From Aptenodytes patagonicus (taxonomy: Eukaryota; Chordata; Aves; Sphenisciformes; Spheniscidae), in NCBI RefSeq assembly GCF_965638725.1, contig NC_134950.1, forward strand, positions 23,340,932 through 23,404,931: a stretch of DNA of 64,000 nucleotides, given 5' to 3'. The translations under genes were made by a program, and so were the position numbers. Shown in pieces: positions 1-64,000 of the stretch. Within the stretch, counting starts at the first letter, position 1. Each line of letters opens with the position of its first letter. A model generated the notes under the pieces. That model saw nothing but the letters and a program-made list of their open reading frames with translations. It was not told where the DNA came from and searched no databases.

Positions 1-1029
1 CCCACAGGCAGTGGGTGCAGGTGCTGGTAAGGGACATCCCCTGTAGCAGGGAACCAGTGAGTGCACAGGGACCTCCCCAGGTCCCCGAAAATCATTGAGC
101 CGTGCTGGTGGCACAGCTCTCTGAACATGGCATGGGAACGAGCTGCTTTGCCCCTGCTCGCAGTGCGTGCCAGTGCCCAGGCGCTTGCACCAGGCTGGCA
201 CAGCCCTGCTGCAGCCACAGCAGCTTGCGGAGATGGACAGCAATGGTCTGCGTCTGCACAGCCCAAGTTCCTGGCTCAATCAGTCCAAGAAATTTGGTCT
301 CTCCATTAATGGCGGCTGAAATTAGACCTGAGGAAAGTTCATCTTTAATGTCAAGTGGCACTGTTTCATTATGCAAATTTTTCAGAGCTGCAGCCAAAAC
401 AGTCCAGTGCTGTTTAATTGCTTAATATGATAAATCATGGCTTTTGCCAACTGCTTGCCTAATTATGTATTTTATTCATTGTAAACATCAGTTCTGAGAG
501 GATGGAAGGGAGGCCGCTCAGGGTTTCCACAGCCAATCTGATGGGCTCGGGTACAGCAGCTGTCTCTGAAGCTGTATTTAGCTGGCTCTCATTGATGTGA
601 CTGAAATGGACCTCCAAGAAGTTATCTTTTATACCCCACCCTTCAAAATGAGGACCCTCTTCACCATTTCTTCAGGGAAGCTGTGTTTCTGAATCTGTTA
701 TAAAAGGTTATTCATCTAATCTCCTGAGGACTTGCATATTTTCACAAAACATCGTTTGGCCTCTTTCCATGTCTTTAGCCCAGAGTTTCAGAGGTCAGGC
801 CAACTTTTGGCAAGACCTGGGAGACTCCTCTCCATCTTAACTCCTGTTGCATCACCCCAAGACTCATTGTGAGTTTTTTTTGTTGATTTTACTCAGGGCC
901 AAGCAATTCTGACAAACTGGAAAAAATATTGTTTCTGAAGCCACTAAAAGTTGAATTTCAGGTCTGAGCAAATTTAACTTTTTTAAGCTGGAAATTAAGG
1001 GATAGGTTGAAGGTGGAAGACACATGATG

Positions 1030-1110
1030 GTGCTAAGTGCTGTACAGCCCAGAAGGGCAGAAGCCCTCTGCCCTTGGGAGCTCACAACCTGATGGATGTG
1101 AGCAGAGGGA
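1030..1110 (+). repeat. Possible ancient amniote interspersed repeat remnant
   Basis: The stretch GTGCTGTACAG, then a CCCTCTGCCCTTGGGAGCTC-like run and ACAACCTGATGG, has the order and wording of an old interspersed repeat seen in many amniote genomes (a trigger of the type 'gtgctgtacag ... gagcttacaatct'). I cannot name the family with certainty. The match is by eye and heavily diverged, so chance is possible. Confidence 0.25.
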
Positions 1111-1405
1111 CACTGCCTGTGCAGGGTACACGGGAGAAAGGAGCAGTGCAGTAACTGGGGTAGGCATGACCTTAGCCCACCACCAAACCCATTCCTTTGG
1201 TCAGGGTGGCTGCTCCAGAGCAGCACTGGGGGAAGGGGCAGGACCAAGTGTGTCCCCACCACCACCCAGCCACAGGGGGTTTGCTTACAGCACTTCAAAA
1301 ACACTCCCATCCAGCAGTGCCTTGTTAACAGAATACAGCTTTCACCTATAGAAATGCTGTTGAGGTTCATACTTATTAATGCTCATATACTGACTGCTCT
1401 TTCTG

Positions 1406-1428
1406 ATCTGCTTTAATCTGCTTTAATC
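1406..1428. repeat. 10-bp tandem duplication
   Basis: The unit ATCTGCTTTA occurs twice head to tail and is followed by ATC, the start of a third unit. It is a microscale duplication of the replication-slippage type, with no associated gene. Confidence 0.8.
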
Positions 1429-4204
1429 AAAAGATAAGCTGAATTTCTTATCTTGTTCTTCTGCAGTAGGAGTTGAATTTTGAAGTAGTACATTTTCCTG
1501 CTGTGTTCCGACCACATTTGAATTAAACGTGGTCATAATAGTGGAGAAAGCATCAACCTCTATATAAAATCCATTTGTACCAAGGGAACTGTATAATACT
1601 GTACTTTAAAGTGATGATCATTAGAAATAACTACTTGGGACATTCTAGTTGAGGAGAACAACATCCAAGCCATCCGTATTAGCAAAGTGAAATATAAATG
1701 TCTCTGTCTTGTTTATAAACTGCTGAAAATGAAAGGTGTTTAACTTCAGGGGATTTAATACCACTTTAGAATTTTTTTCCCTCTGATAGTGCACAAGATG
1801 AACCGTGCCTGTTTGAATTTTGAGATCATGGTTCCCCCTTGCAGATACACAATACTTTGTTCAGAGAGAGCAGATGAGAGAAATGAAGACCAGAGGTCCA
1901 CTTACAGAAGTATGTATACAAAATGTGGTCGTAACTGCAGAAACAACTGTTAGAGTTGCACATGACAACTGAACAACCCTGCACACAATTAGGTAAATGG
2001 GCAGTTCCCCCTGACCAGGAACCGCACGATGGATGGCTGCAGCTCACTGCACTGCAGCTGCGCGGGCACCTGTGGTATCCTTCTTGTGCACATACACTTC
2101 ACGTGAACCGAGGCCACACTTCCTGTGTTGAAAACTACTTTACAATTTATTTCCCTAGAAATTCCAAAAGTTACTAGATTTATTCTTGTGTTTTGCAAGC
2201 AACGTCTATGTGCTTCCTGGCTTTTTTCTTTTCTCTTTTTCCCCCTTTTTCTGGAGGAGCTGAATAATTCATCATAGAAAGAGGCACATAGTTTTCCAGT
2301 TTTGTTTTAGTAAAACAGTACTTCAAAGCAAGCACTGTCAGAGGTTTGCTCATTGCAACTTAGATTTATGAAAAGGCACTGCAAAGTCTCTGGGCTCTCA
2401 TTTTAGCATGGCTGTATCCTCCTCATTTGTAGGTCTACTCTCAGCCTTATGTTTTCCTGGTATAATCTCAGAAAAAATATCCTCAAATTCAGGGAATTCT
2501 GCCAGTACAATCTCTGGATAGTTTGCCTGAAAAACACCTTAGGATTATGGATTTTCATTCTCTGGTCACAGCAGAAATTTTTAAAAAGAACAAGGCTATA
2601 CACTGGAAATCCATAAGTTTTCTTGGAATTTTTTTTTGGTGTTAAGCTCATGCTGAATAATTTAGTAAGTTTCATCAAAATCATCTGAGAACTGTACAGC
2701 TGAGAAAACTGTATTTTTGGAGATTTTTTTTAGCAACAAGGCAGATGATGCAAGATTCAAAAGCTTTACCTTGATGATTTCAGTCTGAGTTAAAAAGCAA
2801 ATTAAGTTTGTAGAAGAAGGAGAAGTTTAGGAGTTGCAAAGTTCTGCATTTATAAGGTGGGCAGTCCAGCAGTTCACATTAGACCCACGCCAAAAGCGAG
2901 TGTATCATCTTCAGAGTGAAGGCGTTGGTTAACAGTTCCGGTAACCTGCCATAAACCCATAAGCCACTCGGAAAGTGTAAACACAGCAGGTCCCTAGCAA
3001 AATGTAAATCTTGTGCTTCTGACAGCACTAGCTGGAGTGAAAGGGTCTGGGGGAGTGAGGGGCTGTGACCCGCTGCAGCTCCACTGACCACACAGGCTGG
3101 GAAACGTTGTTGGCAAAGCTTGCAAATTCAGGTGAAGTAAACGGCAAATGTGTCTGGAAAGGCAAGATAAGCATGAGTTAGTTTCACAGGTTACCCCCGT
3201 GCTCACTATGTGTGTCCCACCACACATGTAGGATTTGGGTAGGAGATGCTACGGAAAATTATTCCAAGTGTAGCATAGAGGCCAATGTCTCACATGGTGT
3301 TGGTGGGGATTTATGTGTCCAGACGATCCCAGGACTGAAATGAGTTTAAAGTAGGTTAAATCTTTAATTCTGCAACCAGTAATAGGACAGTAACTGTTTT
3401 GCTGGGTTACTGGCTTATGGGGGACAGGAGCCATATTATCAGAGACCTCAGAGCTTAACCTTGATTTTGTTCCATGGTGGACAAACACTGTAGATGGATC
3501 AAGCAGTTTCGATGCCTTCTGGTTCACCATGACTGGATACTCCAATCCCCAGGGCTTCAGTGGCAAAAACTCAGTGTGTGCTCCTCCTTTCTGTAGGAGA
3601 AAGTTAGGTAACTGTGTGGAAGATGAGGAGTGAGAATGTGCATCATCTCCATGTGGCTGGGGAAAGTCCACTGATATGAATGCATCACTACCCTCAAGAG
3701 TCCCAGGGATTTAGAGCCTTTTCTGTAACAACAAACATAGCTCTTGGGAGGCAGCAGCATCTGAGCCTGCCTCCACTCTGTGGACTGGTGGCCCCAGGAC
3801 CTGCAAAGCTCCCAAACTGTTGCAACTGTTCACTACAGATCTACATGCTGGGCTCTACAGCTCAGGGTTTGGCTTGCTGTAGGTCTCCAAGAGAGCAGAG
3901 TTCTCATCCAAAGGGTTTTGCACTCCGCTGGTGGTGCTTCATTTACAGAACTGATCTCTTCCAGCAGTCCACCTCTAGTCTCTCAGGACCAGTGCCCTGC
4001 ACATCACAGCTAGTCAGCCCACGGCTAGTCTCTGAGCCATTGTCCCCACTATCACTGGGATCTCCATCTCATCTGGTAGCTTGGAGAGTTAGGCATAGCT
4101 GCACTGTGCAGGTGCGGTCCAAGTTGTGGGAGGTGTTGCAGCCCTTGGCCCCTGCATATCACGCTTCCAACTGCTTGTTCATGAGAACAAAGGTGTGTGG
4201 AGCA

Positions 4205-4241
4205 GACAAGGTGAGAGGACATGTAGGGACAAGGTGAGAGG
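4205..4241. repeat. 14-bp direct repeat at 23-bp spacing
   Basis: GACAAGGTGAGAGG occurs at 4205-4218 and again at 4228-4241. Both copies are identical. It looks like a local tandem duplication of about 23 bp whose second half has diverged or was not retained. Confidence 0.8.
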
Positions 4242-7200
4242 CCATATATATGTATCTTATCTGGTAAGTTGAGGCACTTGAAAAATGTCTATGCTGTTGG
4301 GACCTCCAGTTTGAACATGTCATGTTTGCCCAGTGACTTGGGATGACAAAGAGCAGTCAGCAACCAAACCAGGGCAGGGCCGCCCTGCCCTGTGGATGAC
4401 ATGTCTCTGAGCAGCCCTGGACTCATGGAGTACGAGCAATTAGTAATGACTTTTTTGCTTCTGAACAGCAGCAGGGTCTCAATCCAGCCTTTCCTTAGAG
4501 GTTTCCCTCCTGTTTGTCCATGCTACAGTCTAGTCATGTTCTTAAAACACTCAGTAGTTAAATCACAGTGTTGGAGCCTGTGTTGTGTAGTTCTTCAAGA
4601 CAAAGTGCCAGACCCATGGAGAGGTCTGAAATAATGTCTCCACAGTAGTAAAAAACTATTACTTCTAACCTTACAGTCTGTGAGTTGTGGGATGTTAAGC
4701 ACAGGGCATGCTTTAGGTAGGGAGAGGCTACTTTAGACCTTCTCCAGAAGCAGCCTTGTCCAGACCTTTCACAGCATCTCAGCAAATCTAAACCTGATGA
4801 GGACCACATCAGAGGCTTGCAGTAGCTTTGTTTGGTTTTTGGCTGTGCTGTTGTCAGGTGAGTACATGTACTCGGGTACTGAGTGCACATCTTGGATACC
4901 CTCTCTTTTTTGAGGATTTACCTTTTAAACTGCACTGTTTAAATACCTATTTTTTCTCCAAAAGGTTAGGAAATCCTGTTTGCCTCCTGCGTATTGGGCG
5001 TCACTGGCATTTGTCAGGGGATCTGACAGACTCGAGTGCGTTGCTCGTCAAGGCAGAGATTCGGCTCTCCACCAAGAGCTATTATTTAAGGCTCAATTAA
5101 TCTTTTGTCCGCGTTTTGCCTTCAGCAGCTGAGCGAAGCTCCTTGCAGTGCGTGCTGTGCTGTGTGATGGATTGTTGCAAGGACTGTGCTGGCCTTTGTC
5201 TAACACACCGGCTTGTCTCGCTCTCTCTTGGATTATCTTCTGGCCTGGCAGTTCTTATCCAGCTGTAGTTGTCCCCAGGATTTCTGAAACCCAGTAGTGC
5301 ATATGATGTTTATATAGGGTCAGAGGGGACCTCTCTGTTGCAAGTGCGTAGGGGTTGACAGGGCCCTTTGTGTCCTCCTTATGCTTTGCATGTGAATTTT
5401 GTATTGTTTCCAGACAAAGTGAAACTCAGTTGTGTGTGGTGTCTGGAGCCCGATAAATTTTTTCTTTTCTTTCTCTCAGAATTACAAACTTGAAAAATGG
5501 TGTTATTCTCTTTTTAGAAGAAGCTGAGCCGATTTATCTGACTTCAGTGGCATTACACGGGCAGTGAATGGAGCCTCTTGTGTTTGCAGAGCAGCAGAGG
5601 GTTAGGCACAGGGCTGCAGGCTTAAGCCAAAGGCCAGCTGTGACCAACCCTGTTTTTTCTCACCCAAACTCTCCAGCTACAACAGCTGAGGACGTTTTTT
5701 AATGGAAACTGCAGGTTCTTGTGGAGTTCAGAGGTACATTTGGGGATGGCTCTTACTCCCTTAAGGAACAACTGAAGCACATTTTGAAGCAAATACACCC
5801 CAGTAAAGTGCCCACAATACTGCAGGACATGCGGGAAGAGGCTTCAGAAAATTTAAATTTGGTTTGTTAAACTTTTGTTTGGTGTGGCTCTTTAAGAATT
5901 ACAAAAAAATCAAGGCTATGTGGGTTGTGTTCAGAAATGTATTTCAGTAACATTTAAAGCCTTTTGAATTGTTCGTTGTAAAAGTAGATCCCCCATTTGC
6001 TTCCAGGCTGGGGTGGAAGCTGGGTTACCCCGAGCCATAGGCGGCAGCTGGGCAGGTCTCAGTGCCACTTGTCATCTGGTGTCAGCAGTGCAGCTCTGTG
6101 CATTGCTTCTCGGGTGAGTAGGGCTGGGATTTGTGCTCACCTCTTGCATAAGCAGCAAATCAATTAAATATGCAGTCTTTGTGACTGTGGCAAGCTCCTG
6201 AGTTGTTCGTGATCTCGTGTTCCTTTTATGACCAGTTTTGGGTATTATGCAACAGATAGCAGAAGTGTTTTGATCTGGTACGGCAGAGATGAGTGCCCTT
6301 CCTCATGCAGCATCCACTTGCATCTGAGCCAATTAGCTCTTCCTTTAAAAGCTGTCAGCCTTCTCTACAGAAATAAATGCCCAAGAGAGGAGGAGGGAGA
6401 CAGAGGACTGAAAAACATTTAGGTGTGAATACATATGTAGAAATGCTTAGGAGTGCCTTCAAGGTAGGGAAAGGTGCAGATTTTTAACACCATTCCCTCT
6501 ATTCCCTTACCTGTGGCTTGTTTCCTCCTATTTACGTGAAGCACAGAGCCTAAGCTGCAGACTGAAAACAGCAGAGTGGGATGGAGAAGCCAAAAATCTA
6601 GGAGAAAGTTAGCCCAGCTTGCAATGCCCTTGGGAAATCAATACGATGGGGAAGCTGATCCTTTCCTTCTTCCCATTTTCTAATTGCGAATTTTGGCCTC
6701 ATCCTTCACCTCCTTTGTTCTCAGTTTGCCTGACAGACAAAAGAGCAGGTCCTGCTCCCCCAGAAGGCTCTGGCGCTCCTGCAGAGCCAGCTTCTCACAG
6801 GCTTTGCCTCCAGGCGGGCGCTGAGCAGGAGTGCTCTGGAAGTGGGATTCCCATCTGGGGTACCCGAAAGAGCACACACAGTGGCTGGGAACCTGGCCGG
6901 CGCTGAGGGTCAAGCAGGATTTCAAATTCCCCTGAGGCCATGTGCATTACCTATCCAGCAACATCCAGGAATAATGCAAATTACAGAATATAAATAACAT
7001 AGCCACGGTGTGTGTGAAAGGATATCGTGGGCTCCCTGTCTTGAGAGTGGAGGTTCCCAAACCTCTCTGTGGTTGTGTTTGATACCACCAGGAACCACCT
7101 GGCATAAGATTAAATGCTGCCTCTTGTCTCCAAACTGTTTGTGGTCAAAAAAGAGGGCAAGAGGCCACACAGAGACTCCTGGAGGAGCACACAGAGTAAG

Positions 7201-10200
7201 GACGTACTTGTGCTTGCAAGGTACCACAGCTTTTTTCTCAGGTGTATTCTCACTTCAGGGAGGTGTGTTCGTAAAGGGCAGCTCTTCATGGCCAAGGCTG
7301 AAGTCTGCTTCTCATTTTGAATCTGATGTGAATGGCTTCCCCTGTCCAAAGAAAAGCCAGGTCCCTTGAGAGATCACATAAGCACAAGGAGATTTTTACT
7401 TTCTTCTGGTGCAAACCCTGCGTCTGGATACAAGGTGGGAAAGAACAAGGACTTTTCTTGCCTTGCCACCATAGGCTTAAAAACCAACGCATTTGACTCT
7501 TATGGGTCTGGTAAGAGACACTGTCTCTGACTAACCAGGCTGGTCCAGGAGTGAGGTTCACCCACCCCATGAGCACTCTGCAGGATGGACATCAACCTGG
7601 TGGGATGGGACACGTCGTGAGGGACGGAGGCAATCCCACTCCGCTTGGCTTGCCATGGGCGCTAGCACTAGGGAATATAGGAAAGGGTGCAGCTTAAAAC
7701 AAACACAAGCTCCCCCAGCTACCGCCTCCTCGTCTCCCCTTCCCATCTCTTAAACACCAGCACCTGCCCCGGCCCTGGTGAGACGTACGTGATGGACCGA
7801 ACCAGGCTCTGTCCAGAGGAACTGTTCCCTACCAGGGACTGCTCTCCTGGTGTTAAACAGACGTTCAAGAGGCCTGTGCAATACTTTGTGTGTGTGCTGT
7901 CCTGGCCCTTTGGTTTCATACTTAAATTAAGCTGATGAATACTTTAACCTGTTTGATTTTTCTGCTTTCCTGCTACAGCACTCTCAAAGCTCTGGTAATT
8001 CTCTGCATCACCTGGTCCTCTGAGCAACTGCTCATTTCATCTTGGGAAGGAAATTCATTTAGCAGTGTTTTTTTGATTCTCATTCTGTGCCCAATAATGT
8101 GAATAACGTATGCGCTACCAAAGCCATATGTAATTAGTCCATTGTGCTACTAAACAAAATCGTAGCACCCAGGGTTTTGATAATGTCAGGTAGGAAGGCT
8201 TTTGCTACTGACTTTTTTTCTATGGTTCATTTTTTGGTCATATACGCTTTTTATCTCTGGTATTGCTTGACCGGTCGATAGCTTTCATTTCTAATGAAGA
8301 AAATAGCTCTGTGAATCTGTGATAAGCAAAGGTCTCAGATGAGTGAATTTCACTGGGTCATTAAATCATAATAGCACTAACAAAATAAAATAAAGAAATC
8401 CAAATATCCTCACTGTCATTCAGATGAGGTAGTGGCTGTGTGGCTGAACATCTGAGCCTCCAAGAGTGCCTCTGTCTTGCTAAGGAGTCCTTAAGGTCTG
8501 GCTGATTATTTTAAATATTCTGATTTTTTTCCCTTAAGTTAATAAAAGCATGCCTGTCATCTTAAAGATATTTACCAGTCAATTTTTGTGTTTGTTCTCT
8601 TTCAGTGGTCTGGATTCTGACATCAAGATACCTTTGGGCATGTGGTCAAAGTCCTCCTTCTGCAGCCAGCTCCTGCCATTATCCTGGCAAGCAAAAAACT
8701 CAGAGAAGCCTTTCCTGATAAATCCAAAGCCATTTAAACTTCTGAAATGGCCTTTTCAGTTCCAAGAGAGAGCAATAACTATTTTAGCTACATGCTCCAT
8801 TAGCCTAGTTATGGTTATGAACCACACTAAGGCTAACAGCTTCAGCTAATAAAATGCACAGTTTGAGACTCAGGAACATTTCTAGCAGTGAAGAAAAGAT
8901 GAATATTTATCAAAGGCCAGATTTAGCTCTTTTAAAAAGGAAAAAAAAAGGGCTAACCATGTACCTGAAGTAAAATACTGATGTAAATGGCCGGTTGTAT
9001 ATCCTGACCTTTTTGCCTCATGTTTCTTTTTAATTCCCAAACCACAATGGATAAGGAGGATGCATGGGCTGCATGCATGGTTTTCAAAGTGCCCTGTGGT
9101 GTCACAGGTCAGGCTCCTGCCGCCCCTCTGCACTGCCTGCACTGGGGGGTCTTGACCTTGTCAAGGGCACCCTGGCAAACAGCACAGCACTGCCAGCCAC
9201 TTCTGAAGCCAGAAAAGACGTGTTTAATTGTTAAAAATATTTGTCCTGCTGCATAAGCAGCCTGCATCTCACACTGCCCTTCAGGACAGCGTGTGTTAAA
9301 TTAGTTGCGAAAGGCTGAGCAGAGACAGGGAAGGGGTTTAGAAGGTTGTGGGCCAGCTGGGCACATTTTCTCTTTCTCCCCTTTGACATCTGGTAGCATT
9401 TCGTTTCCACCCCCAGATCAGATATGCTGGCCGGTTAACAAAGTCAGGTGCAGGGCAGCAGCTTGCCTGATGAAAATGAATAATTACATTTCACTTTCCC
9501 TGACTGGAATTTTGATTGCCACCGACATGATTAATAAGATTTTTTCCTACCATTGCTTAAAGAAAGCTGTAACCCCTAGGAAATTATTTAGTATATGAGA
9601 AATGTAAACAGGCCTTAAACCGTCAGCAAAGATGAGGGATAGCAAGTGACTGAGGCAGAGGCATCATGAGAGGAGGTCTGACATTTTATAAATGTCTTGG
9701 TGAATAAGGTGGTGGGAAAGGAAGCAAACAGCCCAGTGACAAACTGGACACACAACACTGCATCAGGTGGAGCTGCAAGGCACGGGGATCATTCAGAAGA
9801 ATGTGGGGGGACTGGGAAATAAAATCAGACCTGAGATATCTTGGAGGAAGTAATACCACCCCTCTTCTCATCAGCAGAAAGCACAAGTTTGGAGAGAAGT
9901 TAACATGAGCCAGATGTTCATGTTAATTTATCAGATAACTTTATTACAACAATCAAATACAGTTGAACAAACTGTAGTTGAGTGTTGATACACCAAGCAT
10001 GAAGGAATTGCACTGGGTTCTCAGAAAGCACTTTTAAAAAATAAGCATTTTGACTTCTTCATGTTCGAAATCTCTAATGCTCAGTTTTGAACTGGCACTG
10101 TGGAAAGAAGCAGGACTCAAGGGTAAAAATTATGGGGAGCATGGTTTCCATCGATGGGTACAGCTGTGCAGTTTTCCCATGCACGACACGCTGCATGTGG

Positions 10201-10544
10201 TGAAGTCTGTGTTAGCCCAAACAACTCCACTGGCACTGGAGCTATTCAAGCCTGGGTTTTGGGGGGCTTGGGCCTTGTCACCACTTGACATTGGTGACCA
10301 GGAAAGGGCTAGCTTTGGCAGGAGCTTCTCCTGCACTGGGGGTGCCCAAGGGTGTGCTATGTGTCAGTCCAGGGTTTGAATCCTGCTTACAGCTGAATCC
10401 CTGAATCACTGGAGATCTCCTGTGGGGAGCAGGCACCATCAGGGCTGGCGAGGAGCTCTGCCCGGCTGTCTGCTAGCTCAGACTTCTCACGTGTGTCAGG
10501 GCATTTGCCACCCTCCAGTCACCCTCCCTCCATTAAGTTTCCAC

Positions 10545-10948
10545 GAAGAAAGGCTGAGAGAGTTGGGGTTGTTCAGCCTGGAGAGGAGAAGGCTTTGGGG
10601 AGACCTTATTGCAGCCTTCCAGTACTTCAAGGGGGCTTATAAGAAAGACGGGAACAAACTTTTTAGCAGGGCCTGTTGTGACAGGACAAGGGGGAATGGC
10701 TTTAAACTAAAGGGGGGTAGATTTAGACTACATAGAAGGAAGAAATTTTTTACAATAGGGGTGGTGAAACACTGGAACAGGTTGCCGAGAGAGGTGGTAG
10801 GTGCCCCATCCCTGGAAACATTCAAGGTCAGGCTGGACGGGGCTCTGAGCCACTTGATCTAGTTGAAGATGTCCCTGCTCATTGCAGGGAGGTTGGACTA
10901 GATGACCTTTAGAGGTCCCTTCCAACCCAAACTATTCTATGATTCTAT
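10545..10948 (+). mobile_element. CR1 LINE, 5'-truncated, with 3' end of ORF2 and tail
   Basis: This is the 3' end of a chicken-repeat-1 LINE. Frame 10422-10862 reads through the CR1 part without a stop and carries the usual ORF2 C-terminal signature: an [12 protein letters not shown]-like start, then a [12 protein letters not shown]-like block, [16 protein letters not shown], and the [10 protein letters not shown] and [12 protein letters not shown] blocks. The 3' UTR follows, with the GTTGGACTAGATGACC and GGTCCCTTCCAACCC motifs, and ends in the ATTCTATGATTCTAT tail typical of CR1. The ATG-proximal part of the frame (10422-10544) is flanking DNA, not CR1. 5' truncation without target-site duplication is normal for CR1. 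The uninterrupted frame suggests a fairly young copy compared with the relic at 46.3-47.3 kb. Confidence 0.96.
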
Positions 10949-11342
10949 ACTCCTTTTCTTCTTATCTCAAACAGTGTCTTCTCCTTATCTCTTGGCAAGG
11001 CAGATGAGGAGTTGTGGGTCAGCGTAATCAGTGCCCTCCTCACTTGTGCCTGGCAGGGGAAATTTCTCTTTACCAACACAAGGAAAAGCCAGCAGTTTTT
11101 TTTCTCTCTAGCATGAGTCGAAACTGGTCCTTCTGGTACATGATGGAAGTCTGCAGGCAAAGGATATAGACCTGTCAGCCCTACAGCCCAGAATATGTAC
11201 TGGGCATGTGTGCCTTTGCCACGGTCCTGAGCAGAAGGACCATCACAATTATTGCCATCCAAAGAGATTCTCAAGGACACAGAGTTAAAAGCTGCTTCTC
11301 CAAAGCACTGGTGGACTTTGAGGGTTGAATTTCCTGGTACTT

Positions 11343-11368
11343 TTGACCTCTTCTGTTGACCTCTTCTG
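11343..11368. repeat. 13-bp perfect tandem duplication
   Basis: TTGACCTCTTCTG is present twice directly head to tail. It is a minor slippage duplication with no coding context. Confidence 0.85.
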
Positions 11369-14300
11369 GGTGCTAGCAGGCAGGATTACCTCTGCCATTA
11401 GACTTGGACATGTTTTGACCCTCCAACATGACAGACCAGGAGAGAAACCATCCATGGTCAATGTCAGTTCCTCGGTGCTGCCTGCAGATCCCAGAACTTC
11501 AGACCAGGAGCTCTTGCTTTACCTTCCACCTGCTTCCTGACCAAAGGCAATACTGATTTTCATTTCTCACCTTTTGTGGTATTGAATTAAAGAAATGCTC
11601 TGAGAGTTGCTCTGCTTACTCTCAGTCAGACTTTTTTTAGTCCATAATTTTCAGAAGAAATTCTCAAATTTTTTGTCTCCTCCCTCTGCTTCCCAATCTC
11701 TCTGCATTGAAACAGCAACTGACAGAAGCTGCTGGAGCCATCATTATGGTCAACATGAACTGCAAAATGCAGTAGTCTCACCTGGATGCAAGGAAGAAGG
11801 AGTTGTATTTCAGGAGCTTTTATTCCTGTATCTCCATCTCTTGCTCTATATATTCAGATGATTCTTTGTCAGCAGAAATGGCTTTTGATAGGATTCCTGC
11901 TTGTCCTTTGTTATTTTCGGGATTCTGCATTCCTCTGCTCATTCCATTTGCTCCTTTGCTTTCTGAACGCCGTCCAAATCCAGCTGAAGCCAACAGGAAT
12001 CTTTCCACCAGCTTCAGTGAGATCTCAAACCATATCCACCCTTTCCCACCCACCGCACCCTGCTCTTGCATGCAAACCTGCTTTCCCTATGGCGGTCCTT
12101 CCTCTTCAGTCTGCCTCTCCTCCCACCCCTCTCTGATTCCCAGGCTTCCTCATCAGCCTGCTCACCTCCTTTGCTGTCCCAACCTCCAGCCACTGTCTTG
12201 CATCCCTCTGCCCAGGTGGTGCACAATCTCCTTTCAACCCCTGCTGCCAATGGGTCACTCCCCTCTCCTGCCCCCTCCGTCTGGCCCTCGCCCACCACCC
12301 CTGGCACTTGTTCCTCCTCAGCTGCAGCCAGACAGGTCCCTCCTTCAGGAGCTCTGGGGTCATTGAAAAGACATGGCAAAGAGACTCCCTGTTCCCATTT
12401 TCGGGGCTTGACTCCAGCCCAAGGGGGCTTGGCTGTTCCTGGGGTGGCTGGTTTCCTCAGGGTGGGTGGAAGTGCTCCCAGAGAGGTCACCGACGACTGC
12501 ATCTGGCCAGGACGGGAAGCAGCCAGGAGCAGGCGTGCGCCCAGCTAGGACAGGCTCCCGGGAAAGCTTTAGCTGTTGAGACCTTGCAGCTTTTCCTCAG
12601 GATGTGCAAGTGTGGTTTTTTGGGCAGCCTGGATTTGCAGCTCTGCATGGGTGGGAGGCAGCCCAGAGCTGATGGGGTTGGTGTTGGCACCTCCAGATGG
12701 GTCACATATCCAGCCAGAAGGGCAGGAGGGGCAAGAACCTTACAGGAAAAATTACTAGAAATTTTAACACTGGAAAACAGTTTTTTCATAGTCTTGTTTT
12801 TGTCAAAACAGCAAAAGCAGCTTGGGTTTATTTTCCCTCCAGAAAAAAAGAAATATTCAGCCTGTAACAGCCAGAATGGGAATCTGCAGCCCAAATGGAC
12901 AAGAGCTGCCATTCTTCTGAACATCTCACTGTGGCACCTCATAATGAGAATTTTGAGCAGTGTTAACAATATCAAATGTACTTGGGCAACCTGTCAGAGA
13001 GATTGGATGTCAGCTGTAGAGCAAAATACAACTCCAGCCTAATTGTGGGCCTTCGGGAGGAGCGTCATGAATATGTATAAATAGTTGAAACTGTGCTGTG
13101 ACACCCAGCTAATTCTTCAAAATGTAGGTAACTGTGCAGTCATGGTGAAGACTGATAAAATGTATGATTACTTGGAAAAGGGAAGTCACTTGTGAATGTC
13201 CAAGCTGAGTCAGGCACGTGAAATAATACGAGAGGGTTTTCTACTCAATAATAACATTCTTCTTCCAACTTCAGCTCCATGATGCCTCCAAGACATTTCT
13301 CTGAATTTCCTGTGCCAGATAAAACATTGCTGATAAAATATCGGACTGTGTGTGGGAGCACTTTAAAATTATCTGTGTAAGACCAGAAACAAAATACTTC
13401 AGTAACGAAAAGTATTTTCTTTACCATTTATCATTGGATAGGATGGAGGTAGCTGGCAAGGTGTGTGTATGGGTGTGGCAGAGGCAATGGGTGTGACTGG
13501 GGGAACTGCAACAGTTACAAAGTGGTTTGAAAAAGATGCAATTAAAAATCAGTTGCATTTCTGCAACCTGTATGTGCTCCCCATGCTAGGGCTGAGGAGA
13601 ACCCCTTATCACTGTGCCCTTCCCAGTTGGTGGCCGGGTCTGCTTGACTAGAATAGTTCTGGAAATGCAGAATTCTTTTGAAATGTAGTATGTATTCAGG
13701 AAGCAATCACAGTCAGCACCGCCTCAAAGATATGTTGCAACAGTCTTGCAGTACTTAATTCTTCTGAAGACATTTGTCACTATTTGATATTAATATATGT
13801 CTTAAAGACCTTTTTTTGTATCCTGTTAAGTTACCAAAACGCAGAAGTGAGGGATGAATAGATAAAAACATTGATGAACAATGCTATGGGAAGGTCAAAT
13901 GTACTAAAATATTCTCAGTTGAAATGCATCAGCCAAAATTCCTATCAGTTTGAGCTCTGCTGAATGACCCTTTGTAATGAATTTTTTTTTATCATTCCTT
14001 GCATGTTGTGCTATAAATTGATATTTTTCTGGAACAGTCATGCAAATCTCACAGTAAATAAAAGTTGTAATGTATCAGGATGACAGGCAGCAGCTAGGAA
14101 AACACACTGCAGTTTGCCTGGTTTATAAGGATAACTCTTGCAACCCAGGTTTTGAAGGGAGGTTTAAGAATTTCTGCTTACCAGGTTAATTATTTTGGAT
14201 CATATGCTACTCCGCTTTTCTGAGGAGCTTTTGTGGGAATAGGGTAGACTGCATTTGGCTTTTCACAAGTGGGACTGAAGTGTTTAAGTTGTTGCTCTGA

Positions 14301-15083
14301 ATGACTTGTGCCTGCCACACTAGACATTCAAGGTTTTTCAGCTTAATGACTCTAGGAAGAGGAGCACGCCACAGCTCTCCAGGGTCTGCCTGTCAGTCTG
14401 CGGCTAGTGTGGCAATGACAACCCAAGGGGCTGGGGGCCGTGTACGTCAGTACACAAATAAGCCATTGAAGCCGTTACAAAAGATGTTTGTGCTCCAAAT
14501 GTAATTATGCTCTCTGGTTTTAGTACATTTTATCTGGTTCCTTTGAAACAAAAAATAGTCCTGAAGCTATATGGAAGGGAGGAAGGCTTGTTCATCTTCT
14601 AGGAAACCACTTGAATGTTTGTATATATGAGAACAGCTAATACAGAGTGAAGCAATAATTCTTCGGCAGGCTTGAAGGCAGGTGGTTCCTGTTACGAGTA
14701 CCAGATGTGCCACGGAGTGTTTCTGTGTAAAACCAGCCATCAGTCCAGGGCCGTATCGCTGCTTTGCCTTCGCAAACAGACTTACATCCATTGGGTCTGG
14801 CTGGCTGTATCTTGCACCATCTGAGTCTGGAAGACAGAAGGGAAGAAAGTCTCACCTGTGAAGGGATTTCTGCCCTGCTCTGGATCATTTTACCCTTCTT
14901 TTAGCCCCCTCCCCAAACCCTTTCCCTGTGCAACTATCCGAATGAGATTGGTGAGGTTCATTTGTTGAATCTCCTGTCTTCCCTCGCCTGCCCTTGGAGA
15001 GAAGACCACGTCTGTGTGGAGCTTACATATAGACTGAGGAGGGCAGGGTGTTGTCTTGCCTTGCAGGTACTACTGGAGAACGA

Positions 15084-15101
15084 CTAATCATGCATGATTA
15101 G
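15084..15101. promoter_or_regulatory. 18-bp perfect palindrome with paired TAAT cores
   Basis: CTAATCATGCATGATTAG equals its own reverse complement. It contains two inverted TAATCA cores around a central ATGCAT, an arrangement that a dimer of homeodomain or POU-type proteins could bind. The sequence is certain; the binding role is inference. In 64 kb of random DNA a perfect 18-mer palindrome is expected less than once. Confidence 0.4.
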
Positions 15102-18100
15102 GACCAAGCCAGCCCAGTAAGTCCCAGTAAGTCAGTTATTGGTAAATCAGAGTGTGTTACCAAGGTTAGTTTCATTAGCTAGTAAGACAGTATTTGGGAT
15201 TGTGGTTGGAAGGTTCCTAAAAATGCCTTCTTTTCTTATTTGTGGTACACGGGGACAATTACCTTCCTGCAACCCCAACAAATAATGCATGCACAATGTG
15301 TATCACATTTTGTGAATCAAAAATGAGGCCAGAGCCTCGTCTAGAGAGAAATGCATCTGCCATCTCAATGGGAAGTGAAGAGTGCAGAAAGACATATTTT
15401 TCTGCAGGCTCTCAGCATTTTTACTCTCTCTGACTCTGCTGTAGGGTTTTCCCCACATCAGCATCCTCTGAGTTGGCCGTACCGTCTACTCCAACTCCCA
15501 TTCCCCTTTGTTCTCTAGGGAGGTGGAAGAAAGCCTTCGTTTCCTTGGAAAAGGAACTTTCTTCCTGTTGATGGCTATGAAATCCCAAAATTTGGGTCCT
15601 TGAACTTTTCTCTCCCCAGATTCACAAGCTCTGTCTGTGCTGTTTAGAGGAGGGGCCCTGGAAACGACAGAAATGGTTGTGTCTTTACTCCTGACATGTG
15701 ACTGATGCAGACTGCCTCCCTTGGCACGGTGCGTTTGGGTACTCAGGGTCCAGTGCGTCTGGTTGCTGTCTGCCAGGGTGAGTGTGGCTTTGAAGGTGGC
15801 CTTTTCCCTGTGTGGTTGGTGGAGATACAGTGACTCCAGGGACCAGCGCTGAGTGACATCTCCTCTTGTATGAATGTGGCCCTGGGAAGTTTTTTCCTTG
15901 GCTGATATGTATAGATCTGCATTTCTGCTTCAAATCTACTTGCTCTAATAGTAGTTATATCTATCCTCTAGTCATCAACACAAATTCAGGATGCCTAAAA
16001 CAGAGATCTTGGTCTTCCCGCTAAGATGCATCTTCCTCAGGTATTGGGCAAACACCTTCATCCTTGCACTTGCAGTCTGCGCATCATCCTCAGGTTGGAT
16101 GTCTCTGCAGGTCCTCACACCCAGGCGATGCCCACGTCTTGCAGATTCTTTCAGTGCAAATTCTCCACATTTCTGTCTGTCTATTCTCTCTTCTAAAATT
16201 GTTATCCAGATTTTCAAATGTCTCAATTATTGCAAGGTTATTGCCCAACCAATATCCACCCAGATCCGACTATGAAGATTGTTTTCCTAGCTCGCTGTTT
16301 GGAACATGCCAGCTCTCTCTATCCACCCCACCATCAGTTTCCCTCCTCTCTTACCGTGATATTCCGTTCCTTTCCTGGGCATCATCTCTCATTTACTGTC
16401 AAAACACCAGTGCCTGTCCCAGCAGGATCGCCTCCCACCATCTCTCCCACCATCGCTCGCATGTTCGGTTTTGTTACAAGCACTTATGTGCCGCTTGTGC
16501 TGGAAGAAGCTCCTTGCAAGCATCCAAAATGGTTCGTTCTCATCCCTGAAACCTTTCTGAGCAACCTCTTTCACTCTGACACCAGTAACCAGCTTAGGAC
16601 AGGAAAGTGGCTGGGATGTGGAGAGGAGAGAGCACTCTCTGTCGTGTCAACCAACACTTTCAGGTTGCTTCCCTGTATCTACCTTTATTTATATTTAAGG
16701 GCAAATGTTAGAGCATATGAACTGGGCTTTTGTGCCAGTAGGTTACTTAGAGCAGCGGTTAGTTCTCCTAAGCACAGTGTTAATACCAACGAGGACAGCA
16801 AAGAGCTATCCAAATGCACCCCTCCCCTGATACATTTTGAGAACTCCCTGTTGCTCCCTTCCTTCAGCAGCAGGCTTGCCTCTTCCCCGCAGCAGCCTGC
16901 TCTGCCAGGTGGCATCCTCTGGCTCAGAAAGCCTTCAGTTAGGATTTTGGCTGCTTACCACTCCAGATGTATTAGCTCAGTGTAGATGTAGAGGGCGGTG
17001 GGAAGAAGAGGTGTGTGTGTGCAAGCTGCAAGCTGCTGCCCCTCTCCCCTGTTAGCACCGACCATAGCGTGTCCTCCTGTGTCACACAGTGGGGCAGTGG
17101 GACTGCAGCCCCCGAACCAGACAGGCTCTGTGATCGGGTGCCTTCCACCTCCCTTGTTCATCTATGGCTTTCCCCAGCCTTGTGTAACAGGGGCCATAAC
17201 AGCGCTGGGGCTTGTTAAAAGCACACATCTTGCAGCTTTCACGATTGATTAAAGGAGCTTTGCTTTTTACGAACCAAACCATTTATAAAGTACTTTAACT
17301 GTGGAAATAAAAAAAAAGCATGGAGATGGAGAAAATATAGTCTCCTTTCCTTTTAAAAATTCACCCTTCTAAAACAATGTTTGTTAATACTAATAGTATT
17401 TATTAATAAATGACCAAGTGTTGGATGCTTGAATAAAGTGCCTCTAAGAACATGGTACTGTAAACCTTCATTTCAAAAGCTTTTTAAAATACTTCATTTG
17501 TTTATGTCTGCATAGCTCAATAGTATATTATTACATCTGGGCCATTTCTCAGTCATCACAAGCCCACTCAAAGCACCAGCCACTGTCACGCTGTGCTACC
17601 ACTCTGAAGGTCCACATGAACCCCTGGACAGAACTGTGCGGGGCTGTCTGCTCTGTTTTTCACAGTAACTGTTCTAAAACACCTCTTCCCCCAGGGTTTG
17701 AGCAGTCCCTGCTTTCAGCGCTGCCAGGGAAGGTGACACCCTTGGATCAAGCAGCAAGCCTGACTCCTCTGACCCATCATGGTCATGAGTCCCATGGCTG
17801 AGTGGGTGAATGAAACCTCTGCTCTCCTGAGCCCTCGTCCTGAGATTTCGGTACTGGTCTGAGCACCCCAGCTCAGACATTATATCTCCATGGCATTCTG
17901 CAGTGCTCCTTAGATGCTCCACATGAAAGAGAAGAAATCATGGTTAGCAAAGGGCATGCTAATCATGTAAATGCCTTAATTACCTTGATTAGTCCCAACC
18001 ACGAGCATAACCCTTCTTATCCTACAGTACCTGGTAGTGTGGCTAGGTGGGTCTGGATCAGATGGCAGGGGATGGGGTGTAAGGGCTTACACCCTTCACA

Positions 18101-21100
18101 CCAAATACACATCGAGCCCTCTGCTCCATGAAGGAGTTTGTATCAGGTGTATGTGGAGTCAGGGGTACTTGCACTGGGGACATGAAATGACATCTCTGTG
18201 AGGAGGGACTGAGCTGATCCAGGCTCAGCTTGGAAATGGGACAACAGGGTGTCATACAATGCTACACGATCCTCCGGTGAACAACATGGAGGAAGTGGAT
18301 GGGAAGGGATCACTCACCCTTAAAACTCGAGTCAAATTTTCATGGGCAGCAAGCTAAAAATGAACAAACAAAAATACTTTTCTTTCATACCCGCATTTAA
18401 GACAAAGAGCCCAGTGCCACAGGGTCTTCCAGAGACCAGCTGATACTGCCTTTAGCAGGAGTTCAGAGAAATGCATGCAGGAAAGGTCTATAGATGGCCA
18501 TTTGACACAACAGATCAGATGTAATCCATGGCTCAGAAAAACTGACCTTTGGTTGCTGGGAGCTGGAGGGCTGTCCCAGAGGATGCAGTGCTCGCTGATT
18601 ATCTGGATTTTTCAGTCTCACCCTCAGCATCTGCTTCTGGTTACTCTGGAGACTGGATGGTGGGTTGGAGGGACCTCTGCTCTGAGCCAGTATAGCTGTT
18701 CTTACACACTGACAAAGTCGCATTTGGCTTAAAAACTGATGTTAGTGGAATCTCAGTGCCTTTGGGACCATACCCTTGACGTAATGTCCAGAATTCTGCC
18801 TTCTACAACTTCTTCAAAATTCAGGAGAAAAAAATAGGTACAAGAACTTAAAAAGCAAAAACTAACAAAAAGCTTTCATTTTTTAAATATTTTGTGTATT
18901 TCTGCTTTATTCAGGAAAGTTTAGAACAACTCCTGTTTAGGTAATGTTAAAATAACAAAATGCATCAAATATCTGATCATTTAGATACTGGGTTTGGCTT
19001 TGTTTTTGGTATGGGATTGCATGCCTTAAAATCACCCTCCTGTTTTCATCCTGCAGGGAGGACTGATGACTTTAGGAGGGATTTCTCCTTTGATGTTCTA
19101 AAAACATAACCCGGAAATATATGCAAAGTCTCTTTTAAGGGAATATTTCTGGAAACAATGGAGCTTGATAAAACAAGAAAGGATGTATGGCTTGTGTTGG
19201 AATATCATATTTTTTTATATACATACCAAGGATTTTGTTGGTACTTTGCCCTCTTACGGCAGAGGAGTCCCCGTTGCTGTGCTGGCCCACACACATTCTG
19301 TGGCTCCAGGAAATCAGACACACAGCAGGTTTTGACGGGTTTTGTCTTGTAATAGAGATTTGTTCCTAGAATGAATCACTCTTCCAACCTGAAGCTGGTA
19401 GAAGTTGGTCCTGAATTTTTGGGCATCCCTCAGTGCTAACAGCCACATGAACTTTGAATATATTGCTATATAAATTACAGTCTCATATTGTACTTTTTGG
19501 CAATTGACACACAAAGGAGAGGGAACATAGTCTAATACTAATGTAAAGATTGCTTTATATAGCTTGAAGCTGTCTTTTGGAGCGTATTTTATTTTTAACA
19601 TCGCATTGGTTGTCGCCAAATATAGGCTGTGGTGAAATGCAAACTGGGGAGAGAGAAACGAGCACAGGCACATGGCTTTCCTGCCCCTGCAAGGTATTGG
19701 TGCTGCTGGGAGCTGGGTGCTCGTCTGGCTGCTCCTCTGGTTGCTGTCCAGCCACTCTCATGCTCTCTTCTCCTTCCCAAAAATGGGGAGTAGACCTTGG
19801 CACTACATTTTACACCTGCCCTGCGCCAGGCCCAGCACTCCCATCCGACATCCATATGCACAAGGTTGCAATGCAGCGCAGATGCCGGTGGGGCCGGGAG
19901 GAGGACTGTGTGGCGCAGTGGTGGTGATATTTTGGCACTGAAGCTGGTGAATCAGAGATGCAGTGAGATGTAATGCTCCTCCCACCCAGGCACCCGCAGG
20001 CCCCACCCTGCTTCCCACAGGGCCCGGGGAGGACAGGGTCACCCCGAACAACTTCACAGGCAACAACAGACCTGGACATTGGCTCCAATCATAGCAACCT
20101 TCACTCTTCCTTGGGACAGGCTGGCCGTTTGCACGCTCCCCTGCTTTCTCTCATGCCTTGCCTCACAGCAGCTTGTCTTCCCCCTGACCCTGCAGCCGCA
20201 GCCACTTTTTATGCATTGCCCTCACACCTACAGCCCCGTCAGTGGGACAGCTGGATGCAGCGCTTGGGACAAGGGCCCCTCTGCACCCCTAACCACTACC
20301 CAGTGGGAGGGAGCACATCGCCCTTCGGCAGGCTGGAGTGGGACCCACTCCTTAGCAGGAAGGAATGGGAGGTGTATAGGACCTGAGGAAGAAGGTGGGC
20401 AGGAGGGATCCTGCTTCTGCAGTGCAGTGATGAAGGTGCTCCCTTGAGAGAGGGAAACCCTTGCATGTGTTTCTTCACCAGAGGGTACAGCTTCAACAGG
20501 ACCACTGGACAGCATTTCTCCTCCCTTACTTGTCCATAAACTGGTGTTGGTCACATTTTTGGGAAATGAACTTTCAGCTTTTCCATCCAGCCATCCAGCT
20601 GGCTTTTTTATGACAGGGATAAAGGATCTGCCTGCAGAGGTGGCAGACCTCTGCCTGTGTCTCTGTTGCTAGTGAGCAGAGATACTGCGCTGGATGGGCA
20701 GCAAGCGCTTCACCTCAACCCTGGACTTCAAAATTTGCTCTGGTATGGGTACCACAGGGACTTGAAATTGAGTTTCCTTCAACCTCATAACCATTTGGCC
20801 ATGCAAAATCATAGACTGCTTCTGTCGCTTGTTTTTGTCTCCTCTTCCTGCTGGGAGTGCTGTGTGGGCTCGTGAACAAGCTCACCAAAAAAGCAGCACC
20901 ACGTAAGCTGCGGTGCTTGGTCCTGGCTCAGGGGAGGCAGGCAGCACTGCCTGGTGTGCTGTGTGGCATGCCAAGCGGTGGCTGCCGTTTCCCTCAGACG
21001 CAGGTGGGAGGCCCCGGAGAACCAAAAGCCACCAGGGGAATCAGAAGGGAGGACTCTTCTTATTATTAGCCATGTCACCCGATGACAGCCTCACCTCAGG

Positions 21101-22883
21101 CGTCCACCCACACCACTTCCTACTCCTTTGAACCAGATGCTCAGCTTAGCTCGGTGGGGAAACGCTCAGCCAGAAGCTGCTAGTCCGTATCTGAGTTCTC
21201 AGTGTAAAATTAAACCACTCCGCTGCTGGAGCAAGGCGGAAGGCACGGCTGGTGTCCAGGCTTGGTCAGATGATGGGTAGGAAGGGCTCCCCGTAGCCAG
21301 GACCGAAGGGCTCCAGGGAAGTCTGTGGAGCGGTGGCTTTGCTGGGCACCCATCACAGCAGTCATTGCTGATCTCCTTGTCTCTTCCCCCACTCTGATTT
21401 CAGCTCACTTTTCTTTGCTTTTCTGCCTCTCCTACGTTTAAACTTCTGTTCAACCTTGCACTTACTGCTAGGAATTCCTCAGCATTTGGGCTGAGATCCA
21501 GGATAGCTCTTTTTGTTTGCAAATTGATTTAGTCACCTCTTGAGTTCTTAGCATAGGTGCTGTACATTACCTGGCAATGTTAAATCATACATGGGTTCTG
21601 CCAGGGGAATTAGAAATAGATGACAAATTGGAGGTATTTCAGGAACTCTCTGTACAGAAAGCCTGGCGGATCGTTATGGCTATCAAGTCTAGTGAGGATT
21701 CCCCAGCGGCCTAGTAACACAGATTTTTAAAAAAAAAATGTGTAATTAAGCTTCCCTTGAGTTCCCCTTGTAATGGTGTTGGTGCCCCTAATGCTGCAGG
21801 CAGGTATCTCTAAGGGAGCTCATATCTCTTAAAAACTCAGCCCTGTGTGCCTTCTCACCTGGCTCTGTTCTGTGACATCCCACTCATCTCCTGGAAATCT
21901 CTGGGACACAGGGGATGGCAATCCAGGGGCATGAGATAATTCAGGCATTTCCAGCCCTTATCTACGGAGAAAAGGGGGTTGATCCCACCCTGAGCAGCCA
22001 GGCAACACCCCAGGACTCATGAGCTGTACCCACGCTGCTATGCACCTTGAGGACGTGGGGGCAGCAGAAGTCCCTTCCTCTGTTCTCCTGTCCCTCGTGT
22101 TAAACCTGCTCAGCAGCCTGTTTAAATGCTAATAATTAGCAGCGAGCTGCTCGTTTGTCATTACGCTCTGTGTGCCACGTTCCCGGAGGATCGCAGCAGT
22201 GTCTCACCCACGAGCAGGGTGGTCTTGGGGATCTCCCCCCGCAAGGGTCAATGTGTGGTTTGCAACTGCTCTCCTTGCAGTGACTCTGCTGCTCTCCTGG
22301 CTCCTGGGGCAAATGGTATTTTCATCCCCACCTGGACTTAGTGAGTGAACTTTTATAATCTATTAAGTATTTTATAGATTTTACAGTATTTTAGTTTTAT
22401 AAGGTAAGCCTGGGCAAGAAAAAAGAGCTCTACCACCCAAGTCCAGGCTGCCCTGGGGTTTTATTTGTGGGTGGGAGGTGGCGTTGGTTCGGCTCTTTGG
22501 AGCAGGGGGAAGGACACCTACTGAGCATCAGCCTCCGGTTAAGCTGCTGCTGAGGGGTAGGCAGGGGAGAGCGGTCCTTTCCCCCGGCATCTTAACAACC
22601 CTCTCCTTAAACCTCCCTCCAAGGTGATACTCCCGTGGAGAGAGAGGCTTATTTAGCTGCTGGTGAGTTACAGCAAAGACTTAAGGGATTTTAAAATGAT
22701 TCCTGCCACTGACTGGCTGCCTCCTCCGAGCAGGAAATAAGTTTTCCTAATCACTATTAACAGTTTGTCACTTGGCATGGAAAGCCTAACTGTAGGTTCA
22801 AATCTCTGTGTATAGCCTGGACCTTGACCTGACCCCTATAGCTCTGTAATTTTTATAATTTTTTAAAGTTTCATTACTGGGTA

Positions 22884-22935
22884 ATTCTATTCTATTCTAT
22901 TCTATTCTATTCTATTCTATTCTATTCTATTCTAT
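22884..22935. repeat. (ATTCT)n pentanucleotide microsatellite, about 10 units
   Basis: Ten uninterrupted ATTCT units run to 22935, preceded by an AT-rich stretch. The motif resembles the ATTCTATG octamer of CR1 tails, so the array may have grown from a CR1 tail, but no CR1 body is recognisable just upstream. Uninterrupted pentamer arrays are prone to length change. Confidence 0.95.
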
Positions 22936-23837
22936 GTGTTATGACTGGTTATGACTTTGCAACCCGGGCAGTGCCGCCAGCCCTGGGTGGAAGGCAGGAT
23001 GGGCATCCCTTGCTGCGGGAGCCCTGTGCAGGGCGAGGGACTGAGGGGCCCTGCTGCCTGTGCTGCCTGTGCATGACACAGTGCAGGTGCCTGACACCTC
23101 TCCTGAGGGGCCTCAAGGCAGCAGAGGCATTTTGCTCTTAATACGTGGGGTTGCGCCAAGCCGGAGGATGATGCTTTTATTTTAACCGCATGGATTCCCG
23201 GTTGCAGAAGCTGTTCAGTACAAGGTGTGGCTTTGAGCAAGAAGGTGAAGGCAGTGGTAGGTGGATGGGAGTGGGCAGCACGCTGGTGGCTGGGGCCAAG
23301 GACGAGTCACCTTGGTGCATGCCGAAGATGCCCATCAGCTGTCAGAGGAAAAAGCAAAGTACCTGGTGTGCCTCACCCCAATCTTAGCTTGACCTGGTTC
23401 AAATAAATCCTCTGCCAGGGATTGTCTTCACTGCTGACTTTAAATAGCAACATCTTCATTAACCTAAGCCTTCTCTTGAGCCTCATGGCTGCTCTCTCTG
23501 CCTAGCCTTTTCTGTTACCCCTATCTCAGACTGACAGTCCAATCCTTCCTACACCTGCACTGGTGCTAATGGCTGAGGCTCAGGGAGGTGGTTTAAAGCC
23601 CTGGCGTGTGCTCCATGGCCTGCAGAGATTCGCCCTAGCAGAATTTCTCCAGCGGTCCTCACAGAGCAGCATCGGGCATCTCTCTGCAAACGAACCATCA
23701 CAGCTGCTTTTTTTTTAATTTCTTTCTCTGTCTTTCTTTCTTTTTTATTTACACAGGCAAAAAAATGCAGGTGTAAGAGCCCCTGGCAATACCCGACACA
23801 AGGCCAGCTTGTCTTTGAACAGGCTGCGCTGGGGTAC
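22936..23837. other. Unique DNA between the pentamer array and the ERV
   Basis: No gene is recognised. A pyrimidine-rich stretch at about 23709-23755, ending in ACACAG, superficially resembles a 3' splice site, but no exon-like frame follows it and it ends less than 100 bp before the LTR. Confidence 0.5.
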
Positions 23838-24093
23838 TGTCCTGGTTTTGGCTGGGATAGAGTTAATTTTCTTCGTAGGAGCAGGTATAGTGCTGTGTTT
23901 GGGATTTAGGATGAGAACAATGTTGATAACACACCGATGTTTTAGTTGTTGCTAAGCAGTGCTTACACTAGTCAAGGACTTTCCAGCTTCCCGTACTCTA
24001 CTGACTGAGAAGGCTGGAGGTGCACAAGGAGCTGGGAGGGGGCACAGCCAGGACAGCTGACCCAAACTGGCCAAAGGGACATTCCATACCATG

Positions 24094-24116
24094 TGACGTC
24101 ATGCTCAGTATATAAA
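24094..24116 (+). promoter_or_regulatory. LTR core promoter: CRE and TATA box
   Basis: TGACGTCA, a perfect cAMP response element, lies at 24094-24101. TATATAAA follows at 24109-24116, seven bases further on. Transcription would be expected to start roughly 25-30 bp downstream, near 24140. This is the U3/R promoter of the LTR, and both elements are intact despite CpG decay elsewhere in the copy. CRE-binding factors (CREB/ATF) are the expected ligands from knowledge of the motif; activity is not shown by the sequence. Confidence 0.75.
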
Positions 24117-24217
24117 CTGGGGGAAAGCTGGCTGGGGGGACCGCTGCTTGGGGACTGGCTGGGCATCAGTTGGCAGGTGGTGAGCAATTGCATCGTGCAT
24201 CACTTGCTTTGTATATT

Positions 24218-24254
24218 CTATTATTATTATTATTATCATCATTATTATTATTAT
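24218..24254. repeat. ATT-rich trinucleotide microsatellite inside the LTR
   Basis: ATT units, interrupted by ATC ATC, lie within the R region just upstream of the polyadenylation signal. The tract is probably a family feature of this LTR that varies in length between copies; that is inference. Confidence 0.85.
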
Positions 24255-24263
24255 ATTGCAATT

Positions 24264-24269
24264 ATTAAA
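24264..24269 (+). terminator. LTR polyadenylation signal ATTAAA
   Basis: ATTAAA is the common variant of AATAAA. It is followed by a T/G-containing stretch (CTGTTTTTATC) and lies downstream of the TATA box by about 150 bp, as expected for the end of R in an LTR. Confidence 0.6.
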
Positions 24270-24406
24270 CTGTTTTTATCTCAACCCATGAGTTTTCTCA
24301 CTTTTACGCTTCCGATTCTCTCCCCCATCCCACCCAGGCAGGGGAGTGAGTGAGCGGCTGTGTGGTGCTCAGTTGCCAGCTGAAGTTAAACCACAACAGT
24401 CCTTTT

Positions 24407-24436
24407 TGGCACCCAACGTGGGGCTTGAACCCATGA
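24407..24436 (+). promoter_or_regulatory. tRNA-Lys primer binding site with extended tRNA homology
   Basis: The first 18 nt (24407-24424) match the complement of the 3' end of tRNA-Lys(CUU type) with one change. The similarity does not stop at 18 nt: it runs on through the T-arm to 24436, making 30 nt with three differences. Every difference is a transition at a CpG of the tRNA complement (CpG to CpA at position 5, CpG to TpG at positions 20 and 28). The site sits 8 nt after the LTR end. The tRNA comparison is from memory of the tRNA sequence. Confidence 0.8.
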
Positions 24437-24444
24437 AAGGTTTG

Positions 24445-24504
24445 AGATTAGCATGGCCCCTGTGCAAGGATGACACGCAAATTCGTGAAGCGTTCCATAT
24501 TTTT
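24445..24504 (+). ncRNA. U6 snRNA 3' segment (nt 48-107) inside the ERV
   Basis: The stretch begins AGATTAGCATGG and runs through GATGACACGCAAATTCG to CGTTCCATATTTTT. It matches vertebrate U6 snRNA from nucleotide 48 to the terminal T-run, 60 nt with one difference: C66 is T, again a CpG-to-TpG change. The 5' stem-loop and the ACAGAGA box are missing, so this is not a functional U6 gene. It is in the same orientation as the provirus, flanked on the left by the primer site and 8 nt of spacer and on the right directly by pol. There is no target-site duplication around it and no added A-tail, which argues against a LINE-made U6 pseudogene landing inside the provirus. In frame 24346 it contributes exactly 20 sense codons. 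Confidence 0.95.
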
Positions 24505-25485
24505 GCTCATGTACCCAAGAGTCAGGCCACTGAAGAACATCAAAACAACCAGCAGGTGGATGAGGCTGCTAAGATTGAAGTGGCTCAGCTGGATCTGGGC
24601 TGGCAACATCAGGGTGAATTATTTATAGCTCGGTGGGCCCATGACACCTCAGGCCATCGAGGAAGAGATGCAACATATAGATGGGCTCGTGATCAAGGGG
24701 TGGACTTGACCATGGACACTATTGCACAGGTTATCCATGAATGTGAAACATGCGCTGCAATCAAGCAAGCCAAGCGGTTAAAGCCTCTTTGGTATGGAGG
24801 ACGATGGCTGAAATATAAATATGGGGTGTCCTGGCAGATTGGTTATATCACAGTCCCACAAACCCGCCAAGGCAAGCGCCATGTGCTCACCATGGTGGAA
24901 GCAACCACCGGCTGGCTGGACACATATCCCGTGCCCCATGCCACCGCCCAGAACACTATCCTGGGCCTGGAGAAGCAAGTCTTATGTTGACATGGCACCC
25001 CAGAAAGAATTGAGTCAGACAACGGGACTCATTTCCAAAACAACCTCATAGGCACCTGGGCCAAAGAGCACGGCGTTGAGTGGGTACATCACATCCCCTA
25101 TCATGCACCAGCCTCTGGGAAAATCAAACGACACAATGGACTGTTAAAGACTACGCTGAGAGCAATGGGTGCTGGGACGTTCAAACATTGGGACACACAT
25201 TTAGCAAAGGCCACCTGGTTAGTCAACACGAGGGGATCTGCCAATCGAGCTGGCCCTGCCCAGTCAAAACTTTTACATACTGTAGAAGGGGATAAAGTCC
25301 CTGTAGTGCGTGTAAAAAATATGCTGGGGAAGACAGTCTGGGTTATTCCTGCCTCAGGCAAAGGCAAACCCACCCATGGGATTGCTTTTGCTCAAGGACC
25401 TGGGTGCACTTGGTGGGTGATGCAGGAGGATGGGGAAGTCTGATGTGTACCTCAAGGGGATTTGATTTTGGGTGAGAATAGCCAA
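24505..25485 (+). pseudogene. Retroviral pol remnant: RNase H end plus integrase
   Basis: The first codons show the last RNase H motif (His, then Asn-Asn and Asp at residues 55, 67-68 and 72, counting from the ATG at 24346). Integrase follows. Its zinc-binding residues are His99, His104, Cys133 and Cys136 (HX4H, 28 residues, CX2C; codons at 24640, 24655, 24742 and 24751). In the catalytic core the first acidic position is Gly (codon 24841). The second Asp is intact (codon 25018). The third position, exactly 35 residues later, is Lys (codon 25126). Zinc binding may persist, but catalysis is lost. There are in-frame stops at 24988 and 25441; after each the same frame stays open, to 25485. There are no frameshifts. 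The protein would have inserted viral DNA into the host chromosome; this copy cannot. Confidence 0.93.
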
Positions 25486-25880
25486 TGATTTGAACTGTAT
25501 GATATTAATTGCTACATAATATTATATGCCATAACAATGGTATTACAGTAAGAATCACCTAGATTAATGAAGAATGAACTTTGATGAAACCGAGCAAAGC
25601 GCAGTGATGATGGAACCAGAACTGACTTCAACATGAAGCAATCCAACACCGCACACCATCTCCATCTTCCCTGCCCTGAAAGATTATTATGACAGATGGA
25701 GCCCAAAGTCATGGATTAAATGAACTCAACAAACATTTTATAGGGATGGCCCATAGACTAAGGGAATGATATCTGTGTGTGTATATATCAAAAGACAGGA
25801 AAAGGGGTGGTGATTAATGAGAATGTATTGGAAAGTGTGGGACCTGGGCATGACGTAGATGGTATAGAATAAGGTTGATG
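25444..25880 (+). mobile_element. 3' internal non-coding region of the ERV, no env, no 3' LTR
   Basis: After pol comes AT-rich sequence without a frame, in keeping with elements of this type that lack env. It includes a purine-rich AAAGGGGTGGTGATTAATGA-like stretch and a GACCTGGGCATGACGTAGAT block just where the polypurine tract and 3' LTR should follow. Instead the sequence passes into unrelated DNA at about 25875-25890. The boundary is by eye. Confidence 0.6.
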
Positions 25881-28800
25881 GATCTATGTGGGAAGAGCCC
25901 TGCAGGCAGCAAACCCCGGTGGAGGGGAGCGTGGGGACACCTGCTCTCCTGCATGGGGAGCACAGGGAGGTGGCGGGGAGCCGGTGCTGGGCCGTGCCAT
26001 GGGTGACTGCACTCCTACCCCAGAGCCAGGGCATTGACACAGGTTGTAGATGTCTCTGCTTTCTTCCTTTTCTTGTGAGTGCAGGGAGAGACATGACCTT
26101 TCCCTTGGACTTCCTTGTGCACGTTAAAGCCTTCCTGGAGGAACTGGCAACTTTCTTTTGTGTAATTATTCTGTTAAATACACCATGTAGCAGAGTTGGT
26201 TTAATTTGTCGATTCCTGTTTGGGCCGTGTCAGACTGATGGTTGTTTCTTCCGCATCTCCAGCCTCGCTGCAGCTGCGATGGCAGGTATGAAGTTGCCTA
26301 TGGCCACTCCAAGGGAAGGGGGACTGGGGAGCCACGCTCAGACCCATTCTGACACAACCATAGTGGAGCTCCCCCTTATGGATGGCTACAGAAGGCCCAG
26401 TTAGGCTCAGACCTTTGGATACCAAAACTTTTTTATCTCCATCTTTATTTACATAGTATTTGCTTTGGATGGGGGTAGAAAAGCTTTCAGAGTGGTGTTA
26501 TACCATGGATGACTTTTGGGGCAAGTTTTGGCACATGCAGAGGGGGTTGTAAAGCCTTTAGTGTCATGACCCAGGCTCTAATTCATTTAGGAAGCACAGC
26601 TGCCCAATGGAAACTACAATTTAGGGATCAGAGGTTATGCCAAATGAGCTAGGCAAAAATGAGAAACACACCCAGTGCTCTGCTGGTGCAAAGTGCCAGG
26701 TTACGGATAGAATCACCCAAAGCTGTTTGTGTTGTCTCTGCCTTAGCCCATTCCTCCATCATCCCCAGTGCATCTTACCACTATCCCCGTCCTCCCTACC
26801 TACAAGGAAACCCCAAACCAGTGAGAAACCTCTGCTACAAAGAGCCTAGGCAGCCATGTGGGTGCCAGGAAGCATGGGGTGATGTTCACTGGGACCAGTG
26901 ACAGCGACTCCCCGGTCTTTGCTGAGAACTGCCCCAGATACAGCCTCAGATATAGGAACGATGTAAGGGTGAAAAGCTCTTCCACTGGCACCCAGTGGTG
27001 TCACAACCTGCTCCCACTACTCTGTACTTATTTCATCCAAAGAATGAATGAATTAATGAAAATTTGTAATCCTAAACTTGAAACTGGTCCAGGTACCCTG
27101 GACTCCTGCCTCTACTTATCCCTCCAGGCTGATTCTCCAGGTCTGGGTGGCCAGGGGGATGGTCAATTTAGGTGTGAGGTGTTTCACCATGATGGTGCCT
27201 TGTACTTAACAGGTGATTTCATCCCTCACCAGGCAGGCCATAAAAATCCCATCATTATGGATGTGATCTTCCCTGGGGACAAGGCATACTGCCACTGTGT
27301 TTCATAAAGGCACAGCCATTTTCGGTGTTAAGAACTGCAGGGGGTGACAGCCCCATCTCACCCACTGGGGTTTTGGGGAGGGAGGGAAACGGTCCTCACT
27401 CCTCCATGCCTGAGCCCCTTAGCCAACACTGGGAGGCAGAAATGTGGAGCCATGAACAGCTCCCACCATCTCCACATGACCTCTGAGAAGGGTCTTGAAA
27501 CCACCCCAGCACCAAAAGAAAGCTTGGATGACCTCCAGTGAATGCACTGTGAAGGACGAACCCTCCAGCTCCCTTGACTGTGAAAGAGAAGCCAGATTTC
27601 AGCACAACAATGACAATTCACATCCACTTAGAGATCTGAGCTATAGCGTTTGTATCTGTGCTAAACTGCCAAATAACGTCTCAGCATCCTGATTGGGGAG
27701 TACAGATCCACCTGCTGAGCCGGGTAAGTGCCGTAGGAATGGAATAATTTAATTCCTCTGTTTGCCAGAGTGAAGCAAACTAACAAAAAGCCCATTCATC
27801 TCTTTAATAAAACCTTTCCTCCTTTTTTTGTAATCAATATGGGTCAGATCTCTTATGCAACACAAGGCTCTAATTCAGCTGAGTAAAAAATGTAATGTGA
27901 TTTTGACAATCTATAAATGCTCTAAATGTGATGTATTTAATAACGTCAATCCTGGCTAACTAGGAAGCAGAAAAATTACTTCTATGACCATTAGGGATGG
28001 CGTTTACTATTCCAGAGCAAACACCAGTAATTTTATCTCCCATATATTGGCAAATTCAGTGCCTTCTGACAGTGGAGAACACATGTTCCCTAACCCTTTA
28101 CTGTGCTGAAATAGCCATTTAAAAATAACTTTTGAGGCGAGGCGTGATCTGATCCTTTCCATTCTTCTTCAAATGCATTCACGCCCGGCACTGCTCAGTA
28201 GGATAACCTGATCTTGAACAAATGCTTCACAGCTTTTTGGTAGTTATCAAAAGCTCAGTTTCAAGACCAGAGAGCATTTCACTCCTAAAGCATAGCAAAT
28301 CAGCCAGGAGAGCGTGAAAGCGACTCTGGGCAATCTCCCTTTCATAGGGTAATTTACTTTCAAATAAGCAGAGGGAGGTGTTTACGGACTCCCCGCCATT
28401 CCCGCTGGCTCTGTGACAGACTCTCAGTCCTCCCAAGCCCCAGCCAACAATTCAGTCTCCTCCCGAGGACTGTTCAAACAGGTTGCAGGATGGGGGATAT
28501 CGCAGCTCTGGGCAACCCCCTGGAGCTGGCCATGGCTGGGGCTGCTTCTCCCCCCCACAGTTCCTTCCGCATGCCACATGCAGGACACCAGCAGCACCCT
28601 GCAAATCTGCAAATCCTGGAGAAGATCAACCCAACTTAGTCTATTCCCCAGCATTGTTATACTGTTGGGTTTTGCAAGCAAAAAGCAGGCTCAATTCCCC
28701 AGTTGAGTCCAAGCTGCAGTTTGTCTCCTCTTTCCTGCACCCAACCACGGCTGGAGAAATGGAGATAAACTGCAGAGTTACTCTCAGGGCAGGAGCTGCC

Positions 28801-31357
28801 ACCACCAGCACTGCAGAGCTGGGCCCAGAGAAGAGGCTAAAGCCTTTCCCTCCACACCTTAGAGCAAACTTCATCATTGAATTCTCTTTCCTTTACAGTT
28901 ATTCACACATCCAAGGAAGACCTTAACACAGATGCTCCAGCAGACAGAGCTGCCAAACGGCCCCTGTGTAACTACATAGCTGCCTGGCGCTGTGGGCAGT
29001 ACCTGCCTGCAGCTGCTGGCCCGTGGGACGCAGCATCTCGGCAAGCGAATGAGTGTCACCTCATTGTGAGGGTTTCGCTAAGTGGAGGTAATTAATGGCT
29101 GGAGAATGACATTTAAACATGTGTTTGATACTTTCTCCTAGAATTAGGACAGAATTACACTGCTTTGCATTCTGATTAATTCTTTTAGCCTGCAACTGAC
29201 TTCAGATTTGCATAAGCAGTGTAGTTCATGCTTTCTTCTACCAAAAGCCGAAAAGCAGGATATTTTTCAGCTATTATTTTGCTTTCAGTATTTCAGTTAA
29301 TTTCCGCAGCGCATTTGTCATTGTTCAAGAACATACAATGCGTTGCCAGATCTATCATTAATGCCAGCTCAATAGAAAAGTGTCAGAACGATGATGACAT
29401 CTCGTTTGTATGAATTTCAGCTTTTCTGATAAAAATTAAAAATCCTGAGCCCCATCTGTAATTTTTTTTCACCCTGCATGTTGCTTTCTGCCCTAAGGAC
29501 CACATGGTTCAGCCTGTGAAATGACATTTATGGTTCCCCCCATGGGTGGGGGCACTTCCTCCTGAGCCCATCGCTGGCACGTTCAGTGCTCACCGTTTAT
29601 TCAGAACAGAAGCTTGCAGCTCCCATAATAGAAACATCACAACATTACAGTACGAGGGCTCCGAGGTGGAGCTCACGCTCTCTGCAAGCTCTCGTGGGAT
29701 GCTCTGGAGTACGTGCATCTGCCAGTCACCTCCTGTCAGCTAAGCAGGGTAGAAACAAAAGCAGAGGCAAATTAATTAGGGAAAAGGAAGACCCTCTTTC
29801 TGCCCTCTAATTCAAGCTCCTTGGCTAGAAGAAGGGGCCTTTTTTATTTACCCCAGCTCCCGGTTCATGAAGTGCTTCCCCTTTCTGCCCCACGACACGC
29901 ACACTGTTCTTCATTGTTCTGTTCCCCACCAGTAAATCCCCAGAAGGAGGCATCTTTTCGTCATCTGGGAAGTGTAATTAAAGGGCCTTGATTTACAGTC
30001 ACATTTCCGTATGAAACTTTTGTGCTTGTAACAAGTAGCCCTTTCACCCAGGAACACCACTAAGCCTTTACCTACCAGGGAGGAACCGGGGAAGTATTTG
30101 CTTCGTTCTTCTGCCGGAGGCTAGATGCCTCCCTGTAAACAGTGATGGGAGCTTGAGTGCAGACCCCCCGACTGTTCACACTGTTGCTTGTTTGTGGATG
30201 TTGAAGGATAACATTGTGCTTTGGGATGCTGTAGTTGGTATTTCAGTACCAGTTTAAATGCCACTGCTCCAGGGGTCCATGCAGTCCCCCTGCCCCAGTG
30301 TGCTGGCTGTCAGGGTCACCTTGTCGGTGCAGGACTCACGAGGGAGATGAGGCGTCTCCTGGTTTTCCCATGTGTGCAGCTGAGAGAGTTGCTCCAACTA
30401 CAGCCTCCCACCACTGGTGACAGTGACAAACTTCCCTGTTTGCTCAGATTGGTATACAAAAAGCACTATGGATGAAGGAAGTCTTAGCAATAATTTCCTT
30501 ATTTACAACTAAGTTTCCAGCCTGTCTCCTTTAAAGTAAAAAGCAGGAATGTCATGTTGTTCAGCAGAAGTTCTCTCTGATATAAGTATTTATAATGACT
30601 TCATTACTTAGATCATCAGCAAAACAACACTTCCAACAAGCTGTACGGCTTGTCCTAGAGATCAGCGATGCAGGGCTGCAAGGCATCAATGCAAAGGTAA
30701 ACAGGAGAGCACGGTTCCCTCACTGCACTCCGCATTGCCAAGCCTGGAAGAGCACTGGACAAGCCAGCAGATCTTTGGCATTGAAGAAGAACTTGCAAAA
30801 AGCAAGCAAGGGACCTAGCTGCTTTGCAAATTGAACCACGTAATTTGGAAAGAAGTGGGACACTGTGGCCAGCAGCACTCTCAGAGCGGGGAACCAGGGA
30901 ACTGGAGAGCAGAGGCGCAGGTGGTCCTGCAGGTGCTGAGGAAGAAGAGTGTCAAAACAGGAGCTGCATGAAACTCCTTCTTCTCAAAAACCAGAGCTCC
31001 CTCTAAGCTCAATGCATGCACTGAATAAATAGACACCGAGCTCCTCTGCTCGGGAGGTGTCCCCAGGCTCGCTGTGGCACTGCAGATTTGCTGGCTGTAT
31101 GCCCAGTGTGGATGCTCAGGTTCACACTGGTGCCGTCATGGTGTTACAGTCAAACACCTCTTGCTGGGCTGCAAGTCAAGCAGCAAGAGCCAAACCCCAA
31201 ACCCTCCCCATTGCCCCTTTAAGTTTAGACTGTAGGAAAGAGGCAAGAAGCCCAAGTGAAGGTTTATTCAGTAGCTCACACTGACATTTTTATCCTATTA
31301 CAGTCACACACACACTCAAACAGCCCAGATACATCAGGCCAAAGGGCACCACAAGAA
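25881..31357. other. Unique non-coding DNA, no gene recognised
   Basis: No supported exon. The frames found (up to about 170 codons at 25886-26404) show no domain. AT-rich stretches with TAAT cores at 27.75-28.15 and 29.1-29.45 kb look more like conserved non-coding sequence than bulk DNA; the second is listed separately. Confidence 0.55.
29100..29440. promoter_or_regulatory. Candidate conserved non-coding element with POU octamer
   Basis: The block is AT-rich and without repeats, with an exact ATTTGCAT octamer at 29206-29213, a GATTAAT nearby and several TAAT/ATTA cores. Such composition is typical of vertebrate developmental enhancers, but conservation itself cannot be judged from one genome. 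Neither strand carries a convincing frame: the 61-codon one at 29228-29413 is AT-driven. Confidence 0.3.
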
Positions 31358-31608
31358 TTCATAGAATCATAGAATCATAGAATCATTGAGGTTGGAAAAG
31401 ACCTCTAAGATCATCGAGTCCAACCGTCAACCCAACACCACCAGGCCCACTAAACCATGTCCCTAAGCGCCTCATCTACACGTCTTTTAAATACCTCCAG
31501 GGATGGGGACTCCACCACTTCCCTGGGCAGCCTGTTCCAATGTTTCACCACTCTTTCAGTAAAGAAATTTTTCCTTACATCCAATCTAAACCTCCCCTGC
31601 CGCAACTC
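31358..31608 (-). mobile_element. CR1 LINE 3' end, 5'-truncated
   Basis: Read on the minus strand, this is the CR1 3' end. The plus strand shows the reversed tail (three ATAGAATC units), then GAGGTTGGAAAAGACCTC, AAGATCATCGAGTCCAACC, a 3' UTR-like stretch and the complement of the ORF2 end (CAGCCTGTTCCAATGTTTCA, TCCTTACATCCAATCTAAAC). It is about 250 bp, shorter than the 10.5-kb copy and from a different subfamily, since its 3' UTR wording differs. Its 5' (right-hand) end is approximate. Confidence 0.96.
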
Positions 31609-34600
31609 AGTTTCAGTCTCCTCTGCAACTGCTCAGCCATGTTATATCTCAGCGTACTCACAGAATATTCAAGTCATAAATTCAGAACAAAAGCTCTTTC
31701 TCCCCTCTCCTCCCTTGATTAAGCTGGGTGGCCAGATTAAGCCTGGGTACAAATGTCGTAATTTCCATGGATGAATGTCAGCCTTTCCTGAAGAGCGGTG
31801 GAAAGCTGCTGGGGTGTGCTTTCAGATGCCTACTTGCTGAACTCTGAATTTACAGTATTGTTTATCAGATTTCTCAATATTTACACTTGGTTCCCATTCC
31901 AGTAAATAGATGACATATTATATGATACTACTGTTCAAAAACCCCAAGGAAATGAAAACCAGAAACTCTCTGCAGCAGAAATCCACAAATGCAAAAGATG
32001 CTGAATTTAGGTTCTTTCCAATGCCTTTTTAGTCTGTCCATTACTTACAGATAGCATGCTGTTCATACGTATTTAGAGCAGGCACGAGCACTGTGGCAGG
32101 TAGGTATTGCTCGATGGGTTCAGACTCTCAGTATTTTTAACTCAGAATCTGTCTCCAACAGTGACAATTTCCAGATGCTTTAAAAGAAAGATTTCTGTAA
32201 GGGATGATAATAGAAAAGCCAGCCCCTAAATCAAATTCTTTACTGAAGGAACTCGGCTTGAGACAAGGACCGTGAGGAATATACTCTGCATTTTTTGAAA
32301 CTCAATTGAGTGGAGAATGAGAAAATGTTCCTGTTTGTGCCTGGCCCTGTTTGAATCCTGCGCAGCTCTGGCATGCTCTGGCATCCTGGGGCATTGGGTT
32401 GCCCAGTTGAGTGCCTTTCGATGAATGCGCTTGAGATTTTTCTTCTTTTACTAGAGTACGGTACCTGCAGTGCCTTTCATTTTACTTTGTATTGTTTTTG
32501 CAATATTTTTGTTTATCTCTGTTCACGGACAAACCTACAGTGCTTGGTGATGGCATTGCACATGAGCTGGAGGATGGCCTGTCCACCCTCTGCACAGCAA
32601 AGCCTTTTGGTAACAGCCCGAGACAAAACCTCTTCCTTAGAGAGTATTTTGTCTGCACTTTAAAAGCAAGGAGGATAATCTGTGAAAGAAGGAGGTGTTT
32701 CCAAATCAGTGCTGCCTCCTGGCATTAGCCACAGACTCCCCGCGTGGCTGTGGGGTCTGGGCAGTAGCCCCAGCCCTGCCCCAGGATGGACAGGCTGCGG
32801 ATGCCCCAGGAGGGTTCATGAACCGCACGGGATAACGCTGGTGAAAGCAGCTTCAGAGGAGCCAGTGACTGGGAAAGCAAAGAAGTCCCTGGCTGGGACA
32901 GGCCCATGGTGTGTGGCTTTTGCCCCAGAAAGGGAAAATCCCTCTTGCTTAATTGCAGGGAAGCTGTTGTTACTTTTGTATTGCACTCTCTTGTCCTTAA
33001 TTAAATTGAATATATTTACATAATAAATTGAGCTGCGCACCTGCAGTATGCAATGTAGATTGGGCAAAATGTTCATTTTAATTACACTAAGTTTATTCAA
33101 CCATGTTAATGCCAGTAACTCCATCTGGCTGGAGCAACAAGCACAGTTTGGCATTTATTTCCAGGTATACAAAGCTTTGGTTTCTGCAAACTGAAAGGAG
33201 ATGAGCCATCTGAGGGAATTTGATCACAATGTTTGATTTAACAAATTAATCTTAAGCTTCGAGAACATGATAATAGCAAATAAAGCTGTATCAACTTCAC
33301 CTGCCTCAGAGTTACAGGGGGACACTTCCTGCATATAAATTAGCTTAATACGGAACCAGTTTTGGCAATGGCTCTAATTCAGTAGTCCATACATCAAAGA
33401 GTTAAACAAATTAGGGGATTTTAAGTATTAGATTTGATTGAATATTAATGTGATACTTTTTCATAATACAGACTAGCTGCTAAAGAATTCTCTTTAAAGA
33501 CCAACTTTGAGCTCAGCCATGATGAGGTGCAGCGTGTACCATTTTGTAATGGGGGATAACCTCTCCGAACAGGCTGTATTTGGTGTTTGTACACTTCATG
33601 TTAAAATATCCCCATGTAAAGTGATTTTAGTAGAGGATCTGCCATGATACACGTTAGCAACAGGGTGACACTCCTTGTATTTCCATGGTGAACAAACACA
33701 AACTCCTTCTGTTGTTGTTATTCTTGTGTTTCTTGGTTTGTATTCATTTCTTTTTTGTTAAGAGCAGAAGTTTTCTTCTTTCCTGGTGCACAGAGGAAGA
33801 CAAACCATCCAAAGACAAGCACATTTGCAGAGGTGACAAAAGCGTCAGTAAGAGCTCATTCATTCTGCATCTGGACATTGAAGCATCTGCACAGAGATGA
33901 GGGCCCTATCTGAAAAAGCTGTGTGTTACTTTTTAAGGGAATGAGCAAATGTACAACCTCATTAACATGAGTTACTGTTGTTAAATAGCCAGGAGACATG
34001 AAAAGAAGCAGCATGTTGGCAGGCCCTTGTGGTTCACATGCCAAATGAATATGGAATTGAAGAGGTTGCCATGAAAAGGAAACTTCTTGCATAGTGATTT
34101 ACAGCGCAAGTGCCTAAGCATAAACCAGAAATACTTTAGTAGTTAGGAAATACTGAGATTTAATATGTATTTCTGTGATGATAAAGTAAATTCTTCCTTT
34201 TTTAATAGCATCTTCTGTAAAGCTTCTTTTTAAAGAGGTCAGTCCACTAGATATACAACAGATATGGGATATGGAGAGCTCGGCTTTCTAAGAGCCACTG
34301 CAGACGTAGTCCCCAGTCCTGGTATCTGTGGATAATCTCACAAGTATTCACACAGACTTTGCCCAAGATACAAGATTTACAATGTAAACTATAATACAAA
34401 ACAGACTCTTTATCAGCCATCTGCTGCAGTCTGAGGTTTACCCCAAGAAATAAGAATGGTTACAGTGCTTTGCTCTCAGCTGATTTTGTGGAAAGCAGAA
34501 AACCCAGCCACTCCTGGTCTTCAGGTCCAACATATTTCACTGCAAACCTCCTACTCCTTCATTAGAGAGCCTCAACACATGAGAAGCAAGAGCGAAATTG

Positions 34601-36009
34601 CCAGGATCATTTATGGGACATAGCTGCAAGGCAAACAAATCCCCTCTGGAGACCAGGTTCTCCTGTGTGAGGCGTTGCTCAGACGTGCGCAGGACGGGAC
34701 TGTTCCGTTCCAAAGAGCTCAACAGACTTGGGAAATGAAAAATAATAGGTGACTGCTAAGAAATGGTAAACAGAGGGATGTGTACATTGCATGGCTGGTG
34801 CTGGGTCAGGGCTCAGCTTCCCTGCGGCAGGACACCGGTGACTCAAGCCTGTGTCTGCCTTGCACCCCCACGTGCCCGCAGGTCTCGGCTGAGCATGTGC
34901 CCAGCTGAGCACAGCGGTGACAGGCACTGTGGGCTGCCAGGCACCCCTGGACGGGCAGCTCTGGGGCTGTGAGGCCGGAGGAGTGCATGGCAGGGACCAT
35001 CACCTCAGCCCCAGAGGCTGTGATGGGAGTTACCTGCAGCATGGGCTGCAGGAGCAGGCTTGCGGCAAGCTCATTGCCAGGGCCTTTGGAGATGATTCAG
35101 GCAGGAAATTATATCCCTAAAGGAGATGCCACTATGGAGGGAAATGGTGGAAAAATAATTAGTGCTAATGGCAGCTCAGTAAATTAAACTTGCAGACTCG
35201 ATTACCTGGTACTACTATCTTGGTGGGCGCTGTGAGGATCCCTAGGCTGGCAGATAAATGGGTCTGGAGCACCCATTCACCAGCTGATGTTTGAGTTGAG
35301 AGGTGAGGACGATGCAAGAATGGAGACACAAGTCCCACCATTGTAGCAAACATGGGCACGGTCCCAGGGCATCCTTTAGGCATGTGTTTTGGATACTGAC
35401 TTGTAGGTCAGGGACCAGGGAGAGAATTTCTCACCCTATGCTGTGTCTGTGAAGGAGCAGGGAGGGATGGAGGATGATGCAGAGGCTGAGCTGCATCTCT
35501 GGATTGAGACTGGGATCCAGTGTCATAACGGACAGAGGGTGCAAGCTGCACGTTGCCGTCTGTCCTCGGGGAGGGCAGACTCTGCCCATCTCCAGTGCAG
35601 AATGAAGCACATGCTGGAACAAATCTTGAAAGAGAGGAAAGAATGGGTCTGGTTTGGATCATTGCTGTGGCAAAGTCTGCAGAATAGGACCGACATTGTG
35701 CTGGAGGACAAAAAATAATAAAGCCCTGTTTGTCAGCCTCTGCAGAGCATGGAGAGGCGGTGGGGGCTGGGCTGCTGCCTGGGCCCGGCGTGCCCCTGCA
35801 GTGGCCTGCATTCAGGCCCAGATCATCCTGGAGAGGACGAGCACTTTCCCATCCGCCTGGCGTGGTGGCCATGCCAACATGCCCCGAGGCACACGGCAGC
35901 CCTGGCAGGGCAGGCAGTGCAGGCAGGGCAGTGGGGTCAAAGAGACACCTGGGGCAGAGAGCTTCTGGCTTTATTAACTTTTGCAGGGGTGGTGATGGAC
36001 TATTTGAGT
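31609..36009. other. Unique non-coding DNA, partly AT-rich
   Basis: No gene or repeat is recognised. 33.0-33.65 kb is strongly AT-rich with many ATTA/TAAT cores and few CpGs. 34.7-35.1 kb is GC-richer. Overlapping frames on both strands at 35.4-36.1 kb belong to the GC-rich approach to the CpG block and show no domain. Confidence 0.55.
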
Positions 36010-36560
36010 CTGTCCGACTTGTCCTTTCCGTTGCGAGACCCCTGTTCCTCGTTGCAGCGAGTATTTCTCTCCGCGCCCTGCTACCGGCTGTGCGGTGCAC
36101 GCCGGGCACTGCGGCTTCACTGGTGGCAGCCCCGGCCCCGGCAGTGGCTGCGCTCCCCGGCGAGGGGCCCCCTCCCGCCGGGATGGGGTCGGTGCCCTCA
36201 CGGCTGTGCAGGGACGTCGTGCCACTTCACTCGATACGTGTTCTCCAGAGCAGTTTTATTTATAGGAGAAGATGCGGGAAGGGGGAAGATGAGCGTTTCT
36301 GGTGGCCTTGGGCCGGTGGCTGGCTGCTCAGACATTCCCCTGTACCTCGGTGCTTATTTTTGTTTAATATATTGCCCTTCTGTGTTTATTTTGCAGGTGT
36401 TTATTTTGGAAAGGGCTCTGTTTACATTTCTGGTTTTACGCGGAGCGCACATATGGTGATATTTGCTTTGCCAGGACTTAGCATTCCTCCTCCTCCCCTT
36501 CCCCCCAGCCCTCACCCCGGCTGAGCCGCCGGTTACGGCCGGCAAGTGAAAGGCTCCTTT
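36010..36560. promoter_or_regulatory. CpG-rich block, candidate promoter or enhancer
   Basis: From about 36010 to 36240 there are roughly 25 CpGs, including GCCGGG, CCCCGG and GGCGAG clusters, in a window otherwise poor in CpG; a smaller cluster lies at 36510-36545. Between them the sequence is AT-rich (TTTTATTTATAGG at about 36256). Dense CpG means protection from methylation in the germline, hence usually a promoter or a regulatory island. Direction cannot be decided. The long frames here on both strands (up to 264 codons) are explained by the low stop-codon frequency of GC-rich DNA. Confidence 0.4.
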
Positions 36561-39500
36561 TGCTTTCGGCCCGGGTTCCTATCCACCAGCCCTCAGCCCC
36601 CTCACTCAGGCAGCTCAGACAAAGCACGTTCATGCTACAGAGTGTTTGGAAGAGCGGCTGATACCGGCACTCCCCACCCTCTCCACCTCCCGGTACGCCA
36701 GAGGAGGACAGATATGACATACTTCACATGTAAAGCATCTGAAGTGCGTCACTGCAAAAGGCCTTTCTTCCTCTTCTGTCCCTCCTCGTGCAGTGACCTG
36801 GGCTCAGCGGGGAGCCTCACTTCCCCTCTCGGCTGTGCCTACACAAACCTGGCTGCAGTTTTTCCCCTGGTTTGTGCTGAGGCAGTGGAAAAACAGATAA
36901 ATTGCATCTTCCATGTCCAGACCATGAAGTTAGGCAGGTGGAGCTTAACTACTCCTTCAGAGGGAAGGAAGCCACTGAAGACCTTGCACATGAGGTTTCC
37001 CCCTCCATGCCAGCTAAAAAAGCAGAATGAGGATATGCTATGTGCCAGTCGTGCTCTCCTTTATATCGTCTCTCCCACCAAAAACTATGGTTGAAGTTTC
37101 TAGGAAATGGGGAATAATATTCGCTCAGCCTTCATTTGTGGATGAGCTCACTTCTTCTTTTCTCCGATTTCTCTTTGCAGCAGGCTCCTGTCAGCGGTAC
37201 CACCATTTCGCTGGCGGCTGCTTTGCATTTCTGTTGTTGGAAGTTTTTGGTTCTCGACCTCTTGCCCAATGTGTGGGCTTTGCTCTGCGGTCCCTCTTTG
37301 ACACCATGCCACCATCCCTTGCCCTTTTACAGTGGTCTCTATCAGGTTCACTAGAGCTTTAATGATGGGAAATCCAGCTGGTCACTGGAGGGCATTGCAG
37401 ACCTCTTCAGAGCAAATCCTTGGAGTGATGCTGAGGAAGGGCTTTATGAAGTTTGCAGCACAACAGATGAATACGCAGTGACTCCTCCAGAAGAAAATCC
37501 AAGACACCTTTATGAATCTTACAGGTGGATGTTGAGGTGTGACAATTAAAAACTAGTGACTTCTTGCCTATTTTTGTGGTTTTATGTAGTCCATGGGTAA
37601 GAGCTGTGTATGGGTTATATGTACTCAAAAAGTCATTTAACTGAATGTGCATCTGTCCTACAAATAGTGCGTGCGTGCATTTAATACCACTGAAGCTAGC
37701 AGAGTATCAATCTCATTTGAGTCTTTTTCCTCTATAACACAGCTGATTACCAAAAAATGAAAATACGATGGAAGAACTCTCTTCTACAACCTCTTCTGGC
37801 CAGACAGGACAGTGTCACAGACCTCAGGTCTGTACAGAGCCCACAGCTCCTCACACCTATGGTGGCAGAGGACATCAGCTACCTTCTAAGAGTCACCTCC
37901 TACGCTCCAGGTGCAACAGGAATAGCTCCAGGCAGGGGAATTGTGTTCCCAGGCAGAGTAAGACTGAGGGACAGATATAAACACTCTTCTCTGTCCTCTG
38001 AAGAGTCCCTGGGAAAGATAATGCAGGCTTGATCTGCTTTAGCTCTTCCAGAGACACCTTTCCTCACCTCTTTTAGCATCTGTTGGGTGCCTGCAACCAG
38101 GAGTCTCCCAGGAAGGGAAGAGGTGAGAAGCCACTGTGGAGTGGCTCCTGCAAGAGACAAGGATGAATCTGGGTGAAGGAAGAAGGCTGACTTTCTGGAT
38201 ATGGAAGTACCTATAGCATGAGGCCAAGGTTTGGTTTTGTGTCCTCTAGGGACATGCAGGAGTGACAAACTGAGGATTGGTGGATTCTCCCTGGGAACAG
38301 GGAGACTCTTGGACCATACAGCAAGCAGCCTCCGTCCTTGCCTCACTAGCATTTGCTTCCTTGCTGTCTCTAGGGCTGGATTTCATTTATTAAGACCAAG
38401 GTCCAAACCTATGGAAAGAATTAGGCACTTCAAGTAGTCCCTAGCTGGGAAGCGGGCACCCAAATCCACAATTTAGGTCCTCAAAACCACTCTTGGGCTG
38501 CCTCATTCTGGAAGATGCCTGAGGTCCACCAGCATCTGAGTTTTTCACATTCGCATTGCCCAGCGTCCCAGGTGAACATGCATTGCCAGAAGCCTCATGG
38601 ACCCCTGTGGACCCCCACTAAGCATCCCTCTGGTGCCCAGACTGCCCTTAGGACAACAGCATGGGCTTTTCTCCCTGCAAGACCTCAGCCCTGTAGTTGT
38701 CCTCAGAGCCACTCCACCAAAGTGGGCAGGGGCTGAGTGCCTGCAGAAAGTGGGGGTCCTGGCACTTTTCCTTCTGTCTGTTCAGTTTGGTCTCTTTCTC
38801 TCTGAGAGGACACAGGTGCCGAGGCGTCCTGGCTCAGGAGCTTTCCAACTCCATGGGGACAACTCCTGTCCTCCCCTGGGCCTGCCCCACTTTGCCTGGC
38901 TCTCCCACAGCTCTGCCAGTGCAGGAGCAGCTCAAAGGCCTGGGAAAACTGGTGCCTGCGTCTTTCACTTATGAACCCTCAGCACCAAGTCCAGGAACTG
39001 TATAAAATGTATATTAACTAAACATTATAGGCAATTTATATATTTTATGCCCAGTTGATCTTTAAATACTCCTAGGTCATGGATATCCTTAGAATTGGCT
39101 ATTTGCAGAGGTCTGTCTGTTGACCAGCGCATTAAAATTTGTTGTTTAATCTTGCCACTGAGCTCATGAAAAAACCAGGAGCAAATTTGCATTCATCTCC
39201 CGCCTGTCCTTGTCTGCTCAGAAGAATGAAGTAAGTACAGTGAAGCCAACATCTAGGAAATACAAGAGTATCAAGGTCAACATTTGAAAACTATATGGGA
39301 GTTTGAAAATGAGAGCTAGAGCTTTCATTCCTGATGTGCTCACACAGCTTCACACAGTGTTATAGTCATCTCATTTTTTTGTGAGGGGTTCATAAGTCTC
39401 CACTGCCCAATGAAGATACTGCTGATAGCCTGATGCTGCAGGAGTGCTCACAGTGTAAGTCAGAGTTCTAAAAATGGTCCCCAGCTGCTTTTCAGACTGT

Positions 39501-41455
39501 AGCATCAGCGCAGAAACAAAGCAGGGAAGGATCTCGAATACAAAAGATGTGGTGCCTGCTCAGTCATAAAGACCTAGTGAAAACATGGCCATATTCTATG
39601 ATCTTTTATGAAAACACGTTGTTTAGAAAAATTACAATTTCCTTGTGAAGCATGAAATCCAGTAGAAAGGCAAGCTAATGACCAGTAACCTGCGGCTCCT
39701 TCACTCAGTGCTGTGGCACCCTGCCCTAGCGGGTGTCCCTCTGCCAAGCCCACAGCCCCTGCAGCCCCTGCAGGAGCCCTCGGCTTTCCCCCCGCTGCCC
39801 CAGCGAACTCCTTGCCACTCCATACAAGTGCCATTTGGGAGAACACCCCGTCCCCTGTCTCCTGGGAGACCCCAGGTCTCGGGAATGCTGCCAGGCTCCA
39901 GCAATTCGGGGATGATTCCTCCTTTGTCCCAGTCCTCATCTCCCCCGCAGCCGCCAGACCCCTTGGTTTGCTCCTCAGCAGCAAACGGATGGTCGCGTTC
40001 ATTACAAGGGGACAGGGGCTCACTCTGGAGACCCTGGCGACCTCATACCGGTTTCTGTGGGTATTGTGACATACCTGGGACACAGATGAAGTCAAAATGC
40101 CTTTAACCGCACTAGGAAGCGACAAAGCGCTCTCTGCAGGTGCCTGTCTCCCTTCTGTCACCGTAGCAGGGGCTGAGGCACCGTGCATAGGATCATGCCT
40201 AGCCTTTGGATGTGGGCTTTAGGGGCCATGATTAAGCATATCTTATATATAGTTATATAGTCATACACTCATATAGTTAAAACCCATTTCAGACCATTAT
40301 CAGTGAGCTCCGAGACTTGAAGAGCATGAAAAAAATCCCTGAGTTATTCTGGTTCCAGACTGAAGGGATGCCAAATTCAGGATTTTTAATAGGATTTCTC
40401 CTTACATGTTCTCTGACTTCATACAACCTCTGCTGTGTTCACATCAATTGATTTCTTTTCATGTGAATTTATTTACAGAAACACTTGCTCCACTTTCTCT
40501 GCATGACCCACCTGTGTTCAGATAAGCTTTTTTGGCTCAGAAATGGGACAGGTTTGGTTCTCTGCTTTCAGACTCAGCACGTTTGCAAAACGCTTAGTGA
40601 CAATAGACATATTTTAAAGTTAATTACTGAAGAGAGATTGAATAGGGTTTTTTTTCATATTCCTGCAAATATGCCCCACGCCTCTATTTCAAATATTGTA
40701 CTTTTAGTTACCCAGGCCCTTGTCCAACAACTTTTAATGTCAGTGGAAAAGCTGACGCTGTCTGCAGGGGCTGTTGGATTAAGCATTACAGTGCAATAGC
40801 ACTGACACTTGCAAGATTTTTTAAGCTGCTCTAACTCGCGTTATCCCAAGGTGTGGGGCTGGTTGTGTCCCTGGCTCCTTGTATAAGAGGGGGGCAGCCC
40901 GGGGGGGGCCCTGGCACCACGTTCCTCATTGCCATCCAGTTTCCTAGCTTCTCACTTTACAGTAATTAAGATGTTTAGTCCCTACTGCTCCAGCGGGGGC
41001 TGTTACCAACCAGCAAAATGATAAGAAATAAGCAGACGTGAGGCCAGGCAATCTTGCAAGGCAGCTGGCAGTGGCTGGAAAACCTTTGTAAAGGCTCCTG
41101 CCACTCGCCTCCCAAACACTCCTGTAAGTCAGCGATTAAGTGCTCAGGTGGCAGATTAGGGGAGGCTGCTGGGGACAGCTCTCCTGAGCCGCCACTGGCA
41201 GCACAGGCAGAGGCGTGAACGGGCGCAGGCAGCAGCATGTGTCTCCTGAAGGGCTGCAAATGTGTGAAACAGGGCTCTCAAATCATCGTGTCAGTGCCTG
41301 AATGTACCAGAGATGCTTTTTTGTGCCAACACAGGCTGGGTGAGAAGAAAACTACAGCCAGGTCTTGAGCCAGCTTTTGAAAACCACCCCCAGCCAGGCG
41401 CGCTCTCTGATGCCACCATCCCTGCTGGAGCAGAGCTTTCCTTAGGAAACGTGCA

Positions 41456-41492
41456 TCCTCCTCCTCCTCCTCCTTTTCCTCCTCCTGCTCCT
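41456..41492. repeat. Imperfect (TCC)n trinucleotide repeat
   Basis: The tract is mostly TCC units interrupted by TTT and TGC. The complementary strand is a polypurine run, read as Glu-rich in a fortuitous minus-strand frame. Confidence 0.9.
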
Positions 41493-43149
41493 CGCTGCCC
41501 ATCTAGGGGGTCCCACTTCGCAGCGCTCAGCCACAGCCTGGCTGTCTGTCCTCGTCCCCAGAGCCAGCTGATATTGGCAGTACATCCCTGCTCCTGATAG
41601 TTATTAAGCTGATACTAATTTAGAAAAACATTCCTAGAATTTAGGTGAAATCTTGATGTTTTGCATTTAAAGAGGACTCGCTGTTCTGCAAAGCAGCTAA
41701 AAGGCTGTGCAGGAGCCCTTTTACACAGAGGTTGGTCCAGGACCTCCCTGGGGTGCAGTAAGCCATCTTTCATAATTGGGTATGGGCCTCTGGGTGAAGG
41801 GACCTGCCCTGGTCAGAGACCCACGAGGGCCATCACTTCCCATCACTCTGTTTGCGATGACAGTGGGTGCTGAGCTGTGCCATGCACTTGTGTCCCTGGG
41901 CTGCACAGGCTACAAGTGCGCAGGTTATTTCGCGTCCTTCCTGCCCTCCTGCTTCTGTGGAGGGCAGGAACTGCTGGCACCTTTTCTTCTTGGGATATGT
42001 CGTTCAAGGGTGGCTTCTCATCGAAAGGAAAACAGGTTCACTTCTGATTAGTGCTCAAAATAATAACAATGCTCTGTCTAGGCAGGGTTTTAAAAGGCAA
42101 GGTGGGAGGATTAGAAACAGAAATAGATAGATGCACAATGTTTTGCAGTGTAGGTAAACCTTTAGTAGGGAGCAAGGCCGCTGGGAGGGGGATGCCAAAC
42201 CTGCCTGTCCCAGCATGTCTGTGATCCTGCTATGATGTCTCTGGCACTGGACACACGCTGAAAACAAGCCCCAGTCTCCTGAACTGGTTAAGTATGTCAG
42301 CACAGTGGAGTTGGGCTGAAGCACCTTTAACAATCTGACTCTGGATATGTTTCCACCCTTCATGGTCCAAAATCTGTCTCTAGCTATGGTGAGCTAAGTA
42401 GTACGTGTCTGAGAAAACAAATTGTTTCCAAATGTTTCAGGGTTGTTCATAAACACTGTCCGTATAAAGAAGTCTCATAAATATTCCTGAGACTTTACCA
42501 CTAACCTCTGATATAATTCATTTACTGAAATCAGGGTCTGACTTGCAGCCATAACTCTGTACCCTGAACCACTGCAGATGTAAACAGTATTTAGATGGAG
42601 CAACATCTTCCTCAGCTTTCTTGAGGTGCTCTCTCAGGGTTGTTTTCGGCTTTGGGTACCGGCATAAATTCCTTCAGATACACAACGTGCCCTCCGCAAC
42701 AGCTGTGTACCTGTCCCACAGTCTTTCATCCTGCTATTGATTACATCTGGACAAGCTTCACCGGGCAGGAAAACCAAGTAAGAGAAGGAATGAACTGTGT
42801 GTTGAAGGCTCTGGCAGAAGGTAGGAGCTGCATTACAATTACATTGTATTTCTATAACAGGGTCTCTGGTGGTACCACTAATGAAAATAACTACCCTATT
42901 TAATGCTTCAGTGCATTCTCCCCTGGTCCACGGTAAAAGTCATTTGTATCATAACGATGTGGAAGGAGCAGGGACCTTTGGGCTGCCCAAACTCCACTGG
43001 TTTTGGTCCTGGTCAGCCCCAGTTCCATGTGATGCAACTTGAGCCTGTCCTGGATCCAGCCGCTCTTTGGTACTCCAGGGAACCTCCAGTGATCTGGGCA
43101 GAGTTACTCCTCGCTTGCACCCACATAAGTAGGAATGGGACTGCAGATG

Positions 43150-43150
43150 A

Positions 43151-43184
<34 letters not shown>

Positions 43185-43185
43185 T
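43150..43185. repeat. (AT)n followed by 19 T
   Basis: Nine AT units pass straight into a run of 19 T (43167-43185). On the minus strand this would be an A-tail followed by an AT repeat, but no retroelement or transcript body is recognisable next to it, so it is listed as low complexity. Confidence 0.9.
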
Positions 43186-44040
43186 AAAGCTGACTGGGTA
43201 ACAGAGCCAGAAACAGAGACAGCTTTAGTTATAGTGAAATACTAGAGTTTTCCAGACTTCTGACACAGCTTTATCCTGTGAGCCCTAACTTCTGGAGTGT
43301 CACTAGTCCTCCCGTTTAGTAGGTTGCAACGGGAGCTAATTTCAGCACACACAGGACAGGCAGGAATGCCCTCCAAGCCAGGCCCCAGTGCTGGTGTTGG
43401 TTTAGCTGGGCTCCTGGCCAGGAGCACTGGCTCGCAGTGCTGGGGTAGGGGATGAACAGGGAACAGAGAGCTGTGAGGTCCATCTCAGCAGGTTTGTAGG
43501 TCTGTTACCTGTGCTCTGACCCAATTATATTGGGTTGTACATTATTTGGAGAGAAAGTAGCAGGAACAGCTAAGCTTTAACTTTAAGACTAAGAGGATGG
43601 AGCAGCATCTGGCACCTCAGCAAAAGCTCCCCACACACGTTGCCCAGGAGACCTTTGAGCAGCAGAACCCCCAGAGAAGACAGAGTTGAGCTGGAGGTAA
43701 AAGTAGCCACCAAACTGAGGAAAATTATCTGCCTGGAAAGCTGTAAAAATGGCAAACAACTTTTCCACTTACCTTGCCTCTTGCATCTTTTGGAGAAGAA
43801 GGATGAACAACTAGTTCACGCAAGATGCTGAGGGGCTGTAGGTCTTCTTGATTGCAGGAAAACCACCTGAAACTTCAGGGCTTCGTCTTGAAAAGTGCTC
43901 CAGACAGCATGGGAAATAGCTCTCCATGCCTGATAGAGGCTTGAAGTATTCTCTGGGACTACGGTTTGTGCTGGAGGATAGCCCAGGGACATGCAGCAGG
44001 CTGCACACACCAGCGGAGTCAGTCCCAGCTCCAGCATGGT

Positions 44041-44095
44041 TGTCCTGGGTCTGGCTGGGATGGAGTTAACTTCCTTAGGTCAATCCACCACAACA
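44041..44095 (+). mobile_element. 55-bp mini-LTR: both LTR ends, middle deleted
   Basis: It begins TGTCCTGGGTCTGGCTGGGA and continues TGGAGTTAAC, closely matching the first 35 bases of the LTR at 23838. It then jumps to TCAATCCACCACAACA, matching the LTR end at about 24383-24398. About 500 bp between the termini are missing. It therefore looks like a solo LTR that lost its interior. Flanks (ATGGT on the left, GTTAT on the right) do not form a convincing target duplication. Confidence 0.7.
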
Positions 44096-45069
44096 GTTAT
44101 TAAGAGGCTGTGGAGTCACTGTGCACAGGGGAGAAAATTAGGCCAATAGCTTTCCCAACGTGCAAAATGCTCCAGGATGTAGAGGACTCTTCTAAAAGTC
44201 TCTGCCTTTCTTGTATTACCCTGGTGTTGAAAATGCTGTAGCTCACTGGAAGATTCATGTTTTTCTTGCCAACTTGCCAGTTTCAATAATTTTGACACCT
44301 TGTGGCTTGTTTCACATAACCTTTGGATTATGTGAGCTCCAGCAGGACTCCTAGTGCGAGTAAGGCTGCAGGAGAGGAGTGCAGCTGGCTTGGTTACCTT
44401 CTGCAATGGCAGTATGCCAGGCTGGGAACCATGTCCAGGATCTGCTATACTGTATATTAGCAGGAATGGAAAATTGCTCCTTTTGCCCTATTTGCCAATC
44501 AAAATGGGATTTCTTTGAGCATGCTGTCTCTTTGAGCATGTCTTTGTCTCTCCTCTCACTGTCCCCCTCAAGTAGCTTTTGAAACCAGTGCCCAAATCCA
44601 GTCAGACTGGCAGAAGGGTGGAAATTTCAAGGAGAACAAGTTCCTCCATGTTTTGTGAAAACTGGTAGGTTATTAAAGGAAACCAGAATTAACAACCTTC
44701 TGCCCAAGGACACACGAGGAGAGTTCAGGTCTTCTTTATGCAGTTTAATCAGTTAAGACACACCGCTAGACTGGCCATGCCGCACGTGATGAAGTCCAGG
44801 GTTGCTACTGACATCATTTCTGGTCCAGCTAACATGTCCAAAACTGTCGATATGGAGTAGCAGGGGAGCTGAAGACAGAGTGTGACTGGCCTGCAAGCCC
44901 TGGGGATGAGCTGGGCACCCCATTGAGGCAGTTTGGAAATAGCAAAGGGAAGCTATAGGGAAATAGCAATAGGGAAGAACTGGAAGGATTTTGGAGCTGT
45001 ATGCAGATGTGGGGGAGGCTTGGGAGCCTTGTAGTGAAGAGTCATACGGGACATGGAGCAGGTCAGGAG
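44096..45069. other. Unique DNA between mini-LTR and CR1 sliver
   Basis: No gene is recognised. A 12-bp direct repeat (TCTTTGAGCATG at 44512-44523 and 44529-44540) is the only structure noticed. Confidence 0.5.
44512..44540. repeat. 12-bp direct repeat at 17-bp spacing
   Basis: TCTTTGAGCATG occurs at 44512-44523 and at 44529-44540, both identical, with CTGTC between them. Confidence 0.8.
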
Positions 45070-45115
45070 TCATAGAATCATTAAGGTTGGAAAAGACCTC
45101 TAAGATCATCGAGTC
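45070..45115 (-). mobile_element. CR1 3'-end sliver
   Basis: TCATAGAATCATTAAGGTTGG followed by AAAAGACCTCTAAGATCATC and GAGTC is the extreme 3' end of a minus-strand CR1, nearly identical to the same part of the copy at 31358. Only about 46 bp are present, so this is a very strongly 5'-truncated insertion. Confidence 0.92.
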
Positions 45116-45255
45116 ACTGCGGTGGGGAGCACAGGGGCCATAAGATTTGACTCTAGAGGAAACCAGGTTTCTCTCTTGGCTCCTGGAAATAACACTTTTT
45201 CAGTAATCAGATAACAGTGAGTTTGCTTTGGCATCGTAGGGAGAAAAAAAAAAGA

Positions 45256-45309
45256 TTTTTTTTTTTTTTCCATTTGCTTTGCCCCCCTTCATAGCAAAAT
45301 GGATTTATT
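45256..45309 (-). terminator. AATAAA and poly(A) tract on the minus strand
   Basis: TTTATT at 45304-45309 is AATAAA on the minus strand. A run of 14 T at 45256-45269 is a poly(A) tract 34 nt downstream on that strand. This is the arrangement left when a polyadenylated RNA is copied back into DNA, or a true 3' end beside an A-run. It lies about 210-270 nt downstream of the ORF at 45523-45771. Confidence 0.35.
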
Positions 45310-45522
45310 TCAACCAGTAGTGGGAATCAGTTCCTATTCATCCTAGGAGCTTCCACTGTTGCCTCTACTAGCATTATTTTCATTTTAGAGAAGCCTTTCT
45401 AATGGCTTATCTGCTTTGCTAGCTGTTTTAAAAATCAAAGGCAATGACCATGATAAGGCAAGGCAATGACATTTTCCCCTTCACTTTGGCCTACCCCCCT
45501 TCTTTTGATCAGCTACCTCGAT

Positions 45523-45771
45523 CTAGTCCTTGTCTGTCAGTGTCAGGGTGGCACTGACTTTCTCTGTTGTGTAGATGCCGATTACTATGTACCCCCAGCT
45601 TAACTGCTTTATGCTCTCTATGTTTATTGTTACTAATCCACCAAAGACCTTAAAATCCAATAAAATTTGCCCCTTGGCAACATGAAAATCTCCCTCATCC
45701 AATTCATCTTCCAACACAGAATTTCCAGGAGATAAATCCAGGCTCATTTTATATTGTTTTTGTTTTTGCAT
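45523..45771 (-). other. Unidentified 82-codon ORF with protein-like composition
   Basis: I do not recognise this frame. It stands out because it is rich in Asp, Glu, Lys, Ile, Val and Leu with few Cys, Pro or Arg, unlike the Ser/Pro/Cys-rich chance frames around it. The start is ATG at 45771; an in-frame TAG lies two codons upstream. The first dozen residues are Gln/Lys-rich (CAAAAA repeats); then comes an acidic segment (LEDELDEGDF), a hydrophobic alternating stretch suggesting beta strands, and the end TLTLTDKD. AATAAA and a poly(A) tract lie downstream on the same strand. It could be the last exon of an unknown gene (a CTAG acceptor lies just before the ATG codon region), a retrocopy, a relic of a viral insertion, or chance. 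Confidence 0.25.
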
Positions 45772-46299
45772 TGCCTAGTTATGAAATGTTGCATGACAAC
45801 AGTTTAAAACAGTGACTAATTACCAGCATAGTGGAACTTGCTTCTTTTGCCTTTTAGGAATGACTTCTCCTGTCTTTTTCCAGAACAGAAGTACCTTTCG
45901 GTAAAACAATTCAAAAGAGACAAATATGCAGACAGTTAAGAGAAGTCAAATACTTGAACTGTTTCTCCCTTTTATCATGGACTGTAGTTCCAGGGAATCA
46001 ATGCTCTTTGCCAAACACTTAACTTATCTTGAAAAAAAAAGTTCTGAGTCTGAGTCTAACCAACCCAACAGTAGGGTGAATAAGGAGATGTGTCATCGCC
46101 TCCTTTGCGTCCTCAGGGCAGTGCCTGTGAGACAAGCAGGATGTATTTGGGTTCAGTGATGGCCAGTGCTCCACACCCTTGTGCCTTTTTGGAAAACATT
46201 TTTAGCTCAGCCACTCTGACCAGAGCTGAAGGGAACGGTGCTAAGAACTGGCTTTGTTTCCTCCAGCCAGGTAGGCTTCCCATTCCCCAGGCATCTCCG

Positions 46300-47345
46300 T
46301 CTCTTTCTAGTTCAAGTTTGTCTGTCCATCCAGCTCTTCTCTGACACTATGACTATATTCCATGTTGGCAACATCTTCATCACCAGATTTCACCAGCACA
46401 ATATTGCTTTTTGTGCCTGATTAAATCAGAGCGCTCCCAAGCCTGGTCCTCAAGGAGCTCTGGTGGTGTCCATTTGCCAACCCCCTCCAGGCTCAGCAAG
46501 TTGTCGCTCGCTGGCCAGTTCCAATTCTTGTACTAAGTTGCATCATTTCCGTTTTAACTAATAATTTTCCACACTGTGCCAAGTCAGGTGGTTTAGCAGC
46601 ATCTAGGTAAATCTCATTTCCTTTGACCAGTAAAATTCTTTTATCAAAAATAGATATTGGCTAATCTGGACACATCTTTTTGATAAAGGTATGAGCTTGT
46701 ATTCTCTTCCTCTGTGTTGTTCTTCCCTTAAAATTTTGGTTTATGCTTTGCATGCTACGTAGACCAGATAAAAGGGCCTGTATTTGTGAGTATTACTTAC
46801 CGTCCTTTTATTAGAGACAGCCGGAACTACCCTGAAGTAGAAATATTTGTTAGAAATACTTGCTGCCAGACTTATAATTTCATTTGCTAGCTCTTTCATT
46901 ATTCTGTGATTCTTAGATACAGATCATCTGGTCTTTTGATTCAAGCACATTAAAACTCTTCAAATTTCATTCCATTTCAGGTTTGGTAATTTTCATCCCC
47001 ATATTCTTAGTTTAATTAGCTACCCTGTCTTTGACTCTCTGTTCATTGTCCTCTCTTACTGCAAACTGAGATGAAGGATTAAATTTCTTTTGGGACCATA
47101 CCTAGATCATCTTTAATTTGGATGTTACTCTGTCTGCACAATAACTCCTCTCTCTCTTTGTTCTCATCTTACTGGGCTGGCTCACAGCACTTAACTACTT
47201 GGGTGAGTTTCATTTCCAAAGTTAACACTGTTTCGGGGCAGCTCTTACTCGACCCATTTCAAAATTTTCAATCTCTTGTTCACTGGTTTTGGGTAACAGT
47301 TCATCAAATTCAGCATTAATAAAACATCACTCTCCTTCTTGAATC
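46300..47345 (-). mobile_element. Ancient CR1 LINE fragment (ORF2 reverse-transcriptase region)
   Basis: Read on the minus strand from high to low coordinates, the sequence follows the reverse-transcriptase part of CR1 ORF2, heavily mutated. The blocks are, in order, GAGTTTTAATGTGCTTGAAT with AAAAGACCAG (about 46930-46960), then GCTAGCAAATGAAATTATAA, a TTTTTGATAAAAG segment, AAAGGAAATGAGATTTACCT with AGATGCTG (the catalytic palm region, about 46600), AAATTATTAGTTAAAAC, GGAGGGGGTTGGC, AGAGCTCCTTGAGGACCAG and TTGCCAACATGGAATATAGT (about 46350). All frames are broken by stops and indels. It is far older than the copies at 10.5 and 31.4 kb. Ends are approximate. Confidence 0.7.
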
Positions 47346-47433
47346 TTCCTGAAGCAGATAAAATATGCAGCTGTAACGCCCTGCGCAGCCCTGGAGGGGA
47401 GAGAGCAGGGCTCTGCTCTCCGGCTGTGTGATG

Positions 47434-47450
47434 AAGCTCCAGGGGGCAGG
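47434..47450 (+). promoter_or_regulatory. Weak CTCF-like motif
   Basis: AAGCTCCAGGGGGCAGG contains the CCAGGGGGC core of the CTCF consensus but lacks the full flanking matches. It is listed only as a candidate insulator site. Confidence 0.15.
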
Positions 47451-50271
47451 GCAGGGGAGGAGCAGGCTGCAGTGAGCAGGTGCCACTCAGTCTCTTGGAG
47501 GGTCTGTGACCACCTGGAAGAGGGTGGCTGAGCAGGACTGGGTGGCAGCAGTGCCCAGACTCAGTGGGTTAAGAGCAGAGGTTCTTGCATCTGTCCATAT
47601 TTGTCTTCTCTTTGCATCTTCTTAAAAAGTTAATGCATTTATAACCTAGGAGCCATCCTCAAACAGCTGGGTGACATTCACACCCTGAAGAAAAAAAACC
47701 ATGAAGTTTTAATGGGTACACCAGCTGCAAAATGCTGCTTTTGCCCACACTGATAAGGCAATGGAGGCGAGGGCTGGATCTACAGCACCCAGCTGTGGCT
47801 GGTCATCTGGATCACTGAAGCCATGTCCCTCTCGTTATGGTGACGGCTTCACGTTTGCTCCAGTTTGTTTTGTTTTGCCGAGTTTGGTTGCTGGGATTTA
47901 GCACAGCTGGGTGACTTTCATTATCCCACTCAGAGATAACGTGGGAAAACAGCCTTAGTTTTCACTTGCTACAAGGAGACTGGGGACATCTGTTGTGGCT
48001 GGATAGGGTCATCTCAGCAAAGGCCAGAAAGGTACTTCATGCAATGAGGCCCTTCACTGGAAGCATGACATAGTTCTTAGTTGCTATTAAAGACAGATGA
48101 GAGCAGTAAATGCAGCTGATATCAGTAACTGGATCTCACAGAATTTGGCTGTTCCTAACTTGCTTTCATTGATTCTTGGGGTATTTCTACATGTTTTTGG
48201 CAGGCAGTTGTTGTCTCTATCTTACTTGTGCTCTACAGCAACGAAACATTGTCTGAGTGTGGTTACCTTCTTTGCTTGATTTGGTTTTGGTGGGGTTTTT
48301 TACCATGTAAACCATGTGGCTTCCAGTCAATTCGAACCGGGGGCAGAGTGAGCTCATATCTGCCTGCAAAACACCATGTGTGCATACCCCCAGAGTCAGC
48401 TAAGTCAACAGAAAGACTGATAGATTGGGTTGATTTGTGGGGGTCTGCCTTTACGTTCAGGTTCCCATAAACCACTGCCGGGCTCAGAGCACGGCCAGCA
48501 CATGCCTAGCTGTTCACCGGGAGGGATCCAGCCATGAAGTTGCCTTACATGCAGCGTTGCTTTTATGAACCGGCGCACTGGGAGAGGAAACCGTAACACC
48601 GCATCTGGTTGCAGGGAAAGGTACTCAGGAGAGACACAAAACACCAACTGGAGCCTGAAAAGGTATATAACATTTGGCTTAGTGTCCGGGGTCCTAGTAG
48701 ACTCCATGTTTGTCATCACCTGTGGGGAAGGAGTGGGAGACGACTAGAGAGGGGTTGTTTTGCTCTCCTCTCCCTGGAAATCGACAGGTTTTGGTTTTGT
48801 TGCTGCCCCAGATGCCTGGCAGCGCAGTAATCAATCCGCTGTTCCGTGCCCACCTCCCGTTGCAGTGCCAGGCTGTGCTGAGGTTGCAGATCCTGCGGTA
48901 TGAAAACAACCCATGCGCTTGCCTTTATGCAAGTGCTGTGGGCTTGCACCGCAGGTATGTGACTAACCGGCGTTCACACCTCCATCCTTCTCAGCGCAAG
49001 GTCAGGGACCATGCAGGTGCCAGCAGTGCCAGCTCTGGGGCTGGAGAGATGGTGGCAGCGGGTGCTGGAAAAGGCAAACGTGAGAAGTGGGTTGTCAAAG
49101 GGATGCAGTCGGCCACTGCTGCCAGAGTTGGTGCTTGGGCACAGCCGGGTCCTCCTCATCGCCTTGGGCAGAGCTGGTGCTGAAGTAGCAGGGATCCTCC
49201 GTGTCCCAGCACGATACCCTCAGTGGCTCCTACTCCTGTGTTTAGGAAATGTGTCAGAAATTTATCACCACTTACCTCTTGGGTATCAAAGGGAGAAAGG
49301 GGAAAAGTGCGTGTTATCAAGGAAAGGGGAAAGACGGCTGGTGTAAGCCAGACAACAGATGCCAAAAATGCTTTCATTGCTATCTATTCAGCAGCTACTG
49401 ACACTGGGAAACCTTTCTCTATTATCTGTGGAGGAAGAAGTTAACGAAGCGCCTGCCAGAAACACTGTATAATGATGCGTGCAAGGACAGCGAGTTCCCC
49501 TCCCCAGAGCGAAACTCCAGGGCTTTCTTCTGAGATGACCTTTTTGTTCTGCTCTGAACCCCGCCTGCCCACTCATAAAAAGCCAGGCAAAGCCTGGCGA
49601 TTTAGAGTTTACCCATCTAGTGGTGAGGAGCAGAGATTAGCTGCTGGGGAGGCGCTGGGTGATTGGGAGGGACACAGAGATGTCCTGACCAGGACTGGCA
49701 GAGAAATGAAGCAGAGTCAGTTGTTCATTTTGTCCAGATTCAACCCAGGTGAGATTTTCCCCGTGGCCAGATAACAGCTGGGTGGCAAGCCGGGGCTGGG
49801 TGAGGAGAGGGCGGGCAGTGACCAGCGCAGCCTGAAGCCGCCCCCGGGGTTGTTTTGGATGCGGGGTGAAGCAGCCTTGTTTGCAGGGGTGTGCGCACAG
49901 GCACGAGCTGGGCTCCTGGGAGCAGGCTGCAAAATGACACCGTCCTTTGCAGAGGAAAACAGGTCTCCAGTGCCAAGAGCTGACCTGCCTCTGAGTACCT
50001 CAGAGCCATGGGAAGTGCTGGGACCACGGTGTCTCCACGAAGGAAGGATAACGTCACGCTCTCGTTTCTGAGCACGGGCAGTGAAACACCATGTCAAAGG
50101 TGTGCTGAAATTCATCTTTTAATAGATCAGGCTATTCACACACTGGTACATTTAACAGGAGTGTGATAGAGTATTTCCATGTGAGGGTGCAGGCTGGTGA
50201 TTTGTTATTACAAATTAAATACTAGCAGCTACTCGGATAAGATAAGCTACACAGAAGTGGATGGCAGCAGC

Positions 50272-50352
50272 TCAAGGGAAGGGGGAAGAAAACGAGGAGG
50301 AAAATGAGGGAGTGGAAGCACAGGAAAAGAAAAATAAGAAAAAAGCAAAAAC
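50272..50352 (+). repeat. Homopurine-rich low-complexity stretch
   Basis: About 80 bases are almost all A and G (GGGAAGGGGGAAGAAAACG, then AGGAGGAAAATGAGGG and so on to AAAAAAGCAAAAA). No coding or mobile function is visible. Confidence 0.75.
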
Positions 50353-52270
50353 ATTTGAAATTTGCCAAGTGTGATAAACGCTGCAAAGATTTTTTTAAAA
50401 ACTGGAAATGTTCCTTTTTAATATAGGTGGGACTAAAATACAGATGACTGAATTCCTGTTACAGTTTTCTGTTCCTTTCTCCTTATTGGAGAAAGATTTA
50501 TTTGGGAGCAAAAGGATATTTCTATCTTATTTCTTTGTTTTTCTGCACTCGCTATCGCTGTGTGCACGGTTGGTTTCCACGATGCTGTCAGGCACTCGGG
50601 CTCTCATCCAGAAAATACTTAAGCACACGTGTAACAACCCAGCCAGTGTAAGGTTATCCATGTGCTTAGATGACTTTGGGTCAGGATCTTAATATCTCTG
50701 CGGCTCAGATGTGACTTCCACACATCAAGGAGGAGACACAGAAGAGCCACACAATTAGAAAATGTTATTGTGAGACCACAGAGATCCTGGCAAGAGGGCT
50801 CAGGGGGTGATTTGCTACCTGAAACATTATTTCAATCTGGGGGGAAAATCAGTAAATCAATTATTCTCCAGAAAGTGCTGCTTTTGGGCAGAAATATTCA
50901 GTCTAAATGAAACAGGTTAGGTTAAACCGTGCAGATAGCAGAGTTTGAGAGGAGAGGGGTGGGCTGTGCTTCCCGGCCCAGCAGTCCCCCAGGACAAGGG
51001 AGGGTGACCACCAATGGGGCAAACAACAGTGACCCCTCCTGCCCACGCGGCTCTTTGCCGAAATACCATTGCAGATGAAGACCTTTGTTTCCAAATATCC
51101 TTGGCTTGTTTTAAAAATGCCCAAAACACTTTCTTTGATCCAAAGTGATATTTTTTTCCCTGCATGTTGCCAAGTAATCAATTCTTGTTTGATCCAATTG
51201 ACTTTTCCCAGTTTTCTTTCTGTTTGGCCCCCAGATAAGTGCACACAACTCAAATGCATCAATTAATGGAAAGCATCCACAGTCAGCAGCAAAGTCAGTC
51301 TCCTGGCTGGTCCCTTAGGAGGTACTGATCACGATTGCTAGATGATGGGATATTTTGCCAGCTAAGAGTATTTCAGTTTTCATCTGCTCTTTTAAGTTTT
51401 TGAGCTTGTTTCCTGGTGCTTCAGTGCCAGTGAGGTGGGACCCCTGCAAGGGTGATTCCCATCCAGCACACTCGCTACTGCCCAGAGGCCAAATGTTTGA
51501 CGTGGTGGCCAACCTCAACTACTCTCACTCTTCTGGCTGTGGTTTGGGGGACAGCACAGGCTTGAGGTCCTTCCCAACAGGCAGAAAGGCATAAGGCCAC
51601 CCTCTTGGGGGAGAGGCTCAGTGCTGCAGACTCTAGCAGTGTTGTGACGCCAAGTCTCTGGGCCAGGGAATGGGCCCTGGCTCCTTTTAGCTGCCGGAGT
51701 AGATGTAGTCCCAGAAGATGTGCAAGGTGGCAGAAAGTGAGTTTCATCTTACTCATGGTTCAAGATGCTTTTCCCATCTAACCAATGAGTAGTGCAGAGC
51801 CGAGGGCAAGGAACCAGCCCTGCATTGCAAGGGAAATCCAGGAGAATGGGCAGAGAGAGGAGAGGACGTGGGGACATCGGCATAGGGGAGGAGATGCGGG
51901 AGGGCTGCACCAGCTCCAGAAGTGATCAGCTCCCATGAGGAGGCAGGTGCAAGTAAAAGTTTTAAAAGATCATGTGAGAAGATGTTGCATATCTCAGGAG
52001 GAAGAAAAATCAACGTAATCCTGCTTAAGGATAGATGATGGCATTATTTAGGCTCAAGTGCCAGAAAAATTGTTGCAGACCAAGTGATCCTTTCTACAAA
52101 CTATATCACAAAAAGGCAACTTGTGGTGCAAGAGCTCTCCACCACCCCTCAGCAGCACCCATCAGAGGTCTTTGTTTGGGAGCAAGTCCTCACTGCCGAT
52201 GCTCACACCCTCCCAGCGCTCGGGTCTGGTGGCTCTTCTCAGTGCTAGGAAGGGGGCTGGGGGAATCCCT

Positions 52271-52319
52271 AAAGCCACTGGTGCTGTACAGTGGCTTTGC
52301 TCTGTACAGTGGCTTTGCT
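52271..52319. repeat. 18-bp tandem repeat overlapping a 10-bp hairpin stem
   Basis: CTGTACAGTGGCTTTGCT occurs twice head to tail (52284-52301 and 52302-52319). AAAGCCACTG at 52271-52280 is the exact complement of CAGTGGCTTT, found in both copies (52289-52298 and 52307-52316). The left arm can thus pair with either copy, with a loop of 8 or 26 nt. Confidence 0.85.
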
Positions 52320-55300
52320 CCTGAAAGGGGAACCCTTCACCGTCCCTGGGAGCAGGAATTAGTGGCACTAAAGAGCCATGACAGATATATGGAGAGCGTA
52401 GGATTTTCTTACAGTGCTGCATTCCTGGGAAACCATCTTCCACCTGATTTGACTCGAACAATAATTCTTTCACTGGGCCACCGTCAGTGAATGGGGTGGG
52501 CTGAACCACTTTCCTTTGTTTTTATTTCAAACCCCCCTGTGCTGGTAGCGCCACGTCAGCTGTATCAAAACTAAAATGTCTTTTCCTGTAGGTTTTTTTC
52601 CACCCTGTTTTTCTACAAAAGCAAAAGTCAACATGACAACATTTTGCTGAGCCCTGTTTCTGTCTCGTTTTTATCTGTATTACGGATGCCAACGGAAACA
52701 TTAGCCACTCTTTCAAACAGCAAGATGAAGAGGCCAGCAAAACACATGTGGTTTGTTTTTTATATGTATATATTACATTAAAATCATGCCTACTTGCTTT
52801 TTTTCTTCCTTTTATTTTTAAAACCAGTAAAACGTCATGGATATTTGAGGGAAGATTTCAAGATGAAGCACTTTTCTAAGTGTTGTTTCGATAAGAGGAA
52901 AGCCAAGAGTGGATTCTCAGCTGCTTACATGGATGTGGCTCCTTTCTGAGAGCGGGGTGGCTTTGCTGATTGACACCAGGGAAGATCTAGTCTTTTGTGG
53001 GTTCAAAGATCAACCCATATAGAGTTTCTGCTCCCTGCGTGTCTTCCATTTTATGGGCAAACAAATGTTATCTATTGTTAGCTCTGCAGAGCCAAAAGAA
53101 GCAGGGGAGGAAAAGCTGGATTGTGTGCCACCTTGTAGCACTGTATCTGTGTGTAAGTTATTACATAGGTCCCAATACATGTATGCTATAGGTGGGTTTA
53201 GGTATTATAGACATCTATGTGTATATTATGATGTTTAACACATATTACTGCACTCAGTGAAGCTCTGGCAGACCGTCCATCATGCTGGGGGTGAGGGAGC
53301 CAACCCATGTCCCCTGGTAGTGCCTGCCGTGGGCCCCAGACGTGGAGGGGCGGGAGGAAGAGAGGGGGTCCCAAATGCAGGATAGAGACCTTTCCGCATG
53401 AAGCACCGTGTCCCCATAGTGGGAGGAGGGGTGTGAGTCTTCGTACCGTGGTCCCAGATGGATGCAATGCATTTGTTTCTCAGCAGGCTTCAGCCTTTAA
53501 ATATCTTTTATGTATTTTTCCAGTCAGCGCCCGTGTCTCATTGCTTTGTGCTCACTTGGTTGATTGACACTACAGAAGAGACTGGTTTGGTGCTGGGGGT
53601 TTTATCATGGAAAAGCTAAGTTAAATCACAGAATATAGGCTTTTCTGCCACTTTTAACAGGATTCTTTGGTCCTCCGAGGATGAATGCTGCTGCTTTCAT
53701 TTCTGTGTCTGTCTGCATGGTGCAAAGGTCTCCCTTGCCCCTAGTCCTGGAAAGTTTGGTGGGTTACAGCAAGTGCTGGGGAGAAGTGGAGATTTTGGTC
53801 AGAAATTCAGAAAATCTCCCTGTGGAGGAGTCATCCCCAGCCACCATCAGTCAGAAGGCACAGCAGGGCCTCCACCAAGCCCTGGGAACTGGGAACAGCA
53901 CATTTTAGGCTGCCATTATCATATGTTTTTCAGAGCATTGGTCATTTTTCTTTTTCACTTAGTGTCTTTCAACTGGCTGAAAATTATAACCTTCACAATG
54001 TATAATTAGTACATCCTTATAAACACCATACATGGTTAAAAAACTCCCCCGGGCTCTTGCCCTGCAGCAGAAATACTCCATAAAGGAGAGTGAAAGGGTT
54101 ATTTTTATGCCGGAGGACAGAGGAGCTCTGCACACCCGTCTATCTGTAGGTGTGGAGGACCGGGCTTGGTGGAGCGGGCATGGGTCCCCAGGCAGCTGCT
54201 GCGGGGAGCTCCGGGGGGACCCTGCCCGGCTGCCTCTGCCAGCCCTTTAGAGCATCAGCAAAATGCTATCGAAATGTTTGGGACAATTCAAATGCATGTG
54301 TTGTATTGTCCGCTTTTGTGAAAGGGCCTTTAAAAGAATCAAAACCATTAAAATCTCCCCCAGGTGCACACCTGTTTGACAGACTAATAGAAAGTAATGC
54401 ACTACGCAGTGTTGAAGGATATCTTTTTAAACTGCAACCCCAAACTTTCTGTTGTATTGTACAAACATTGCCATTAAGTGAAAAAATACATCTGTATGTT
54501 ATGGTACAATTTTACTCGTAGGTGTTGACATGAAGTTTCAGCCTTCTATAGTGGATTACTATGTGTGATTGTATGTAACGCGTAGTAATCAGTGGGGTTT
54601 TTAAAATTAATCTCATTATTCCTGTTCTGTTAAACTGTGACAGGTTTCCCAGCTAATTGTGAATATTTTCTTTTTAAGGCATGAATTTTAGACAGTGAGA
54701 GCTGCCTTATTCTATTGCAATAACTCTTTGAGCCCTCTTCACCACTTGGCACCGAGGCCCAGGGGACAGCTCATGATCCCAGAGGGCTTTGCCCCCTGCT
54801 GTGAATTCCCCCTGGGAAGCCCCAGTGCAGTGACGGTGTTGGAAAGGTGGTTTATAGGCTGTGCTGGAGAGAGAGACGCGTGTCTTACTAGATGCTACAG
54901 AAACCAGCATTGGCTGTTGTTGCTGTTGAGATAAATATCCCAAGTGCCTGCTGCTCTCATGCTTAGGAGCAGGGTACAGAGGAGGGTGATGGGGCTCAGT
55001 GGTCCCCACTGCCCCTGCCGTCCTTCCTCTGCCTTAGATGGAGGGAAGCCCTCCCCAGCACCTCTTCACACCCTTTCCTGGGTTGTCTTTTCTTTTTTTT
55101 TCTTTTTTTTTTTAATATTTTCTGTTTCGCCTGTTGCAAAGGGGCAAAAGCCAACTTCAGCTGAGGATGCCCAGTGTTTGTGTTTGCAGATCCTACATGG
55201 CTTTACATCCACTTCCATTTTCACCAGAGCCATCTATTGCGGTTGACTCCTTGTATTTCATATCCCAGGCACCGGTCAGTAACCATCACTGACTCAGATG

Positions 55301-56138
55301 AGCACAGGAGTATTTTCTTGTTGCTGCCACTTTGCCTTTCCTCCCTGCTTCTCGCAGGTGAAGGTCTCTCCCTCCTCCCGGGCTCTCCTGTGTCCTGCCC
55401 CTTGTATGTGTGCTGCGGTGTTCTGGTAAGGTGATGTGCAGAGAGAAAAAAAGGGAATTTGTGGAAAGGAGTGGATTCTAGCTAGAGTTACAAGGAAATC
55501 TGAGACACTGGTGTCGTGTCTCTGCCTGCAGGATAAGGCTGCGGAGGTGAGTCGGAGCCAGGTGGAGGCAGGCACTGCTTTGTTCCCCTTCCCGGGGTGC
55601 TTTGCCAGGAGCAACAGGAGAAGTGTCATGGGCAGAAGCAGGCGAGCATGAGGGGCTGGTAGCCGAGGCTCAGGCACACGAGGTTGAGCTGGCCAGGCAC
55701 CTCCAGGGGCCGGTCCACAGCCCCGCACGGGCAGAGATGCTGAACACCACAGACGCATCTCTGTGGCTATGAATGAAACTTCAGCTGTGTGTCATTTTGA
55801 AAGACCCAAATTTTAGCCAGCTGGTGCAGCACCCGGCTGCACATCATCGAGGTGCCCAGGGGCACATGGAGGGCAGCGCTTTTGCCCCTTTGCTTAGGTG
55901 AACCAGGCGTATAAGGGGTTTTTTCTGCTCGAGGCTGGGGATGCAGGAGGAAGAGGAAGAGGGAGGTGCATTTTCTTACAAGGACAGGGTTAAGAGAGCG
56001 TCGGCGATGGGACCAACCCCCGGCGCAGCCAGCTCCAGCAAGCCCTTGGTGTTTGGGTTGTCCGGGCGCCCGTGATGGTTCCAATGTGTGCGCAGTATGA
56101 CAGATGACCTATTGAAATAATTTCGGAGCAGTGCTGGG

Positions 56139-56152
56139 GTTGCCAGGACAAC
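56139..56152 (+). promoter_or_regulatory. RFX-type X-box candidate
   Basis: GTTGCCAGGACAAC is an inverted pair of GTTGCC/GTTGTC half-sites and differs from the symmetric RFX consensus at two central positions. It lies 42 bp upstream of a perfect CRE inside the CpG block; RFX and CREB factors are known to act together at some promoters. Binding is inference. Confidence 0.4.
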
Positions 56153-56194
56153 CAGTGCTCCCTGGGCTTGTGCCGGGCCATGTGACAGCCGCCT

Positions 56195-56202
56195 TGACGT
56201 CA
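56195..56202. promoter_or_regulatory. Perfect cAMP response element
   Basis: TGACGTCA, the palindromic full CRE, is within the CpG-rich block, with CATGTGAC just upstream. CRE sites with intact CpG in such blocks are typical of unmethylated promoters. Confidence 0.6.
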
Positions 56203-56276
56203 GCTGGAGGCAGAGCCTGCGGTTTCGGCCGCGCAGCCAAAGCCTTGTGAGAACCTAGTGGATGCTGGATTTATCC

Positions 56277-56303
56277 CCGCCGCCACCGCCACCGCCGCTG
56301 CTG
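56277..56303 (+). repeat. GCC-type trinucleotide repeat
   Basis: CCG/CCA units run into GCTGCTG. Repeats of this kind are frequent in GC-rich vertebrate 5' untranslated regions and can form stable RNA structure. Confidence 0.85.
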
Positions 56304-59300
56304 TTTCTCAGGGGCTGCCAGAGCATGGACTATTAAAAACTTGCATTTCTGCAGTGTGAGGTAACCATTTGCTTTATGTTCTTGTCAGGTATTTTTTTTT
56401 TTCCTTTAAAAAAAAATAGGATAGAAAGCAGCTTATCATGCCTGATATTTTTTTCACTTGTTTGTTTTGGCTGGAAGTTTGCCTTGATGAACAAGCCCGG
56501 CACTATCAGATAAATGCAAAGCCGCTTCCAGTTACTAATTCTGTGTGCAGACTGCAAAGCGGAGTTAAATTTAGATTAATGATCCATGAAAGGAGAATAA
56601 AATGATATTGTTCTCGTTTGACACTTTAGGAATATAAATGAACACAAGTAATCCTAGGCTAATGCATTCAGGAGTTAAAAGAAATTATGTTTAGGTATTG
56701 TGTTGATTTGGGCATCTCTACAGCTTTATACCTCTGTTGGAACTTGTAGGTTTTTAATGCTGTCCAATTCAGGCGGGTTTGTACCCAACGTGTTCAGTGA
56801 GAGGGAAACCAGCAGCCAATGCAGCTAGGAACAGCTTGAAATCCAACTCCCAAAGTTCGAGTCTTTAAATCATCTTTGTTCACAGGGAGTCCCCACACCC
56901 CGCACGCTCCCCGGGCTTTCTGTCCCGCTCCCGGGGCATGTGGCACTCTTGACCATATAGTGTTTACAGAGGGAAGGACCAAGAGCTTCCTGAAAAATTA
57001 TCTGAAATATGCTAAGAGAGCAACGTTGCTGTAACACAGGCTTTTACCCTTTTTCTCACACGCACATGCACGGCTTGTTTTTTGCTTTTTTTTTTCTGTT
57101 GTGGGTTGAGGGCGGTTAGACTAGCTAAAAAAAGAACTGCAGCATGAAGAGCACCGCGGTAATTGAAAAATTAAATGCTGTTTGGGTCTTTTTGTCAAAA
57201 GAAGAGGGAGTTTGGGTCTGTTTCTGTATTGCACTTACTCCGAGGAGGCTGTTGTGGGGAAGGAGATCCCAGGGCTCCTGAAGCGTAGTGCCACAGCCTG
57301 AGTTTGTTTGTGTGGGAACGTATAGATTCATTTTAAGAACAGTTTACAGCTGAAGCATCGTGTGCGTTGTTTCCTGGAAAAGTATGCTAGATTGTTCTTA
57401 TCTCCTCTAATTATATACTCCTGTTCCCTTCCTCCTAAAGTTCAAAGGGTTTATTGATAATGGTAATGATTTTCTAAAGCAGCTGCCACTCTGAAACGAT
57501 CACAGAGCTACAAAACAATTTAAAACACAGAGCAATAAAAGATAAAAAAATTCTATAAAAATTATTCTGATGTTACCAAATGCAGCAGAATTAATTGTTT
57601 CAGAAAGGGAGCCAAGGCAGAGATTAAAACTGCACTTCTGTAAGGAAAGTTATGGCTTAGTGCTCTGGATTTCACTGCATTTGGCATTCTTAACAGAGTA
57701 ACAAGAATAAATGCATCTGAAACCTTTAAACCATTTCACTTGGCATTATTATCTCATCTGCTCTTTCCAATTTAACTCTAAAATATCGATGTTTGAGGGG
57801 GTGAAATATTTTAAAATTTCTTTATTAAATTCTTCACCTGATGCCAAGGCATCAGTGCATGAGGAATATTGACTGGCTCCACGTGGGTAAGTTTTAGAAA
57901 GGTTTACAGGAGCCTCGCAGCTTCGCCGGGGAGGTGCTAGCACCCTGTGCGCAGCCTTCCCGCAGGGCTCTAGGCATCCTCTCCCAGGCGAGCCGGCCGG
58001 CTGGCATGGGGAGCCGTGTTTCAGCTGATGGCGGTCCATGCCCCCCCAGCTGCATGTGAGTCCACCCGGAGCCTGGGCGGTGGGGTGGGAGGGGAGGGCA
58101 GGGGAAGGTGGCTGATGTGACCCACCACCCTCCGAGGTCTGCCTGTTTGCCAGCTTACATCGGTAAGGCAAGTCCAGAGAGGGACTGGGGCATGGAGTAC
58201 GGGGACAGATTTGAGCTGAGCAGCACCTGCCATTCAAGAAAAGGCAGTCACCTTCACGTCTGGAGGATTTGGCTCCACATATAGCTGTGGTTGCCTGCCA
58301 GGTTTGACTTCAGTCATCAGTGTGGCAATGATGCTTGATGAGGGCTGGGGCTTTACCTCATTCATTTAGGTTTGAATACAGCGTCCTGTAACATTTGATG
58401 CCTTGAAAATACCTGCAAGATGAAAAATAATTGATGCAGCTTTTGCTCAAGAGCTATTCATCAGAAATATTTTAAAAATAGGTTCCTCATCTCCAGCTGG
58501 AATGGACATATCTTGCTTTAGCGATACTGAGCAAGTCTTCAAAAGGCACTAACTTGACTTGAGAGAGGATGATAAACTGCTTCATGTTTTACCAGAAGGG
58601 TCCCAGCCGTGTTGTGGCAGGAGGTCTGAGAGGCAGCATTACTGGGGAAGCTGGTGAGTGCTGCTGAGGTTGCACAGGGATGTGTACTACTTGGCAGAGT
58701 GACCGGCTCTATCCCCTCTTGTTGAGTCTTAGGGGGCTTTGGGCATCCCATCAGCCCAGGCCCCTTTGAGCCCCGGAGGTGGGGATGGCCGAGACATGGT
58801 CGGGCAGGCAGCTCGCAGGCAGTGCGGGAGTCTGCAACTGGAGGAAAAGGCACAAGTCCCTCCTCAGGAGAAGGGCAGGGGATGGTGTGTGAGAGCTGTC
58901 CCAGGGCTGTGTGCCTCTGCTCGGTGATTTCATGCTCTCATTTTCACTGGTCAACTCTGTACCAAGCCCTTTCGACAAACACTTGGATTTTACCTTGAGA
59001 GTGTGTGAAATTGCCAGGCAATGTAATGCTAAGCATCCCGTCATCACTGCCCTGCCATGGTTTCACCCACCATGAGAAAAGAACAAACAGCCTGTAGGTT
59101 CCCCTACCTCTGAGAGGCGGGGAAGGTCGCTGCAGCCCATCCCTCATCTTCTGCCCAACGCCACAACCATTACACTGCCAGCTTACTTGGACTTGAAATC
59201 CTCTGACATAAAGAGAAAAAAAATGAGATGCACACAGGCTTGGTGACACTTCATCGTCTTCTGGGGAGGCCAGGTTGACCCTCATACCTCCCAGCAACCT

Positions 59301-59753
59301 TCATATCATTTGCAAATGTCACCCCCTTGCATGCACACGAGGAGGAGGCGATCTCTTCTGACAGTCTCCTTGTCCACGGAGAAGGGGGAGCAGACCGGCA
59401 ATTCCTGAGGAATCTGAGCACTTCACCTTAGGAGATACCTTAGCCAAAACCAGGACTGAGATCTCTTGGAGTCACTTCTCACAGAAGTGGATGCAGCTAG
59501 GGAAATTAAGGAACAGACATGAGCTGTTGATGCCTCTAGCCTGGTAATAATAACACACTCAAGCCTTTAGCATGCTCTACCTTGATCTGGTTAAGTTGAT
59601 GGGCAATGACAATCTAAATTTAGACTAGAAGCATAATAAAGCCTAAAAAAACCTTGCAATGCAGAGCACTGACACCTTCTTGCATTTTTTCAGACAAAAT
59701 GAGATTTCTGCTGTCTTTTTAAAGGTCCTACCCACTACTGAAGGCAATATTTT

Positions 59754-59787
59754 GGGGGGGAATAAAATCCCGGGGGGGGGGGAGGGG
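59754..59787 (+). repeat. Clustered G-runs, quadruplex-capable
   Basis: Seven G (59754-59760), eleven G (59772-59782) and four G (59784-59787) lie within 34 bp, separated by AT-rich spacer and one A. The number and spacing of G-runs allow a G-quadruplex on the plus strand. No gene lies nearby. Confidence 0.7.
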
Positions 59788-62700
59788 ATTGTCAGACAGT
59801 GGGAACTGATGTAGCAGTTTCAGGATGGAGTTTCAGGCTCTTAAATTACATATTGCAGAAGTTGGTTTCCACCCTGCTAAAAATCATTACGTTGTGCTAA
59901 TTTAACATCCTGCATCAACTTTAGCAACAACTGGTTTAAATGATAACTGAGCTGAAGTAGAGATTTGGCATTTTAATCAACAGTTGCTTTTCCAATTAAA
60001 CCCAGATCCCATGCATATGGTACTCGGACTGCAACATAAAAGTTGACCTGATTGTTGGTTCCAAGCTAAAGTAACAAAAATCCTAACTCTGGAATGTTTT
60101 TGGTAGTCATATTTTAGAAAAAATCTTCCATGGTGAGCCAAAATCTATGCAGACAGTTATAGTCAGATAACAGTTAAAAAAAAAGACTATGTTTTGGCTG
60201 TACTTTTGCTGCTGTTAAATTTATCTTCTTAAATAGCAGGGAGTATGAGTTGAGGTTTGAGAAACAGTAATTTTGTAATTATTTTACATGGATCGAATTA
60301 TTCTGTCATCAAATTTGCATTTCAGACAGCATTACAGTATGAAAATATAATTAGAAACTGTAATTCAGGAATTGCTGAATGTGATATTTCCCAGAGGGAG
60401 CACTATGAAGAAGCTGCCCTCACTACAACTTTAGCAAATGTTGAAATCCTATAGGTGGAAAATGTGAAGGCCGAGTTGTAAAGTTCCTCTCCCTTCTGTG
60501 GTCTCCACACGCTGTCAACTTTCTGCCCAACTTCATTTTTTTGTAAGATTCATTTCCACAGAAACATCTAATCATTAAGAGCTGAAGTGCTCAGATCCTG
60601 TTCTGCTGAATTTCAGTCTGACTGTGCTGATAGTTGCTGAATTGCTTTCAGCCACAAAATGACACTGAGATAATGTAAGGATCTGATTTACATGCAGAAA
60701 AGCCAAGAAGCTTGTCATTTGGGCTGAAACGCTGTTTTTAATTTGCCCAGTGCCCAGAATTCCCAGCAATGCCTCCTCTCATGGGAGAGAGCAGAGGATG
60801 GGTCTCAGTTTAGCTCTCTTTCTCTTCTTTTGTAATTCAAGACTTCTTGCTGTACATGTTCACAGTGTTGTGCAAAGTTTTAGCTGCGTAGATCTCACTG
60901 ATGTCAATCCTTACAGTTTCTTATTATTCTTATTATGATCTTTGGCTTATCATAGATATATTAACTGGAAATGAGCAAATCATGTCTTTTTAGTTGGGCT
61001 TGTGTTGATAAATCCCGTCTGATTTTGTCTGAAACACTCCTTTGGAGAGCATCATCCATGGCCACTTTTTCCTATCACCTTGCTGGGGCATTGGGCAAGC
61101 CCATATGTGGAGCAGAGCTCACGACCCACAAAGCAAAGGCAGCACTGGGAGGAGGCAGAAACTGAGCGTGGGGCATGTTTGATGCTTCGATGTCCCTGTA
61201 CATCTCTCACAGTCCTGCTGAGAGAGAGTTCCGGTGCTCCTCCAGAGGAAATGGCAGGGCAGGGCAGGAAAAGGAGAAGTGTGGACCTATGAACCCAGGA
61301 ATGCATGGATAAATGGGCTGGCTGGTGACATGGTTCCTAGTGACTCAGGGACACTGTCACCCCCAGTGTGCTCTGAGGAACAAGACTCTTTTCCCACACC
61401 TGCCAAGGGCCACCCTCCTGCACCCACCTACACCCAGCCCTGGCGCTTTGCCTGGGCACAGGGGAGGACATCTGCTCCGTCGGTCACGTTTTGGGTGATG
61501 CACATCCTGCAACCTGGATCTGGTATTTGCAATGTGAGCAAAGGGCAGGAGCTGCAGGGCGTTGCTGCAGATGACCTGAGGAGGGATTTTTGTTAGGGAG
61601 GGTGCAATAAGCCAGGCTGGCTCTTTATGGATAAGTGGTCTTGCTTGGGGAGCCCTGTGCGAGTGCTTGTTGGCAGGTGGGGCATGAGCAGCTCTTGAGC
61701 ATCACACCAGTATTTTTGCACATTTACTTAGAAACTCCAGAGGGGCAGGAGACTGTTTCAGCCGTCTTTGTGCACAGAAGCAGGTGCACACTGGGGGTGA
61801 AAGGCTTTGAGACAGGTTTATACCTGCCACATTTGTCACAAAGCCTCTTAGCAGTGTGCTGAATTTCACCGTCGAGAGAACAGGGACTCAGGAGCGGGCC
61901 AGAGCCAGTCTCGTCTGCTGCAGGGGCAGGATGGACCACAGGGCAAGTGGTGCCACACGGGGAATGGAGAGCCCTGGGCAGGACTAAGTGACCAGGTGAT
62001 AGCGGGATGAGGCCAGGGGCAGGCTTGCCACTTCTTGGCTGTTCTGTGGTCATCACTGCATTTGCCCCAGCAGGGACCTCTGGTAGCATTGCCCAGTGTC
62101 ACAGGTTGTCCGCGTTACGGTACGGGTCAGCCAAACCTCATGTGAAACAGAGCTGCTTGAGGGAATCAGGAAAGCAAAATGCTGATGCTCTGTCATTTTG
62201 CTGCCGTCTGATGTAATGGTGGCTGAAAGGGCTGCTCTCTCCGCTGGACGCTGGGTTCAAAATAGGGCTGGAGAAACACTGCACAGTCAACCCTTGCACA
62301 GCACATGCTACTTGAAAACAAAGATTTTATCTTTAAAAGCTTCATGCTTGTTCTCATATTATAGAAGAGATCAGGTTTTGGAGAGACCCAAGATTATGTG
62401 TACAGAGGTTTTTAGATGAGCAGATCAGGTAGTTTACAGGCTTTCTCTCCAGAGAAGACAAGTTACAGCAGAAGAAGGTCAAGGTTAGCTTCTTTCCTTG
62501 CCAAATTCCCTTGCTCCTAGAGCGGGCAGATTCCCTGATTATGCCTCACACAGCCTTTCTGCGTCTCCTCCAGGACTGCAGAAACACAATGGATCCGGCT
62601 CATTTGAAGTGTCTAACTTCAGCTGAATAATACTGTTAAGAGACTTCAGCTATGAAGCAATTCATCCCCAAGAACATTTAACTCTAAAGAAAATATTCTG

Positions 62701-63167
62701 CTCATGTTGTGTGCATGTTCCTAATGGCAAATCCAAGATGCCAGGGGGAAGCGAACACAAAGCCTTTGATTATTTCCACAACTGCTATATGCTTCCTATC
62801 ACAACACTATTCTTTTGTGCAGAATGGCAGGATGATTGCAGAGTCCTCTTTAACATTACCATTTTAGCAAGCCCAGGTCCAATTAGAGCAATTATATCTC
62901 AGCAGAAACACTGTCTGTTGTCCTCTGGACCTGTCTGTCAAGTGTCCTATTCATAGTTGTTTATCTTGCATGAGGTTTTTCATATAAAGTCGTTCTGACC
63001 CTACTAAAACAGGCTCATCTAAAGGGTAGTGTGCATTTTTGTAGACTTATTTCACAGGCTGATGTGAACAAGAAGAGTGCAAAATTACGGCTGGCCAAGA
63101 ATGTCTTTCAGTCTAGCCACAGTCTCCTCTTGATTGAACATTATTGGTGATTTGATGCAGCATGCAG

Positions 63168-63210
63168 CTTTCACTTTCAATTATTTCACTTCACCCTTCA
63201 CTTTCAATTA
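63168..63210. promoter_or_regulatory. Duplicated IRF/PRDM1-like motif
   Basis: CTTTCACTTTC at 63168-63178 fits the PRDM1/IRF consensus (GAAAGTGAAAG on the minus strand, which also fits GAAANNGAAA). TTCACTTTCAATTA occurs twice, at 63170-63183 and 63197-63210, with a further TTTCACTTCACCC between. Such clusters are typical of interferon-responsive or PRDM1-repressed elements, but activity is inference. The repeat could also be a simple 27-bp tandem duplication. Confidence 0.35.
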
Positions 63211-64000
63211 CTGTACTGCTAAAAATTGAGAACTTTATCAGAATTTGCAGTTCTACCTTGCCGCATTGGAGGGTTTCCTTAATCAAAATCCCCAACGTGA
63301 GTTGCAAGGCATGTAATGTTTGATGGCACATGATATTAAACCACTTACAACTCTGAGGTCTGTGTGGGACTATTTGGTCATGGAGCTATTGAAGAGCCAC
63401 CTTCTTGAAGAAGGTAGTGGGCACTTCTGCAGAAAGACTGTCTATGTTTTGCTTTACTTCTGCTGTCAGAGCCTGATGATTAATGTCAGAGCTGAGTGAC
63501 CCCTGCCAAGGAAGTCTTACTTGACACCACCAAGGTAAAAGCTGAGAAGCAGAGCTCAGTGAAAGGCAGAAGTGCTGGGACTTGGGAAGGTCAGGGGCAG
63601 TGGAAAGAGGAACTCTTTCTGAACAAAAAATAGATATTTATTTTCTCATACTTTTCCTGCAAGGGAAAATCCAGGGAGAAGTGTTTGGAGCCTTTTTCCT
63701 GAAAAAAAGATGAACTCTTTTCTGACAATTCAGAAATGAGATTGCCTGTGAGAGCAGCCCCCGTCCCTGCTGCTGGCTCCATGGCATCCATGGGAGTCCC
63801 AGCCGACATGCACAGCAGCGCTCGGGCAGGGCAGTGTCGCTTTAGGAACTGAAAACACGAGCTCAGACCTTAGTCGTTCTTCCTCCAGTATCATCAGGGC
63901 AGTGGTTCCACCACATTTATTTCCTATTTTGCCTCTCTTCTGCTAGGTTTTATCCCACGTGGGAAGGCTGCCAGCCCCTTTTGTCAGGAGGACATGCGGA

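Follow-up and report, generated by a model that had tools for sequence, protein, structure and literature searches.

A U6 snRNA segment at the internal deletion joint of an endogenous retrovirus in Aptenodytes patagonicus, and tRNA-Lys run-through among its relatives

Introduction

Recombinants between snRNAs and retroviral RNA were proposed by Giles, Caputi and Beemon (2004), who also reported snRNA copies associated with long terminal repeats (LTRs) (cited in PMC4476161 and PMC4997597); these copies are called ancient in PMC4476161. In the light of that work, the statement in an initial annotation of the present locus that a retroviral counterpart of the U6/LINE chimeras is rarely or not described was too strong. 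According to PMC4997597, MLV and RSV package U6 RNA, with about one copy in each virion, and the patching of retroviral sequence with host RNA is known; retroviral deletions with insertions are described in PMC3187697. Plus-strand strong-stop DNA normally ends before m1A58 of the tRNA, unmodified tRNA is copied to its 5' end, and lentiviruses and spumaviruses carry a primer over-extension sequence (PMC13191261). In birds, few U6 copies are given for chicken, turkey and zebra finch, one turkey copy lying beside a CR1-like element, and none of them is tied to an endogenous retrovirus (ERV) in the passages of PMC4476161 that deal with these genomes.

Our literature search found no report of U6 at an ERV deletion joint, which does not disprove that one exists. 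The locus described here is a clear germline example of the class proposed in 2004, and L002, another capture in the same genome but with the opposite polarity, adds weight to it.

Results

The U6 segment and the anatomy of the element

We analyzed a stretch of 64,000 nt (hereafter the window; G000:C2:23340932-23404931, NC_134950.1) in a genome of 1.35 Gb and 618 contigs. The initial annotation had placed U6 snRNA nt 48-107 exactly at the internal deletion joint of an ERV, in the sense orientation of the provirus. Rfam located U6 at 24444-24504 on the (+) strand, with the score listed in Table 1 (gathering score 44; E 1.9e-13). When up to 3 mismatches were allowed, a 37-nt U6 stretch occurred once in the window, where it differed from the usual U6 sequence at one position, and matched in 0/100 shuffles; chance similarity to U6 was rejected on the Rfam score and the shuffles. 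The terminal T5 of the segment occupies 24500-24504.

Table 1. Features of the window element (positions in the window)
Feature	Position	Strand	Evidence
5' LTR, TG...CA	23838..24398	+	start and end by comparison with family copies
Primer binding site, 18 nt, complement of tRNA-Lys(CTT) 3' end	24407..24424	+	sequence
Over-extended tRNA-Lys copy, 12 nt, complement of nt 58-47	24425..24436	+	sequence and comparison
Viral leader remnant AAGGTTTGAGAT; AGAT 24445-24448 common with U6	24437..24448	+	ordinary leaders compared, overlap computed
U6 snRNA nt 48-107, natural T5 end	24445..24504	+	Rfam RF00026, 60.1 bits
Remaining pol: RNase H end, integrase zinc-binding and core pieces, in-frame stop 24988-24990	24505..25443	+	comparison, Pfam
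Stretch between integrase and polypurine tract	25444..25874	+	similarity to other copies stops at 25874

With an LTR bounded by TG...CA, a tRNA primer binding site (PBS) and pol including integrase, the element is an LTR retroelement (endogenous retrovirus). Its LTR is 90.1% identical to that of the nearest among the fetched relatives (L016). The two LTRs and target duplication of a complete ERV are absent from the window copy, which has no LTR pair; relatives do have 5-bp duplications. The family is presumably ERVL (class III) or ERVL-like, the reverse transcriptase (RT) domain being missing in the window copy. Downstream of U6, Pfam detected the integrase zinc-binding domain at 25.7 bits, barely above the cut-off of 25.5, and the integrase core at 22.8 bits, under the cut-off of 32.6; a solved-structure search with the window integrase piece gave 0 matches. 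In two undeleted copies, L042 and L045, the leader is separated from RNase H by 4.26 and 4.30 kb, respectively, vs ~0.1 kb in the window. The window copy is thus ~4.3 kb shorter in this interval, and gag, protease and RT are gone, as the initial annotation had stated.

Comparison with other copies revealed no 3' LTR of the window element, and no target duplication was found (left flank GGTAC; no repeat behind an ACA end), which weakens the case for its integration as a unit. The right end was possibly lost before completion or removed by a later deletion. The element halts at 25874 inside the polypurine tract, the start point of plus-strand DNA. An open frame of 185 codons (24433-24987) begins with an ATG in the tRNA-derived stretch and runs through U6 into the integrase zinc-binding piece; it is probably a coincidence. 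Elsewhere in the window, 31364-31607 and 45067-45115 are interspersed repeat pieces with 94-96% identity to stretches in L043, L046, L056 and other ERV-bearing loci, and an isolated 36-nt match to the LTR start lies at 44041-44076.

The two joints

The annotated order of PBS and U6 stood, and what had been taken for a long PBS resolved into the 18-nt PBS and a 12-nt over-extended copy of tRNA-Lys. The PBS assignment is supported by tRNA-Lys(ctt) called by ARAGORN in the run-through relatives described below. In ordinary copies the tRNA-like stretch behind the PBS stops after about five letters, vs 12 in the window, and the read-through length in the window equals that in L075. By analogy, TYGAA after the PBS in this ERV family looks like a primer over-extension sequence.

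At the 5' edge of U6, ordinary leaders read GGTTTGAGATAATAAC or near, U6 reads GAAGATTAGC and the window reads GGTTTGAGATTAGC; since the three readings agree there, AGAT is common to leader and U6. A match of this edge to the tRNA-Lys complement was considered and dropped, because ordinary leaders show that AGAT is viral leader sequence. At the pol-side edge, where ordinary copies have GTAGATGCTCATG, the window has TTTTTGCTCATG, with one T in common. All five loci inspected (L003, L004, L005, L007 and L008) read GTAGATGCTCA(T/C)GTACCC at the pol side, which places the resumption of pol at 24504/24505.

The microhomology that had been raised for both edges therefore amounts to 4 nt where synthesis would have returned to the leader and 1 nt where it would have entered U6. 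Among 200,000 random joints between the ERV copy L045 and the U6-like sequence L006, overlaps of at least 1, 4 and 6 nt arose in 44, 1.9, and 0.15%, respectively, so that 1.9% of random joints do as well as the return edge and 44% do as well as the entry edge, which is uninformative by itself. By eye, the U6 edges show neither A-tail nor target duplication, in agreement with the initial annotation, and no LINE 3' sequence.

Occurrence of the joint in the genome

We compared the leader region among related copies. The LTR-PBS query gave 3356 first-look candidates, of which 40 were scored and 30 of those 40 loci compared; near-identical pairs are present among them (for example L011/L012, L018/L019 and L031/L032). 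The leader was ordinary in 28/30, L013 had a longer tRNA continuation, and the remaining locus was the window itself. No U6 was seen by eye in the 110 printed letters of the other 29 leaders. U6 as a normal component of the leader, the case that the initial annotation had named as contrary to its reading, was rejected with 28/30 leaders ordinary. Contig C33 (48 Mb) held 14 of the 40 leader matches scored (of 3356 candidates), and two of its run-through loci (L048 and L049) are near-identical inverted neighbours ~42 kb apart. C33 is perhaps the W chromosome; W chromosomes are rich in ERVs (PMC8310711).

A genome search with the complete joint found one full-length match among the best 40 of 374 candidates scored (41 matches listed; repeat counts are lower bounds). 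A propagating chimeric subfamily was rejected on this result, and because of the single full-length match the U6 joint in the window looks like a one-off event, the first of the two outcomes foreseen in the initial annotation being excluded to that extent. In L041, also a deleted copy, the leader is ordinary and the joint plain. Rfam at gathering level, run on 40 of 76 loci, found U6 in L047 (the same element as L002) and otherwise tRNA only. Another U6-like locus, L006, appears full-length by eye and is 97% identical over 60 nt; outside U6 it has no similarity to the window ERV. Viral contigs scanned with the PBS/tRNA stretch and with the U6 stretch yielded 0 loci, in a collection from which records of the own or a near genome were possibly left out. 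Among the loci fetched, two U6 captures were seen in this ERV family, the window and L002.

A second capture of opposite polarity

L002 (C1:172874176-172874318; identical with L047, and fetched with wider flanks as L039) was found by the genome search with the joint and carries U6 beside the PBS. Its order is LTR, PBS, complete tRNA-Lys complement to the tRNA 5' end, antisense U6 from nt 107 to about 42 (Rfam, 73 bits), and antisense internal ERV sequence with 94% identity over 129 columns to L045; beyond this the sequence has no similarity to the fetched ERV loci. The LTR is 96.7% identical over 483 columns to the nearest fetched relative. No target duplication, recognized right end or LTR pair was found for L002. 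The joint between tRNA 5' end and U6 3' end is blunt by eye, and TCTCTG (6 nt; 0.15% of random joints) is common to U6 and ERV at the exit joint. The sole difference in the tRNA part, against the reference that we assumed for tRNA-Lys and with two isodecoder letters allowed, is A for T opposite nt 58. In both elements the U6 3' end is the entry point in the direction of DNA synthesis; the overlaps are 4 nt (window) and 6 nt (L002) at the exits, and 1 nt (window) and none (L002) at the entries.

tRNA-Lys run-through in relatives

A query made of the L002 LTR end and tRNA stretch gave 32 matches (32/32 candidates scored), and 30 loci (L047-L076) were fetched. One of them (L071) has no ERV match beside it, and L048/L049 look like two copies of one event. 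The copy extends to the tRNA 5' end in 15/30 loci, all 15 beside ERV-like sequence. What follows the tRNA copy varies: pol in the sense orientation (for example L053, L057 and L059), antisense internal ERV sequence (L051), leader (L075), LTR pieces (L056, L064 and L076), U6 (L002), or unrecognized sequence (for example L052, L055 and L069).

The LTR start is recognizable in 19/30 loci. In seven of these 19 (six events) the left 5-bp flank is repeated behind an ACA end within the ~1.5 kb available; no such repeat was seen in that distance in the other 12, whose right ends may lie further out. Two are mini-elements consisting of an LTR, antisense tRNA-Lys (complete or partial) and only the last LTR letters, with exact duplications: L050 (C7:73823983 region; last 9 letters, 5-bp duplication AACCC) and L068 (C5:2523953 region; ~last 19 letters, 5-bp duplication GCGTG). 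Two others are built as LTR, antisense tRNA-Lys and internal ERV sequence and have two U3 termini: L048 (C33:43343132 region, with L049 as its inverted repeat copy) ends in the inverted first ~46 U3 letters with the exact duplication CTCTG, and L051 (C2:146525867 region) in an inverted copy of ~the first 23 U3 letters with the exact duplication GTACC, as might result from a fold-back of strong-stop DNA onto its 5' end. Weaker cases are L059 (TCTAC) and L075 (ACATC), which have 5-bp repeats and end at an internal CA. L061 (C2:32865274 region) is a mosaic of LTR end and leader, a short antisense piece, pol sense, antisense tRNA-Lys not preceded by an LTR, pol sense again and a whole inverted LTR.

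Errors of strand transfer in this LTR family are thus evident both from the tRNA over-extension in the window copy and from the many relatives with run-through. The run-through elements are the more surprising part of these results, more so than the U6 capture.

The modification m1A58 in tRNA can cause misincorporation during copying. The letter opposite nt 58 was A in 10/25, T in 14/25 and C in 1/25 run-through events, after L049 (duplicate), L071 (not ERV), and L062, L072 and L074 (no letter) had been left out; the alignment is poor on one side in L066 and L067. In ordinary leaders, as counted from the printed letters, it was A in 2/28 and T in 26/28. The excess of A in the run-through events gives a Fisher P of 0.007 with relatedness included. 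Both sets were drawn by similarity to their query, which has A in L002 and T in the window. The frequent A might be a trace of m1A58 misincorporation, and we treat it as a lead only, since the sets are query-drawn, kinship is retained and most run-through copies carry T.

Discussion

We consider the window element an aberrant product of reverse transcription, made by template switching between RNAs, with a rough probability of 0.78. During minus-strand synthesis the viral reverse transcriptase would have left the genomic RNA within RNase H, entered the U6 snRNA 3' end with next to no homology, copied U6 as far as about nt 48-51 and switched back to the viral leader via the 4-nt match AGAT; this excursion would have cost the element ~4.3 kb and given it 60 nt of U6. 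During plus-strand synthesis, in the same or another cycle, strong-stop DNA may have read on into the tRNA-Lys primer as far as nt 47 and paired again at TGA(A), which would account for the seven extra letters after the PBS region. L002 would be the plus-strand counterpart: strong-stop DNA would have run to the tRNA-Lys 5' end, jumped end to end onto the U6 3' end, copied U6 to about nt 42 and continued on internal viral RNA via the 6-nt match. The anatomy, the joints, the polarity and the single occurrence of the window joint are read directly from the sequence; from these we infer that U6 was co-packaged, that the events took this order and that the viral enzyme was responsible.

The location of U6 exactly at the deletion joint and its natural 3' end speak for template switching, as do the exit overlaps in both elements, the strand-transfer errors of the family and the packaging of U6 by MLV and RSV; on the other side, every joint could in principle come from ligation or DNA repair. 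Copying of an RNA by a polymerase starts at or towards the RNA 3' end. Minus-strand synthesis runs from pol to leader, so a captured RNA should appear in sense orientation, its 3' end facing pol, as in the window; plus-strand strong-stop synthesis runs from the LTR to the primer tRNA, so a captured RNA should appear in antisense orientation, its 3' end facing the LTR, as in L002. Finding both predicted polarities, in two cases, favors RNA templates during reverse transcription and disfavors DNA filler. The minus-strand switch from pol to U6 to leader suggested in the initial annotation thus gains support from AGAT at the return edge and from the polarity of L002.

An identical window sequence would result if RNA ligation came first, which we regard as unlikely. 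A ligase (e.g., RtcB) would have joined the 2',3'-cyclic-phosphate end of U6 to a cleaved viral RNA whose 5' end lay in RNase H, and reverse transcription of the fused molecule would have needed a single template switch, at U6 nt 48, to reach the leader. L002 argues against RtcB, since there the 3' end of U6 adjoins the 5' end of a mature tRNA, which is normally phosphorylated and not accepted by that enzyme. A switch at the U6 exit is still needed in both elements. RtcB ligation is among the mechanisms that PMC13174262 lists for U6/LINE-1 chimeras.

Far less probable is an event at the DNA level, i.e., deletion within a full provirus after integration with a piece of a U6 gene or pseudogene as repair filler. 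DNA repair also gives short joint overlaps, and a U6-like locus, L006, is present elsewhere in the genome. Against this, the exact U6 3' end occurs in two independent elements with opposite, strand-specific polarity, and U6 in L002 directly follows a tRNA copy that is itself a reverse-transcription product.

A separate later insertion of a LINE-made U6 pseudogene, common as these are in mammals (PMC4476161), is hardly credible: the edges lack A-tail and duplication by eye, the insertion would have to strike a 4.3-kb deletion joint exactly, and PMC4476161 gives only three or four selected U6 copies per bird genome. Equally implausible is an assembly error uniting unrelated pieces; the joint, known here from the assembled sequence, consists of exact RNA ends and short overlaps and lies in a contig of chromosome scale, and L002 is a second, differently built element.

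Beyond template switching in the window, there is about an even chance that failed retroviral reverse transcription in one LTR family has been preserved in this genome like a fossil record, with repeated tRNA-Lys run-through, jumps and fold-backs that still integrated, a possible m1A58 trace, and the window as its minus-strand member. Strong-stop DNA would have passed into tRNA-Lys, up to its 5' end, and then jumped to any available template, whether this was viral sequence of either polarity, its own LTR or U6 of the host. Some of the products, folded back onto their own 5' end, would have acquired inverted U3 ends and inserted as transposon-like mini-elements flanked by 5-bp duplications.

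On the template-switching reading, the locus would provide base-level chromosomal evidence that a retroviral reverse transcriptase copies U6 RNA and thereby deposits its sequence in the germline. With two captures in both expected polarities, the mechanism becomes testable by counting. The ERV family also supplies natural examples of a failed tRNA stop at nt 58, a question that PMC13191261 treats from HIV-1 experiments.

Compared with known systems, the snRNA/viral recombinants of Giles et al. (2004) are the closest, in that a retroviral enzyme uses U6 as template and the copy comes to lie beside LTR sequence in the genome. Those cases come from mammalian genomes and are ancient or partly independent insertions as PMC4476161 presents them, whereas the window U6 has both edges resolved and lies at a deletion joint, and L002 is a second capture of opposite polarity. 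The U6/LINE-1 chimeras (PMC4476161; PMC13174262) are alike in that a reverse transcriptase leaving its own RNA enters the U6 3' end. They consistently carry full-length sense U6 at the 5' end of the insertion (PMC13174262); in contrast, the window has 5'-truncated U6, a return to viral sequence, and no A-tail or LINE-type duplication. In retroviral deletion and patch repair, as here, a third template bridges the deletion joint through short matches; unlike in the known cases, the patch in the window comes from a small Pol III RNA, retains the natural 3' end of that RNA and lies in an endogenous element. The tRNA over-extension described for plus-strand strong-stop DNA likewise copies beyond tRNA nt 58, also to the tRNA 5' end, but in the account of PMC13191261 only the shorter products work in second-strand transfer, whereas here the long ones are found in chromosomes, joined to other templates.
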